The translations under genes were made by a program, and so were the position numbers. Shown in pieces: positions 1-44,176 of a stretch of DNA of 44,176 nucleotides (positions are counted from its first letter, which is position 1; each line of letters begins with the position of its first letter). The notes beneath the pieces are model-generated. The model was given only the letters and a program-made list of their open reading frames with translations. It had not been told where the DNA came from and did not search any database. This DNA is from an uncultured Bacteroidia bacterium (GTDB lineage Bacteria; Bacteroidota; Bacteroidia; Bacteroidales; Prolixibacteraceae), in NCBI GenBank assembly GCA_903902325.1, contig CAIUUO010000235.1, forward strand, positions 1-44,176, in the 5' to 3' direction.

Positions 1-36
1 CACTTTAGGCACTTTAAATACTTTAGGCACTTTCTT
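1..36. repeat. Short array of 9-nt units at the window edge
   Basis: About four degenerate 9-nt units of the type CACTTTAGG, CACTTTAAA and TACTTTAGG stand at the left edge, just before the PASTA gene. The array may continue outside the window. It belongs to the class of phased short-unit arrays found at many junctions here. Confidence 0.6.
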
Positions 37-86
37 CTCGGGAATAAATTATAATTTTACACACATTAATCATTCGTCGCTCGCTT

Positions 87-866
87 ATGGCCTTCAAGAA
101 ATTCATTAAAAGCAAAACCTTTGGAAAACATATATTGTTCGCGTTCTTGCTTACCATTGTTTTGCTTTGGCTTACCATACAGATTCTTTCACTTTATACA
201 CACCGTGGAGAAAGTCTTGCCATCCCTGATTTCTCTGGCATGACCATGTCCGAGGCCCGGCAAGCGGCTAAAAAGATGAATTTGAGGTTCGAACTGGAAG
301 ATTCAATCTACAGGGCCGATAAAAAACCCGGAACCATTCTGATGCAAAATCCGGGAGCAGGCCACAAAATCAAATCCGGAAGGCTGATCTATCTGACACT
401 CGTGTCGTCCATTCCGGGGACGGAAGAAGTTCCCAAATTAACAGATATTTCACTGCGTCAGGCTAAAGTCCTGCTGGAATCCAAAGGCTTCGTCCTTGGC
501 AAAATTGAGTTCAGTCCTTCCGAATTCAACGACCTGGTACTTGAACAGAAAAACAAAGGTATTCCCGTTTCTCCCGGTTCTCGCCTCGACAGCGGCTCTG
601 CCATTGACCTGGTGGTTGGGCGTAGTGGCGGGATAGACGAGACCGTTGTTCCAGATTTTACGGGGCTGCCACTTGCAGAAGTTCTGATCATGTGTAACCT
701 GAAACAGTTAACAACAGGGTCTGTCGTTTTTGACGCCTCTGTGGCCAACAAGGAAGACTCCATGGCTGCAAGAGTGATCACCCAATTCCCAATCGCCGAT
801 TCGACAATTTTCGTCCCTGCCGGCAGTGCAGTAAACCTCGTCCTATCCCTGAAAGGAAAGGAATAA
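87..866 (+). CDS. Membrane-anchored PASTA domain protein
   Basis: This 259-residue protein has a short basic N-terminus, one hydrophobic segment at about residues 15-36 and then three PASTA-like repeats (about 44-108, 114-178 and 185-256). Each repeat opens with a PDF or VPKLTD-type strand and a helix of the SEARQAA or SLRQAKVLL kind. PASTA domains bind muropeptides or lipid II in kinases and penicillin-binding proteins; no kinase or transpeptidase domain is fused here, so the protein is probably a periplasmic envelope factor held in the inner membrane. It lies 16 nt upstream of rluD, with ddl further downstream, which fits a cell-wall link. The ATG at 87 places the membrane segment correctly. 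The family is confident; the function is inferred. Confidence 0.88.
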   Translation: MAFKKFIKSKTFGKHILFAFLLTIVLLWLTIQILSLYTHRGESLAIPDFSGMTMSEARQAAKKMNLRFELEDSIYRADKKPGTILMQNPGAGHKIKSGRLIYLTLVSSIPGTEEVPKLTDISLRQAKVLLESKGFVLGKIEFSPSEFNDLVLEQKNKGIPVSPGSRLDSGSAIDLVVGRSGGIDETVVPDFTGLPLAEVLIMCNLKQLTTGSVVFDASVANKEDSMAARVITQFPIADSTIFVPAGSAVNLVLSLKGKE

Positions 867-882
867 TAAGGTATCCGACACC

Positions 883-1944
883 ATGAGCCAGGAAGATTCA
901 GAATTATTTGACGAAAGCGACTTATCCGAAGAGATTGAAGAATTAGCCGGACAATTTGAACATCACAGGTTTGTAGCCGATCCCGGACAGGGGTTGATGC
1001 GGGTCGACAAATTCCTTTCCAACCGCATTTTAGGTACCTCCCGCAACCGCATACAGCAGGCAGCCGATGCCGAAAGCATACTTGTGAATGGCAAACCTGT
1101 CAAATCCAACTACAGGGTCAAGCCAAATGACGAAATAACCGTTGTAATGGACTATCCCCGGAGGGAAACCAAAATCATTGCAGAGGATATACCCATCAAC
1201 GTTGTTTATGAAGACGAGGAGCTGCTTGTCGTCAACAAGCCTGCCGGGTTGGTTGTGCATCCCGGACACGGGAACTATTCCGGGACACTCGTCAATGCTT
1301 TGGCATTCAGATTTCAGGGACTCCCCTTGTACGGAGGAGATGATCCGAGACCCGGACTGGTGCATAGGATTGACAAGAATACATCCGGGTTGCTTCTGGT
1401 GGCCAAGACTGAACATGCCAAACTCAACCTGGCCATGCAGTTTTTCAGAAAAACTACCAAACGTGAATATGTGGCGCTGGTCTGGGGCAATTTAGCCAAA
1501 GATTCAGGAACCATTGAAGGAAATATTGGCCGCAGCACCCGCGACAGGCAGGTATTTACAGTTTACCCTGACGGGGATCACGGAAAACAGGCAGTGACCC
1601 ATTACCGCGTACTCGAGCGGCTTGGTTATGTTAATCTGGTAGAGTGTGTCCTGGAAACAGGACGTACACACCAAATCCGCGTTCACATGAAAGAGATCGG
1701 CCATCCGCTTTTCAACGATGAGGTTTATGGTGGCAACAAGATCCTGAAAGGCACAACTTTTACCAAATACAAGCAATTTGTCGAAAACTGCTTTGATATT
1801 CTCCCACGCCAGGCTTTGCATGCAAAAACCCTTGGGTTTATCCATCCGGTTACCCACGAGGAGATGATCTTTGATTCGGAACTTCCGGAGGATATGGCAG
1901 CGGTTATTGAAAAGTGGCGGAATTACCTGGTGAACCGCGAATAA
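883..1944 (+). CDS. rluD: RluD-type 23S rRNA pseudouridine synthase
   Basis: A 353-residue RluA/RluD family enzyme that converts uridines of 23S rRNA to pseudouridine. An acidic N-terminal extension (about 1-35) is followed by an S4 RNA-binding domain (about 40-95, with VDKFLSNRI and ILVNGKPVKSNYRVKPND). The catalytic domain carries the family signature HRIDKNTSG, with the catalytic aspartate at residue 164, and a C-terminal ETGRTHQIRVHM motif. The length is normal for RluD. It probably shares a transcript with the PASTA gene. RluD in other bacteria modifies helix 69; whether this paralogue does the same cannot be read from sequence. The stop codon lies directly against the octamer array at 1948-1979. 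Confidence 0.93.
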   Translation: MSQEDSELFDESDLSEEIEELAGQFEHHRFVADPGQGLMRVDKFLSNRILGTSRNRIQQAADAESILVNGKPVKSNYRVKPNDEITVVMDYPRRETKIIAEDIPINVVYEDEELLVVNKPAGLVVHPGHGNYSGTLVNALAFRFQGLPLYGGDDPRPGLVHRIDKNTSGLLLVAKTEHAKLNLAMQFFRKTTKREYVALVWGNLAKDSGTIEGNIGRSTRDRQVFTVYPDGDHGKQAVTHYRVLERLGYVNLVECVLETGRTHQIRVHMKEIGHPLFNDEVYGGNKILKGTTFTKYKQFVENCFDILPRQALHAKTLGFIHPVTHEEMIFDSELPEDMAAVIEKWRNYLVNRE

Positions 1945-1947
1945 TTT

Positions 1948-1979
1948 GCTAATGTGCCAAATTGCTAATGTGCTAATTT
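1948..1979. repeat. Left octamer array flanking the four-helix gene
   Basis: Four exact-phase 8-nt units (GCTAATGT, GCCAAATT, GCTAATGT, GCTAATTT) fill the space between the rluD stop and the four-helix start codon. Read on the other strand they match the units of the array at 2336-2447, so the two arrays form an inverted pair around the gene. Confidence 0.85.
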
Positions 1980-2342
1980 ATGGAAAAACGAAATATTGTT
2001 CTGGAAATGAGTTTAGAGTTTGCTTTATTAATCATTGCGTTTACAGAGCAACTTGAACAGCAGAAAAAATTTGTAATTGCTAGACAATTATTAAAATCAG
2101 GTACTTCGATTGGCGCCAATATTAGTGAAGCACAATCGTGTGAAAGCAAAGCTGATTTTATCCATAAATTGAAAATCGCAGCCAAAGAAGCAGAAGAAAC
2201 TAAATATTGGTTGATACTTTGTAAGTTATCACCATCCTATCTATTTGATGATTCACTTTTACCAAAACTTGATGAAATACAAAAATTGCTGACTGCTATT
2301 ATTTCCGTCACAAAGCAAAATAATCATGGAACCAGTCATTAG
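1980..2342 (+). CDS. Four-helix-bundle protein (S23 / intervening-sequence protein family)
   Basis: A 120-residue, all-helical protein. Its core signatures are ARQLLKSGTSIGANISEA (about 34-51) and KEAEETKYWL (69-78), which identify the family first found in intervening sequences of 23S rRNA genes and structurally related to the Avd accessory protein of diversity-generating retroelements. Biochemical function is unknown for most members; nucleic-acid binding through a basic oligomeric barrel is suggested for relatives. The gene is AT-rich compared with rluD and ddl. Its start codon follows directly on a left octamer array and its TAG stop lies in the first units of a right octamer array in the opposite orientation, so the whole gene appears as a cassette inserted between rluD and ddl. 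No reverse transcriptase or template repeat is visible. Confidence 0.88.
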   Translation: MEKRNIVLEMSLEFALLIIAFTEQLEQQKKFVIARQLLKSGTSIGANISEAQSCESKADFIHKLKIAAKEAEETKYWLILCKLSPSYLFDDSLLPKLDEIQKLLTAIISVTKQNNHGTSH

Positions 2343-2447
2343 CACATTAGCATATTAGCACATTAGCATATTATCACATTAGCAAATTATCACATTAGCA
2401 AATTAGCAAATTAGCACATTAGCACATTAGCAAATTAGCACATTATG
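2336..2447. repeat. Right octamer array, 14 units, ending in the ddl start codon
   Basis: Fourteen consecutive 8-nt units in perfect phase, variants of ACATTAGC and AAATTAGC with a few ATATTAGC, ATATTATC or AAATTATC. The first unit overlaps the four-helix stop codon and the last, ACATTATG, contains the ddl ATG. The array is the inverted counterpart of the one at 1948-1979. Confidence 0.9.
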
Positions 2448-3416
2448 AAAAATATCGCAATAATAACCGGAGGTGACTCATCCGAATATGTAGTCTCCAT
2501 CCGTAGCGGCGCCAATGTCCTGAACGCAATCGACCGCAAAATATTTATCCCCTGGATGGTATTCATCAGGGATAACAAGTGGAGTATATTGGAGGAGGAA
2601 AACACGATAGCATCTGTTGACAGGAGCGATTTCTCGTTCCAGCTCAATGGTGAAACTATCAAACTTGAATATGCCTACATCATGATTCATGGCACTCCGG
2701 GAGAGGATGGAAATCTCCAGGGTTATTTTGAAATGCTTGGAATTCCTTATTCCACCTGTGGTGTCCAGTCTTCGGCACTAACTTTCAACAAGAATTTCTG
2801 CAACAATTACCTGAAATCCTTCGGCATCACAATGGCCCGATCGATCAGGGTGATGCTGGGTGAAATAATTAATCCTTCCGAAGTAGTCAGGCAACTGTCA
2901 CTGCCGCTGTTCGTGAAACCCAGTGCCGGAGGGTCGAGTTTTGGTGTAACGAAGGTCAAGAATGAGGATGAACTTGCCGGAGCAATTGATAAGGCACTGA
3001 AAGAGAGTCCCGAAGTATTGATTGAGCAGTTTATCGACGGGAAAGAGTTTACCTGCGGAGTCGTCAGGATTGGCCACAAAAAAATTGTTTTCCCGGTTAC
3101 GGAGGTAATTCCCAAAAATGAGTTTTTTGATTACGAAGCCAAATATACGCCAGGTATGGCCGACGAAATCACTCCAGCAAGAATCAGCGAAGAACTGACG
3201 CTCGAAATCCAGGATCTATCCTCTAAAATCTACGATCTATGCAATTGCAAGGGAATCGTAAGGGTCGATTACATCCTGAAAGAAAATACTTTTTACTTCC
3301 TGGAGATCAATACGGTACCCGGGATGACAGCTACCAGCTTTATACCTCAGCAGATCAAAGCTGCGGGATTAAACCTGACAAATCTGCTCACTGAAATTAT
3401 CCAGGAATCGATTTGA
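2445..3416 (+). CDS. ddl: D-alanine--D-alanine ligase
   Basis: A 323-residue ATP-grasp ligase that joins two D-alanines for the peptidoglycan stem peptide, in the cytoplasm. The N-terminal substrate domain begins IAIITGGDSSEY, with serines in the usual place of the HEVS-like loop. The ATP-grasp portion shows LPLFVKPSAGGSSFGVTKV, the EQFIDGKEFTCGVV strand and the metal- and substrate-binding end FLEINTVPGMTATS. Length is typical. The preceding 110 bp is an octamer array that runs into the ATG, so the 5' untranslated region is made almost entirely of repeat. D-Ala-D-Ala made here is the substrate of the MurF half encoded at 21693-24179. The TGA stop starts another 8-nt array. Confidence 0.95.
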   Translation: MKNIAIITGGDSSEYVVSIRSGANVLNAIDRKIFIPWMVFIRDNKWSILEEENTIASVDRSDFSFQLNGETIKLEYAYIMIHGTPGEDGNLQGYFEMLGIPYSTCGVQSSALTFNKNFCNNYLKSFGITMARSIRVMLGEIINPSEVVRQLSLPLFVKPSAGGSSFGVTKVKNEDELAGAIDKALKESPEVLIEQFIDGKEFTCGVVRIGHKKIVFPVTEVIPKNEFFDYEAKYTPGMADEITPARISEELTLEIQDLSSKIYDLCNCKGIVRVDYILKENTFYFLEINTVPGMTATSFIPQQIKAAGLNLTNLLTEIIQESI

Positions 3417-3475
3417 TGATTCGCTGATGAGTTGATGTGACGATTCGACGATTCGACCATGTGAAAATGTGAAAA
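3412..3475. repeat. 8-nt phased array after ddl
   Basis: Eight successive octamers can be read in phase, among them TTTGATGA, TTCGCTGA, TGAGTTGA, TGTGACGA and TTCGACGA. The ddl stop codon is inside the first unit. The same family appears in inverse orientation at about 35846-35912. Confidence 0.75.
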
Positions 3476-3765
3476 CAGAGGTTAACACATCATTGTCAAT
3501 TATTCATTCTTTACTATGTGACCTTTGTCTAGTACTTCGTGACCTTTGTGGTAAATAAAAAATTTTTATCCACATTTGGTTAATAGCCTTTGTTCATTTC
3601 TGTTCATAACTGCCCTTCCCGCTATTCATTTGAAGAACAATTTGCTGAATCAGGCATCAGTATGGTGTTACTTCTTTTGCAGGATAAAATTATGGATTTC
3701 GGTAACTCCTGATTACCTTTGAAAAAGCACCTGAAATAAATCACTTATCTGATATTTAACGTTTT
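3476..3765. promoter_or_regulatory. dnaB upstream region with a DnaA box and a -7 element
   Basis: No gene is visible between the repeat and dnaB. A perfect consensus DnaA box, TTATCCACA, lies at 3566-3574 in an AT-rich stretch, and a ten-nt direct repeat TGACCTTTGT occurs at about 3520 and 3540. A TACCTTTG at 3714-3721 fits the Bacteroidota -7 element TAnnTTTG and could drive dnaB, with a leader of about 40 nt; no good -33 TTTG stands at the usual distance. The DnaA box is seen directly; its use is inferred. Confidence 0.4.
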
Positions 3766-5325
3766 ATGGCTGAATCACAGAACAACTACCGCAACAAGAC
3801 CAAACCCGGCAATACCATTGAGCAACTGAATGCCTATTATGGAAAAGTCCCGCCCCAGGCAATTGAAGTGGAGGAAGCGGTTCTGGGCGCATTGATGCTT
3901 GAAAAGGATGCCTACCATACCGTCCAGGCGATCCTCCGGCCTGAAAGCTTTTACAAGGAGGAACACCGGAAGATATTCAACATCATCAAGGAACTGGCGG
4001 CCAAAGAAAAACCGATCGATTTGCTTGTAGTTACACAGGCATTAAAAAATGCGGGCGAACTGGAAGAGGTAGGCGGACCACTCTATATCACGCAACTGAC
4101 CAGCAGGGTTGCTTCGGCAGCCCATATTGAATTTCATGCACGTATCATCGCGCAAAAATACATCCAGCGGGAATTGATCCTCATTTCTTCTGAGATTCAG
4201 AGTAAATCCTACGAGGATGCCATGGAATTGAATGATCTGATTGATTATGCCGAGCGTGAGCTATTCAGGGTGACGGAAGGCAATATCACCAAGGAATCAC
4301 AACCCATCAAACCACTTCTTCAAAGGGCAGTCGAACAAATTGAGATCAACTCCAAGAAGCCTGACGGCCTGAGTGGAATCCCATCCGGTTTTACAAAACT
4401 GGATCAGATTACGGGAGGATGGCAGAAGACAGACCTTATCATCATCGCAGCTAGGCCTGCCATGGGAAAAACGGCGTTTGTCCTCACCATGGCCCGAAAC
4501 ATGGCAGCCACCCATAAAGTTCCCGTTGCCGTTTTTTCGCTCGAAATGTCCTCCCTGCAATTGGTGAACCGTTTGATCTCCGCCGAAACAGAGTTGGGAT
4601 CCGATAAAATCAAAAGCGGTAGACTCGAGAACTGGGAATGGGAGGTTTTCAACAGAAAGTTGAAAAACCTTGAAGAAGCGCCTTTGTTTATCGACGACAC
4701 ACCGGCACTCTCCATTTTCGAATTCAGGGCCAAATGCCGAAGGTTGAAGATGCAGTATAACGTTGGGATTGTTGTAGTCGATTACCTTCAATTGATGACC
4801 GCAGGAGGCGATATCAGGGGAAACCGCGAGCAGGAGGTGAGTATGATCTCCCGCAACCTGAAAGCCATTGCCAAAGAGATCAATGTGCCCATCGTGGCCC
4901 TTTCGCAATTGAACCGTTCAGTAGAATCGCGCGAAGGAAAAAGACCGCAGTTATCGGATTTGCGCGAATCGGGAGCTATCGAACAGGATGCCGATATGGT
5001 CATGTTCATCCACAGGCCCGAATATTACGGTATAACGAACGACCAGGACGGCAACTCACTCAAGGGAATCGCAGAGATCATCGTGGCCAAGCACCGTAAC
5101 GGGGCAATCGGGGAGTTCCATCTCTCCTTCAAGGCGCACCTTGCCCGCTTCAGCGACCTCGAAGCAAGCATTGATGAGAGTTCAATCAGTAACCTGCACA
5201 GCACGAAGGCAGGAGGTGTGTATCACTCCAAAATGAATGCTGAACCAAGCAACATAGACGCAGAACCTGCAAAATCAAACTTCGGCCGACCCGGATCCAA
5301 TTTTGCGGACGATACTCCTTTCTGA
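3766..5325 (+). CDS. dnaB: Replicative DNA helicase DnaB
   Basis: A 519-residue hexameric helicase that unwinds DNA at the replication fork. The N-terminal helical domain begins PPQAIEVEEAVLGALML (about 28-45). The RecA-like C-terminal domain has Walker A ARPAMGKTAF, the Walker B region IVVVDYLQLM, the LSQLNRSVE segment and the arginine-finger region near VAKHRNGAIGEF. No intein is present. The final 50 residues are a low-complexity polar tail (SNLHSTKAGG to DDTPF) as in other Bacteroidota DnaB proteins. It follows a 290-bp upstream region with a DnaA box and faces the convergent SusD gene across repeat arrays and a shared terminator. Confidence 0.96.
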   Translation: MAESQNNYRNKTKPGNTIEQLNAYYGKVPPQAIEVEEAVLGALMLEKDAYHTVQAILRPESFYKEEHRKIFNIIKELAAKEKPIDLLVVTQALKNAGELEEVGGPLYITQLTSRVASAAHIEFHARIIAQKYIQRELILISSEIQSKSYEDAMELNDLIDYAERELFRVTEGNITKESQPIKPLLQRAVEQIEINSKKPDGLSGIPSGFTKLDQITGGWQKTDLIIIAARPAMGKTAFVLTMARNMAATHKVPVAVFSLEMSSLQLVNRLISAETELGSDKIKSGRLENWEWEVFNRKLKNLEEAPLFIDDTPALSIFEFRAKCRRLKMQYNVGIVVVDYLQLMTAGGDIRGNREQEVSMISRNLKAIAKEINVPIVALSQLNRSVESREGKRPQLSDLRESGAIEQDADMVMFIHRPEYYGITNDQDGNSLKGIAEIIVAKHRNGAIGEFHLSFKAHLARFSDLEASIDESSISNLHSTKAGGVYHSKMNAEPSNIDAEPAKSNFGRPGSNFADDTPF

Positions 5326-5326
5326 G

Positions 5327-5446
5327 AAAGAAGGATAAAGGATAAAGTAAAAAGGATAAAGTAAGAACGCACTAATCTGCATTAACTCATATCTCATATC
5401 TCATATCTCATATCTCATATCTCATATCTCATATCTCATATCTCAT
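5327..5446. repeat. Two heptamer arrays between dnaB and susD
   Basis: 5329-5363 holds 7-nt units of the GGATAAA and GTAAAAA type. After a 20-nt gap, 5387-5446 holds 8.6 perfect copies of TCATATC, ending exactly where the terminator hairpin starts. The first family also occurs at 19925-19975, 39789-39823 and 39890-39925; the second recurs in opposite orientation at the right edge of the window. Confidence 0.85.
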
Positions 5447-5472
5447 AAAAAAAGCCCTCTCGGGCTTTTTTT
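5447..5472. terminator. Bidirectional rho-independent terminator
   Basis: A run of A, the stem GCCC, loop TCTC, stem GGGC and a run of T form a hairpin that works on either strand. It lies 7 nt beyond the SusD stop on the minus strand and about 120 nt beyond dnaB on the plus strand. Confidence 0.85.
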
Positions 5473-5478
5473 ATTTTA

Positions 5479-7089
5479 TTACCATCCTGGATTTTGTTGT
5501 TTGGCCAGGGTTGGATTGGCATTGATTTCATCCTGAGGAATTGGCCACAGGAAGCGATAATCGGAATAGGGAATTGCAACAGTTCCCAATGCTCCGGTAT
5601 AGGGAGTTCCGAGTGTAAACATGGCGGCAGTAGGAGTACCGTTTGCAATTTTTGCAGGTATACCATTGATAGGATAGTATGTATCTTGCTGCAATCTCGT
5701 AATATCCGGCCAGCGGCGGCCTTCCATCACAAATTCAATTCTACGCTCATCAAGAATCGCACCAAGCAGCGCTACGTTGCTTGCGAAGGTAGAAGCCGTA
5801 TAGGCCTGTGTTGCTGGTGTTGCAAGTGCACGGTTACGAACCATATTCAGGTAAGCAAGACCATTGACTACATCTCCCTTGCGGGTATAAGCCTCGGCCA
5901 TGTTCATAATTACTTCGGCATAACGGATCAATGGAGATGGATCTGTCTTGTTGACCGGATCCTTGTACTTATTGGTATAAACTATACCGGATGAAATGGT
6001 AATCATGTTACCGGCTGTACGCCGCTTGTCATCAAGCAGCCAGGCCGGAAATCTCCAGATAATCGGACTCATGGTAACAAGACCACGGCCACCAATGGCA
6101 GTTGGGGAGTACATGGCAGCAAGGGCAGCATTGACGCCGGGGTTCTGGGTAGCCGAGTTTTCCATTCCAAAAATGGATTCGTTGTTGCTGTAAGGACTCA
6201 TGAAAGGTCCGGATGGATCAGCAGTAAGCGCATAGGTTCCGGCAAGAGTTCCTGTGGTAAACTTTGTTCCTTCCTCGATAACTTTATCCATGTTCCACAT
6301 GTGGAGGTAAACCCTTGTTTTCTCAGCAACGGCTGCTCCTTTGGTAGCCCTTGTAATCTTTGAATTACCCGAAAGGGCCGCTTTCAAAGGAAGGTTGGCT
6401 TCTGCATAATCCAGGTCGGCAAGGATGTTTTTATACACATCGGCTACAGTACTTCTGCCTGTTGCCATACCATCCGCAATCGCTTGCTGTGTTGTAAAAG
6501 GCTTGTCAAAATAAGGAACGCCCAGATGCGTCGCGGCAGGCGTGTCTTTGTAAGGCCTGGCAAAATGGATCAATAATTCATGATAGGTCATTGCTCTAAG
6601 TAACTTTGCTTCACCTGCGTAAATTGCTGCCTGGGCATCGGTAATTACCTTGGCGGCAGCCGCAGTTTTAACCCCGTCAATAATGATGTTGCAACGGTTG
6701 AGCAAACGGTAACTGTCTTTCCAGTAATTCACATTGTTGGCAGAAGTTACATTGTAAGTGGCTGTATAGGTGAGCTGATAGAAAGTGGCCGTATTCACTA
6801 CGTCTTCACCGCGGTTGTCACATTGCTCAATGGAGGCTGCACCGAATGGATATCCCCTGTACGCAGGAGTGACCGGATTGGCATAGTAACCTATCTGGGC
6901 AGCTTCGTACATACCCGTCACAGAAAGTGCAACCAGTGCAGGAGTTTGGAATGCCGCCGTCTCAGAAACCTGGTTGAAAGGCTGGAGATCGATGTTCTTT
7001 TCACAGGAAGAGAACACCATTAGGAAAACAAGGACCGGAATATAGACCAGCTTGCTTGATTTCAGTCTTAATTTGAATATATTTTTCAT
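5479..7089 (-). CDS. SusD/RagB-family nutrient-binding lipoprotein
   Basis: A 536-residue outer-surface lipoprotein. The signal peptide ends in a lipobox with cysteine 29 (VFSSC), followed by a SusD-type N-terminus (LQPFNQVSETAAF). TPR-like helices with AKLLRAMTYHELLIHFARPY and the C-terminal SusD region with LIRYAEVIMNMAEAYTRKGD and LDERRIEFVMEGRRWPDI are typical of the PF07980/PF14322 group. SusD acts as the lid of the SusC transporter, presenting a glycan or peptide-like ligand. It lies 19 nt after its SusC partner and the pair ends in the terminator at 5447-5472. The substrate cannot be predicted: no degradative enzyme lies nearby. Confidence 0.93.
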   Translation of the reverse strand: MKNIFKLRLKSSKLVYIPVLVFLMVFSSCEKNIDLQPFNQVSETAAFQTPALVALSVTGMYEAAQIGYYANPVTPAYRGYPFGAASIEQCDNRGEDVVNTATFYQLTYTATYNVTSANNVNYWKDSYRLLNRCNIIIDGVKTAAAAKVITDAQAAIYAGEAKLLRAMTYHELLIHFARPYKDTPAATHLGVPYFDKPFTTQQAIADGMATGRSTVADVYKNILADLDYAEANLPLKAALSGNSKITRATKGAAVAEKTRVYLHMWNMDKVIEEGTKFTTGTLAGTYALTADPSGPFMSPYSNNESIFGMENSATQNPGVNAALAAMYSPTAIGGRGLVTMSPIIWRFPAWLLDDKRRTAGNMITISSGIVYTNKYKDPVNKTDPSPLIRYAEVIMNMAEAYTRKGDVVNGLAYLNMVRNRALATPATQAYTASTFASNVALLGAILDERRIEFVMEGRRWPDITRLQQDTYYPINGIPAKIANGTPTAAMFTLGTPYTGALGTVAIPYSDYRFLWPIPQDEINANPTLAKQQNPGW

Positions 7090-7108
7090 GTTGTAGAATA
7101 TTTAGGAA

Positions 7109-10100
7109 TTATAATTTGAAGTTAAGACCAAAGGTAATTACCCGTTGCTTGGGAGTACCATTGTAATCTACACCACCGACTTCCATTTCCGGGTCGATAC
7201 CTTTGTACTTTGTGAACATGAGCAGATCCTGCCCCTGGACAAAGATTCTCAAATTCTGTATTCCTGCGCGGGTTAAAATTGATTTTGGCAAGGTATAGCC
7301 AATCACCAGATTTTGCATTTTCAGGAAGTTTCCGCTTTCGATCCATCGGGTACTGGCCTGGTCTGTCAGGTTGACAAATGTATCCCCTGCATACCACAAT
7401 TTAGGAGTCCATCCATCACCTGGATTGGCAGCACTCTGCCAGCGTCCGAGGATTTCGGTACTGTTGTTCTGGAATTTTTGGTTCAGCAGATCCATTCTAG
7501 TACGATTCATCACTTTGTTTCCGCCACTGTAACGGAACATCAAACCAAAATCGAAATTCTTGTAATTCCCTTTCACTCCAAAAGATCCGAAGTAGGATGG
7601 AAGAGTGGACCCCAACAACTTACGGTCGGCGGATACCAGAGAAGAAGCTGCAGGAGTTGCGTTACCAGGATTGGCAGGATCATATACCTGGTAGGATGAT
7701 GTGGCAATATTGCCCTGAACAAGTGATCCGTCTGCTTTGGCGTAAATAGGATTTCCGTTTGCCGCGTTCACACCCCTGTAATCATAACCAAATAATGTAT
7801 TGTATGCTTCACCTTCACGAATAATGGTGTAAGTGTTGATGATGTCCTGATGGTCAACCAAAGTAAGCACCTTATTTTGGATCAATGACAGGTTTCCATC
7901 AATCGTCAGTCTGAAATCTTTCTTACTGATCACCAAAGCTTCTGCTGAAAACTCGTAACCCGAATTTTTCAAGGCGCCGATATTCTTGGCAATTGTGTTT
8001 CCGGGAATACCAAAGGAAGGAGGTGTCGGAGCATTCAGAATCTGATTGTCCATATTGTTGTTGAAATAGTCGAAAGTGACTTTGTACTTGTTGTCAACAA
8101 AAGCGACATCCAAACCAATATCTGTTTTCTTGCTTCTTTCCCACTTCAACTGGTCATTGCCGATTTGTGCAAATGCGATACCGTTGTTATCCGCATATTT
8201 ATAGCTGCCGTAAAGTCCAAGGTAAGGATAGTTGCCAATGTTGACATTACCCACTTCGGCATAGGATGCACGAACCTTCAGGTCAGTAACAGCTTTTACG
8301 TTCGCCATAAATGATTCCTTGGAAACGGTCCATCCCACGGAAGCGCCCGGGAATACACCATAACGGTTGGCTACCGGAAGAGAGGAGATACCATCGCGGC
8401 GAACAGATGCCTGGATAAAATATTTACCCCCGTAGTTGTAGTTCAACCTTCCTGCGAGAGAATTAAATCCATTTTGTGACATAGAACCACCTGAACTTTG
8501 TGTCCCGTAGGAACCGCTGATCAGGTTGTGACTGAAAAATGAGTCGGAAATGTTACTTCCTGCTCCATAAAAATAATTGTAGGTCTGTTGCTGGAACTCA
8601 TTTACCAGGTTGACGTTCAGGTTATGCATTTCAGCAATGGTTTTGGTATAGGTCAGCACGTTCTGCCAGTTCCATCTCAGGTAGCTGGTAAAGTCATTTG
8701 TGACATAACCGTTTGAGCCCCTGCCATCTCCATGGTATGGATTCCAGTAAAGGAAACCTTCAGTTCCCTTTGAGTCAGCACCCACCTGGGTCTTAAAAGT
8801 AAAATCCTTGGCAAAGGTAAACATTGCATAGGCGCTGGCCAGAATTCCGGTGATTTTGGAACTTTGAACGTTTGTATCTAATGTATAGCGGATGTTTGGC
8901 AGGTTGTCATCAATCGATTGCAGGTTTTGGCCACGGCCAACGACGGCCGGGTTGATATCATCGATGTTGTATCCGGTAGGGTCAGCGGCATCGAAAACTG
9001 CAGTATTCGGTAACTGGCGAATAGCTGAGAAAATATTGCCTGAAAGTGAGTTGGTACCGGTATTCATACCATAGGTCATGGTTCTTGAAATTGATGAATT
9101 CAAACCTACCGTTAACCATTTGTATACTTTATGGTCCACATTGGCACGCATGGTGTAACGGGTCATGTTGTTTGGCCTGGATACTCCGTCCATTTTAGTG
9201 TATCCGGCAGATAAATAATATTTTGAAGCATCATTAGCACCAGAGACTGAAAGGTTGTGGTCCTGCTGGAAAGCATTGGTCCGCAAAACTGCTTTTTGCC
9301 AGTCGGTATTGATATCGGAACCTACCGCAATAGCAGATTGCCCGCGATTCGACCTCTTCTCGTTGGAAATCGTAATGAAGTCGGGTGTTTGCAGCAAATC
9401 GAAAAGATTTACTGGCGAGGCTACCCCAAAATAGTCGTTATAAGAAACACTGGCTTTCCCTTTCATCCCTTTTTTGGTAGTGATGAGGATTACACCATTG
9501 GCTGCCCTGGATCCATAGATTGCAGTAGCCGATCCGTCCTTCAAAATTTCAACGGATTCGATGTCTGCAGGGTTGATGTCTCCCATGGCATTTGCTCCGG
9601 CATCACCACCGACATCCCCAGTAACGATTGGCATTCCATCGACGACAACCAGCGGATACGTACCTTGGGAAAGTGATCCGATACCCCTTATCCTGATACG
9701 GGGAGCTTCTCCGAGTACCCCGGATGTGGAGGTAACCTGTACCCCTGCCGAACGACCTGCCAACTGGGATTCGAAACTAGGTGTGGCCAGGTTGGCCATT
9801 GCATCACCTTTTACTTGAGAGATGGCTCCCGTAACTTCACGCTTTTTTTGCGTTCCGTAACCTACGACTACCACCTCGTCTACTGAAACCTGTTCGGATT
9901 TCAAGGAAATCTTGTATTCTTTCGCTCCCGTAAGAGCAATCTCCTGGGAGGTGAAACCGACGAAAGAAACGACCAGACTTTTAGCACCAACAGGTGCTTT
10001 AAGTGTAAAACGGCCTTCCATGTCAGTAATAGTTCCTACCGTAGTCCCTTTGACTACGACAGAAGCACCGGGAATCGTTGCCCCATCATCAGAGGATGAA

Positions 10101-10189
10101 ACCGTACCGGTCACATCCCTGGTCTGGGCTAAGATAACCTGCATTCCGGCAAAAAGGAGGAAAGCAAGTAACAGCGTAAGTTTTTTCAT
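7109..10189 (-). CDS. SusC/RagA-family TonB-dependent outer-membrane transporter
   Basis: A 1026-residue TonB-dependent transporter. It has a signal peptide (about 1-22, ending ILAQ), a carboxypeptidase-D regulatory-like domain (about 24-100, TGTVSSSDDGATIPGASVVVKG), the SusC signature VDEVVVVGYGTQKKREVTG and a plug domain with VDGMPIV and ADIESVEILKDGSATAIYGSRAANGV. A large beta-barrel follows and ends in ITFGLNFKL, with a C-terminal strand suited to the Bam machinery. It is the partner of the downstream SusD. The leader upstream of the ATG is AT-rich without a Shine-Dalgarno. The CarboxypepD and plug regions are clearly similar to those of the second SusC at 14084-17278, while the barrels are quite different. 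Confidence 0.94.
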   Translation of the reverse strand: MKKLTLLLAFLLFAGMQVILAQTRDVTGTVSSSDDGATIPGASVVVKGTTVGTITDMEGRFTLKAPVGAKSLVVSFVGFTSQEIALTGAKEYKISLKSEQVSVDEVVVVGYGTQKKREVTGAISQVKGDAMANLATPSFESQLAGRSAGVQVTSTSGVLGEAPRIRIRGIGSLSQGTYPLVVVDGMPIVTGDVGGDAGANAMGDINPADIESVEILKDGSATAIYGSRAANGVILITTKKGMKGKASVSYNDYFGVASPVNLFDLLQTPDFITISNEKRSNRGQSAIAVGSDINTDWQKAVLRTNAFQQDHNLSVSGANDASKYYLSAGYTKMDGVSRPNNMTRYTMRANVDHKVYKWLTVGLNSSISRTMTYGMNTGTNSLSGNIFSAIRQLPNTAVFDAADPTGYNIDDINPAVVGRGQNLQSIDDNLPNIRYTLDTNVQSSKITGILASAYAMFTFAKDFTFKTQVGADSKGTEGFLYWNPYHGDGRGSNGYVTNDFTSYLRWNWQNVLTYTKTIAEMHNLNVNLVNEFQQQTYNYFYGAGSNISDSFFSHNLISGSYGTQSSGGSMSQNGFNSLAGRLNYNYGGKYFIQASVRRDGISSLPVANRYGVFPGASVGWTVSKESFMANVKAVTDLKVRASYAEVGNVNIGNYPYLGLYGSYKYADNNGIAFAQIGNDQLKWERSKKTDIGLDVAFVDNKYKVTFDYFNNNMDNQILNAPTPPSFGIPGNTIAKNIGALKNSGYEFSAEALVISKKDFRLTIDGNLSLIQNKVLTLVDHQDIINTYTIIREGEAYNTLFGYDYRGVNAANGNPIYAKADGSLVQGNIATSSYQVYDPANPGNATPAASSLVSADRKLLGSTLPSYFGSFGVKGNYKNFDFGLMFRYSGGNKVMNRTRMDLLNQKFQNNSTEILGRWQSAANPGDGWTPKLWYAGDTFVNLTDQASTRWIESGNFLKMQNLVIGYTLPKSILTRAGIQNLRIFVQGQDLLMFTKYKGIDPEMEVGGVDYNGTPKQRVITFGLNFKL

Positions 10190-10747
10190 AGACTTTTTTT
10201 AAAATTAAAACTTGATTAGTAAAAAATTCATTGGAAGCATCTTCCTGGTTCAGATATGTCAAAAATTGTTAATTTTTAACCTTATATGTAAATATATGTG
10301 ATAATCCAAATTGTCCCTTTTTCGTCCAAATAATTAACAAACAAGTATCAATATTCTCTGTTTTATCACGAATTATCATATAAGACCTGCAATTTTCATC
10401 AATTCAACACTGAAAATCTGCTAAAATTTTCTCAATACCAACAGATTGCTTCGTCGTACCTCCTACCAATGACAGATTTTAATTTTCTGTCATTAACTCA
10501 TTGTGCGACGATTGAATTTTACCAAAAATAGAATTCGGCATTTTATATATTTAACTATATATCAATAGTTTGCATCGTCGTACCTCCTACCAATGACGGT
10601 GGTTCTAATGAACGTGGGATTCTGACTAGCGCTACTTTGAACAGTAAATGTTGATAATAGCACCGTCATTGCGATCCGCCTGATGGCGGAGAAGCAATCT
10701 GTTGCTTATCGTTCCATATCGATCCAAGTCTCCTTCAATATAAAAAG
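10190..10747. repeat. Gene-free stretch with three copies of a TCATTGCGA-type repeat
   Basis: No gene is visible. Two minus-oriented copies (10443-10474 and 10571-10600) share the core CGTCGTACCTCCTACCAATG, and one plus-oriented copy (10662-10705) reads GTCATTGCGATCC and ends GAAGCAATCTGTTGC. They resemble an interspersed repeat I recall from many environmental genomes. A 9-bp stem, AATGACAGA with TCTGTCATT, lies at 10468-10494. The part next to 10189 is AT-rich and should hold the promoter of the SusC gene; TATATTTA on the minus strand at 10289-10296 is one mismatch from TAnnTTTG. Confidence 0.65.
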
Positions 10748-10784
10748 CAAAAAAGGAGCCCCCTTGCGGAAAGCTCCTTTTTAA
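10748..10784 (-). terminator. Terminator of the four-gene Sus operon
   Basis: The arms AAAAAGGAGC and GCTCCTTTTT close a loop of about 12 nt, with T-runs on both strands. It lies about 40 nt downstream of the last minus-strand gene, which ends at 10823. Confidence 0.8.
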
Positions 10785-10822
10785 ATATTACTGACAAATA
10801 CTGTCAGTTTATGGTATCAGAA

Positions 10823-11560
10823 TTACTTTTTGGTATACGTATGCTTGCCGGTTTCTGCAACTTTACCGTTTGACCAAACCGTGTAATTTCCAATCATTTG
10901 ACCGGTTGTAGTATTAATCGTTCCTGATTCCTGGCCTTCATAACCTCCGCCAAAATTGGTTCTTGGCATCGTATAGGTATTGGCTGTAAAATCAATGGTA
11001 AAAGTGGCAACCCAGGATGCCCACCAGCCATCAGCTGCACCAGCAGTTACAGATGATTTTCCTGTTCCGACAGTCAGGGCAGTAGCCCCACCCTTCAGGG
11101 TTGTGATCACGTAAGACCATCCTTCGGCAGGTTCGTCAACAGTATAGGTACCTACAAGAATACTAATAGGATCATAAATAGTGAAACTCCAGGTTGGACC
11201 ATAGGTCATCACACCGTTAGCATCTTTCATGGTAACATGCCAGTAATAGGTCGCACCAACAGTAACTGGTACAGTAAGTGTAAGTGCCTTGACATTCGCC
11301 TGATAGAGTACGGGTTTTGGATCGGTTCCAAAATAGACATCAGCTGTGGGGGCAACACCGTCCTTGTTGGTGGAAGTCCAGGTCAAGGCTACAGTTGTAC
11401 CTGTAATCTTAACCGTAGCTCCGTTCAGCGGCGCTGTAACTGAAGCCGCAGTGAAGGCATTGTAGATCGTAAAAGAGCCCCCATCCTTTGTACAACTTTG
11501 CAATGCAAACAGGCCGAATAAAACAGGCAGCATCGCAGCTATAAAAATTTTTCTTTTCAT
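10823..11560 (-). CDS. Lipoprotein with an Ig/FN3-like domain, last gene of the Sus operon
   Basis: A 245-residue predicted lipoprotein. Starting at MKRKIF, the signal peptide ends with lipobox LQSC (cysteine 23); upstream in-frame codons would only add seven residues. Residues about 35-125 look like an Ig or FN3-type fold (SVTAPLNGATVKITGTTVALTWTS, then TYYWHVTMKD and PTWSFTIYDP), as in surface glycan-binding proteins. The C-terminal half (about 130-245) has alternating beta strands and glycine/threonine-rich turns (GTYTVDEPAEGWSYVITTLK, GMISGNYTVW-like segments) and resembles beta-barrel lipoproteins found after SusCD. It is the final gene before a terminator. A role as surface binding protein is inferred from position and fold; the ligand is unknown. 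Confidence 0.75.
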   Translation of the reverse strand: MKRKIFIAAMLPVLFGLFALQSCTKDGGSFTIYNAFTAASVTAPLNGATVKITGTTVALTWTSTNKDGVAPTADVYFGTDPKPVLYQANVKALTLTVPVTVGATYYWHVTMKDANGVMTYGPTWSFTIYDPISILVGTYTVDEPAEGWSYVITTLKGGATALTVGTGKSSVTAGAADGWWASWVATFTIDFTANTYTMPRTNFGGGYEGQESGTINTTTGQMIGNYTVWSNGKVAETGKHTYTKK

Positions 11561-11604
11561 ATTTCTTATTGTTATTAACAATTAATATAATTCATCAAAT
11601 ATGA

Positions 11605-12525
11605 TTATAACCGCGTATTGACTTCATACATGATACGATTACCGGCAGAACTGATGTAATAGCAGTTCAAAACGAACAGCTTCTTCACAGGATTGTAGTA
11701 ATTGATCGTGAGATCAGCAGGTTTCAGCGTAGCATCACCAGTCCATACATCAAACATACCGCCAACAGAGTTACCTGTTGTTGGATCGATCGGAGTTGCG
11801 ATCACCTTGTAGCAGGTTACTCCGCCGACAACTACTGTATTGGTTGTTACCTCAATCGTTACATCATAAGCGCCGTAGTTACCAAAACCGGTTTTGCGGA
11901 CTGTTTTACAATCCTGGGTACTGAAAGTTTGGGTTGCATCCACAGGTTCTGTCGCATTGCCGGGACGAATACGATATCCGACTGTGTGATAGTCTGCAGC
12001 GTAAGGGTTGGAAATAGGCAATGCCAGCAAATAGGACTTCATGTTGCCTCCAATGGTAATATCAGCGCCTGAGGCCGTTTTGGCGGATGTAATGCTGATC
12101 GCTCCCATGAAATTATCGCAGGCATTCAAAGTCTCTGCACCCCATACTTTACCCGAAGCGTAACCATTCCTGGTGCCCGCCTTGATAACGATGGAAGTGG
12201 TAGTCATCGACATGGTCGGGAAAGGCTTGTAACTCTTTCCGGAACTGGCGTTGTAGGCAGTTACTGCTGCATCATCCTTGGCAAAGGTGACAGTGATGTC
12301 TTCCGTAGGAAGTGCATCCGTGGCGATGTTGACCAAAAATGTAAAGGGAACCTCACCAGCCACCGGTTTTAATGCCAGCGACTGCACGGTATTCGCAGGT
12401 ATAGTGGCATACACTTTACCGGCCAAGGCATCAGGCCAATAATCACTCATATTGTCTTTCAGGCAGGAATTCAAAAGCAAGGTGCCGGCCAGAAAGGTAA
12501 GAGCAAAAAATATTTTGTTTTTCAT
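11605..12525 (-). CDS. Sus-operon lipoprotein with DUF1735-like N-terminal domain
   Basis: A 306-residue lipoprotein with lipobox LNSC (cysteine 21). Residues about 40-170 match the pattern of the DUF1735/BT_3987-like domain: VNIATDALPTEDITVTFAKDDAAVTAYNASSGKSYKPFP, followed by the IKAGTRNGYASGKVW segment. The C-terminal part (about 180-306) with FSTQDCKTVRKTGFGNYGAYDVTIEV and INYYNPVKKLFVLNCYYIS resembles the DUF4361-type partner domain. Proteins of this kind occupy the SusE/SusF position and bind glycans at the cell surface. It lies 33 nt after the SusD-like gene and 44 nt before the next lipoprotein gene, so it is part of one operon. The family assignment is moderately sure; the ligand is unknown. 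Confidence 0.8.
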   Translation of the reverse strand: MKNKIFFALTFLAGTLLLNSCLKDNMSDYWPDALAGKVYATIPANTVQSLALKPVAGEVPFTFLVNIATDALPTEDITVTFAKDDAAVTAYNASSGKSYKPFPTMSMTTTSIVIKAGTRNGYASGKVWGAETLNACDNFMGAISITSAKTASGADITIGGNMKSYLLALPISNPYAADYHTVGYRIRPGNATEPVDATQTFSTQDCKTVRKTGFGNYGAYDVTIEVTTNTVVVGGVTCYKVIATPIDPTTGNSVGGMFDVWTGDATLKPADLTINYYNPVKKLFVLNCYYISSAGNRIMYEVNTRL

Positions 12526-12558
12526 ACTTATTTTTTTAAATTTTTAAACAATCGATTA

Positions 12559-14076
12559 CTAGCGGTTCTGCCAGAATATCTTGGATGTAAAGGCATTGAT
12601 TTTACCAACAGCAACAGCATTGTCATTGTTGTAGTCGATCTCCCTTTGCGGAATAAGCAGGCGAACGGGTGGCGTGGCATTCAACTTGGCGGGATCTTCA
12701 CTGAAATGCAGGAAGGTAGGCTGACCTGACCTTCTGTAGTCGGTCCAGATTTCAATCGGAGCAACACCATTCAGCGACACCCATTTCTGGTTCAGGATCA
12801 GGTTGATCTTGTTGGAAGCCAGATCGTAGTTTACATTCGATTTGTCAGATATAACGTAAGCAGCAGCGGCAGCAGTAGTTAAACCCATGTAAACGAATGA
12901 CTGGGTCATGGCAGAATTGTACAATGCTTTTCCTGTCGAACCCGTGATATAGCCTCTTTCTGTAGCTTCAGCCTGAACGAACAAACTTTCGAAGTCAGTC
13001 AAAAGGGGTGCGGATTTATTGAAGGTACCAATCATGTACCCCGGGTCACCCTTGAGGAATCCCAGTTTGGAAGTATTGGCAGCGGTAAGCGGCGGAGCGG
13101 CCTGTCCAAGGAAGTTTCCTGCGAAAAGGGTTCCGCTGTATGCGTTGAAGAAACGACCAATACGAGGATCTGCGTTAGCGTTCATGAAATCGCATGCGTC
13201 CCTTCCGGCATTATGGTAACTGATACCATCCGCATTTGCTGTTCCTGCAGCAGAGTAGTACCTATTGTAGAAAGGGTTCATTTGACCTGTTGATTCAACA
13301 TATCCCGGGTTGACCAAAGCGCCTTCGCCGGCACCAAGGAAACCAACCGAAGAAGTAGTAGCAAGCGCAGTCTTGATATAGGTATCGCGACCCGTCATAC
13401 CTGACTGGTGAACCAGCATTCTCAGTTTGATGGTATTGGCAAATTTTGCCCACTTAGTCATATTACCCCCAAACATGATGTCACTGCTTCCAGTTACTGC
13501 GTTTGCATTGGCAGGAGCATTCAGGATCAGTTTGATGGCGGCATCCAATTTTAGAATCAGATCCTCATAGATAGCCTGTTGCTTGTCAAATTTGGGTTTC
13601 AGGATACCTTGACTTGTTTTGAAAGCCTCTGTATAGGGAACATCTCCCCATATATCAACCAGATTTTGAAACTGATATGCCTGCAGGATCATGGCAGCGG
13701 CCAGGTAATAACAATCCAGCGGATCAGTCGCACCTTTCACGATCTCGTCGATATTCTGACCATAGATGTAACTGTTGTTATAGATTGCCTGATAACTGCT
13801 GTTCAACATATTGTATTGAACAAGGTTCGAGGGTTGACTGTAACCTGAACTGATAGACCACAAACCGTGCCACAGGTAAGCAAATTCAACATTACCGGGT
13901 GTGTTCATGTTAGCGGCCACGTTATTTAGCGCAGCAGGCAGCAAAAGTTTGGGTGGAACCGCGGAGGCATTGTTCGGATTTTTCTCGTTGACATTCAGAA
14001 AATCAGAACAGGAACTACCAAAGAGCACCAGCGAAACTAACAGTGTTAATATTTTCTTATTCATATTCATTTTCAT
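12559..14076 (-). CDS. SusD-like lipoprotein (SusD/RagB, SusD-like_2 type)
   Basis: A 505-residue lipoprotein with lipobox GSSC (cysteine 23) and the N-terminal motif LNVNEKNPNNASAVPPKLLLPAALNNVA. That motif is typical of the SusD-like_2 group rather than the classical SusD encoded at 5479-7089. Helical repeats include YYLAAAMILQAYQFQNLVDIWGDVPYTEAF, the hallmark region of the group, and the C-terminus contains LILNQKWVSLNGVAPIEIWTDYRRSGQPTF and RLLIPQREIDYNNDN. Three in-frame ATGs lie in the first five codons (MKMNMN), so the exact start is uncertain by four residues. It is separated by 7 nt from its SusC partner and forms its surface lid. Confidence 0.92.
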   Translation of the reverse strand: MKMNMNKKILTLLVSLVLFGSSCSDFLNVNEKNPNNASAVPPKLLLPAALNNVAANMNTPGNVEFAYLWHGLWSISSGYSQPSNLVQYNMLNSSYQAIYNNSYIYGQNIDEIVKGATDPLDCYYLAAAMILQAYQFQNLVDIWGDVPYTEAFKTSQGILKPKFDKQQAIYEDLILKLDAAIKLILNAPANANAVTGSSDIMFGGNMTKWAKFANTIKLRMLVHQSGMTGRDTYIKTALATTSSVGFLGAGEGALVNPGYVESTGQMNPFYNRYYSAAGTANADGISYHNAGRDACDFMNANADPRIGRFFNAYSGTLFAGNFLGQAAPPLTAANTSKLGFLKGDPGYMIGTFNKSAPLLTDFESLFVQAEATERGYITGSTGKALYNSAMTQSFVYMGLTTAAAAAYVISDKSNVNYDLASNKINLILNQKWVSLNGVAPIEIWTDYRRSGQPTFLHFSEDPAKLNATPPVRLLIPQREIDYNNDNAVAVGKINAFTSKIFWQNR

Positions 14077-14083
14077 TTTAATG

Positions 14084-17000
14084 TTAGAAAGTAAGTTTTA
14101 CACTAAAACCATAGACTCTTGTTGGAGGGGTCTGGTCTTCTGTGGTATAACCAACGGCATTACTGGTAGTGGCAGAGTTGTTGAACTCAGGGTCTGTGTA
14201 GATGTTGGCCTTTGGACGAAGCATCAGCAGATTCCTTCCCAAAAGTGCGATCTGGGCAGCCTGGATGGCATTGCCTCCAAACAGTTTCTTCACAGGAACA
14301 TCATAGGTCAGGGCAACCTCTCTTAGTTTCCAGAAAGCGGCGCTGGTGGTATAACCTCTGTTCGTTGTGTGATAGGCTGAATTAACCCAGAATGCTCTTC
14401 CGGTGTTTGCAACCAAAGCAGTGGTGTTCGGGGTATAAACGCCCGGTGATGTTTCGATCACTGATCCGGGGATAATGAATGACTGACGTCCGTTCATGGC
14501 AGAGTGCTCTGAAACACCTGTAAAGTCGAGTGCATTACCAACGGCGTTCACGATTACGTTACCACCCCTGTATTCTGCTGTGGCAGAAAGACGGAAACCT
14601 TTGTAGTTCAAATCGGATGAGATACCCAGAATATGGTTCGGGTTACCGTGTCCGGCATTTACCAAGGCAGTTGCTGCGCTTGGAAGACCAGTGACTTTGT
14701 CAACTACGATATTACCGTTGGGATCCCTGATTACATCAGTAACTTTGATGGCAGGAAACTGCTGTCCAACAATCGCATAGGATGCGCTGGTGTTGGTTCC
14801 GTCACTAACTCCCAGTTCGTTCAATGTCCCCGGTAATATGGAGATAACTTCCGATGTCATGTAAGAATAAGCTACTGAAGCATTCCAGGTTACCTGGCCA
14901 AAGTTAACAAGCGGAGTCAATTTGAGGTCAAGTTCCAAACCCTTGTTGTCCATTTCACCGGCATTGATCAAGGCGCTGTAGTAACCGGAAGAAGCGGAAA
15001 GACTGGCAGGAATCGTCTGGTCAAAAGTTTTGGACTGGTACACGTTGGCTTCAAGATGCATCTTGTTCTTCAGGAAACTCAATTCCATTCCTATCTCCAC
15101 CTCTTTGGTGGTCTCTGGTTTCAGAAGCGGGTTGCTGAGGGTTGTACTTAAGGAGAATCCCGCATTGGAACCATATGGGAAGCCTGCTGCAGTAGAGTAG
15201 GAGGGCAATGTTCCGTACCAGTTGCTCAAAGATACCTGACCCGTTTTTGACCAGCCTCCGCGGAGTTTTGCGAAGGAGAGTACCTTGTTGTCAATGAGGG
15301 AAGGGAACATTTGAGAAAGCACCAAACTGACGTCTATCGCGGGATAGAAGAAAGAGCGGTTTGCTTTGACCAACCTGGAGTCCCAGTCATTACGGCCGGA
15401 GAGGTGCAAGAATGCATAATCCTTGAATCCAAGAGTAGCATCACCAAAGACACCTATAGAGGTGCGTTTGTTTGAATTCTGGGTAAGTGTAGGATTACCA
15501 ATCCTGTTGCTGATGTTGTACAATCCTGGAATCACAAGTCCTCCGTCGGCAGCATCGTAAATATATTCATTCTGGTTGGAGTATATTGAGTTACCCAAAA
15601 TGCCTTTCACGGTAAAATCATTGAATTTCTTGTCGGCCGTAATCAGGAAGTCATTGGTCAGAATAATGGTATTGCTCATCTGGTCGCTTGACCACGCCTT
15701 GTAAGGAGAAGAGGTACCCATGTGACCCTGGCTCCATGGATCCGATTTGGAATAATCATTGTAAATGGCTTCATCCCTGTAGTTGTGGTAATTGGTCCCG
15801 TTGTAAACGATACCGGAACGATTACTCAACTCCAGCCATTTAGTGGGTTTCAGGGAAAGATTTACAGATCCCAGCACATCATTGCGCATCGTATTGTTGC
15901 GCGCATGTTTGATCTGCCAGTAAGGGTTCGGATAATACGCATTGAAATAACCATCAAGGGTTGCAAAAGGATTGTTTACGATGTCCTTGTACGCTGTGAT
16001 TGGTACTTCAGGAGGTGTATTCAGAACATTCCAGTAAACGCCACGTTGCTGATTCATATCGCCACCTGATGTGCTGGTTTTGGTACGGGTGAAGCTAAGT
16101 GAATATTCAGCACTGAAAATACCGTATTTGCGACCGGCAGCCATACGGGCTCCTGTCCTTCTGTTGGTATCATCTGGGATTGTTCCTGTACTTTTCACAT
16201 CCTGTGCAGAAAGGTAGAAGTGACCTTTATCGTCACCACCCGATACAGAAATGTCATTCTGCGTGGTAATGCCTGTATTGAAGAAGTTTTTCTTCTGATT
16301 TGGCACTGCGCTGTAAGGAATCATCTGGTAAGAACCATCCACCAGTTTACCTCCGAGGATTACCATCTGTCCGTTGAATTCAGGACCGAAAGTCTGGTTC
16401 TCATAGGAAGTATGAGGGTCTGTATTCCTTCCGTCTCCAACAAAGAAAGTATAGTTCGGATCAGAATTGCTGGTTGTTTCGCTTGAACCACCACCGAAGC
16501 GGGTTTGCAGGTTCGGCAAATAGGAGATCGTTTCGAAGGTAGTGATGTTACTGATTTTGACAGTCAGTTTACCTTTGTCACCTTTTTTGGTGGTAACGAT
16601 CATTACACCGTTCGAAGCGTCATTACCGTAAAGGGCTGCAGCTGATGCGCCTTTCAAAATATTGACATCAGCGATGTCGTTCGGGTTGATGGAGTTCAGA
16701 TAAGTTGCACTTACAGGTACTCCGTCCAAAACGACCAGTGCCTGGTTGGTCGCCAGGAAGTGGCGGTTACCGCGGAGGGTGATCTTGGTATCAGGATTTA
16801 CACCGTTGTTGATAGTATTGATTTGCAAACCTGAAACCTTCGCAGCCATACCGTTCATTACGTTGGAAGCGCCAGCAGAGGTAAGTTCCTGATTGTCAAC
16901 TTTTGCAGTGGCAACACCCATTTCTTTGGGTTTTCTCTTAATACCCATGGCAGTTACGATAACTTCGTCGACACTTACGGTCTCAGCTTGCAGAACTACC

Positions 17001-17278
17001 TTGTAATTGCTTGAGGAAGTCAGCGCCACTTCAGTTGAAGCCATACCGACGAAAGAAACCGTAAGAGCTTTTGCGCCCTGCGGTACCTTAAGGGTAAACT
17101 TACCTTCCATGTCGGTAATGGTCCCAAGCGTTGATCCTTTCACAACGACCGATACCCCCGGTATGGAAGTGCCGTCATCGCCGGAAGTCACAACACCCGT
17201 TATTTGACGGGTTTGTGCGAAGACAACTTGTAATCCTAAAAAGCCCAGGAATACAAGCAACAGCGAAATTTTTCTCAT
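14084..17278 (-). CDS. SusC/RagA-family TonB-dependent outer-membrane transporter
   Basis: A 1064-residue protein if translated from MRKISLLLVF. An upstream in-frame ATG at 17380 adds 34 residues ahead of a perfectly good signal peptide and is therefore rejected. After cleavage near VFAQ come a carboxypeptidase-D regulatory-like domain (about 24-100, TGVVTSGDDGTSIPGVSVVVKG), the SusC linker VDEVIVTAMGIKRKPKEMG and a plug domain with VLDGVPVSATYLNSINPNDIADVNILKGASAAALYG. A long barrel ends VYGFSVKLTF. The VTAMGIKRK variant of the linker often accompanies SusD-like_2 partners, matching the next gene. First gene of a four-gene operon ending at 10748. Confidence 0.93.
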   Translation of the reverse strand: MRKISLLLVFLGFLGLQVVFAQTRQITGVVTSGDDGTSIPGVSVVVKGSTLGTITDMEGKFTLKVPQGAKALTVSFVGMASTEVALTSSSNYKVVLQAETVSVDEVIVTAMGIKRKPKEMGVATAKVDNQELTSAGASNVMNGMAAKVSGLQINTINNGVNPDTKITLRGNRHFLATNQALVVLDGVPVSATYLNSINPNDIADVNILKGASAAALYGNDASNGVMIVTTKKGDKGKLTVKISNITTFETISYLPNLQTRFGGGSSETTSNSDPNYTFFVGDGRNTDPHTSYENQTFGPEFNGQMVILGGKLVDGSYQMIPYSAVPNQKKNFFNTGITTQNDISVSGGDDKGHFYLSAQDVKSTGTIPDDTNRRTGARMAAGRKYGIFSAEYSLSFTRTKTSTSGGDMNQQRGVYWNVLNTPPEVPITAYKDIVNNPFATLDGYFNAYYPNPYWQIKHARNNTMRNDVLGSVNLSLKPTKWLELSNRSGIVYNGTNYHNYRDEAIYNDYSKSDPWSQGHMGTSSPYKAWSSDQMSNTIILTNDFLITADKKFNDFTVKGILGNSIYSNQNEYIYDAADGGLVIPGLYNISNRIGNPTLTQNSNKRTSIGVFGDATLGFKDYAFLHLSGRNDWDSRLVKANRSFFYPAIDVSLVLSQMFPSLIDNKVLSFAKLRGGWSKTGQVSLSNWYGTLPSYSTAAGFPYGSNAGFSLSTTLSNPLLKPETTKEVEIGMELSFLKNKMHLEANVYQSKTFDQTIPASLSASSGYYSALINAGEMDNKGLELDLKLTPLVNFGQVTWNASVAYSYMTSEVISILPGTLNELGVSDGTNTSASYAIVGQQFPAIKVTDVIRDPNGNIVVDKVTGLPSAATALVNAGHGNPNHILGISSDLNYKGFRLSATAEYRGGNVIVNAVGNALDFTGVSEHSAMNGRQSFIIPGSVIETSPGVYTPNTTALVANTGRAFWVNSAYHTTNRGYTTSAAFWKLREVALTYDVPVKKLFGGNAIQAAQIALLGRNLLMLRPKANIYTDPEFNNSATTSNAVGYTTEDQTPPTRVYGFSVKLTF

Positions 17279-17478
17279 AGACAAATTTTTAGCGTTAAAC
17301 AAAATAAACAGTGATATGTTAGATAAAACAAAATTTACTGCCAGTTTTTGAGGTTCAGTCAAAAAAATGAAATCAGACAAAGAACCAAGCCAACAAAGCC
17401 GTTTTAAAGCGTGAACCTCTTGTATTCAAAGAAATCTTAACCTTAAACGACAAATGTGTTAAAAATTGTTATCCGATG

Positions 17479-17509
17479 CAAATATATTTAAAGAAAACAT
17501 TCATGCAAT
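17479..17509 (-). promoter_or_regulatory. Candidate promoter of the four-gene Sus operon
   Basis: On the minus strand TATATTTG (17486 to 17479) matches the Bacteroidota -7 element TAnnTTTG. An ATTG stands 19 nt upstream at 17509-17506, one base from the -33 TTTG. The predicted leader to the ATG at 17278 is about 195 nt. Motif match only. Confidence 0.4.
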
Positions 17510-18212
17510 AGCATTAAATGTTTCTTTTTGTTGAATTCTAACGATTTAACATGACAAAAGTCATGAATTTTCCAAGCTTTCACTTTTGTCAAAATCTATG
17601 ATATTGTAAATCTGAATATTAAACCCCATCCTTTTATAGTTCAAAAAATTGTCGGGAATCAATACAAATTAGCATTAAATTAAATATAATTATCACAAGA
17701 CACATTTCATAGGGGTATGATCAGGATTTTTGCATATTTTAAAGACAAATACCGAATTTCAAGGGGGTATGTTCTCAATATTTTCAATTTATTATAAAAT
17801 GATCTACGTGCCGTTACTAAAATTTATTTTTTGGGACAAACAAACGGAGAGATGGATAGACCTGACTTTGGGGATTCACAAAATTCAACTTCTCAAATGC
17901 GAAAACCTTATTTTATTTGGCAATCCTGGTAGAAAAGTGTTTGAAATGGAAATTGACATTACACCTTGCCAAACGGAGGACAAATTAATAGATGGTAATA
18001 AGAAATCCAGTAGAGACGTTGCATGCAACGTCTCTACCCTACGGTATTCTCAAAATCCTGTAAAACCGTCTTGTCCCAAAATACACGTTCTGAATGCCAT
18101 TTGTTTATGGACTGGGTTCCTGTCGCCTGTGTCTGCCTAAATATCTCCGAATAACGGCTATTCTCCGGAGTTGCGTTCGCCTCTCTCCCCCTCACATTGT
18201 CTCCCTGTCCAT
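17510..18212. other. Gene-poor stretch between SusC and the HAD gene
   Basis: I see no convincing gene here. An open frame at 17730-18140 has no recognisable domain, starts in AT-rich non-coding-like sequence and runs through a palindromic repeat, so I do not call it. A minus-strand frame from a TTG at 18216, directly after the HAD stop, gives 60 polar residues without family resemblance. The stretch contains the perfect palindrome at 18010-18037. Confidence 0.55.
18010..18037. repeat. Perfect 28-bp palindrome
   Basis: The half-site GTAGAGACGTTGCA is followed at once by its exact reverse complement, giving a 14+14 bp perfect palindrome with no loop. I recall palindromes with the same GTAGAGACG ends from cyanobacterial and Bacteroidota intergenic regions, which suggests a dispersed repeat rather than a local operator. 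Confidence 0.85.
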
Positions 18213-18935
18213 TCAAAGTATTTCCAGCAGTTGCTCCAAATGTGTTATCACCGTGGTTGAAGTTTTCCTTGATTCATTCTGCAAGGTTTCGCCGGAAGGC
18301 GGCATTTTACCCGGTTCAGGACAATAATAGACCTGGTCCATACCGAATTGCATGGCGCCAACTATATCTGCCTCCCAGGAATCACCAATCATCAAACTCT
18401 TTCTTTTCGGTGCGTTCATGGATTTTATCGCATGCTCAAATATCAGTTTGTGAGGCTTCTGGGCGCCCACATCTTCCGAGATAAACAGCTTGTCAAAATA
18501 TTTCTGAAGTCCCGACTGGGAAAGCTTGTCGACCTGAACTTCGCGAAAACCATTGGTGATAATGGCCATCCTGTATTTATGGTGAAGGTAATCGAGTACA
18601 ACCCTGGCACCCGGCACCAGTTTAAGCTGTTTGGGCATTTCAGTCAGATAGACTTCATTCATTGCATCACCTATACCTGGCATCGGCGTATGGTTCAGCT
18701 CAAGCGTTTCTTCAAACCTCAGTCCCCGAAGTACATTTTTTGTCATTTTATTTTCACGGTAGAGTGCCCAGAGCCTGTCATTCACTTCCTGGTAAATGGA
18801 AAAAAAACTGTCATAGTCGCCTACCTTGTCCAAAAGTTCCATGTTTTTCAAGGCATCACGCAGGGCAACGTACGAATTGGCATTAAAATCCCAGAGGGTA
18901 TTGTCAAGGTCAAAGAAGAGATGGGAATATTTCAT
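18213..18935 (-). CDS. HAD-superfamily hydrolase, YjjG-like nucleotidase
   Basis: A 240-residue HAD phosphatase. Motif I is FFDLDNTLWDFNANS (nucleophile and acid aspartates DLD), motif II is AIITNGF, the motif III lysine is in QKPHKLIFEHA, and motif IV is GDSWEADIVGAMQFGM. A helical cap of the C1 type lies between motifs I and II. The pattern DNTLWDF with the GDSWEADI signature matches the YjjG group, which dephosphorylates pyrimidine nucleoside monophosphates, including non-canonical ones; substrate here is inferred. It is the last of three minus-strand genes; its start codon is 8 nt from the heptamer array at 18944-18975. Confidence 0.88.
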   Translation of the reverse strand: MKYSHLFFDLDNTLWDFNANSYVALRDALKNMELLDKVGDYDSFFSIYQEVNDRLWALYRENKMTKNVLRGLRFEETLELNHTPMPGIGDAMNEVYLTEMPKQLKLVPGARVVLDYLHHKYRMAIITNGFREVQVDKLSQSGLQKYFDKLFISEDVGAQKPHKLIFEHAIKSMNAPKRKSLMIGDSWEADIVGAMQFGMDQVYYCPEPGKMPPSGETLQNESRKTSTTVITHLEQLLEIL

Positions 18936-18943
18936 TAAAAAAG

Positions 18944-19050
18944 AATTACAGATTAAAAATTACAGATTAAAAATTGTTCGTGCTTTTCGGATTACAATCA
19001 ATCATCATCGTTCTCCAAATCTTCAATTTGTAATTTGTAATTTGTAATTT
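18944..19050. repeat. Inverted pair of heptamer arrays at the HAD-rsmI junction
   Basis: The left arm (18944-18975) is built of alternating ATTACAG and ATTAAAA heptamers. The right arm (about 19024-19050) is AATTTGT units, its reverse-complement family, and lies inside the last codons of rsmI. The left arm differs at one of 32 positions from the arm at 24179-24210. Confidence 0.85.
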
Positions 19051-19726
19051 CCCCATCCTGCTTCCCTTGAAGCACTAATACAATTTCACCCTTCACCGTT
19101 TTCGCCTTGAAATGTGCAAGCGCCTCTGCGACGGTTCCCCGAAAATTTTCTTCAAACAACTTGGTGAGTTCGCGGGATACTGAAACCTTCCTTTCTGCCC
19201 CAAAGCATTCCTGAAATTGTTCCAGCGCCTTGACCAACCGATAGGGTGATTCGTAAAAGATCATGGTCCTCGTTTCTTCCATCAACTCTGTTAATTTTTT
19301 CTGCCTGCCCTTTTTCTGCGGAAGGAAACCTTCGAAACAAAAGCGATCACTTGGAAATCCTGAATTAACCAGGGCAGGGACAAATGCCGTCGCACCGGGA
19401 AGGCATTCAACCTCAACTCCTTTCTCGAGACAGGTGCGCACCAGCAGGAAACCCGGGTCTGAAATGGAGGGAGTACCCGCATCAGAAATAAGTGCAATTG
19501 TATCGCCACCCAAAATCTGGTCTGCTATCCTTTCCACGGTTTTGTGTTCATTGAACTTGTGGTGGGAGGAAAGTTTTGTGGCAATTTCATAATGTCTCAG
19601 CAAAAAAGAGGAGGTACGGGTATCTTCGGCAAGTATCATGTCAACCTCCTTTAAAATTCTTATGGCCCTGAGCGTAATGTCTTCAAGGTTGCCGATCGGG
19701 GTTGGTACGAGGTAGAGTTTGCCCAT
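18998..19726 (-). CDS. rsmI: 16S rRNA (cytidine-1402-2'-O)-methyltransferase
   Basis: A 242-residue SAM-dependent tetrapyrrole-methylase-fold enzyme that methylates the ribose of C1402 in 16S rRNA. Signatures are LYLVPTPIGNLEDITLRAIRIL at the N-terminus, LAEDTRTSSFLLRHY, the glycine-rich ALISDAGTPSISDPG, and FYESPYRLVKALEQF in the second half. The normal family end is near EIVLVLQGK. The last 15 or so residues here (EITNYKLQIEDLENDDD) are translated from an AATTTGT heptamer array, so the C-terminus seems to have been replaced or extended by repeat sequence. The start at 19726 is close to the conserved LYLVPTP, as usual. Confidence 0.94.
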   Translation of the reverse strand: MGKLYLVPTPIGNLEDITLRAIRILKEVDMILAEDTRTSSFLLRHYEIATKLSSHHKFNEHKTVERIADQILGGDTIALISDAGTPSISDPGFLLVRTCLEKGVEVECLPGATAFVPALVNSGFPSDRFCFEGFLPQKKGRQKKLTELMEETRTMIFYESPYRLVKALEQFQECFGAERKVSVSRELTKLFEENFRGTVAEALAHFKAKTVKGEIVLVLQGKQDGEITNYKLQIEDLENDDD

Positions 19727-19965
19727 GGTTCAAGAATGTTACGGGTTACGGGTTACAAGTTACGAGAAAATTCAGATTGAAGCGTTTCTTTACTTTGGCA
19801 TTTTAACCTTTTGCCTTCGTTGTTGCGAATTACGGATTGTGTAATTTCCCTGAGCCTTCCGTAGGGCAGGTTGTGGGTTACGGGATACAGGTTTGCGGAA
19901 AATATAGATATTGGCGATCCTCACTTTATCCTTTAGCCTTTTTCCTTTATCCTTCTTTAGAGCCT
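19727..19965. repeat. Heptamer arrays between rsmI and the next gene
   Basis: No gene. 19738-19765 holds four phased heptamers GTTACGG, GTTACGG, GTTACAA and GTTACGA. 19870-19897 holds GTTGTGG, GTTACGG, GATACAG and GTTTGCG in the same direction. 19925-19975 holds TTTATCC and TTTAGCC units that run into the 3' end of the next gene, where TAA of a GGATAAA unit is the stop codon. A weak CCCTGAGCCT...GTAGGG palindrome-like motif lies at about 19848. Confidence 0.75.
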
Positions 19966-20913
19966 TTATCCTTTTGTTTCGGAGAACCTCCGTTTGATCA
20001 ATGTCACAAACTTATCCGCTGCTTCGCTTTTGTTCCATTTGAAATTAGCTTTCAGGTAATCGACAGCTTCCTTGATGTTGTCGAGCCTGTCAAGGGTAGC
20101 GATGGTTTCATCCAGACTCGATTTGTCGTTGTTGAATAGCTCACGCTGGAAAAGATACCTGTCGTTCAGGCTGAGACCTTCTTTGAGGCTCTTCAGCGGC
20201 TCTATTTTAAAATATTGTGTGTACTCCGTCCGGTCGTCCTGAGGTAAAGAAGCGGGAGCGAGGGGGCGAGCGAGCGAGGGGGCGAATGCAACTCCGATGC
20301 TCCCTGAGCCTGGACTCCCCTGAGCTTGTCGAAGGGTCGAAGGGTCCATATCCAAAAGACTACCCGGTCCCTGAGCTTGTCGAAGGGGGGACTCTGAAAC
20401 CTTTTCAATTAGCGCCTCTGGGATTAGACCAGGAGACCAGGAGACGGAGGGACCCGGAGATGAGGGAGCGAGGGGGCGAGGGGGTGAAAGGGCAACATCA
20501 GGACTGGGAGACTCGGGGACAGGGAGACTAGGGGACGGAGAGACGGAGAGACCCGGAGATGAGGGGATTTCTTCATGAACTGGGGACGGAGTGACCGAGA
20601 GACCGAGAGACGGAGCTTCAATGTCAGGACTGGGAGACTCGTGGACGGGGAGAACGGGGGACTCGGAGACTGGGAGACTTGGGGACTCGGGGAGTTCATC
20701 TTTAACGGACGCATGAGGGACATTGATTGCATTTTCCCGGGAAGAGAATTGGTTCAGGAGCATTTCGAACTCCTGCACGACAATTTTAGACCGTGTGATT
20801 GCCAATTCAACTTCTTCCCTGGAAAGGGAAATGTCGCCTATCATTCCGGTAGCCAGTTCGTCAAGCAGGGTCAGTTCGTCCTTGATCACTTTCAGCCATA
20901 TTTTTTTATCCAT
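19966..20913 (-). CDS. Conserved Bacteroidota protein with repeat-built linker
   Basis: A 315-residue protein from MDKKIWLKVIKDELTLLDELA; the longer frame upstream to 21015 translates an intergenic heptamer array (SFFIFHFSFF) and is rejected. Residues about 1-65 are a helical N-terminal domain. Residues about 225-315 (EPLKSLKEGLSLNDRYLFQRELFNNDKSSLDETIATLD and the final KRRF) form a second helical domain. This two-ended pattern is a conserved Bacteroidota family of unknown function, as far as I recall. The 150 residues between are Pro/Ser-rich (SPSLPVSESP, SPSPDVALSP) and derive at DNA level from short GGGAGAC- and GGGGAC-type units, plus two palindromic repeats read as LRQAQG. The gene stop lies in another heptamer array. 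Confidence 0.75.
   Translation of the reverse strand: MDKKIWLKVIKDELTLLDELATGMIGDISLSREEVELAITRSKIVVQEFEMLLNQFSSRENAINVPHASVKDELPESPSLPVSESPVLPVHESPSPDIEAPSLGLSVTPSPVHEEIPSSPGLSVSPSPSLPVPESPSPDVALSPPRPLAPSSPGPSVSWSPGLIPEALIEKVSESPLRQAQGPGSLLDMDPSTLRQAQGSPGSGSIGVAFAPSLARPLAPASLPQDDRTEYTQYFKIEPLKSLKEGLSLNDRYLFQRELFNNDKSSLDETIATLDRLDNIKEAVDYLKANFKWNKSEAADKFVTLIKRRFSETKG
20318..20387. repeat. Two GAGCTTGTCGAAGG palindromic repeats inside a coding region
   Basis: CCCTGAGCTTGTCGAAGGG occurs at 20318-20336 and again at 20369-20387, with a partial copy near 20302. Each is an imperfect palindrome (CCCT...AGGG with a TGAGCTTGTCGA core). Translated on the minus strand they give LRQAQG twice in the protein encoded at 19966-20913. 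Confidence 0.85.
20400..20700. repeat. Degenerate short-unit repeat coding for the Pro/Ser linker
   Basis: On the plus strand this stretch is a long run of short G-rich units of the GGGAGACTC, GGGGACGG and GGAGAGACC kind. It is read on the minus strand as Ser-Pro-rich peptide. The unit style resembles the intergenic arrays, but period is less regular. Confidence 0.75.
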
Positions 20914-20915
20914 CT

Positions 20916-21036
20916 GAAAAAATGAAAAATGAAAAATGAAAAATGAAAAATCAGGATCGGGTGATGCTTTTATAACGGCCCATAAAGTGAAAAAGGGAGT
21001 TACCGCATTTTTCACTTTTCATTTTTCATTTATTTT
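20916..21036. repeat. Inverted pair of GAAAAAT heptamer arrays
   Basis: The left arm (20916-20951) is about five GAAAAAT units. The right arm (about 21006-21036) is its reverse-complement family (TTTTTCA, CTTTTCA, TTTTTCA). The spacer is about 55 bp. The pair occupies the divergent intergenic region before tdk. Confidence 0.85.
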
Positions 21037-21080
21037 CGGTAAAAATACAAATTTAACCTCAGCAGGCACTCTAAATCATG

Positions 21081-21110
21081 TTTGAAAGAAGCAGAAAAAA
21101 ACTATTTTTG
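21081..21110 (+). promoter_or_regulatory. tdk promoter, possibly leaderless
   Basis: TTTG at 21081-21084 and TATTTTTG at 21103-21110 are separated by 18 nt, a full match to the Bacteroidota -33/-7 promoter pattern. Transcription would start about 4-7 nt after the -7 element, that is at or within the first codon of tdk at 21115. Confidence 0.6.
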
Positions 21111-21114
21111 AACT

Positions 21115-21696
21115 ATGTTTATCGAGAGCAATTTAAATAATGGTCGCAAGCGTGGATGCATAGAAGTCATCGTCGGATCTATGTTTTCAGGAAAGACGGA
21201 AGAACTTATCCGCCGGCTGAGACGGGCAGAAATTGCCAAACAGCGCGTCGAAATCTTCAAACCCGCTATCGATACGCGCTATTCCACCACTGAGGTGGTA
21301 TCCCACAATGAAAATTCAATCAGGTCAACGGCCATTGACAACTCTTCGACGATCTTGTTGCTATCCGGAAATATAGATGTAATAGGCATAGATGAGGCCC
21401 AGTTCTTCGACGAAAACCTGGTAGAAGTGTGCAATCAACTTGCAAACATGGGAATTCGGGTCATAGTTGCCGGACTTGACATGGATTTCCGGGGAGAACC
21501 ATTTGGCCCCGTTCCGGGATTGATGGCTTGTGCAGAGTTTGTGACAAAGGTTCATGCAGTTTGTATGCGCTGCGGTCACATCGCACATTTCAGTCACAGG
21601 CTGTCTGACGCAGAAAAACTTGTGATACTTGGAGAAAAAGATACGTATGAACCGCTTTGTCGCGAGTGCTTTCGGGTAATCCACCAAAAAACATGA
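21115..21696 (+). CDS. tdk: Thymidine kinase, type II
   Basis: A 193-residue enzyme that phosphorylates thymidine in the salvage pathway. It shows the Walker A motif [15 protein letters not shown], the Walker B-like DEAQFFD, the substrate lasso region [19 protein letters not shown] and structural zinc cysteines in CMRCGH and CREC. Length is standard for the type II (bacterial/TK1-like) family. Its stop overlaps the next start in an ATGA, so translation of murF-alr is probably coupled. The preceding promoter is so close to the ATG that the message may be leaderless. Confidence 0.95.
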
Positions 21697-24179
21697 CTGC
21701 CTACGACCTTACCGAAATCTCTGCCCTGGTCCATGGGCGATTGATTCAGTATGGAACTACCGCCGATCTTCGGATACGTTACCTCTCTTTCGACAGCCGT
21801 ACCATCCTCTCCGGAAGGGAAACGCTCTTTTTTGCCCTAAAAAACGAAAGGAACGACGGACACCATTATATTACAGATGCGCGAAACAAGGAAGTCAGCG
21901 CATTTGTAGTAGAAAAGCTGCCGGTAAAAGAGGATGCGGTTACTCCAGTTTCATACATCGTCGTTGAAAATACGCTGGAAGCCCTGCAGCAACTGGCTGC
22001 CTATCATAGAAGAAGGTTCAGCTATCCGATTACGGCCATTACAGGCAGCAACGGCAAGACACAGGTAAAAGAGTGGCTTGGCGAAATACTGGGCACGAAG
22101 TTTCGTGTGGTAAGAAGTCCGAGAAGTTACAATTCGCAAATTGGCAATCCGCTCTCTGTCTGGCTGATGGACGACAGTTTTGACCTGGCGCTCTTCGAGG
22201 CAGGAATATCCAGACCCGGAGAAATGACTAAACTGGAGGAAATCCTGCATCCGGATCACGGCATTTTTACCCACCTGGGGAATGCCCATCTTGAGAATTT
22301 TTCCTCTGTGGAGGAACTCGTCAAAGAAAAAATCAAACTTTTCCTGAATTGCAGCCTGATCGTCTATTGCCAGGATTTTGAGCCAATCAATGAGGCGCTG
22401 GCGGGAGCCACTTTTAACCACCATCCACGATTTTTTCGCTGGTCGGCCAAGGAAGAGTCTGATTTGCAGTTACTCGCAAGCGAAAGCATTGGTCAGTCGA
22501 CAGAGATCAAAGCCCTCTTCAACGGACAAATCATATCGCTTACGATACCTTTTACTGATGCTGCGCATGTTGAAAACGCTGTCCATTGCTGGGCCTACCT
22601 ACTTGCCACTGGTTTCATTCCATGCAGTCTCGGAGAGCATTTCCTGCATCTTTCTACGGTTTCGATGCGGCTTGAAATCAAAAAGGGTCTCAACGGGTGT
22701 TCCGTCATCGACGACAGTTACAATTCTGATACCGCCTCATTGATCAATGCACTTGATTTCTTCGAAAAGCAGAACGATGCAAGCAAACTTAAAAGTACCC
22801 TCATCCTGTCAGATATTCTCCAATCCGGGAAAAATCCTGAAATATTATACCGGGAAGTATCCGAATACATCAGATTGCGCAATATCAGTTGTCTGATCGG
22901 TATCGGAAAGGAAATAAGCCGTTACCACGATCTTTTTAGCGCACCTGAAAAGCGTTTCTTCCCCGACACGGAAGCATTCCTGCTTCAGTTCCGCGAAACT
23001 GACTTCCGAAATGAACTTATCCTTCTCAAGGGGGCAAGAAGTTTCAGGTTCGACCGGATCTCCTCGCTTTTGCAAGAGAAAAAACATCAGACGGTTATGG
23101 AGATCGACCTGGGCGCGATGGTTCATAACCTCAATCATTACCGTCAGCAAATCAGCCCTTCCACAAAGCTGATGGCTATGGTCAAAGCATTCTCCTATGG
23201 AACCGGTTCTGTTGAAGTGGCCAGAGTCCTCCAGTTTCGCAGGGTAGACTATCTTGCCGTTGCCATTGCAGACGAAGGAATTGAATTGCGCAATGCGGGA
23301 ATTGACCTGCCGATCGTGGTGATGAACCCTGAGGAACATAGTTTCAGTACGATCATTGAGAACCGTCTGGAACCAAATATCTATCGTTTTTCCCTGTTGC
23401 GCAGTTTTGATGAGGCCTTGAGGAAAAGTGCGGTTACCAATTTCCCGGTTCATATCAAACTTGATACCGGAATGAAGCGGCTCGGATTTGATTCAGCGGC
23501 TGAGATTGCAGAAGTGACTGCCTTTATCAGGGAAAGAAATACCATGTATGTTCGCTCTGTATTCACCCATCTTGCCGTAAGTGAGGATCCCGCCAACGAT
23601 GGTTTTACGCACAAGCAATTTGAATTTTTCATGCAACTGTGCCGGATTATTACAGACGGATTTGATTATAAAATCCTGCTGCATATCCTCAATTCAGCAG
23701 GCATCGAGCGTTTCCCCGAAATGCAGCTTGATATGGTGAGGCTTGGAATCGGGTTGTACGGAGCCAGCACCAATCAGTCTGAACAGCTAAGAAATGTTGC
23801 CACCCTGAAATCAACCATCTCGCAGATCAAAATAATCGGGCCAGGAGATACTGTAGGGTACGGCAGAAATTTCAGGGCAGAACATCTTACCAGGATCGCT
23901 GTAATCCCAATAGGATATGCCGACGGTTACAGCAGAAGGCTTGGGAATGGCGTAGGGAAAGTCCTGATTAATGGAAATGCGGCCCCTGTTGTCGGCTCTG
24001 TTTGCATGGATATGTGCATGGTAGATGTGACGGACATTGATTGCAGCGAAGATGATTCAGTTATCCTCTTTGGCGAAGGTCAGCCTGTAACCAAAGTGGC
24101 TGAATGGATGGGTACGATCCCTTACGAGGTGCTCACTACTGTAGGGCAAAGGGTGAAGCGGATCTATTTTGAGGAATGA
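21693..24179 (+). CDS. murF-alr: Bifunctional MurF ligase / alanine racemase
   Basis: An 828-residue fusion. The N-terminal half (about 1-460) is UDP-MurNAc-tripeptide:D-Ala-D-Ala ligase with the ATP loop [15 protein letters not shown] and central-domain motifs GISRPGEM and [10 protein letters not shown]. The C-terminal half (about 466-828) is a PLP-dependent alanine racemase. Lysine 498 in [13 protein letters not shown] is the PLP-binding residue; [24 protein letters not shown] and PIGYADGY follow. The start MTAYDL overlaps the tdk stop by ATGA; an upstream in-frame start at 21657 is rejected. The fusion is standard in Bacteroidota and makes D-Ala (for Ddl) and uses D-Ala-D-Ala in one polypeptide. 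Confidence 0.95.
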
Positions 24180-24329
24180 ATTACAAATTAAAAATTACAG
24201 ATTAAAAATTATGGGATCAATTTAACAATTGGTATTGTCGTATAGAAGGCAGTGGAAAAGTGAATCCTCCCTCAATTTTTAATTTGTAATCCGTAATTTG
24301 TAATTTGTAATTTGTAATTTGTAATTGAT
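24179..24329. repeat. Inverted pair of heptamer arrays between convergent genes
   Basis: The left arm 24179-24210 pairs with 24274-24305 (32 bp with about four mismatches); units are ATTACAA, ATTAAAA and ATTACAG. The right side extends as AATTTGT units to about 24326. The arms touch the stops of murF-alr and of the Crp-family gene. The arrangement could act as a terminator for both. Confidence 0.85.
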
Positions 24330-25028
24330 TTACCCTTGCTTGCTAATCTTCTCCAACTTGGCAAGATCTGTAATCCTGATCTTACGACCATCCATGGAAA
24401 TGATTTTCTCGCCGGCAAATGTTGAGAGGGTGCGGATGGCATTGGAGGCTGTCATGTTGGAGAGACTGGCCAGGTCTTCGCGGGAAAGGTAAACCTTCAG
24501 TGTCTGACCATCATTTTCGAAACCGTATTTTTCCTTTAAAAACAAGATGGATTCGGCCAGTCTTCCACGAATATGTTTTTGAGTCAGGCTGACCGTTCTA
24601 TGATTGGAATGACCAAGTTCGCGTGCAAGGTCTTTTAGGAGACCCAAGGCAAAATTGTTGTTTTTCAACAACACATTGTACAGAATATCGGGTGGAATGG
24701 TTAAGATCTCGGAATCTTCGATGGCAATAGCTGTTCCGTTATGGGGTTCTCCTGCAATGAGGGAACGGTAACTAATCAACCCGTTTTCAGTGAACATCCT
24801 GATTATCTGCTCCCTACCGCTTATTCCCTCTTTAATCAACTTCACTTTCCCCTCACAGAGGTACTGCATTCCTATAGGGGCATCACCTTCCATGAAGATA
24901 TAATCATTTTTGCGGAAATGCGAGATGGAACTGTTTGCCTTGAGGATCGACATCTCTTCGGGAGTAAGCAAATTGAATATACAATTCTCCCCTCTGAACT
25001 GACTTTCAAAACCAAAAATATCGGACAT
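24330..25028 (-). CDS. Crp/Fnr-family transcriptional regulator
   Basis: A 232-residue regulator from MSDIFGFESQF; an earlier in-frame ATG would add ten residues. Residues about 15-130 form a cyclic-nucleotide-binding-type beta-roll (HFRKNDYIFMEGDAPIGMQYLCEGKVKLIKEG, then RSLIAGEPHNGTAIAIEDSEILTIP). A long dimerisation helix and a winged helix-turn-helix follow (about 150-222, VYLSREDLASLSNMTASNAIRTLSTF). The FNR-type cysteine cluster is absent: the only cysteines visible are near residues 17 and 58, so an oxygen-sensing iron-sulfur role is unlikely. The ligand and targets are unknown. It stands alone, convergent with murF-alr. Confidence 0.9.
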   Translation of the reverse strand: MSDIFGFESQFRGENCIFNLLTPEEMSILKANSSISHFRKNDYIFMEGDAPIGMQYLCEGKVKLIKEGISGREQIIRMFTENGLISYRSLIAGEPHNGTAIAIEDSEILTIPPDILYNVLLKNNNFALGLLKDLARELGHSNHRTVSLTQKHIRGRLAESILFLKEKYGFENDGQTLKVYLSREDLASLSNMTASNAIRTLSTFAGEKIISMDGRKIRITDLAKLEKISKQG

Positions 25029-25472
25029 TATTCTGAAAAATGTTATAAAACATCTCAAAAATAGGGAATATTAGTCCAAAATCAAAATATTACCCCTGAT
25101 GACTATGAATTATATGATTAATCTGATTACCATGATGAACAAGCAGAGGCTTTGATATCAGAAAGTACAAAAGGTTTAAAACGGTTCTGAACATTTTGGA
25201 TGAGCGACCATCAACCACAAATTAAAACCACAAATTACACAAATGAAAACCACGAATTACACGAATGAACACGAATGGTATTAGTGATTAACAACTTATA
25301 ATACAAATGAAGAAAGTCAGGACAGAATTGGAGAAAGGATCAATTGCCAGTAGTTATCCGTCTAAATTTAACTTTGATTTGGCCCACATTTCCACATTTT
25401 CAAATTTCCCAACTTTCACATTCGTGGTCCTAATCGTCCACTCGTCCCAGTCGTCCAAGTCTCCCCCTCTTT
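25029..25472. other. Intergenic region with a 10-nt array
   Basis: No gene supported. 25213-25277 contains phased decamers such as ACCACGAATT, ACACGAATGA and ACACGAATGG. 25424-25465 has CGTCC-rich short units. An open frame starting at 25307 runs through these and overlaps the end of nadE; it looks spurious. Confidence 0.6.
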
Positions 25473-27122
25473 TTACAGCGGGTACCTTGCAACAATCGGC
25501 ATTTTTCGACCGAATCCGAATGCCTTGGATGAGACCCTTAACGTAGGTGGCGCCTGGAAACGTTTGTACTCATTCCGGTTTACAAGAGACACTACCTTTC
25601 TGACTACTGCCTCATCAAAACCGGAATCAATCAGATCCTGCACACTTCTTGCCTGGTCGATGTATTCGTAAAGGATGGCATCCAGCAATTCATATTCGGG
25701 TAGTGAATCAGAGTCTTTCTGTCCGGGTCGCAATTCGGCAGAAGGTGGTTTCAGAATCGTATTTAAAGGTATAATTTCTTTATTTCTATTAATGTATTGA
25801 GACAAACTGTACACTTCAGTTTTGTACAAATCGCCAAGCACCGATAAACCTCCGTTCATGTCGCCATAGAGGGTACCATAACCGACTGCTGCTTCACTCT
25901 TGTTGGAAGTATTGAGGAGAATGTACCCGAACTTATTGGTAAAGGCCATCAGCAGACTTCCCCTGATCCGCGCCTGGATATTTTCTTCCGTCAGATCATG
26001 GGACAATCCATGGAAAAGGGGCGCCAAAGCCTCATCAAATGATTCTGCAATCCCGTGGATCGACACTGTTTCGTAGGCCACACCCAAACATTCAGCAAGC
26101 GCAACTGCATCATTCACAGAATGGTCGGATGAATATTGTGAAGGCATCAGCAGTACTTTCACATTTTCGGATCCCAAAGCGCTAACAGCCAATACGAGTG
26201 TAAGCGCCGAATCGATACCTCCCGAAAGTCCCAGGGTCGCTTTTTGAAAACCTGATTTTCTGAAATAGTCCGAAATGCCTAAAACAAGCGCCTGATAGAT
26301 CTTTTCGTTTGTTTCAGTAAGAGGTTGCAGTTCACAAAGCTGTTGATCCAAAGTATCCACAATGGCAAAATCCTCCCTGAAATAGGCCAACTCTTTGACC
26401 ACCTTTCCATGATGATCCACCATCAGTGAACCACCATCGAAAATGAGTTCTGTCTGCGCTCCGACCTGATTGACATAAATGATAGGCACCCTGTATTTTT
26501 TAGCATCTTCGAGCAGTATATCCTTTCTTAGCTTTTCCTGGTGGTAGGAGAAGGGCGAGGCGGAAAGATTGATCACGAGATCAGGATTCTGCCTGCAATA
26601 TTCCTCCATGGGAGAGGTCTCATACAAATTCTCCCTTCCGAAAGCGTTCATTACTTTCTGATTGAACCAGAGATCCTCGCAAATGGTGATGGCCAGTTTC
26701 TGGCCCTTGTATTCGACCAGAGTAAAATCCTTGTTGGATTCAAAATGCCGGTATTCATCAAAAACGTCGTATGTAGGCAGCAAGGTTTTGTGATGAATGC
26801 TCCTGATTTTCCCGTCCTGCAAAAAGAAAGCCGAATTGTAAAGCATCTTCCCCTTGGGACTGGGGTTAAAACTTGGTCCGCCTACAACTGCGGCGATACC
26901 GTTACAATGTGCGGCAATCCTATCAATCGCTTCCAACGCCTCGGTGATGAACTCGAGCCTTTCGAGCATATCATTCGGATAATAACCGCAAACCGATAGT
27001 TCAGAGAAAATAACCAGATCGGCATTCTCCGCCTTTGCCCGTTCGATGGAAGAGATGATTCGTTCACTGTTTTTCGGGAAATTTCCAACGTGGTAATTCA
27101 ACTGAGCCAATGCAATCCTCAT
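25473..27122 (-). CDS. nadE: Glutamine-dependent NAD+ synthetase
   Basis: A 549-residue two-domain enzyme making NAD+ from deamido-NAD+, ATP and glutamine. It starts at MRIALAQLNYHVG; an upstream in-frame start adds 25 residues outside the family. The N-terminal nitrilase-like glutaminase domain (about 1-260) carries the catalytic triad E41 (IFSELSVCGY), K112 (HHKTLLPTYDVFDE) and C148 (TICEDLW). The synthetase domain (about 285-549) has the PP-loop LGLSGGIDSALTL, ARIRGSLLMAFTNKFG, LNTSNKSEAAVGYGTLYGD and the PSAELRPGQKD segment. It is divergent from gldB, a pairing known in other Bacteroidota. Confidence 0.95.
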   Translation of the reverse strand: MRIALAQLNYHVGNFPKNSERIISSIERAKAENADLVIFSELSVCGYYPNDMLERLEFITEALEAIDRIAAHCNGIAAVVGGPSFNPSPKGKMLYNSAFFLQDGKIRSIHHKTLLPTYDVFDEYRHFESNKDFTLVEYKGQKLAITICEDLWFNQKVMNAFGRENLYETSPMEEYCRQNPDLVINLSASPFSYHQEKLRKDILLEDAKKYRVPIIYVNQVGAQTELIFDGGSLMVDHHGKVVKELAYFREDFAIVDTLDQQLCELQPLTETNEKIYQALVLGISDYFRKSGFQKATLGLSGGIDSALTLVLAVSALGSENVKVLLMPSQYSSDHSVNDAVALAECLGVAYETVSIHGIAESFDEALAPLFHGLSHDLTEENIQARIRGSLLMAFTNKFGYILLNTSNKSEAAVGYGTLYGDMNGGLSVLGDLYKTEVYSLSQYINRNKEIIPLNTILKPPSAELRPGQKDSDSLPEYELLDAILYEYIDQARSVQDLIDSGFDEAVVRKVVSLVNRNEYKRFQAPPTLRVSSKAFGFGRKMPIVARYPL

Positions 27123-27194
27123 TTGTCTCTTCTTGCTAAGTGAAATTTTCGAATGAAATTTATGTTCTGCATCTAAATTTGCAGTCCGATCGGA

Positions 27195-27222
27195 CAAAAA
27201 TAGATAAATTCACACCCGCAAA
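27195..27222 (-). promoter_or_regulatory. Candidate nadE promoter
   Basis: On the minus strand TATTTTTG (27202 to 27195) matches TAnnTTTG, and TTTG (27222 to 27219) stands 16 nt upstream, slightly closer than usual. The leader to the nadE ATG would be about 70 nt. Confidence 0.4.
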
Positions 27223-27283
27223 CAATTAGAATCAGGGGCATTTTGTAAAACGATTTTTTCCCTCTTCAAATTTATATTCAGTT

Positions 27284-28297
27284 ATGATCCTGAAACAAAA
27301 AACGGTTGTCTTCCTTCTTCTGCTGCTGATCTTATCTGCATGCCATCGTAATCCTCTAAATATCAATATCTCCAATATTGAATCCAACCTGCGTATTCTT
27401 CGGTTGGATCAGGATCTGTTCACTGTAACACCTGAAAATATTCATCGGGCCATTCCCGAACTTGAAAAAAAATACCGTCCATTTTTTGACGTTTACAACA
27501 AAGAGGTTCTGGCCATCGGTGATTCGAGGGATACACTCTACGGCGGATACCTGCTGACTTTCTTAAAGGATCCGAACAGCAGCAAGGCCAAACTGAAAGC
27601 AGATTCTGTCTTCAGCAATTTCAAACCGCTGACTTCTCAGTTCGAAATGGCATTTAAACACTACCGATATTATTATCCCGGATTACCGGTACCTAAGATA
27701 TGTACCTATATTTCAGGGTTTAATCAATCAATTGTTACTACGCCGGGAATACTTGGCATCAGCATTGACAATTATTTGGGTGCCGACTGTCCTTTTTACA
27801 GGCAACTAGGTGTTTATGAGTATAAAAGGCGAAATATGGACCCAAAAAACATAGTTTACGACGGCATGTTTGGTTTGGCTTCGCAACAATTTGAATACAA
27901 AGGCAATACAGAAAATCTCGTTTCTTCAATGATTTATCAGGGAAAGCTGCTCTATTTTCTGGATGCAATGATCCCTGATGGACCCGACTTTTTGAAAATA
28001 GGTTTCTCGGAAGAGCAACTGAACTGGTGCAAGGAGCATGAAACTGAAATGTGGAGCTTCCTGGTTGAAAAGAAACTGCTCTTTTCAGGAGATCGTATGG
28101 AATTGGTGCGGTTTGTCAACCCGGCCCCTTTCACGACACAGTTCGGTCAGAAATCTCCGGGAAGAACAGGGGTCTGGCTTGGCTGGCAGATCGTGAAAAG
28201 TTACATGAAGAAAAATCCTGGAGTCAAACTGCAAGGTTTGATGGAAGAGAATGACTACCACAAAATCCTGAACGAATCAGGGTACTCGCCGGATTAG
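27284..28297 (+). CDS. gldB: GldB-family lipoprotein
   Basis: A 337-residue lipoprotein with lipobox LSAC (cysteine 20). Its sequence agrees with GldB: an N-terminal IRILRLDQDLF-like segment, the central TYISGFNQSIVTTPGILGISIDNYLGADCPFY, then MIYQGKLLYFLDAMIPD and the C-terminal GRTGVWLGWQIVKSYMKKNPG. GldB is needed for gliding and type IX secretion in Flavobacterium, but homologues are common in non-gliding Bacteroidota, where they probably act in envelope maintenance. It sits divergent from nadE, as in known gld loci. No gldC follows. Name is by homology; motility is not implied. Confidence 0.85.
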   Translation: MILKQKTVVFLLLLLILSACHRNPLNINISNIESNLRILRLDQDLFTVTPENIHRAIPELEKKYRPFFDVYNKEVLAIGDSRDTLYGGYLLTFLKDPNSSKAKLKADSVFSNFKPLTSQFEMAFKHYRYYYPGLPVPKICTYISGFNQSIVTTPGILGISIDNYLGADCPFYRQLGVYEYKRRNMDPKNIVYDGMFGLASQQFEYKGNTENLVSSMIYQGKLLYFLDAMIPDGPDFLKIGFSEEQLNWCKEHETEMWSFLVEKKLLFSGDRMELVRFVNPAPFTTQFGQKSPGRTGVWLGWQIVKSYMKKNPGVKLQGLMEENDYHKILNESGYSPD

Positions 28298-28727
28298 AAT
28301 TGGTTCAATTCTAAAATATTACACAGAGTTTCACAGAGAAGCACAGAGTTTCACAGAGAGAAATAGTTAAATGAACTTATAATAGTCAAATACCAGGCCA
28401 ATTAAAATTCCAAATACCTAAAAGCAAAACCACACAGAAAGATAAATAATAACTCTGTGGTTCTCTGTGCTTCTCTGTGAAACTCTGTGTAACTAAATTT
28501 ACGGTGCGCAGATTTTGATATAGTAGAACCAAATATTGGTTGGTAGATATCAAATCATGCAGGGAATGCAACTTCATTTATGAATGATTGCGTATTGATT
28601 CTTCGCCAGGATTCTAATTAAAAGTTGATACAAATAAATATGTGGGCAATTATCGACTGAGCCAACTAAACATCGTAACTTTGCCGGCACAAAAGACGCA
28701 TTCGAATTCATCGCTAATTTTTTTTCT
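28298..28727. repeat. Inverted pair of decamer arrays upstream of the PFK gene
   Basis: Arm one (28319-28360) is CACAGAGTTT and CACAGAGAAG decamers. Arm two (28452-28492) is its reverse complement, identical over about 30 nt. The spacer is 91 bp without a gene. A TAACTTTG at 28676-28683 fits a -7 element and would give the PFK gene a leader of about 40 nt. Confidence 0.85.
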
Positions 28728-29750
28728 ATGGCAAAAAGAATAGGTATTTTAACAGCAGGAGGTGACTGTCCGGGATTGAATGCTGCCATCCGCGGTGTTG
28801 GTAAAACGGCCATACTGAATTACGGAATGGAGGTGATAGGATTCACAGCCGGGTTCAGTGGCCTGATATGGAAAGAATATATCGAATTGGATGAAGCCAA
28901 ACTTTCCGGTTTGCTAACCGTTGGAGGAACCATTTTGGGAACCTCACGTGAGAAACCCTTCAAAATGGAGAAAGGGGAAGAGACCAATGAAAAGCCATCC
29001 CTTATCAGGAAGAACTACAAGGAACTTGAGCTCGACTGTGTGGTTTGCATCGGCGGCAATGGATCCATGAAAACTGCCGCCCAGTTGCAAAATATAGGAA
29101 TTAATGTGATCGGCATTCCAAAAACGATTGACAATGATGTATTTGGCACGGAAGTGACTTTTGGTTTTGACTCCGCTGTCACCATTGCCACAGAAGCGAT
29201 CGACAGACTTCACACCACGGCCAACTCTCACCAACGCGCCATGGTCATAGAGGTAATGGGCCATGATGCCGGCTGGATTGCCTTGTATGCCGGACTTGCC
29301 GGTGGAGGAGATATTATCCTTATTCCGGAGATAAGTTACAACATCGAGAGTGTATGCAAAACAATTGAAAACAGGTTCTCCTTGAAAAAACCCTACTCGA
29401 TCGTTGTGATTGCTGAAGGCATAAAACATCCTTCAGGAATTTCAGCTTCAGCCTATATTGCAGAAAGGATCCAGACCCTCACAGGAATTGAAACCCGGGA
29501 TACCCGTCTTGGCTATGTTCAACGGGGAGGAAGTCCATCGGCCATGGACCGCATTTTGGCAACGCGCTACGGCGCCTATGCCGCCGAACTGATCGCAAAG
29601 GGAGAATATGGTCAGATGGTGGCCATCAGAAACGGCAAAATCGGTTCCATACCTCTCGAAAAAGTGGGCGGTAAGCTAAGTCTGGTAGACCCAAATGATC
29701 AATTGATAGAAAAAGCCAGAAAGATGGGAGTCTATTTTGGAGACGAATAG
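28728..29750 (+). CDS. pfkA: 6-phosphofructokinase, group of mixed ATP/PPi type
   Basis: A 340-residue glycolytic enzyme that phosphorylates fructose-6-phosphate. Residues visible: the phosphate-donor loop TAGGDCPGLNAAIRG (9-23), CIGGNGSMKTA (107-117), the catalytic motif GIPKTIDND with D135 and D137, the substrate-binding MVIEVMGHDAGWIALYAGLAGG and LGYVQRGGSPSAMDR. Glycine 112 corresponds to the residue that favours ATP in E. coli PfkA, whereas lysine 132 (PKTIDND) is the residue found in PPi-dependent and mixed-type enzymes. The donor cannot be settled by eye; ATP seems more likely because a PPi enzyme usually has aspartate at 112. Confidence 0.93.
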   Translation: MAKRIGILTAGGDCPGLNAAIRGVGKTAILNYGMEVIGFTAGFSGLIWKEYIELDEAKLSGLLTVGGTILGTSREKPFKMEKGEETNEKPSLIRKNYKELELDCVVCIGGNGSMKTAAQLQNIGINVIGIPKTIDNDVFGTEVTFGFDSAVTIATEAIDRLHTTANSHQRAMVIEVMGHDAGWIALYAGLAGGGDIILIPEISYNIESVCKTIENRFSLKKPYSIVVIAEGIKHPSGISASAYIAERIQTLTGIETRDTRLGYVQRGGSPSAMDRILATRYGAYAAELIAKGEYGQMVAIRNGKIGSIPLEKVGGKLSLVDPNDQLIEKARKMGVYFGDE

Positions 29751-29993
29751 AATACCTATTTTAGAAGACTTTTACCTGAAATTTTTATCTCATTGAGAAG
29801 TACAAGTTTTAAACATTATTTAATTCCATTTGTTTACTGTTAATCAGTGAGTTGAATAATTAAGAGTCCAATCAGGTTTATCAGGTTGGGTTTTAATCAA
29901 TTTTTAGTTTTGTAAACTATTTGTATAAATTTGAATCCTTGATTCATTTGATTCACGTATAAAAGAAAGTAAAAAACCATAAATCATTGACCA
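29751..29993 (+). promoter_or_regulatory. AT-rich leader with -7-like elements before the DUF1573 gene
   Basis: Two sequences match TAnnTTTG: TAGTTTTG at 29905-29912 and TAAATTTG at 29926-29933. Neither has a clear TTTG at the proper -33 distance, so either could be the promoter of the 29994 gene. No gene or array is visible in the stretch. Confidence 0.3.
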
Positions 29994-31085
29994 ATGAAGT
30001 ATTCAGTAAGATTTTTAACGATTGCCCTGCTCCTTTTGGCAGGATTTATCTCACGTGCTCAAACCTCAACAGAAATGACTTTTGAGAGTCTTGAGCACGA
30101 TTTTGGCAAGATCAAAGAGGATGCCGGCCCTGCAAACTTCAATTTTAATTTCAAAAATACGGGTAAGATTCCATTGGTTATCTCGGCGGTGAATGCCTCA
30201 TGTGGCTGTACCACTCCGGAATGGAGTAAAGAACCCGTTCTGCCGGGGAAATCGGGGTTCATCAAAGTTTCTTACAATCCGCTGAACCGTCCGGGAAGTT
30301 TCAACAAAACCGTTACCGTCGCTGCCAATATTCCAAACGGGACCTTGTTGCTGAAAATTGCAGGTGAGGTGCTTCCAAAAACGCTTACGGTAGCTGAGCA
30401 ATATCCCATCGATCTGGGAAAGCTAAGGATGCTCAACAACAATCTGTCGTTCGTTCGCATCAAGAATAACGAGGTAAAAACCGACTCCCTGAAATTCATC
30501 AATCTTTCAGGTGCCCCCGTAAAAATTGGTCTCAAAGGAGTTCTGGCCTATCTTTCCGTGAAAGTAGTCCCTGAAACCGTAGAGAACAACGGTACCGGAT
30601 TTATCGTAGTAAAATTTGACGGATCCAAGGTGACTGAACTTGGCTTTCAGATGTCCAGGGTATATCTTACCTACAATGGGGAAGAAAACTACAATTTCGG
30701 CGTAAACGTAACGGCAACTGTGGAAGAAGATTTCTCCAAATTAAGTCAGAAAGAGCTTCAGAACGCCCCTATCATTGATTTTAATGAACGCGTTTATGAC
30801 TTTGGCGACGTGACTGAAGGCAAAAAAGTGGAATATACCTTCAAGATTCTCAACAAAGGGAAAAGTGACCTGCTGATTCGGAGTGTCAAAGCTTCCTGTG
30901 GTTGCACCGCTGCAAACCCGACTTCCAACGTGGTCAAGCCGGGAACTGATACCGACCTGAAAGTTGTATTTGATTCCAATGGGAAAGTGGGATTGCAGAA
31001 CAAGACCATCACCATCATATCCAACGATCCCAATTCAGCCACTTCCATTCTCAGGATTTCAGGTACGGTGAGCAAAGCAAAATAA
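29994..31085 (+). CDS. Secreted protein with two DUF1573 domains
   Basis: A 363-residue exported protein with a signal peptide ending SRAQ (about residue 23). Two immunoglobulin-like DUF1573 domains frame it. The first (about 27-125) has HDFGKIKEDAGPANFNFNFKNTGK and the conserved SCGCTTPEW. The last (about 260-363) has YDFGDVTEGKKVEYTFKILNKGK and ASCGCTAANPTS. Between them lies a more divergent beta-rich segment. The SCGCT motif is diagnostic; its function is unknown, although such ASPM-SPD-2-Hydin-like folds are often envelope adhesion or assembly modules. It is one nucleotide upstream of the meaB start, so the two are probably co-transcribed, though no functional link is evident. Confidence 0.88.
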   Translation: MKYSVRFLTIALLLLAGFISRAQTSTEMTFESLEHDFGKIKEDAGPANFNFNFKNTGKIPLVISAVNASCGCTTPEWSKEPVLPGKSGFIKVSYNPLNRPGSFNKTVTVAANIPNGTLLLKIAGEVLPKTLTVAEQYPIDLGKLRMLNNNLSFVRIKNNEVKTDSLKFINLSGAPVKIGLKGVLAYLSVKVVPETVENNGTGFIVVKFDGSKVTELGFQMSRVYLTYNGEENYNFGVNVTATVEEDFSKLSQKELQNAPIIDFNERVYDFGDVTEGKKVEYTFKILNKGKSDLLIRSVKASCGCTAANPTSNVVKPGTDTDLKVVFDSNGKVGLQNKTITIISNDPNSATSILRISGTVSKAK

Positions 31086-31086
31086 G

Positions 31087-32196
31087 ATGCTACATCCCGA
31101 AAACGACCCGAAATACGTCGGATTAAACGTCAACAGGGGCATAGAGCAGCCTGATGCCGTGAATGCCGACTCGGTTCACCGTTTTCTGAAGAAGACCCAA
31201 AAGAGGGAGTTGACTGCCAATGAATATTGTGATGGTATCCTTCATGGAAACCGCACTATTTTAAGCAGGGCTGTGACATTAATCGAGAGCAATAAGCCAG
31301 ATCATCAGGATATTGCCCAGGAAATCATCAGCAAATGCCTCCCTTTTTCCGGGAAATCCGTGCGCATCGGCATTACCGGGGTACCAGGTGCCGGTAAGAG
31401 TACTTTCATTGAATCTTTCGGCACTTACCTCACTTCCAACAATAAAAAACTGGCTGTATTGGCCATTGATCCAAGTTCGGAACGATCGAAGGGATCTATT
31501 CTGGGTGACAAAACCAGGATGGAAGAACTCTCTGCGGATCCCAATGCTTACATCAGGCCGAGCCCATCTTCAGGATCACTTGGAGGTGTTGCCAGGAAAA
31601 CCCGTGAGACCATCCTTTTGTGTGAAGCGGCAGGATTCGACACCATTTTGATTGAAACAGTCGGGGTCGGTCAGTCAGAAACCGTGGTTCATTCCATGGT
31701 CGACTTCTTTTTACTTCTGCAGATTTCCGGAGCCGGCGACGAACTCCAGGGAATCAAACGGGGCATCATGGAGATGGCAGATACCATCGTGATCAACAAG
31801 GCTGACGGAGACAACATCAACCATGCAAATACCGCTGCCACACTGTACCGAAATGCATTACACCTCTTCCCTCCTACCGTGTCGGGATGGATACCGCAGG
31901 TAATGACCTGCTCATCCCTCAGAAAAACAGGGATCAGTGAAGTCTGGCATTGCATTGAAGATTACCTGACACTGGTAAAAGGAAATTCGTTTTTCGATGA
32001 ACGGCGCGCCAACCAGTCGCGGTACTGGATGTTAGAAACCATCGAGGAAAACCTGAAGAACAATTTTTACCAGAACAAACAAGTAAAATCGGCACTTCCT
32101 TCGCTTGAAACAAAAGTTTCGGACGAGAAATTAAGTCCGTTTGTGGCAGCCCGGGAGTTGCTTGAAAAATATTTTGACGCCATTGGCAAACATTGA
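31087..32196 (+). CDS. meaB: MeaB/ArgK-family GTPase (methylmalonyl-CoA mutase chaperone)
   Basis: A 369-residue G3E-class P-loop GTPase. Walker A is GITGVPGAGKSTFIE (about 95-109), then AIDPSSERSKGSILGDKTRM, the switch region ETVGVGQSE and the guanine-specificity motif INKADGDN. MeaB proteins protect and reload adenosylcobalamin-dependent methylmalonyl-CoA mutase; the mutase itself is not in the window. The family was once called ArgK. Length and C-terminal helical extension (dimerisation) are normal. It directly follows the DUF1573 gene. Confidence 0.93.
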   Translation: MLHPENDPKYVGLNVNRGIEQPDAVNADSVHRFLKKTQKRELTANEYCDGILHGNRTILSRAVTLIESNKPDHQDIAQEIISKCLPFSGKSVRIGITGVPGAGKSTFIESFGTYLTSNNKKLAVLAIDPSSERSKGSILGDKTRMEELSADPNAYIRPSPSSGSLGGVARKTRETILLCEAAGFDTILIETVGVGQSETVVHSMVDFFLLLQISGAGDELQGIKRGIMEMADTIVINKADGDNINHANTAATLYRNALHLFPPTVSGWIPQVMTCSSLRKTGISEVWHCIEDYLTLVKGNSFFDERRANQSRYWMLETIEENLKNNFYQNKQVKSALPSLETKVSDEKLSPFVAARELLEKYFDAIGKH

Positions 32197-32220
32197 ATGC
32201 GCCTTTCTGAAAATGTTTTT

Positions 32221-32262
32221 TATTTTTGAACTCTACAAATAAACCGGGTTGAAGACCAACCC
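32221..32262 (+). promoter_or_regulatory. -7 element and small leader hairpin before the TlpA-like gene
   Basis: TATTTTTG at 32221-32228 matches TAnnTTTG. In the following leader GGGTTG and CAACCC (32246-32251 and 32257-32262) form a six-pair stem with a 5-nt loop, 19 nt before the ATG. No strong -33 element is visible. Confidence 0.35.
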
Positions 32263-32280
32263 TTAAACAAAGATAACCTG

Positions 32281-33381
32281 ATGATTAAAAAAATGTTGTT
32301 CTTAGGGTTGATATACAGTAGTATCATCTCCTGTGCCAAACCTGATAAGTTCGTAATTAACGGCGAGATTAAAGGGAAGGATAGCGGGAATGTACAACTG
32401 ATGAAGTATGCGGACGGGAAATGGGTAAAGGAAGACTCAGCCTCTATCGTCAAGGGTAAATTTCAATTGACGGGTAAGGTAGATCTGCCTGAACTACGTT
32501 ACGTCACCATGGGAGGCCGGGATATGGTTGCCCAGTTTTTTGCCGAAAATGGCACCATCAGTTTGCAGGCTTATTCCGATAGCCTGGACAAGACCGTCAT
32601 CAAGGGTTCCAAATCCAATGAAGATTTCAAAGTATACCAGACGGAGTTGGCCAGTCTTTCGAAAGAGGCCCAGGGTATGCAGCAAAGATACATGACTGCC
32701 CAGTCGGGCGGAGATCAGGACGGCATGAAAAAGGCACAAATCGATTATGAAGCCATGGTGCAGAATCTGGGTGTATATGCCAGGAATTTTATCCGCGAAC
32801 ACAGGAACTCCACCGTTTCACCCCTGATCGTCATGATGCAGTTTGGGCAGACCATCAAAGCGTCCGAAATTGACACAGTGGTAGCCTTTCTCGACCCGTC
32901 GGTAAAATCCTCCATCTACGTACAGGAACTCAAAAAAATGGCAGATAAGATGAGAACCACAGAAGTTGGTTCCATGGCCCCCGATTTTACGCTGCCTACA
33001 CCGGATGGAAGTACCTTCACTCTCTCTTCCACCAGGGGCAAATATGTGATGATCGATTTCTGGGCTGCCTGGTGCCAACCATGCCGCCACGAAAATCCCA
33101 ATGTTGTTATGCTCTATGGAAAATACAAGGACAAGGGGTTTGACGTGGTAGGCGTTTCGCTGGACCGCGAAAAGGAAGCCTGGATCAAGGCAATTGCAGA
33201 TGATAAACTGGTTTGGCACCAGGTTTCTGAACTCAAATTCTGGCAGAGCGAAATCGCCCAGAAATATGGGGTAACTCAAATTCCCACTAGCTTCCTGCTG
33301 GACAAAAGCGGAAAAATTATTGCCAAATCCCTTCGCGGTGAGGACCTTGCAAAAAAGTTGGAAGAATTGATGGGTAAATAA
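32281..33381 (+). CDS. TlpA-like thioredoxin lipoprotein with DUF4369-type domain
   Basis: A 366-residue envelope lipoprotein with lipobox IISC (cysteine 18). Residues about 24-125 resemble DUF4369 (FVINGEIKGKDSGNVQLMKYADGKWVKEDSASIVKGKFQLTG). A helical linker (about 130-220) follows. The C-terminal AhpC/TSA-type thioredoxin domain (about 228-366) has APDFTLPTPDG, the redox motif WCQPC (cysteines 265 and 268) and the cis-proline site TQIPTSFLLD. Such proteins reduce periplasmic disulfides, for example in cytochrome c maturation or stress. The stop is followed by the strongest inverted array in the window. Confidence 0.92.
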   Translation: MIKKMLFLGLIYSSIISCAKPDKFVINGEIKGKDSGNVQLMKYADGKWVKEDSASIVKGKFQLTGKVDLPELRYVTMGGRDMVAQFFAENGTISLQAYSDSLDKTVIKGSKSNEDFKVYQTELASLSKEAQGMQQRYMTAQSGGDQDGMKKAQIDYEAMVQNLGVYARNFIREHRNSTVSPLIVMMQFGQTIKASEIDTVVAFLDPSVKSSIYVQELKKMADKMRTTEVGSMAPDFTLPTPDGSTFTLSSTRGKYVMIDFWAAWCQPCRHENPNVVMLYGKYKDKGFDVVGVSLDREKEAWIKAIADDKLVWHQVSELKFWQSEIAQKYGVTQIPTSFLLDKSGKIIAKSLRGEDLAKKLEELMGK

Positions 33382-33386
33382 ATTCA

Positions 33387-33471
33387 GTGGAAAGTGAAAA
33401 ATTTAAAGTGAAAAGTGAAAAACAGGACGCTCTGTGCAATCACTTTTCACTTTAAATTTTTCACTTTTCAC
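33387..33471. repeat. Near-perfect inverted pair of GTGAAAA heptamer arrays
   Basis: 33387-33417 and 33441-33471 are reverse complements with one mismatch in 31. Each arm is built of GTGAAAA heptamers with one ATTTAAA unit. The loop is 23 bp. It starts 6 nt after the TlpA-like stop and may act as its terminator. Confidence 0.93.
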
Positions 33472-33675
33472 TTTTGAAGAAATATTTATCCTTTTTTCTC
33501 AACCCAACGCAACCATTTTAGTCTTTGATTGCATCTTAAGTTTGGTCACGAAGCCGAAAAAAAATCAAAATCTGAATAAGTAAGGGTTTTATTTTCGTTC
33601 TTTATCAACTTTTAGAGACTTTTGTGAAGATTAATTTGGTTAATTCGAACGATCGTTCCAAAACTATTTATCAGA

Positions 33676-34245
33676 TTGTTAAGCGTGACCCAGTTAGAAG
33701 AGATCATATACAAATGTCGGGAGGAAAACAACGGAGCACAAACTGCGTTGTACCGCCTTTTCTCATCTAAGATGTATGGTGTCTGTCTGAGATATGCGAG
33801 GGATTCGTCTGAAGCAGAGGACATTCTGCAGGAAGGTTTTCTGAGGGTCTTTACCAAGATCAGACAATTTGAGTTTAAAGGTTCTTTCGAAGGTTGGATG
33901 AGGCGGATCATGGTCAATACGGCCCTGGAGAAATTCAGGAAGAACGACCGGCTCTATCCGGTAGAGGAGATGAGCATCTACGAAGCAACAAATTGGGTGG
34001 ATGAAACAATCTCTTCCATCACAGCAGATGATCTGCTTCGGATCATTCAGGAATTGCCTCCGAGGTACAGAATGGTTTTCAACCTTTATGCAATTGAGGG
34101 TTATTCGCATCTGGAAATTGGGGAAATGATGAACATCTCCGAAGGAACTTCAAAGTCAAACCTGTCGAGGGCAAGGATTATATTGCAGAAGAGTGTGGCT
34201 GAAAATTTTGGAAACGAGAAAAAATTGGTTAAAAAAGTGCTATGA
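33676..34245 (+). CDS. RNA polymerase sigma-70 factor, ECF-like
   Basis: A 189-residue sigma factor with region 2 (about 24-90: LYRLFSSKMYGVCLRYARDSSEAEDILQEGFLRVFTKI, then GWMRRIMVNTALEKFRK) and region 4 (about 125-180: LQELPPRYRMVFNLYAIEGYSHLEIGEMMNISEGTSKSNLSRARIILQK). Regions 1 and 3 are absent, as in ECF types. The frame begins at a TTG (33676); a GTG three codons later at 33685 is an equally good start. No ATG is present upstream. Its stop overlaps the ATG of the following membrane gene (ATGA), a typical sigma/anti-sigma arrangement. Its targets are unknown. Confidence 0.9.
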   Translation: MLSVTQLEEIIYKCREENNGAQTALYRLFSSKMYGVCLRYARDSSEAEDILQEGFLRVFTKIRQFEFKGSFEGWMRRIMVNTALEKFRKNDRLYPVEEMSIYEATNWVDETISSITADDLLRIIQELPPRYRMVFNLYAIEGYSHLEIGEMMNISEGTSKSNLSRARIILQKSVAENFGNEKKLVKKVL

Positions 34246-35606
34246 CAACGGAAAATCATCCTATTGATCAACTCTTTAAGGAGAAGTTGGGGAGTCTCGA
34301 AAAGAATCCTCCTGCTGGCCTTATGGATCAGATCAGCGCAAAGGTTGCCTTCCGGGGTAAAATCAGGCGAATGAACCAGGTTAAAACCGCTATCGGTATT
34401 GCTGCCGCCATGCTACTTATTATGATGGCAGGGTGGTATTCTATGGATCAGACCCGAATTGCAAAGAACCAGATGCCTCTGCAAATACCACAAATCAACA
34501 CTCCCGCGCTGGCGAAAACCAACCAAGAGTCCCTTGATATCAAACCAACTGTGAATCAAATAGCTGCCAATCAGCATACAATACAAACTACTCCTGCTAA
34601 GAATACATCCCTCCAATCGGCCAAACCCTCGAAAAGCCTGACAGTTCAGAAGAATAAAGTGGTATCAGCATCTGTTTCTGACGGAGCCAGTTTACTAGCA
34701 GCACAGACGGCCAGCAAGGAACCGTCTAAAGCAGCCAAACAGGAAGAAAATACAGTAAAAACAAAGGCGGCAGAAGAAAAAACAGTTGTCAAAGAAAAAA
34801 GCAAAACTGAATCTGGTTCAAACAATTTCCAGAAGAAAAATCCACCGCTCTATTTTGCAGATGCAGGCGTTGTCAAACAGACACCTTCCAGAGAATCAGG
34901 CAAGGGTAATTGGGGCATCACAGCCGAATTATCGCCATCTGTAGCCTCACAGAGTGTTTCCGGAGCGACGGCAAATACTACACAGCAGAGTACCGTGTCT
35001 GGCGGTATGCTCGCATCCTATCAGGTGAGCAAAAGGATAAAAGTAAGTTCAGGAATCAGGTTCTCCCAGATGAAGCAAGATACCCATACCTCGTACACCT
35101 TGAGCCAGACATCGGGTATCACCTATTTGCAACCTGTCGATAAAGCGGCAAACCTGGCGGGTGATGTCTCGCTTTATTTGCCTGCGGTTTCCAGCATTGT
35201 CTATTCAAACGGGATGAAAACCAATCCGACAGATAATTTCACTTCAGATATTGCCCAGGAATTGAAATATCTTGAAGTTCCCTTTCAGGCAACCTACAAG
35301 ATCATTGATACCTATTTGTCTGTGGGTGTGACTGGTGGTTTAAGTACCAATTTCCTGGTAGGAAACCATGCCATCATCACACAAAATGGAATAAATCTGT
35401 CAAATGGCAGTACCGGCAACGTCAGGGATATTCTTTTTTCAAGCTCGGCAGGTATCGAAGTTGGCTATGGATTGGCCAAGAACCTGATAATCACCATCGA
35501 ACCTCGTATAAAACAGTACCTCAATTCAGTCAGCAGCAACGACCAGGTCAATTACAAGCCAACTCAGATTGGTATTTTTACAGGATTGACATTCTCTTTC
35601 AATTAG
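34242..35606 (+). CDS. Inner-membrane-anchored protein with C-terminal outer-membrane-like barrel domain
   Basis: A 454-residue protein. Residues 1-47 are polar and probably cytoplasmic (FKEKLGSLEKNPPAGLMDQISAKVAFRGKIRRM). One hydrophobic segment lies at about 48-66 (VKTAIGIAAAMLLIMMAGW). Residues about 70-220 are a Lys/Ala/Gln/Ser-rich disordered linker. Residues about 222-454 alternate in the manner of an outer-membrane beta-barrel (PF13568 type) and end LTFSFN. The coupling to a sigma factor suggests that the short N-terminus is an anti-sigma domain, with the rest sensing an envelope signal. I have not seen an established anti-sigma motif in it, so that is inference. Such sigma/barrel pairs occur in other Bacteroidota. 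Confidence 0.75.
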   Translation: MTTENHPIDQLFKEKLGSLEKNPPAGLMDQISAKVAFRGKIRRMNQVKTAIGIAAAMLLIMMAGWYSMDQTRIAKNQMPLQIPQINTPALAKTNQESLDIKPTVNQIAANQHTIQTTPAKNTSLQSAKPSKSLTVQKNKVVSASVSDGASLLAAQTASKEPSKAAKQEENTVKTKAAEEKTVVKEKSKTESGSNNFQKKNPPLYFADAGVVKQTPSRESGKGNWGITAELSPSVASQSVSGATANTTQQSTVSGGMLASYQVSKRIKVSSGIRFSQMKQDTHTSYTLSQTSGITYLQPVDKAANLAGDVSLYLPAVSSIVYSNGMKTNPTDNFTSDIAQELKYLEVPFQATYKIIDTYLSVGVTGGLSTNFLVGNHAIITQNGINLSNGSTGNVRDILFSSSAGIEVGYGLAKNLIITIEPRIKQYLNSVSSNDQVNYKPTQIGIFTGLTFSFN

Positions 35607-36000
35607 GTCCAACGCTCAGTTCCCCGCACCTCCCTATTTCATCTGACCGTTCCCACGTTCCATCATTTTACCGTTTCATCAAATGAGATACAACATTGCG
35701 TCTCTGCAGTTCAATTTGCCAATTACCCTGTCATCCAACTCTATTTCAAATTCTTACTTCTTCACAAGGTGCAAACATCGCATTGCTGAATTGACACCCT
35801 TCGACTTCGCTCAGGAAAACCGTATTCGGACCCGTCCCATCGTAAATCAGCTCATCACCGAATTATCACATCAACTCAGCGGCACATTGTCGAATCGTCG
35901 AATTGTCGAATTAATAAAATTGATCGCTTAATCCTTTTGAGCGAAGAGCCGAAAGAAGTATCTTCGCAGATTAATCCGGTTCTTAATTCAGAAAGTAAAG
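35607..36000. repeat. Repeat-rich stretch before the MltD-like gene
   Basis: No gene is supported; the frame at 35683-35931 is made of repeats. CCCTTCGACTTCGCTCAGG at 35797-35815 is a variant of the palindromic repeat at 20318. 35846-35912 is an octamer-style array with AATTATCA, CAACTCAG and TCGAATCG units, the inverse of the array after ddl. Confidence 0.65.
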
Positions 36001-36957
36001 ATGAGTTTCAAAAACAAATTTTCTCTCCCAAAACTGGCCCTTTTCTTTTCGCTGAGTGCGATTTGTCTGATTTTCTGCGGACTGTTTATCAACTCCAGTC
36101 CTGTTAAGACAATGACTGCTGAAGTCGCCACCCGACAGTTCACTGTTCCCGTGGTGATACCTGAATCCCTGGAGTTTGCCGGAGAAAAGGTTTCGCTGAG
36201 CAATTTTGACGTACGCGAGGCGCTGGACAGGGAGCTTCTAGTAAACACTTATTTCCAATCGCAAACCATTTTGTACCTGAAAAAAGCCAGGAGGTATTTT
36301 CAGATGATTGAGCCCATCCTGAAGCAAAACAACATACCAGACGACTTCAAATACCTCTCCCTGGCAGAAAGCGGATTTCAGGAAAAAGTCACCTCCCCGG
36401 CAGGAGCTACGGGGTTGTGGCAACTGATGAAAAAGGCGGCAACCGAAAATGGCCTCGAAATCAACAATGAGGTAGATGAGCGATACAACATTGAAAAATC
36501 GACACAGGCAGCCTGCCGTTACCTCAATCATGCCTACCGAATGTACGGCAGCTGGATCATCGTGGCTGCCTCCTACAATGCAGGAATCAATGGAATCAAG
36601 CGACAGGCTGATTTTCAGGACAGTAGAAACTATTTTGACCTGTATCTCAATGAGGAGACTTCGAGGTATGTGTACAGAATTCTTGCCTTAAAACAAATTT
36701 TGGAAAATCCGGAGAAATACGGATTCAAGGTTAGTGAGGATGAAAAGTACCCTGTTCTCAGATACAAGGAAATCACACTTACCGGCAGCGTCAACAATCT
36801 GGCCGAGTATGCGCACAACAAAGGCGTCAATTACAAAATGCTGAAATATTTCAATCCCTGGTTAAGGCAGTCCTCACTCAAAAATCCTACCAGGAAGAGT
36901 TATCTGCTTAAAATTCCTGAAGTGGGTACCCGCTCGTTTGAGTTGGGAAACAAATGA
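36001..36957 (+). CDS. MltD-like lytic transglycosylase
   Basis: A 318-residue peptidoglycan-cleaving enzyme with a signal or anchor segment at about 12-31. The SLT domain (about 100-240) has the catalytic glutamate E123 in LSLAESGFQEK, the family motif SPAGATGLWQLMKKAA and AASYNAGINGIK. The C-terminal 60 residues (LTGSVNNLAEYAHNKGVNYKMLKYFNPWLRQ, then KSYLLKIP) resemble a LysM-like peptidoglycan-binding region. It cuts glycan strands to 1,6-anhydro ends during wall turnover. The stop overlaps the uvrA start in an ATGA, so the two genes are translationally coupled despite unrelated functions. Confidence 0.9.
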   Translation: MSFKNKFSLPKLALFFSLSAICLIFCGLFINSSPVKTMTAEVATRQFTVPVVIPESLEFAGEKVSLSNFDVREALDRELLVNTYFQSQTILYLKKARRYFQMIEPILKQNNIPDDFKYLSLAESGFQEKVTSPAGATGLWQLMKKAATENGLEINNEVDERYNIEKSTQAACRYLNHAYRMYGSWIIVAASYNAGINGIKRQADFQDSRNYFDLYLNEETSRYVYRILALKQILENPEKYGFKVSEDEKYPVLRYKEITLTGSVNNLAEYAHNKGVNYKMLKYFNPWLRQSSLKNPTRKSYLLKIPEVGTRSFELGNK

Positions 36958-39806
36958 ATCAGATTTACATGGAAGGCGAAGAATTAATTGTCGTAAGGGG
37001 TGCCCGTGAGCACAACCTGAAAAATATAAACATTTCCATTCCCCGCAACAAACTGACTGTCATCACCGGTTTGAGTGGCAGCGGGAAGTCTTCGCTTGCA
37101 TTCGACACCATCTATGCGGAAGGTCAGCGTCGTTACATCGAGACTTTTTCTGCCTATGCCAGAAGTTTCCTGGGCAATATGGAACGCCCCGATGTAGATG
37201 AGATCACAGGGCTGAGTCCGGTTATCTCGATAGAACAAAAAACCACCAACAAAAATCCGAGGTCTACGGTTGGTACGGTGACCGAAATATATGATTTTTT
37301 GCGTCTGCTGTACGCAAGAGCCGGCGAAGCCTTTTCCTACAATACCGGCGAAAAGATGGTCAAATACAGCGATGACCAGATCATTGAACTGATCATCGAA
37401 AATTACAGCAACAAACGAACCATCTTGCTTGCACCTGTCGTTATTGGCCGTAAGGGGCACTACCGTGAACTCTTCGAGCAAATTCGCAGGAGAGGATTCC
37501 TTCATGCAAGGATCGATGGTGTAATTACAGAGTTGACCCACGGGTACAAGGTCGACAGGTATAAGAGCCACAACATCGAAATGGTGATTGACAAACTGGT
37601 TGTGGAGGACAAGGACCGGAAACGACTGCGCGAATCCCTCGAAAGAGCCATGAAGCATGGTGAAGGCATCGTGATGATCCTCGATCCGGATACGGGCTCT
37701 GTGCGCTATTTCTCGCGTCACCTGATGTGTCCGACAACAGGGATCTCCTACAATGATCCCGCACCGCATAGCTTTTCATTCAATTCGCCCAAAGGGGCCT
37801 GCCAGACATGCAACGGACTTGGCATAATCAACGAAATTGACTTTGCAAAGATAGTTCCTGACCCAACACTGTCCATATCTCAGGGTGGTATCGCTCCATT
37901 GGGACCTTACAAAAACACGCTGATTTTCTGGCAACTCGAGGCATTGGCAGAAAAATACAATATCACGTTGAAAACGCCGGTAGGCGAGATCGATGAAGCC
38001 GTTTTGAACGCCATCCTGCATGGTACCGGGGAGCGCATCCAGCTCAAAAATTCACCCCTCGGCAGTTCGATCGATTATACCATGACCTACGAAGGCATTG
38101 TCAAATATGTAGTAAACGAAAAGAGCGACAACCTCTCAAAAAGTGCACAAAAATGGGCCGATTCGTTTCACAAGACCTGCATATGCCCGGAATGCAAAGG
38201 ACAAAGGTTGCAAAAAGAGCCGCTTCACTTTAAGATCGACGGGAAAAATATTGCTGAGCTGGCTCAGATGGATATCAGTGAACTCTCCCTATTCTTTACC
38301 GGAATCGGTGACAGGATGAGTGCCAGGCAGTTGCTGATTGCTGCAGAGGTGAACAAGGAAATTGTTACCCGACTCAGTTTCCTGCTGGATGTCGGATTGA
38401 ACTACCTATCGCTCGACAGGCCTTCGGCTACCTTGTCCGGAGGAGAGTCGCAGCGTATCCGCCTGGCTACCCAGATAGGCTCTCAGTTGGTCAATGTACT
38501 GTATATCCTGGATGAACCGAGTATCGGGCTGCATCACCGCGACAACCTCCGGTTGATCCGGTCGCTTCAGCAGCTCAGGGATACAGGAAATTCAGTTATC
38601 GTGGTGGAACATGACCGCGACATGATGATGGAGGCCGATTATCTGATCGATATGGGACCGCATGCCGGCCGTTTCGGTGGCGAGATCGTGGCATCAGGCA
38701 CACCTGCAGAAGTCCTCAAAATTGATACCCTCACCTCGCAATACCTGACAGGAAAAAAAGAAATTACAGTTCCATCTTTCAGGCGGGCGGGCAACGGGAA
38801 AATTCTGTCGCTGAAAGGTGCGTCGGGTAATAACCTCAAATCTGTGGATGCGGACTTCCCGCTGGGAAAATTTATTTGCATTACAGGAGTTTCGGGAAGT
38901 GGCAAATCAACACTGATCAACGAAACGCTGCTGCCCATCCTGAGCCAGCATTTTTACAAATCGCTGGATGATCCATTGCCCTATGGCTCAATTACCGGGA
39001 TTGATCATCTCGACAAAGTGGTACAGGTCGATCAGTCACCCATCGGAAGAACACCACGCTCCAATCCAGTTACGTACTGCGGCGTTTTTACCGAGATCAG
39101 GACGCTCTTTACCCTGTTGCCCGAAGCCAAAATCAGGGGTTACAAGCCGGGTCGCTTTTCCTTCAATGTGAAGGGCGGACGTTGTGAAGCCTGCGAAGGG
39201 GCCGGACTCAAGACCATCGAAATGAATTTCCTGCCGGATGTATATGTCCACTGTGACAAATGCAACGGAAGGCGGTACAACCGCGAAACCCTCGAAATCC
39301 GGTACAAGGGAAAATCCATCAGCGATGTGCTTGACATGACCATTCAGCAGGGAGTGACCTTCTTCGAGAACATTCCTGCCATCTCCCATAAATTGAAGAC
39401 CATCGAAGAGGTTGGCCTTGGATACATCACACTCGGCCAGGCTTCCACTACTTTGTCAGGAGGAGAAGCACAGCGCGTAAAACTGGCCACAGAACTGAGC
39501 AAACGGGATACCGGGCGCACCCTGTACATCCTCGATGAACCCACGACAGGCCTGCATTTCGAAGACATCAGGGTACTGCTTTGTGTACTCGACAAATTGG
39601 TCGAACGCGGCAATACGGTTATTGTCATTGAACATAACATGGAGGTGATCAAGATGGCCGACCACATCATCGACATTGGTCCCGAAGGAGGACGCGAAGG
39701 AGGAAGGGTACTTTGCTTCGGAACTCCGGAGGATATCGCGCAAAATGAAGAATCCTATACGGCGAAGTATCTAAAGGATGAACTTGAGAAGAAGGCTAAA
39801 GGATAA
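36954..39806 (+). CDS. uvrA: Excinuclease ABC subunit A
   Basis: A 950-residue nucleotide-excision-repair ATPase that scans DNA for damage and loads UvrB. Two ABC cassettes are present: Walker A GLSGSGKSSLAFD (39-51) and GVSGSGKSTLINE, signatures LSGGESQRIRLA and LSGGEAQRVKLA, and Walker B LYILDEPSIGLH and LYILDEPTTGLH. Zinc-finger cysteines appear in CQTCNG with CPECKG, and in CEACEG with CDKCNG. Length is typical. A second possible ATG is at 36969. The last residues KKAKG and the TAA stop lie within the GGCTAAA/GGATAAA heptamer array, so the C-terminal tail is repeat-derived. Confidence 0.97.
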   Translation: MNQIYMEGEELIVVRGAREHNLKNINISIPRNKLTVITGLSGSGKSSLAFDTIYAEGQRRYIETFSAYARSFLGNMERPDVDEITGLSPVISIEQKTTNKNPRSTVGTVTEIYDFLRLLYARAGEAFSYNTGEKMVKYSDDQIIELIIENYSNKRTILLAPVVIGRKGHYRELFEQIRRRGFLHARIDGVITELTHGYKVDRYKSHNIEMVIDKLVVEDKDRKRLRESLERAMKHGEGIVMILDPDTGSVRYFSRHLMCPTTGISYNDPAPHSFSFNSPKGACQTCNGLGIINEIDFAKIVPDPTLSISQGGIAPLGPYKNTLIFWQLEALAEKYNITLKTPVGEIDEAVLNAILHGTGERIQLKNSPLGSSIDYTMTYEGIVKYVVNEKSDNLSKSAQKWADSFHKTCICPECKGQRLQKEPLHFKIDGKNIAELAQMDISELSLFFTGIGDRMSARQLLIAAEVNKEIVTRLSFLLDVGLNYLSLDRPSATLSGGESQRIRLATQIGSQLVNVLYILDEPSIGLHHRDNLRLIRSLQQLRDTGNSVIVVEHDRDMMMEADYLIDMGPHAGRFGGEIVASGTPAEVLKIDTLTSQYLTGKKEITVPSFRRAGNGKILSLKGASGNNLKSVDADFPLGKFICITGVSGSGKSTLINETLLPILSQHFYKSLDDPLPYGSITGIDHLDKVVQVDQSPIGRTPRSNPVTYCGVFTEIRTLFTLLPEAKIRGYKPGRFSFNVKGGRCEACEGAGLKTIEMNFLPDVYVHCDKCNGRRYNRETLEIRYKGKSISDVLDMTIQQGVTFFENIPAISHKLKTIEEVGLGYITLGQASTTLSGGEAQRVKLATELSKRDTGRTLYILDEPTTGLHFEDIRVLLCVLDKLVERGNTVIVIEHNMEVIKMADHIIDIGPEGGREGGRVLCFGTPEDIAQNEESYTAKYLKDELEKKAKG

Positions 39807-39925
39807 AGTTTAAAGGCTAAAGTAAGGAACGCCACAATCAAAATCACTTCCTTTATTCTTTTTCTTTGTCAAGTCTATTGTGCGGGGTGAACTTTATCCT
39901 TTAAAATTTAGCCTTTAGCCTTCTT
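39789..39925. repeat. Inverted pair of GGCTAAA/GGATAAA heptamer arrays
   Basis: Arm one (39789-39823) contains the uvrA stop; arm two is 39890-39925. They are reverse complements with about three mismatches in 35. The 66-bp spacer has no gene. The same heptamer family occurs at 5329-5363 and 19925-19975. Confidence 0.88.
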
Positions 39926-39955
39926 TGTAATTAAAATAATATCTTCGTAAAAATT

Positions 39956-40225
39956 ATGAATAAGCCAGGTCCCATTATCATTGAGATGTTTTATACCCTA
40001 ACCTGCCCGAACTGCAGGATCATGAAAAGAATGCTGCAGGAGGTATTGCCTGGATTCGGCGATAAGTTCAAACTGGAAACCACGCTCGCAAATTTACCTG
40101 TCGGGATGGTAAGGACCATGAAACTGGGGATTTATGCTGTCCCAACGCTTTTGATTGACGATAAAATTGTTTACAGGGAAGTCCCTCTAAAACAAGATTT
40201 GATTAATAAACTTAAAACTTACTGA
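39956..40225 (+). CDS. Small thioredoxin-fold protein
   Basis: An 89-residue thioredoxin/glutaredoxin-like domain. It has the active-site motif CPNC (cysteines 17 and 20) after strand IIIEMFYTLT and a cis-proline in YAVPTLLIDDKIVYRE. There is no signal peptide, so it acts in the cytoplasm. The size and motif resemble the MJ0307-like or thioredoxin-3 small redox proteins. Partners are unknown. It lies two nucleotides before the small membrane protein gene, and both end at a strong terminator. They are probably one transcription unit, perhaps with the membrane protein as a partner. Confidence 0.85.
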   Translation: MNKPGPIIIEMFYTLTCPNCRIMKRMLQEVLPGFGDKFKLETTLANLPVGMVRTMKLGIYAVPTLLIDDKIVYREVPLKQDLINKLKTY

Positions 40226-40227
40226 GT

Positions 40228-40455
40228 ATGGAAGCAAAGAAAAAATTGAGATGTCCGCTGGGAGTACCGGGAGGTATTATCGCAGCAATAATTGGTTTGG
40301 GTGGTATCATTTGCAGCGCGATTTATTCCAACTGGCCGATGTTAGCCATATCTCTGGCTCTGTTCCTTATTGCAGGACCATTTGTTCGCATTACCATGAT
40401 GGTGCACGCTGCCAACGACCGCCTTGACGAACTGGAAAACAAAATCAACAAGTAA
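40228..40455 (+). CDS. Small membrane protein of unknown function
   Basis: A 75-residue protein with two hydrophobic segments (about 14-32, GGIIAAIIGLGGIICSAIY, and 35-58, PMLAISLALFLIAGPFVRI) and a charged C-terminal tail NDRLDELENKINK, which could be a short coiled coil. A basic N-terminus with one cysteine (KKKLRCPLG) precedes. I do not recognise the family. It is two nucleotides after the thioredoxin-like gene. Confidence 0.7.
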   Translation: MEAKKKLRCPLGVPGGIIAAIIGLGGIICSAIYSNWPMLAISLALFLIAGPFVRITMMVHAANDRLDELENKINK

Positions 40456-40470
40456 ATTTTGTGATGACAT

Positions 40471-40502
40471 AAAAAAACCACGACTACCATCGTGGTTTTT
40501 TT
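40471..40502. terminator. Rho-independent terminator
   Basis: A perfect stem of AAAAAAACCACGA with TCGTGGTTTTTTT closes a CTACCA loop. It lies 15 nt after the small membrane protein gene and ends the two-gene unit. Confidence 0.92.
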
Positions 40503-40558
40503 ATGTACCTGAAATAAAATAAGGATCATCCGGGTATGCATTGAAAATAAATTCTGAC

Positions 40559-40566
40559 TATTTTTG
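40559..40566 (+). promoter_or_regulatory. -7 element immediately before the nucleoside kinase
   Basis: TATTTTTG matches TAnnTTTG and ends 5 nt before the ATG at 40572, as in tdk. A weak ATTG is at 40540-40543. The implied transcript would be nearly leaderless; the weak -33 makes this less sure than for tdk. Confidence 0.4.
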
Positions 40567-40571
40567 ATTGT

Positions 40572-42236
40572 ATGAAAAACATTGAGATTTTCTGTATCAA
40601 TACCGGAACCAGCGATACTTTCCCGCTTGGGACCACACTATCAGAGATAGCAGCAAAGTTGGGGATTAAGCTGGAAGGTCCTGTTTGTGGAGCTTATGTC
40701 AATCACAGGGTAAAACCGATGGATTTCGAACTGGTCAAACCCAAGCAGGTTGAATTTTTTGATTACTCCAACCGCGATGGTCAGCGCATTTACCTCCGAA
40801 CCCTCTCCTTTATTTTTTATGTTGCAGTAAAAAACATCTGGCCTGATGCCAGACTGAAAATAGATCATGCCATCTCCAAGGGATATTATTGCAGTCTTGA
40901 AAATCTTGATCACCCGCTCAACGAAGAAGATATCTGGGAAATCAAGGAGGAGATGAATAGCATGATCACAAAGAATCTTCCGGTCGAACGCAAAACAATT
41001 ATGGCCGACAAGGCTGTTGAGCTATATGAAAAGGAAGGTCTTCCAAGAAAAGCTGAATTGTTTAAAGGTTACGGCAGATTGTACGCACCTATGTTTGAAC
41101 TGGATGGTCATTTTAATTTCTTTTATGGTCACCTGCTAAAAAACACCGGACAAGTCTCCAAATTTGGCCTTGAAAAATATTATGACGGGATGTTGCTCCG
41201 TTTTCCAAAACCAGGCAACATCGATGAACTCGAACCGGCCGTTGAACAAGATAAGCTTTTTGGCATTTTCAGGGAGCACAAGCAAAGAGCCAATATTTTA
41301 GGCGTTAGCGACATATCTCATCTCAATCAGATAAATGCTACTGCTGGAGCCGGGAATGTAATCAAAGTATCTGAGGCGCTGCATGAAAAGAAAATCGCCG
41401 AGATTGCAACCATTATTACAGAGAAACACGAAAAAGTAAATATCGTTCTGGTTGCCGGTCCGTCCAGTTCCGGGAAAACGACCTTCAGCAAGCGTCTGAG
41501 TGTTCAGCTCGCTGTCAACGGCCTTCATACCATACAAATCTCGCTGGATGATTTCTTTGTCGATCGCGAACATACGCCATTGGACGAAAATGGCGCCTAC
41601 GACTTTGAGGCGCTGGAGGCAATTGATATTCCTTTCTTCAATCAAATTTTACTTCAACTTCTCAACGGAGAACAGGTTGAATTGCCAAGATTTGATTTCC
41701 AGACTGGCACACGCATTTTCAGGGGGGACTTTATCCGGATGGAAAAGGACAATATCCTAATCATTGAGGGGATTCACGGACTCAACCCAGCATTGGTTCC
41801 CATGATTGATCCGGAGAATACCTATAAGATTTTCATATCTGCCCTCACCCAGATTTCCATAGACGAACACACCTATATACCGACCACGGATAACCGATTG
41901 TTGCGCCGCATGGTTAGGGATGCCAAATACAGGGGGCACAGCGCTTCAAGTACCATCAGGCAATGGCCGAGCGTTCGAAGGGGGGAGGACAAACATATTT
42001 TCCCTTATCAGGAAAATGCAGATATCATGTTCAATTCAGCATTGGTATATGAAATCGCCGTCCTGAAAAGGTACGCCAATTCCTTGCTCAAATCCGTGAA
42101 GGAAAATGAACCTGAATATGCCGAGGCCGTTAGATTGTTGATTTTTATCTCGTACTTCAATCTGATACCGGAAACGGAAATTCCGCCTACATCCGTTTTG
42201 AGGGAATTTTTGGGAGGTAGCAGTTTCGATTATTGA
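40572..42236 (+). CDS. TGS-domain nucleoside kinase (uridine kinase-like)
   Basis: A 554-residue protein. Residues about 1-65 are a TGS-like domain (FPLGTTLSEIAAKLGIKLEGPVCGAYVNHRVKP), and about 70-240 resemble the second additional domain of threonyl-tRNA synthetase (HAISKGYYCSL). The C-terminal half (about 285-500) is a phosphoribulokinase/uridine kinase domain with Walker A VAGPSSSGKTTFSKRL, the nucleoside-site region ISLDDFFVDREHTPLDENGAYDFEALEAID and IIEGIHGLNP. This architecture is standard in Bacteroidota and Firmicutes and is annotated as nucleoside kinase; the substrate is inferred. Its stop overlaps the convergent YceI gene by 7 nt. Confidence 0.9.
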   Translation: MKNIEIFCINTGTSDTFPLGTTLSEIAAKLGIKLEGPVCGAYVNHRVKPMDFELVKPKQVEFFDYSNRDGQRIYLRTLSFIFYVAVKNIWPDARLKIDHAISKGYYCSLENLDHPLNEEDIWEIKEEMNSMITKNLPVERKTIMADKAVELYEKEGLPRKAELFKGYGRLYAPMFELDGHFNFFYGHLLKNTGQVSKFGLEKYYDGMLLRFPKPGNIDELEPAVEQDKLFGIFREHKQRANILGVSDISHLNQINATAGAGNVIKVSEALHEKKIAEIATIITEKHEKVNIVLVAGPSSSGKTTFSKRLSVQLAVNGLHTIQISLDDFFVDREHTPLDENGAYDFEALEAIDIPFFNQILLQLLNGEQVELPRFDFQTGTRIFRGDFIRMEKDNILIIEGIHGLNPALVPMIDPENTYKIFISALTQISIDEHTYIPTTDNRLLRRMVRDAKYRGHSASSTIRQWPSVRRGEDKHIFPYQENADIMFNSALVYEIAVLKRYANSLLKSVKENEPEYAEAVRLLIFISYFNLIPETEIPPTSVLREFLGGSSFDY

Positions 42237-42772
42237 TAGGTTACCTTAAATTCAAGTTTGAAGTCGTCGTTGGTACTTATGCCCATCAAGGACGGCGGGT
42301 CAATTTTGAACTGTGTCATTTTTAGGCTGAAATCACCTGAAAATATTAGTTTATTACCCTCCTTTGTCAATTTCCCTTTCACTGCAACGGGCTGACTGAC
42401 TCCATGAAAGGTCATGTTCCCGGAGGAGGTGAAATCACTGCCGTCAATAGTCACTGAAGAGCTCACATAAGTGACACTTGGGTATTTCAACACCTCTGTA
42501 ACCTCCATCATGTGTGAATCACGATTGGCATTTTTACTGTCAAATGTGGATAATTTTGCAGAAACAGCCACCTGATAAATGGTGGTTTTTGCTTCATCCA
42601 TCAGGAGAATGGAGTTGATCTCCTTACTTTCACCCGTCCATTCATGCAGAGGATGCTTCATGGAGTAAACAATGGATGATTCCTCTTTTACAGCGTTGAC
42701 CTTGATCTTGTTCTGTGCAAAACCGCTGACAACCATCATCATGGCAATCATCAAAATACGAAATCTTTTCAT
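42230..42772 (-). CDS. YceI-family periplasmic lipid-binding protein
   Basis: A 180-residue secreted protein with a signal peptide ending SGFAQ (about residue 19). The rest forms the lipocalin-like YceI barrel: SSIVYSMKHPLHEWTGESKEI, a DSHMMEVTEVLKYPSVTYVSS segment, GNMTFHGVSQPVAVKGKLTKEGNKLIFSG and the final strand KLEFKVTYQ. YceI proteins bind isoprenoid-like molecules in the periplasm. The upstream minus-strand gene is cytochrome b561-like, the same pairing as yceI-yceJ in E. coli, although the 102-bp gap leaves an independent promoter possible. Confidence 0.88.
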   Translation of the reverse strand: MKRFRILMIAMMMVVSGFAQNKIKVNAVKEESSIVYSMKHPLHEWTGESKEINSILLMDEAKTTIYQVAVSAKLSTFDSKNANRDSHMMEVTEVLKYPSVTYVSSSVTIDGSDFTSSGNMTFHGVSQPVAVKGKLTKEGNKLIFSGDFSLKMTQFKIDPPSLMGISTNDDFKLEFKVTYQ

Positions 42773-42874
42773 GCGCTTTTTTATTCTGGTATACGATAAA
42801 AGAGGAAGGAAGGTTAATGCATTTTAATAACCCTTTTAAAACCTTAACGAATATTATGATTTACTGACAACCAG

Positions 42875-43564
42875 CTAAAACTTAATCACAATCATGGATG
42901 CGGCAAATGCGCCAAAAGTAGTGAAAGCAGCCGCTCTGTGCCAGGATTTTAGGTTTAGATTGTTGGGGTTCTCATGAATCTGAGCGCCAAGTACCAAGGT
43001 CGTAATCATCCCTGTAAAATGGATCATAGCCAGCCCCTTGTGCAACTTGATGCTGCTGTAACCCTTTCGTTCATTCAGCATCTTGGGCGGGGCAAAAAGT
43101 GACAAGGCAGCCGTACTGAAGTAGCTTATCGCCACGACGCTTCCGAGCGTCTCATGCGTATTTTTCAGCCCCTGGTAATTATTGCCACTATAATTGTAGA
43201 GTTTGGCTCCCACGATACCCTGGGCGACCATTCCTCCAAGAGTCAGAAAACCCATTATCTGATGGGCAACAAGCATCGTTCGCCTCACCTTCAATTCTGC
43301 CTGCCTTTTCTCGGGAGTCAGTTCAAAAGCATCGAAATTGCGCATGAGTCCTTTCTCCCCCCAGAATATACGCTGGGTAAATGGATATTTATCTGGTAAT
43401 AATTTTTGCTTAACTGGCGCTGCCTGGTTTATCTCGCCCAACAGATCGATCGTAGCGGTTGTATCTTTCTTAGCCTGCTGCTGTTTGGCAGGAGTTTCTT
43501 TCTGGGCCTGGGACTCAAATGAAATCAGGGTTGCCAGCAGAGTGATCAGTAAGAACGTCTTCAT
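42875..43564 (-). CDS. Cytochrome b561-like membrane protein with signal peptide
   Basis: A 229-residue protein from MKTFLLITLL; the longer frame to 43624 adds 20 residues before a good signal peptide (cleaved after SQAQ) and is rejected. Residues about 20-100 are a periplasmic segment (KQQQAKKDTTATIDLLGE, then FTQRIFWGEKGLMRNFDAFELTPEKRQAEL). Four hydrophobic helices follow, each with a histidine near its end: VAHQIMGFLTLGG, NTHETLGSVVAIS, KLHKGLAMIHFTGM and SWHRAAAFTTFGA. Paired histidines on four helices are the pattern of b-type haem cytochromes such as b561. Electron partners are unknown. It precedes YceI on the same strand. Confidence 0.72.
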   Translation of the reverse strand: MKTFLLITLLATLISFESQAQKETPAKQQQAKKDTTATIDLLGEINQAAPVKQKLLPDKYPFTQRIFWGEKGLMRNFDAFELTPEKRQAELKVRRTMLVAHQIMGFLTLGGMVAQGIVGAKLYNYSGNNYQGLKNTHETLGSVVAISYFSTAALSLFAPPKMLNERKGYSSIKLHKGLAMIHFTGMITTLVLGAQIHENPNNLNLKSWHRAAAFTTFGAFAASMIVIKF

Positions 43565-43669
43565 ACTATTAGTATTTGGTAATGTTTGCAACAAAAAAAT
43601 TTGTTTGAAATTTAATAATCTCAAACTTACTCATTAATATTTTATTTTGGAAACCTTTGGTAATGAAGT

Positions 43670-44119
43670 TTATCCCAGAAGGCTTTTTACCTTTTCAGAA
43701 ATAAGTTTACCATCCACTTTCCCGGCGAGTTCTTTGGATGCAATCCCCATCACTTTTCCCATCTCTTTCATGGAAGTTGCCCCACATGCAGCAATGATCG
43801 CCTGCACCGCTGCTGTAAGTTCATCGTCATCCATTTGTTTTGGCAGGTAGGCCTCATAAATTTTCACCTGGGCCAATTCAAAGTCGGCGAGATCCTGTCT
43901 TTTCTGTCCTGCATAAATATCTGCAGAATCCTTGCCCTGCTTCGCCAGTTTTGAGATTGCCTTCAGCGCCTCATCATCAGGCAGATCCTCTGCACCACTT
44001 TTGGCCGTTTTTGCTTCAAGCAGCACTTTTTTTATGTTGCGGACTGCTTCGAGTCTTTCCTTGTCGCGGGCCAGCATCGCTGCCCGGATGTCTTCGTTGA
44101 TCTGATCGAAAATGTTCAT
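43670..44119 (-). CDS. YqeY / GatB-tail family protein
   Basis: A 149-residue helical protein of the YqeY family, homologous to the C-terminal tRNA-binding tail of GatB. Signatures are MLARDKERLEAVRNIKKVLLEAK at the N-terminus, KQRQDLADFELAQVKIYEAYLPKQMDDDEL-like middle and the end MKEMGKVMGIASKELAGKVDGKLISEKVKSLL. Full length for the family. The family is often next to RNA or cell-division genes and is thought to bind tRNA or act with amidotransferase; the exact role is unknown. The start lies directly against the heptamer array at the window end. Confidence 0.93.
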   Translation of the reverse strand: MNIFDQINEDIRAAMLARDKERLEAVRNIKKVLLEAKTAKSGAEDLPDDEALKAISKLAKQGKDSADIYAGQKRQDLADFELAQVKIYEAYLPKQMDDDELTAAVQAIIAACGATSMKEMGKVMGIASKELAGKVDGKLISEKVKSLLG

Positions 44120-44120
44120 A

Positions 44121-44176
44121 GGAGATATGAGTTATGAGATATGAGTTATGAGATATGAGTTATGAGATATGAGTTA
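44121..44176. repeat. Heptamer array at the right window edge
   Basis: Alternating GAGATAT and GAGTTAT heptamers in perfect phase, running out of the window. It is the reverse-complement family of the TCATATC array at 5387-5446. Confidence 0.9.

Follow-up and report, generated by a model that had tools for sequence, protein, structure and literature searches.

The question raised by this locus is what kind of thing a small gene is that lies between rluD and ddl and is enclosed on both sides by short tandem repeats facing each other. The locus is part of a stretch of 44,176 nucleotides (the window), contig C235 of an uncultured member of the Prolixibacteraceae whose genome of 4.8 Mb is assembled in 304 contigs. 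A sequence-only reading had taken the gene and its arrays for a cassette with small non-coding derivatives elsewhere. Comparison with other genomes supports the cassette and extends it, and bears out the derivatives only in part: arrays flank most of the homologues scored, and not every genome has the gene in the rluD–ddl gap. The interval 1947–2445 is probably one copy of a spreading array-gene-array module, in which the encoded four-helix-bundle (4HB) protein would recognise the short repeat unit, or word, of its own arrays.

The positions of the features are given in Table 1. The left units (1947–1977) read TGCTAATG/TGCCAAAT/TGCTAATG/TGCTAAT and are followed by two T and then by the ATG at 1980. 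The gene had been described as starting at the base after the last left unit, but two bases separate them; the other half of that description stands, as the stop codon TAG (2340–2342) lies inside the first right unit, CATTAGCA (2337–2344). The right array has a TRF period of 8 (13.6 copies, 86% matches) and its units are inverted, so that the two arrays are indeed reverse-complement families in 8-nt phase. Its last base is the first base of the ddl ATG (2445); the end given earlier for the locus, 2447, takes in the ddl start codon. With at most two mismatches allowed, the TGCTAATNTGCTAAT pattern occurs 17 times in the window against 0.39 expected there, and none of 100 shuffled windows reached 17; all but one of the occurrences (16) are at the 4HB locus, which confirms that the gene lies between inverted octamer arrays of the TGCTAATN family. 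The low GC content reported for the gene is also upheld (32.2%, against 48.5% for rluD, 44.4% for ddl and 44.6% for the whole window). In the predicted transcript fold of the window copy, both as minimum free energy and as centroid structure, the two arms form a stem that encloses the ORF (−111.3 kcal/mol, compared with −94.2 for shuffled sequences; z −3.1).

Table 1. Positions of the 4HB locus, its neighbours and the gene-less arrays within the window
Feature	Position	Strand	Evidence and remarks
rluD-type pseudouridine synthase	883..1944	+	PseudoU_synth_2 111.5 bits, S4 41.1 bits; upstream neighbour, context only
Left array, about 4 TGCTAATN-like units	1947..1979	+	Sequence, pattern count
4HB gene, 120 aa, PF05635 / TIGR02436	1980..2342	+	Profile scores, AF2 model, Foldseek
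Right array, 13.6 copies of CATTAGCA, the left unit in reverse complement	2337..2445	-	TRF, pattern count
ddl, D-Ala-D-Ala ligase	2445..3416	+	Dala_Dala_lig_C 187.7 bits; downstream neighbour, context only
Gene-less inverted pair, AATTACAGATTAAA facing AATTTGT	18944..19050		TRF/flank print; word like that of gene locus L005
Gene-less GACTNGGN-type arrays	20501..20693		Word like those of gene loci L001 and L002; two exact triplet matches at 20660-20690
Gene-less inverted pair, AAAAATG facing CATTTTT	20918..21031		Array listing
Gene-less inverted pair, AATTACAAATTAAA facing AATTTGT	24179..24326		TRF
Gene-less inverted pair, AGTGAAA facing TCACTTT	33386..33475		Word similar to that of gene locus L008

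The encoded protein belongs to PF05635 (82.5 bits, cut-off 33.8) and TIGR02436 (90.3 bits, cut-off 24) by profile search. An AlphaFold2 monomer model (pLDDT 93.7) has four helices, and its Foldseek matches include BT_0352 (2RLD; best E 1.5e-6) and XCC0516 (2GSC; best E 1.9e-3), with a TM by query of 0.75–0.83, so that the predicted fold is a four-helix bundle like these two. For XCC0516, the Xanthomonas PF05635 protein, a homopentamer ring is reported in a passage of PMC4990558. Avd, which a passage of PMC10053308 says that PF05635 resembles, was matched as 4DWL with a probability of 1.00 but an E of 0.2, plant pectin methylesterase inhibitors ranking equally high; the Avd-like structure 8UB8 is also among the matches. 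Of 296 genomes sampled across the phylum, 233 have a member of the family, and the genome from which the window comes has 17 matches, 16 of them above the family cut-off.

How general the inverted flanks are was judged by a flank score, the best local alignment of the 250 bp upstream of a gene with the reverse complement of the 250 bp downstream, and by a threshold of 13, just above the 99th percentile (12.5) of shuffled flanks from 66 loci. The 4HB loci are the best matches of genome searches, 80 further regions among the matches listed, and 23 loci similar to the window protein, not all of which have an unbroken ORF; the 140 that were scored, from 45 genomes, are those of the 143 distinct loci with at least 100 bp on each side. 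Inverted flanks reach the threshold at 110/140 of these loci, many of which are paralogues or of common ancestry and hence not independent counts, against 23/432 control ORFs from the fetched pieces, a number raised by ORFs that lie beside 4HB modules. The corresponding counts for direct orientation are 16/140 and 24/432, and direct-repeat flanks were rejected as a general rule for 4HB genes. By group, inverted flanks are found at 13/13 loci of the window's own genome, 27/29 of the same genus, 56/82 of the same family or order and 14/16 from elsewhere; 30/140 loci are below the threshold.

Among the best-scoring 4HB loci taken phylum-wide, only 12/30 pass. The median for a locus's own flanks is 12.5 in this set, against 9.0 for mismatched pairs, and 3.3% of 870 mismatched pairs reach 13. 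A further set, drawn from five genomes with named loci (two of them of candidate phyla) and five plasmid records, gave 18/24, or 14/19 once loci already among the 140 are removed; its plasmid loci overlap the plasmid set treated below. The expectation that homologues generally have flanking arrays is thus borne out among the 140 loci, though less so phylum-wide.

All 13 scored loci of the own genome pass, out of its 17 matches. The others are L003 and L014, which lie at contig ends and where inspection by eye shows arrays (flanking L003 left and right, and to the right of L014), L011, which has in-frame stops and a contig end, and L017. The last (G000:C140) is a 190-aa relative below the PF05635 cut-off, with a flank score of 11.0 and without arrays, and is perhaps of a different subfamily. 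The flank words of the own-genome 4HB genes include GACTTGGG, GACTGGGAC, ATGAGAT, TTGACAA, TGCTAATG, TTCGACAA, TTTTGGA, GAAAAAG and CTAAAGG; inverted arrays occur at most loci, and close relatives among these genes have a common word.

On plasmids, 12 of 16 scored 4HB loci pass (16 of 28 matching records were scored). The passing loci are from Cyanobacteriota, one Treponema and one Bernardetia, and the misses are Chlorohelix (12.5), Monoglobus (10.5) and two cyanobacterial loci, with short repeats visible by eye in their flanks. The direct match is stronger than the inverted one in 4/16 (L269, L273, L279, L282). Several of these plasmid genes lie in CRISPR, restriction and DISARM/BREX-type clusters, where 5/8 loci pass: those at cas2/cas1 (L273, L274), cas10/cmr3 (L280) and drmD/pglX (L279), and L275, between a helicase gene and the gene preceding a methyltransferase. 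The sites below the threshold are hsdS/hsdR (L268, whose unannotated ORF had its end set by hand and contains stops), helicase/methylase (L277) and a position upstream of cas1 (L282). A passage of PMC3936711 notes 18 PF05635 genes within CRISPR-cas loci; because of the array flanks, the present loci suggest that insertion explains PF05635 genes in such surroundings.

Rather than one fixed sequence, the arms have a word of their own at each locus. They are periodic in 87/110 loci, against 1/110 when shuffled, with a period of 7 in 27 loci, 8 in 24, 14 in 17, 9 in 8, 6 in 5, 10 in 3, and 12, 13 and 15 in one each; in most loci the word is 6–9 nt long. In 48/82 loci (11 expected) the best fit to a left arm is the right arm of the same locus and not that of a clade partner, which suggests that word variants tend to be common to both arms of one locus. 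The core of the case for a module, absent from the sequence-only reading, is that the word differs between loci and co-varies with the protein. In the clade of the window protein the word is TGCTAATN here, TGCCAATN in a Parabacteroides (L080) and TGCGAATG/TGCAGATG in Mucilaginibacter (L091, L092).

Co-variation was assessed on pairs whose members belong to different genomes and for which no neighbouring ORF was found in common, in a check of at most 1500 bp per side and often about 700. Arms matching in the same orientation increase with protein identity, from 51/2696 pairs at 20–30% to 104/278 at 50–60%, 37/69 at 60–70% and 24/27 above 70%, while the matches in opposite orientation in these four bins number 11, 10, 0 and 1. 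For pairs at least 50% identical the arms match in 165/374 (44.1%), compared with 11/374 (2.9%) in opposite orientation and with a mean of 6.6% and a maximum of 13.4% in 2000 permutations of the arms. Over all pairs from different genomes and different neighbourhoods, the correlation between arms and protein is 0.45 (opposite orientation 0.17; permuted maximum 0.064). Protein and word change together, in a fixed orientation and at different sites, and so behave as a module.

The site itself also varies. rluD and ddl are on one piece in 25/30 loci. Among the 8 genomes of the genus, the whole gene is present between them in two, the own genome and G006, and as a remnant in one, G004, where it is deleted; it is thus not fixed at this place. 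Gene-less arrays occupy the gap in G003 and G007 (AAAGGAT-type) and in G001 and G005 (GTGAAAAT-type), and G002 has no array. Such differing contents (gene, remnant, arrays of other words, none) suggest that the gap was entered more than once. Outside the genus, 14/17 genomes have at most 65 bp between the aligned ends of the rluD and ddl proteins. These compact sites are those of other genera and are too diverged from the occupied ones for a comparison of target-site duplications; no insertion event, target duplication or excision was caught in the loci compared. By locus, L049 and L051 have AAAGGAT-type words in the gap and L050 and L053 GTGAAAAT-type words, while L057, outside the genus, holds an inverted pair of its own there, with CACATAG-type words. 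The gap of L051 looks nested.

Arrays without a gene are frequent. That the same inverted arrays recur without a gene at other loci, as the sequence-only reading had it, is true of the rest of the genome but not of the window, where the gene-less arrays are made of other words. A 292-kb sample of the own genome holds 86 merged TRF arrays of period 7–9. Counted with overlaps, matches to the TGCTAATN triplet number 168 in the own genome (G000), 36 in G004, 17 in G006 and 2 in G026, and the remaining 37 genomes have none; a reversed-pattern control for this triplet gave 0 matches. The genus genomes with a close clade gene are G000, G004 and G006, the gene of G004 having an in-frame stop and being accompanied by a deleted copy. 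For GACTNGGN the matches number 461 in G004, 29 in the own genome, 8 in G003, 3 in G006, 2 in G001 and none in the other 36; G000, G004 and G006 were seen to carry genes with GACT-type arms, and G003 and G001 are without one among the scored loci. ATGAGAN matches are highest in the two genomes with a matching-arm gene (87 in G007, 58 in the own genome). Four congeners also have 9 to 27 of them and three other genomes 1 to 3, all without a matching-arm gene among the scored loci, from which it appears that arrays do not strictly need a resident gene. The tie of dispersed repeats to the gene is thus tight for TGCTAATN and loose for ATGAGAN.

Arrays of period 6–9 with at least three copies number 10 in 400 kb from six 4HB-rich genomes, against 2 in 400 kb from five without PF05635 (one-sided P 0.019), and 60 in 292 kb of the own genome. 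With looser periods, G039, which is without 4HB genes, has 5.0 arrays per 100 kb, as many as or more than four of the six 4HB-rich genomes (2.0 to 10.0).

What lies between gene-less arms was examined in 37 TGCTAAT regions from three genomes, among the matches listed (for the own genome, up to contig C152). Inverted pairs less than 600 bp apart make up 16/37, of which one holds a whole gene, one a deleted gene, and 14 are gene-less; the interiors of these, 42 to 212 bp long, show no blastn match (E 1e-3) to the gene or to one another. The proposal that the small derivatives resemble MITEs therefore keeps one example, the single internally deleted gene copy, in G004 (L052/L379), but is rejected for 14/15 of the sampled TGCTAAT pairs, whose interiors are unrelated. 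In the orthologous pair L254 and L386 the flanks are 82–84% identical and the arms are present in both, with unlike interiors, which fits decay of the interior while the arms persist.

A conserved non-array core beside TGCTAAT arrays was considered and rejected, as the sharing detected by blastn is a second array family facing the first. Of seven unpaired TGCTAAT arrays inspected by eye, out of 21, six face an array of another family, the partners being CTCATAT in L249, L252, L259, L383 and L392 and TTTTTCAT in L264. A mosaic of this sort, an array of one family facing an inverted array of another, is present in the window at 5337–5447. The seventh array, L391 (G006:C264:1100-3800), does not face another family; its inverted TGCTAAT arrays are separated by about 2 kb that include two larger ORFs, and it is possibly a composite unit.

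Pairing of the arms around the ORF in the RNA fold, words that follow the protein, and many arrays without a gene would also be seen if the arrays were binding sites of the 4HB protein on its own transcript, gene-less arrays being sites of a trans regulon and mobility incidental; indeed, translational regulation is proposed for TAACTGA heptamers in Beggiatoaceae in a passage of PMC4679880. Such autoregulation does not sit well with the changing contents of the rluD–ddl gap in the 8 genus genomes (gene, deleted gene, AAAGGAT-type or GTGAAAAT-type arrays, none), nor with modules that adjoin unrelated genes, plasmids included, and tandem arms on two sides exceed what a regulator would seem to need. 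It is rather unlikely as the main explanation. The frequency of gene-less arrays and the likeness of the two arms of a locus would equally follow if slippage or hairpin template switching made arrays at unstable intergenic spots and 4HB genes merely inserted there. Passive hitchhiking of this kind is disfavoured, and seems very improbable, given that word and orientation co-vary with the protein across different neighbourhoods, that such flanks are rare at control genes (23/432, even with ORFs beside 4HB modules included), and that TGCTAATN is absent from 37/41 genomes and GACTNGGN from 36/41.

The similarity in fold to Avd (4DWL, probability 1.00 at E 0.2, with pectin methylesterase inhibitors ranking alike) would accord with a role for the 4HB protein as an Avd-like helper, if a Y1 (IS200/RAYT) transposase or a reverse transcriptase acted on the hairpin and so mobilised the module in trans. 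Matches to Y1_Tnp are present in 8/10 tested genomes and to RVT_1 in 6/10. Yet G042 is without a Y1_Tnp match and has arms above the threshold at five of its 4HB loci; RVT_1 matches are absent from G006, G168 and G045; G073, a genome in one contig listed as 100% complete, with 9 PF05635 matches and arrays unscored, has neither; and the sole RVT_1 match of the own genome is on contig C46, not C235. An RT or Y1 transposase as universal partner is unsupported, and with Y1_Tnp absent from 2/10 genomes and RVT_1 from 4/10, neither is likely to be one, which makes mobilisation in trans quite unlikely.

The spreading module, the reading preferred here, has its nearest kin in the 23S rRNA intervening sequences (IVS) and, in behaviour, in the RAYT-REPIN systems. 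In RAYT-REP/REPIN systems a low-copy gene lies between inverted repeats, the repeats are also dispersed without the gene, and the repeat family follows the gene family. The module is similar in its flanked low-copy gene, its gene-less dispersed repeats and its word following the protein, but its repeats are short tandem words and not single palindromes, its gene-less interiors are unconserved, and the only gene of the window module is PF05635, with no Y1 transposase between the repeats. MITEs and DDE transposons have terminal inverted repeats of fixed sequence, and the full DDE element has a transposase. The module resembles them in its inverted ends, its low-GC insert and the one internally deleted copy (L052), but it is without a transposase, its ends are not fixed in sequence, and the sampled gene-less pairs are without a common core, internal deletion accounting for 1/15 gene-less TGCTAAT pairs. 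Likeness to diversity-generating retroelements, in which an RT lies beside template and variable repeats, is confined to the Avd-like fold (4DWL at E 0.2, 8UB8); C235 has no RVT_1 match, the one match being on C46.

Intergenic tandem 7-mers are also what the short heptamer repeats consist of: TAACTGA in Beggiatoaceae, cyanobacteria and Bacteroidetes, GGGAATC in Xanthomonas, and GGGGA(C/T)T in Nostoc, together with the repeats called STRR. Passages of PMC4692102 count 70 and 75 convergent inverted heptamer pairs in two Xanthomonas genomes, and the passages of that paper and of PMC4679880 on heptamers name no protein gene as the source of the repeats. With IVS the module has in common the protein family and an ORF within inverted repeats forming an RNA stem, which the window copy is predicted to form (z −3.1), but this copy lies between rluD and ddl and not inside a 23S rRNA gene. 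IVS are further marked by their removal from the transcript by RNase III. In the Coxiella IVS (PMC4990558) the terminal stem is 28 bp long and GACAGAT heptamers lie in tandem on the upstream side of the ORF; the modules here differ from IVS in having tandem arrays on both sides, a locus-dependent word, and many gene-less arrays elsewhere.

Sequence comparison shows the architecture and its generality, the match between arms, the co-variation of word and orientation with the protein across genomes and neighbourhoods, the many same-word gene-less arrays in gene-carrying genomes, and a site that is filled in one set of species and compact in another. From these we infer binding of the own word, movement, and an enzyme. 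The 4HB protein, probably a ring oligomer like XCC0516, would bind several units of its own word in register, either on hairpin single-stranded DNA or on the RNA stem that the arms can form, and binding in register would let the DNA bounded by arrays be copied into new intergenic sites. Because the module encodes no strand-cutting or copying enzyme, this would be supplied by the host, the favoured source being template switching at the hairpin during replication or repair. A long stem of arms with the ORF in its loop, as in the 23S rRNA IVS, might allow a low-cost stay inside operons.

We know of no described class of elements with tandem-array ends whose locus-specific word co-varies with a protein of no known enzymatic function. 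A wider interpretation, possible but held tentatively, is that these modules represent a class of selfish DNA that is undescribed and crosses phyla, with co-evolution between a ring protein of no enzymatic activity and the tandem word that it reads; the intergenic heptamer and octamer repeats of many bacteria, such as the Nostoc STRRs, Xanthomonas GGGAATC and TAACTGA, would be its footprints, and the 23S IVS would be those of its members that inserted into rRNA. A search of largely open-access literature gave no paper that connects PF05635 genes with inverted tandem arrays. The module reading ties a protein family of no known function to abundant intergenic tandem repeats of 7–9 nt, and points to an undescribed spreading element behind some unexplained bacterial short repeats; heptamers, in a passage of PMC6344855, are the most abundant intergenic tandem repeats across a wide range of prokaryotes, with no clear functional clue. 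It would also explain, in a way open to test, where 23S intervening sequences and the PF05635 genes within CRISPR-cas loci come from. If the protein does read its own word, a single genome can contain at least a dozen natural pairs of protein and word (13 were scored here), from which a recognition code might be worked out.

The array-gene-array design may be broader than one protein family. The GxxExxY family (TIGR04256) was examined because a control ORF of that family, L183, had high-scoring flanks. Of its loci (L200-L206, L283-L311), 24/35 reach 13 in inverted and 14/35 in direct orientation, a weaker contrast than that of the 4HB loci. The words are mostly of the CACAAAG/CACAGAG/CACAAAT kind, and the own genome has 7 TIGR04256 matches. 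The window has an inverted CACAGAGTTT / CTCTGTGCTT pair with a GxxExxY-type word at 28322–28479. A promoter-like string, approximately gTAACTTgTAt, is not visible in the window copy, where the ORF starts two bases past the array, but lies between the left array and the start codon at the 4HB loci L005, L006, L008, L011 and L015 and also at the GxxExxY genes in L200 and L202.
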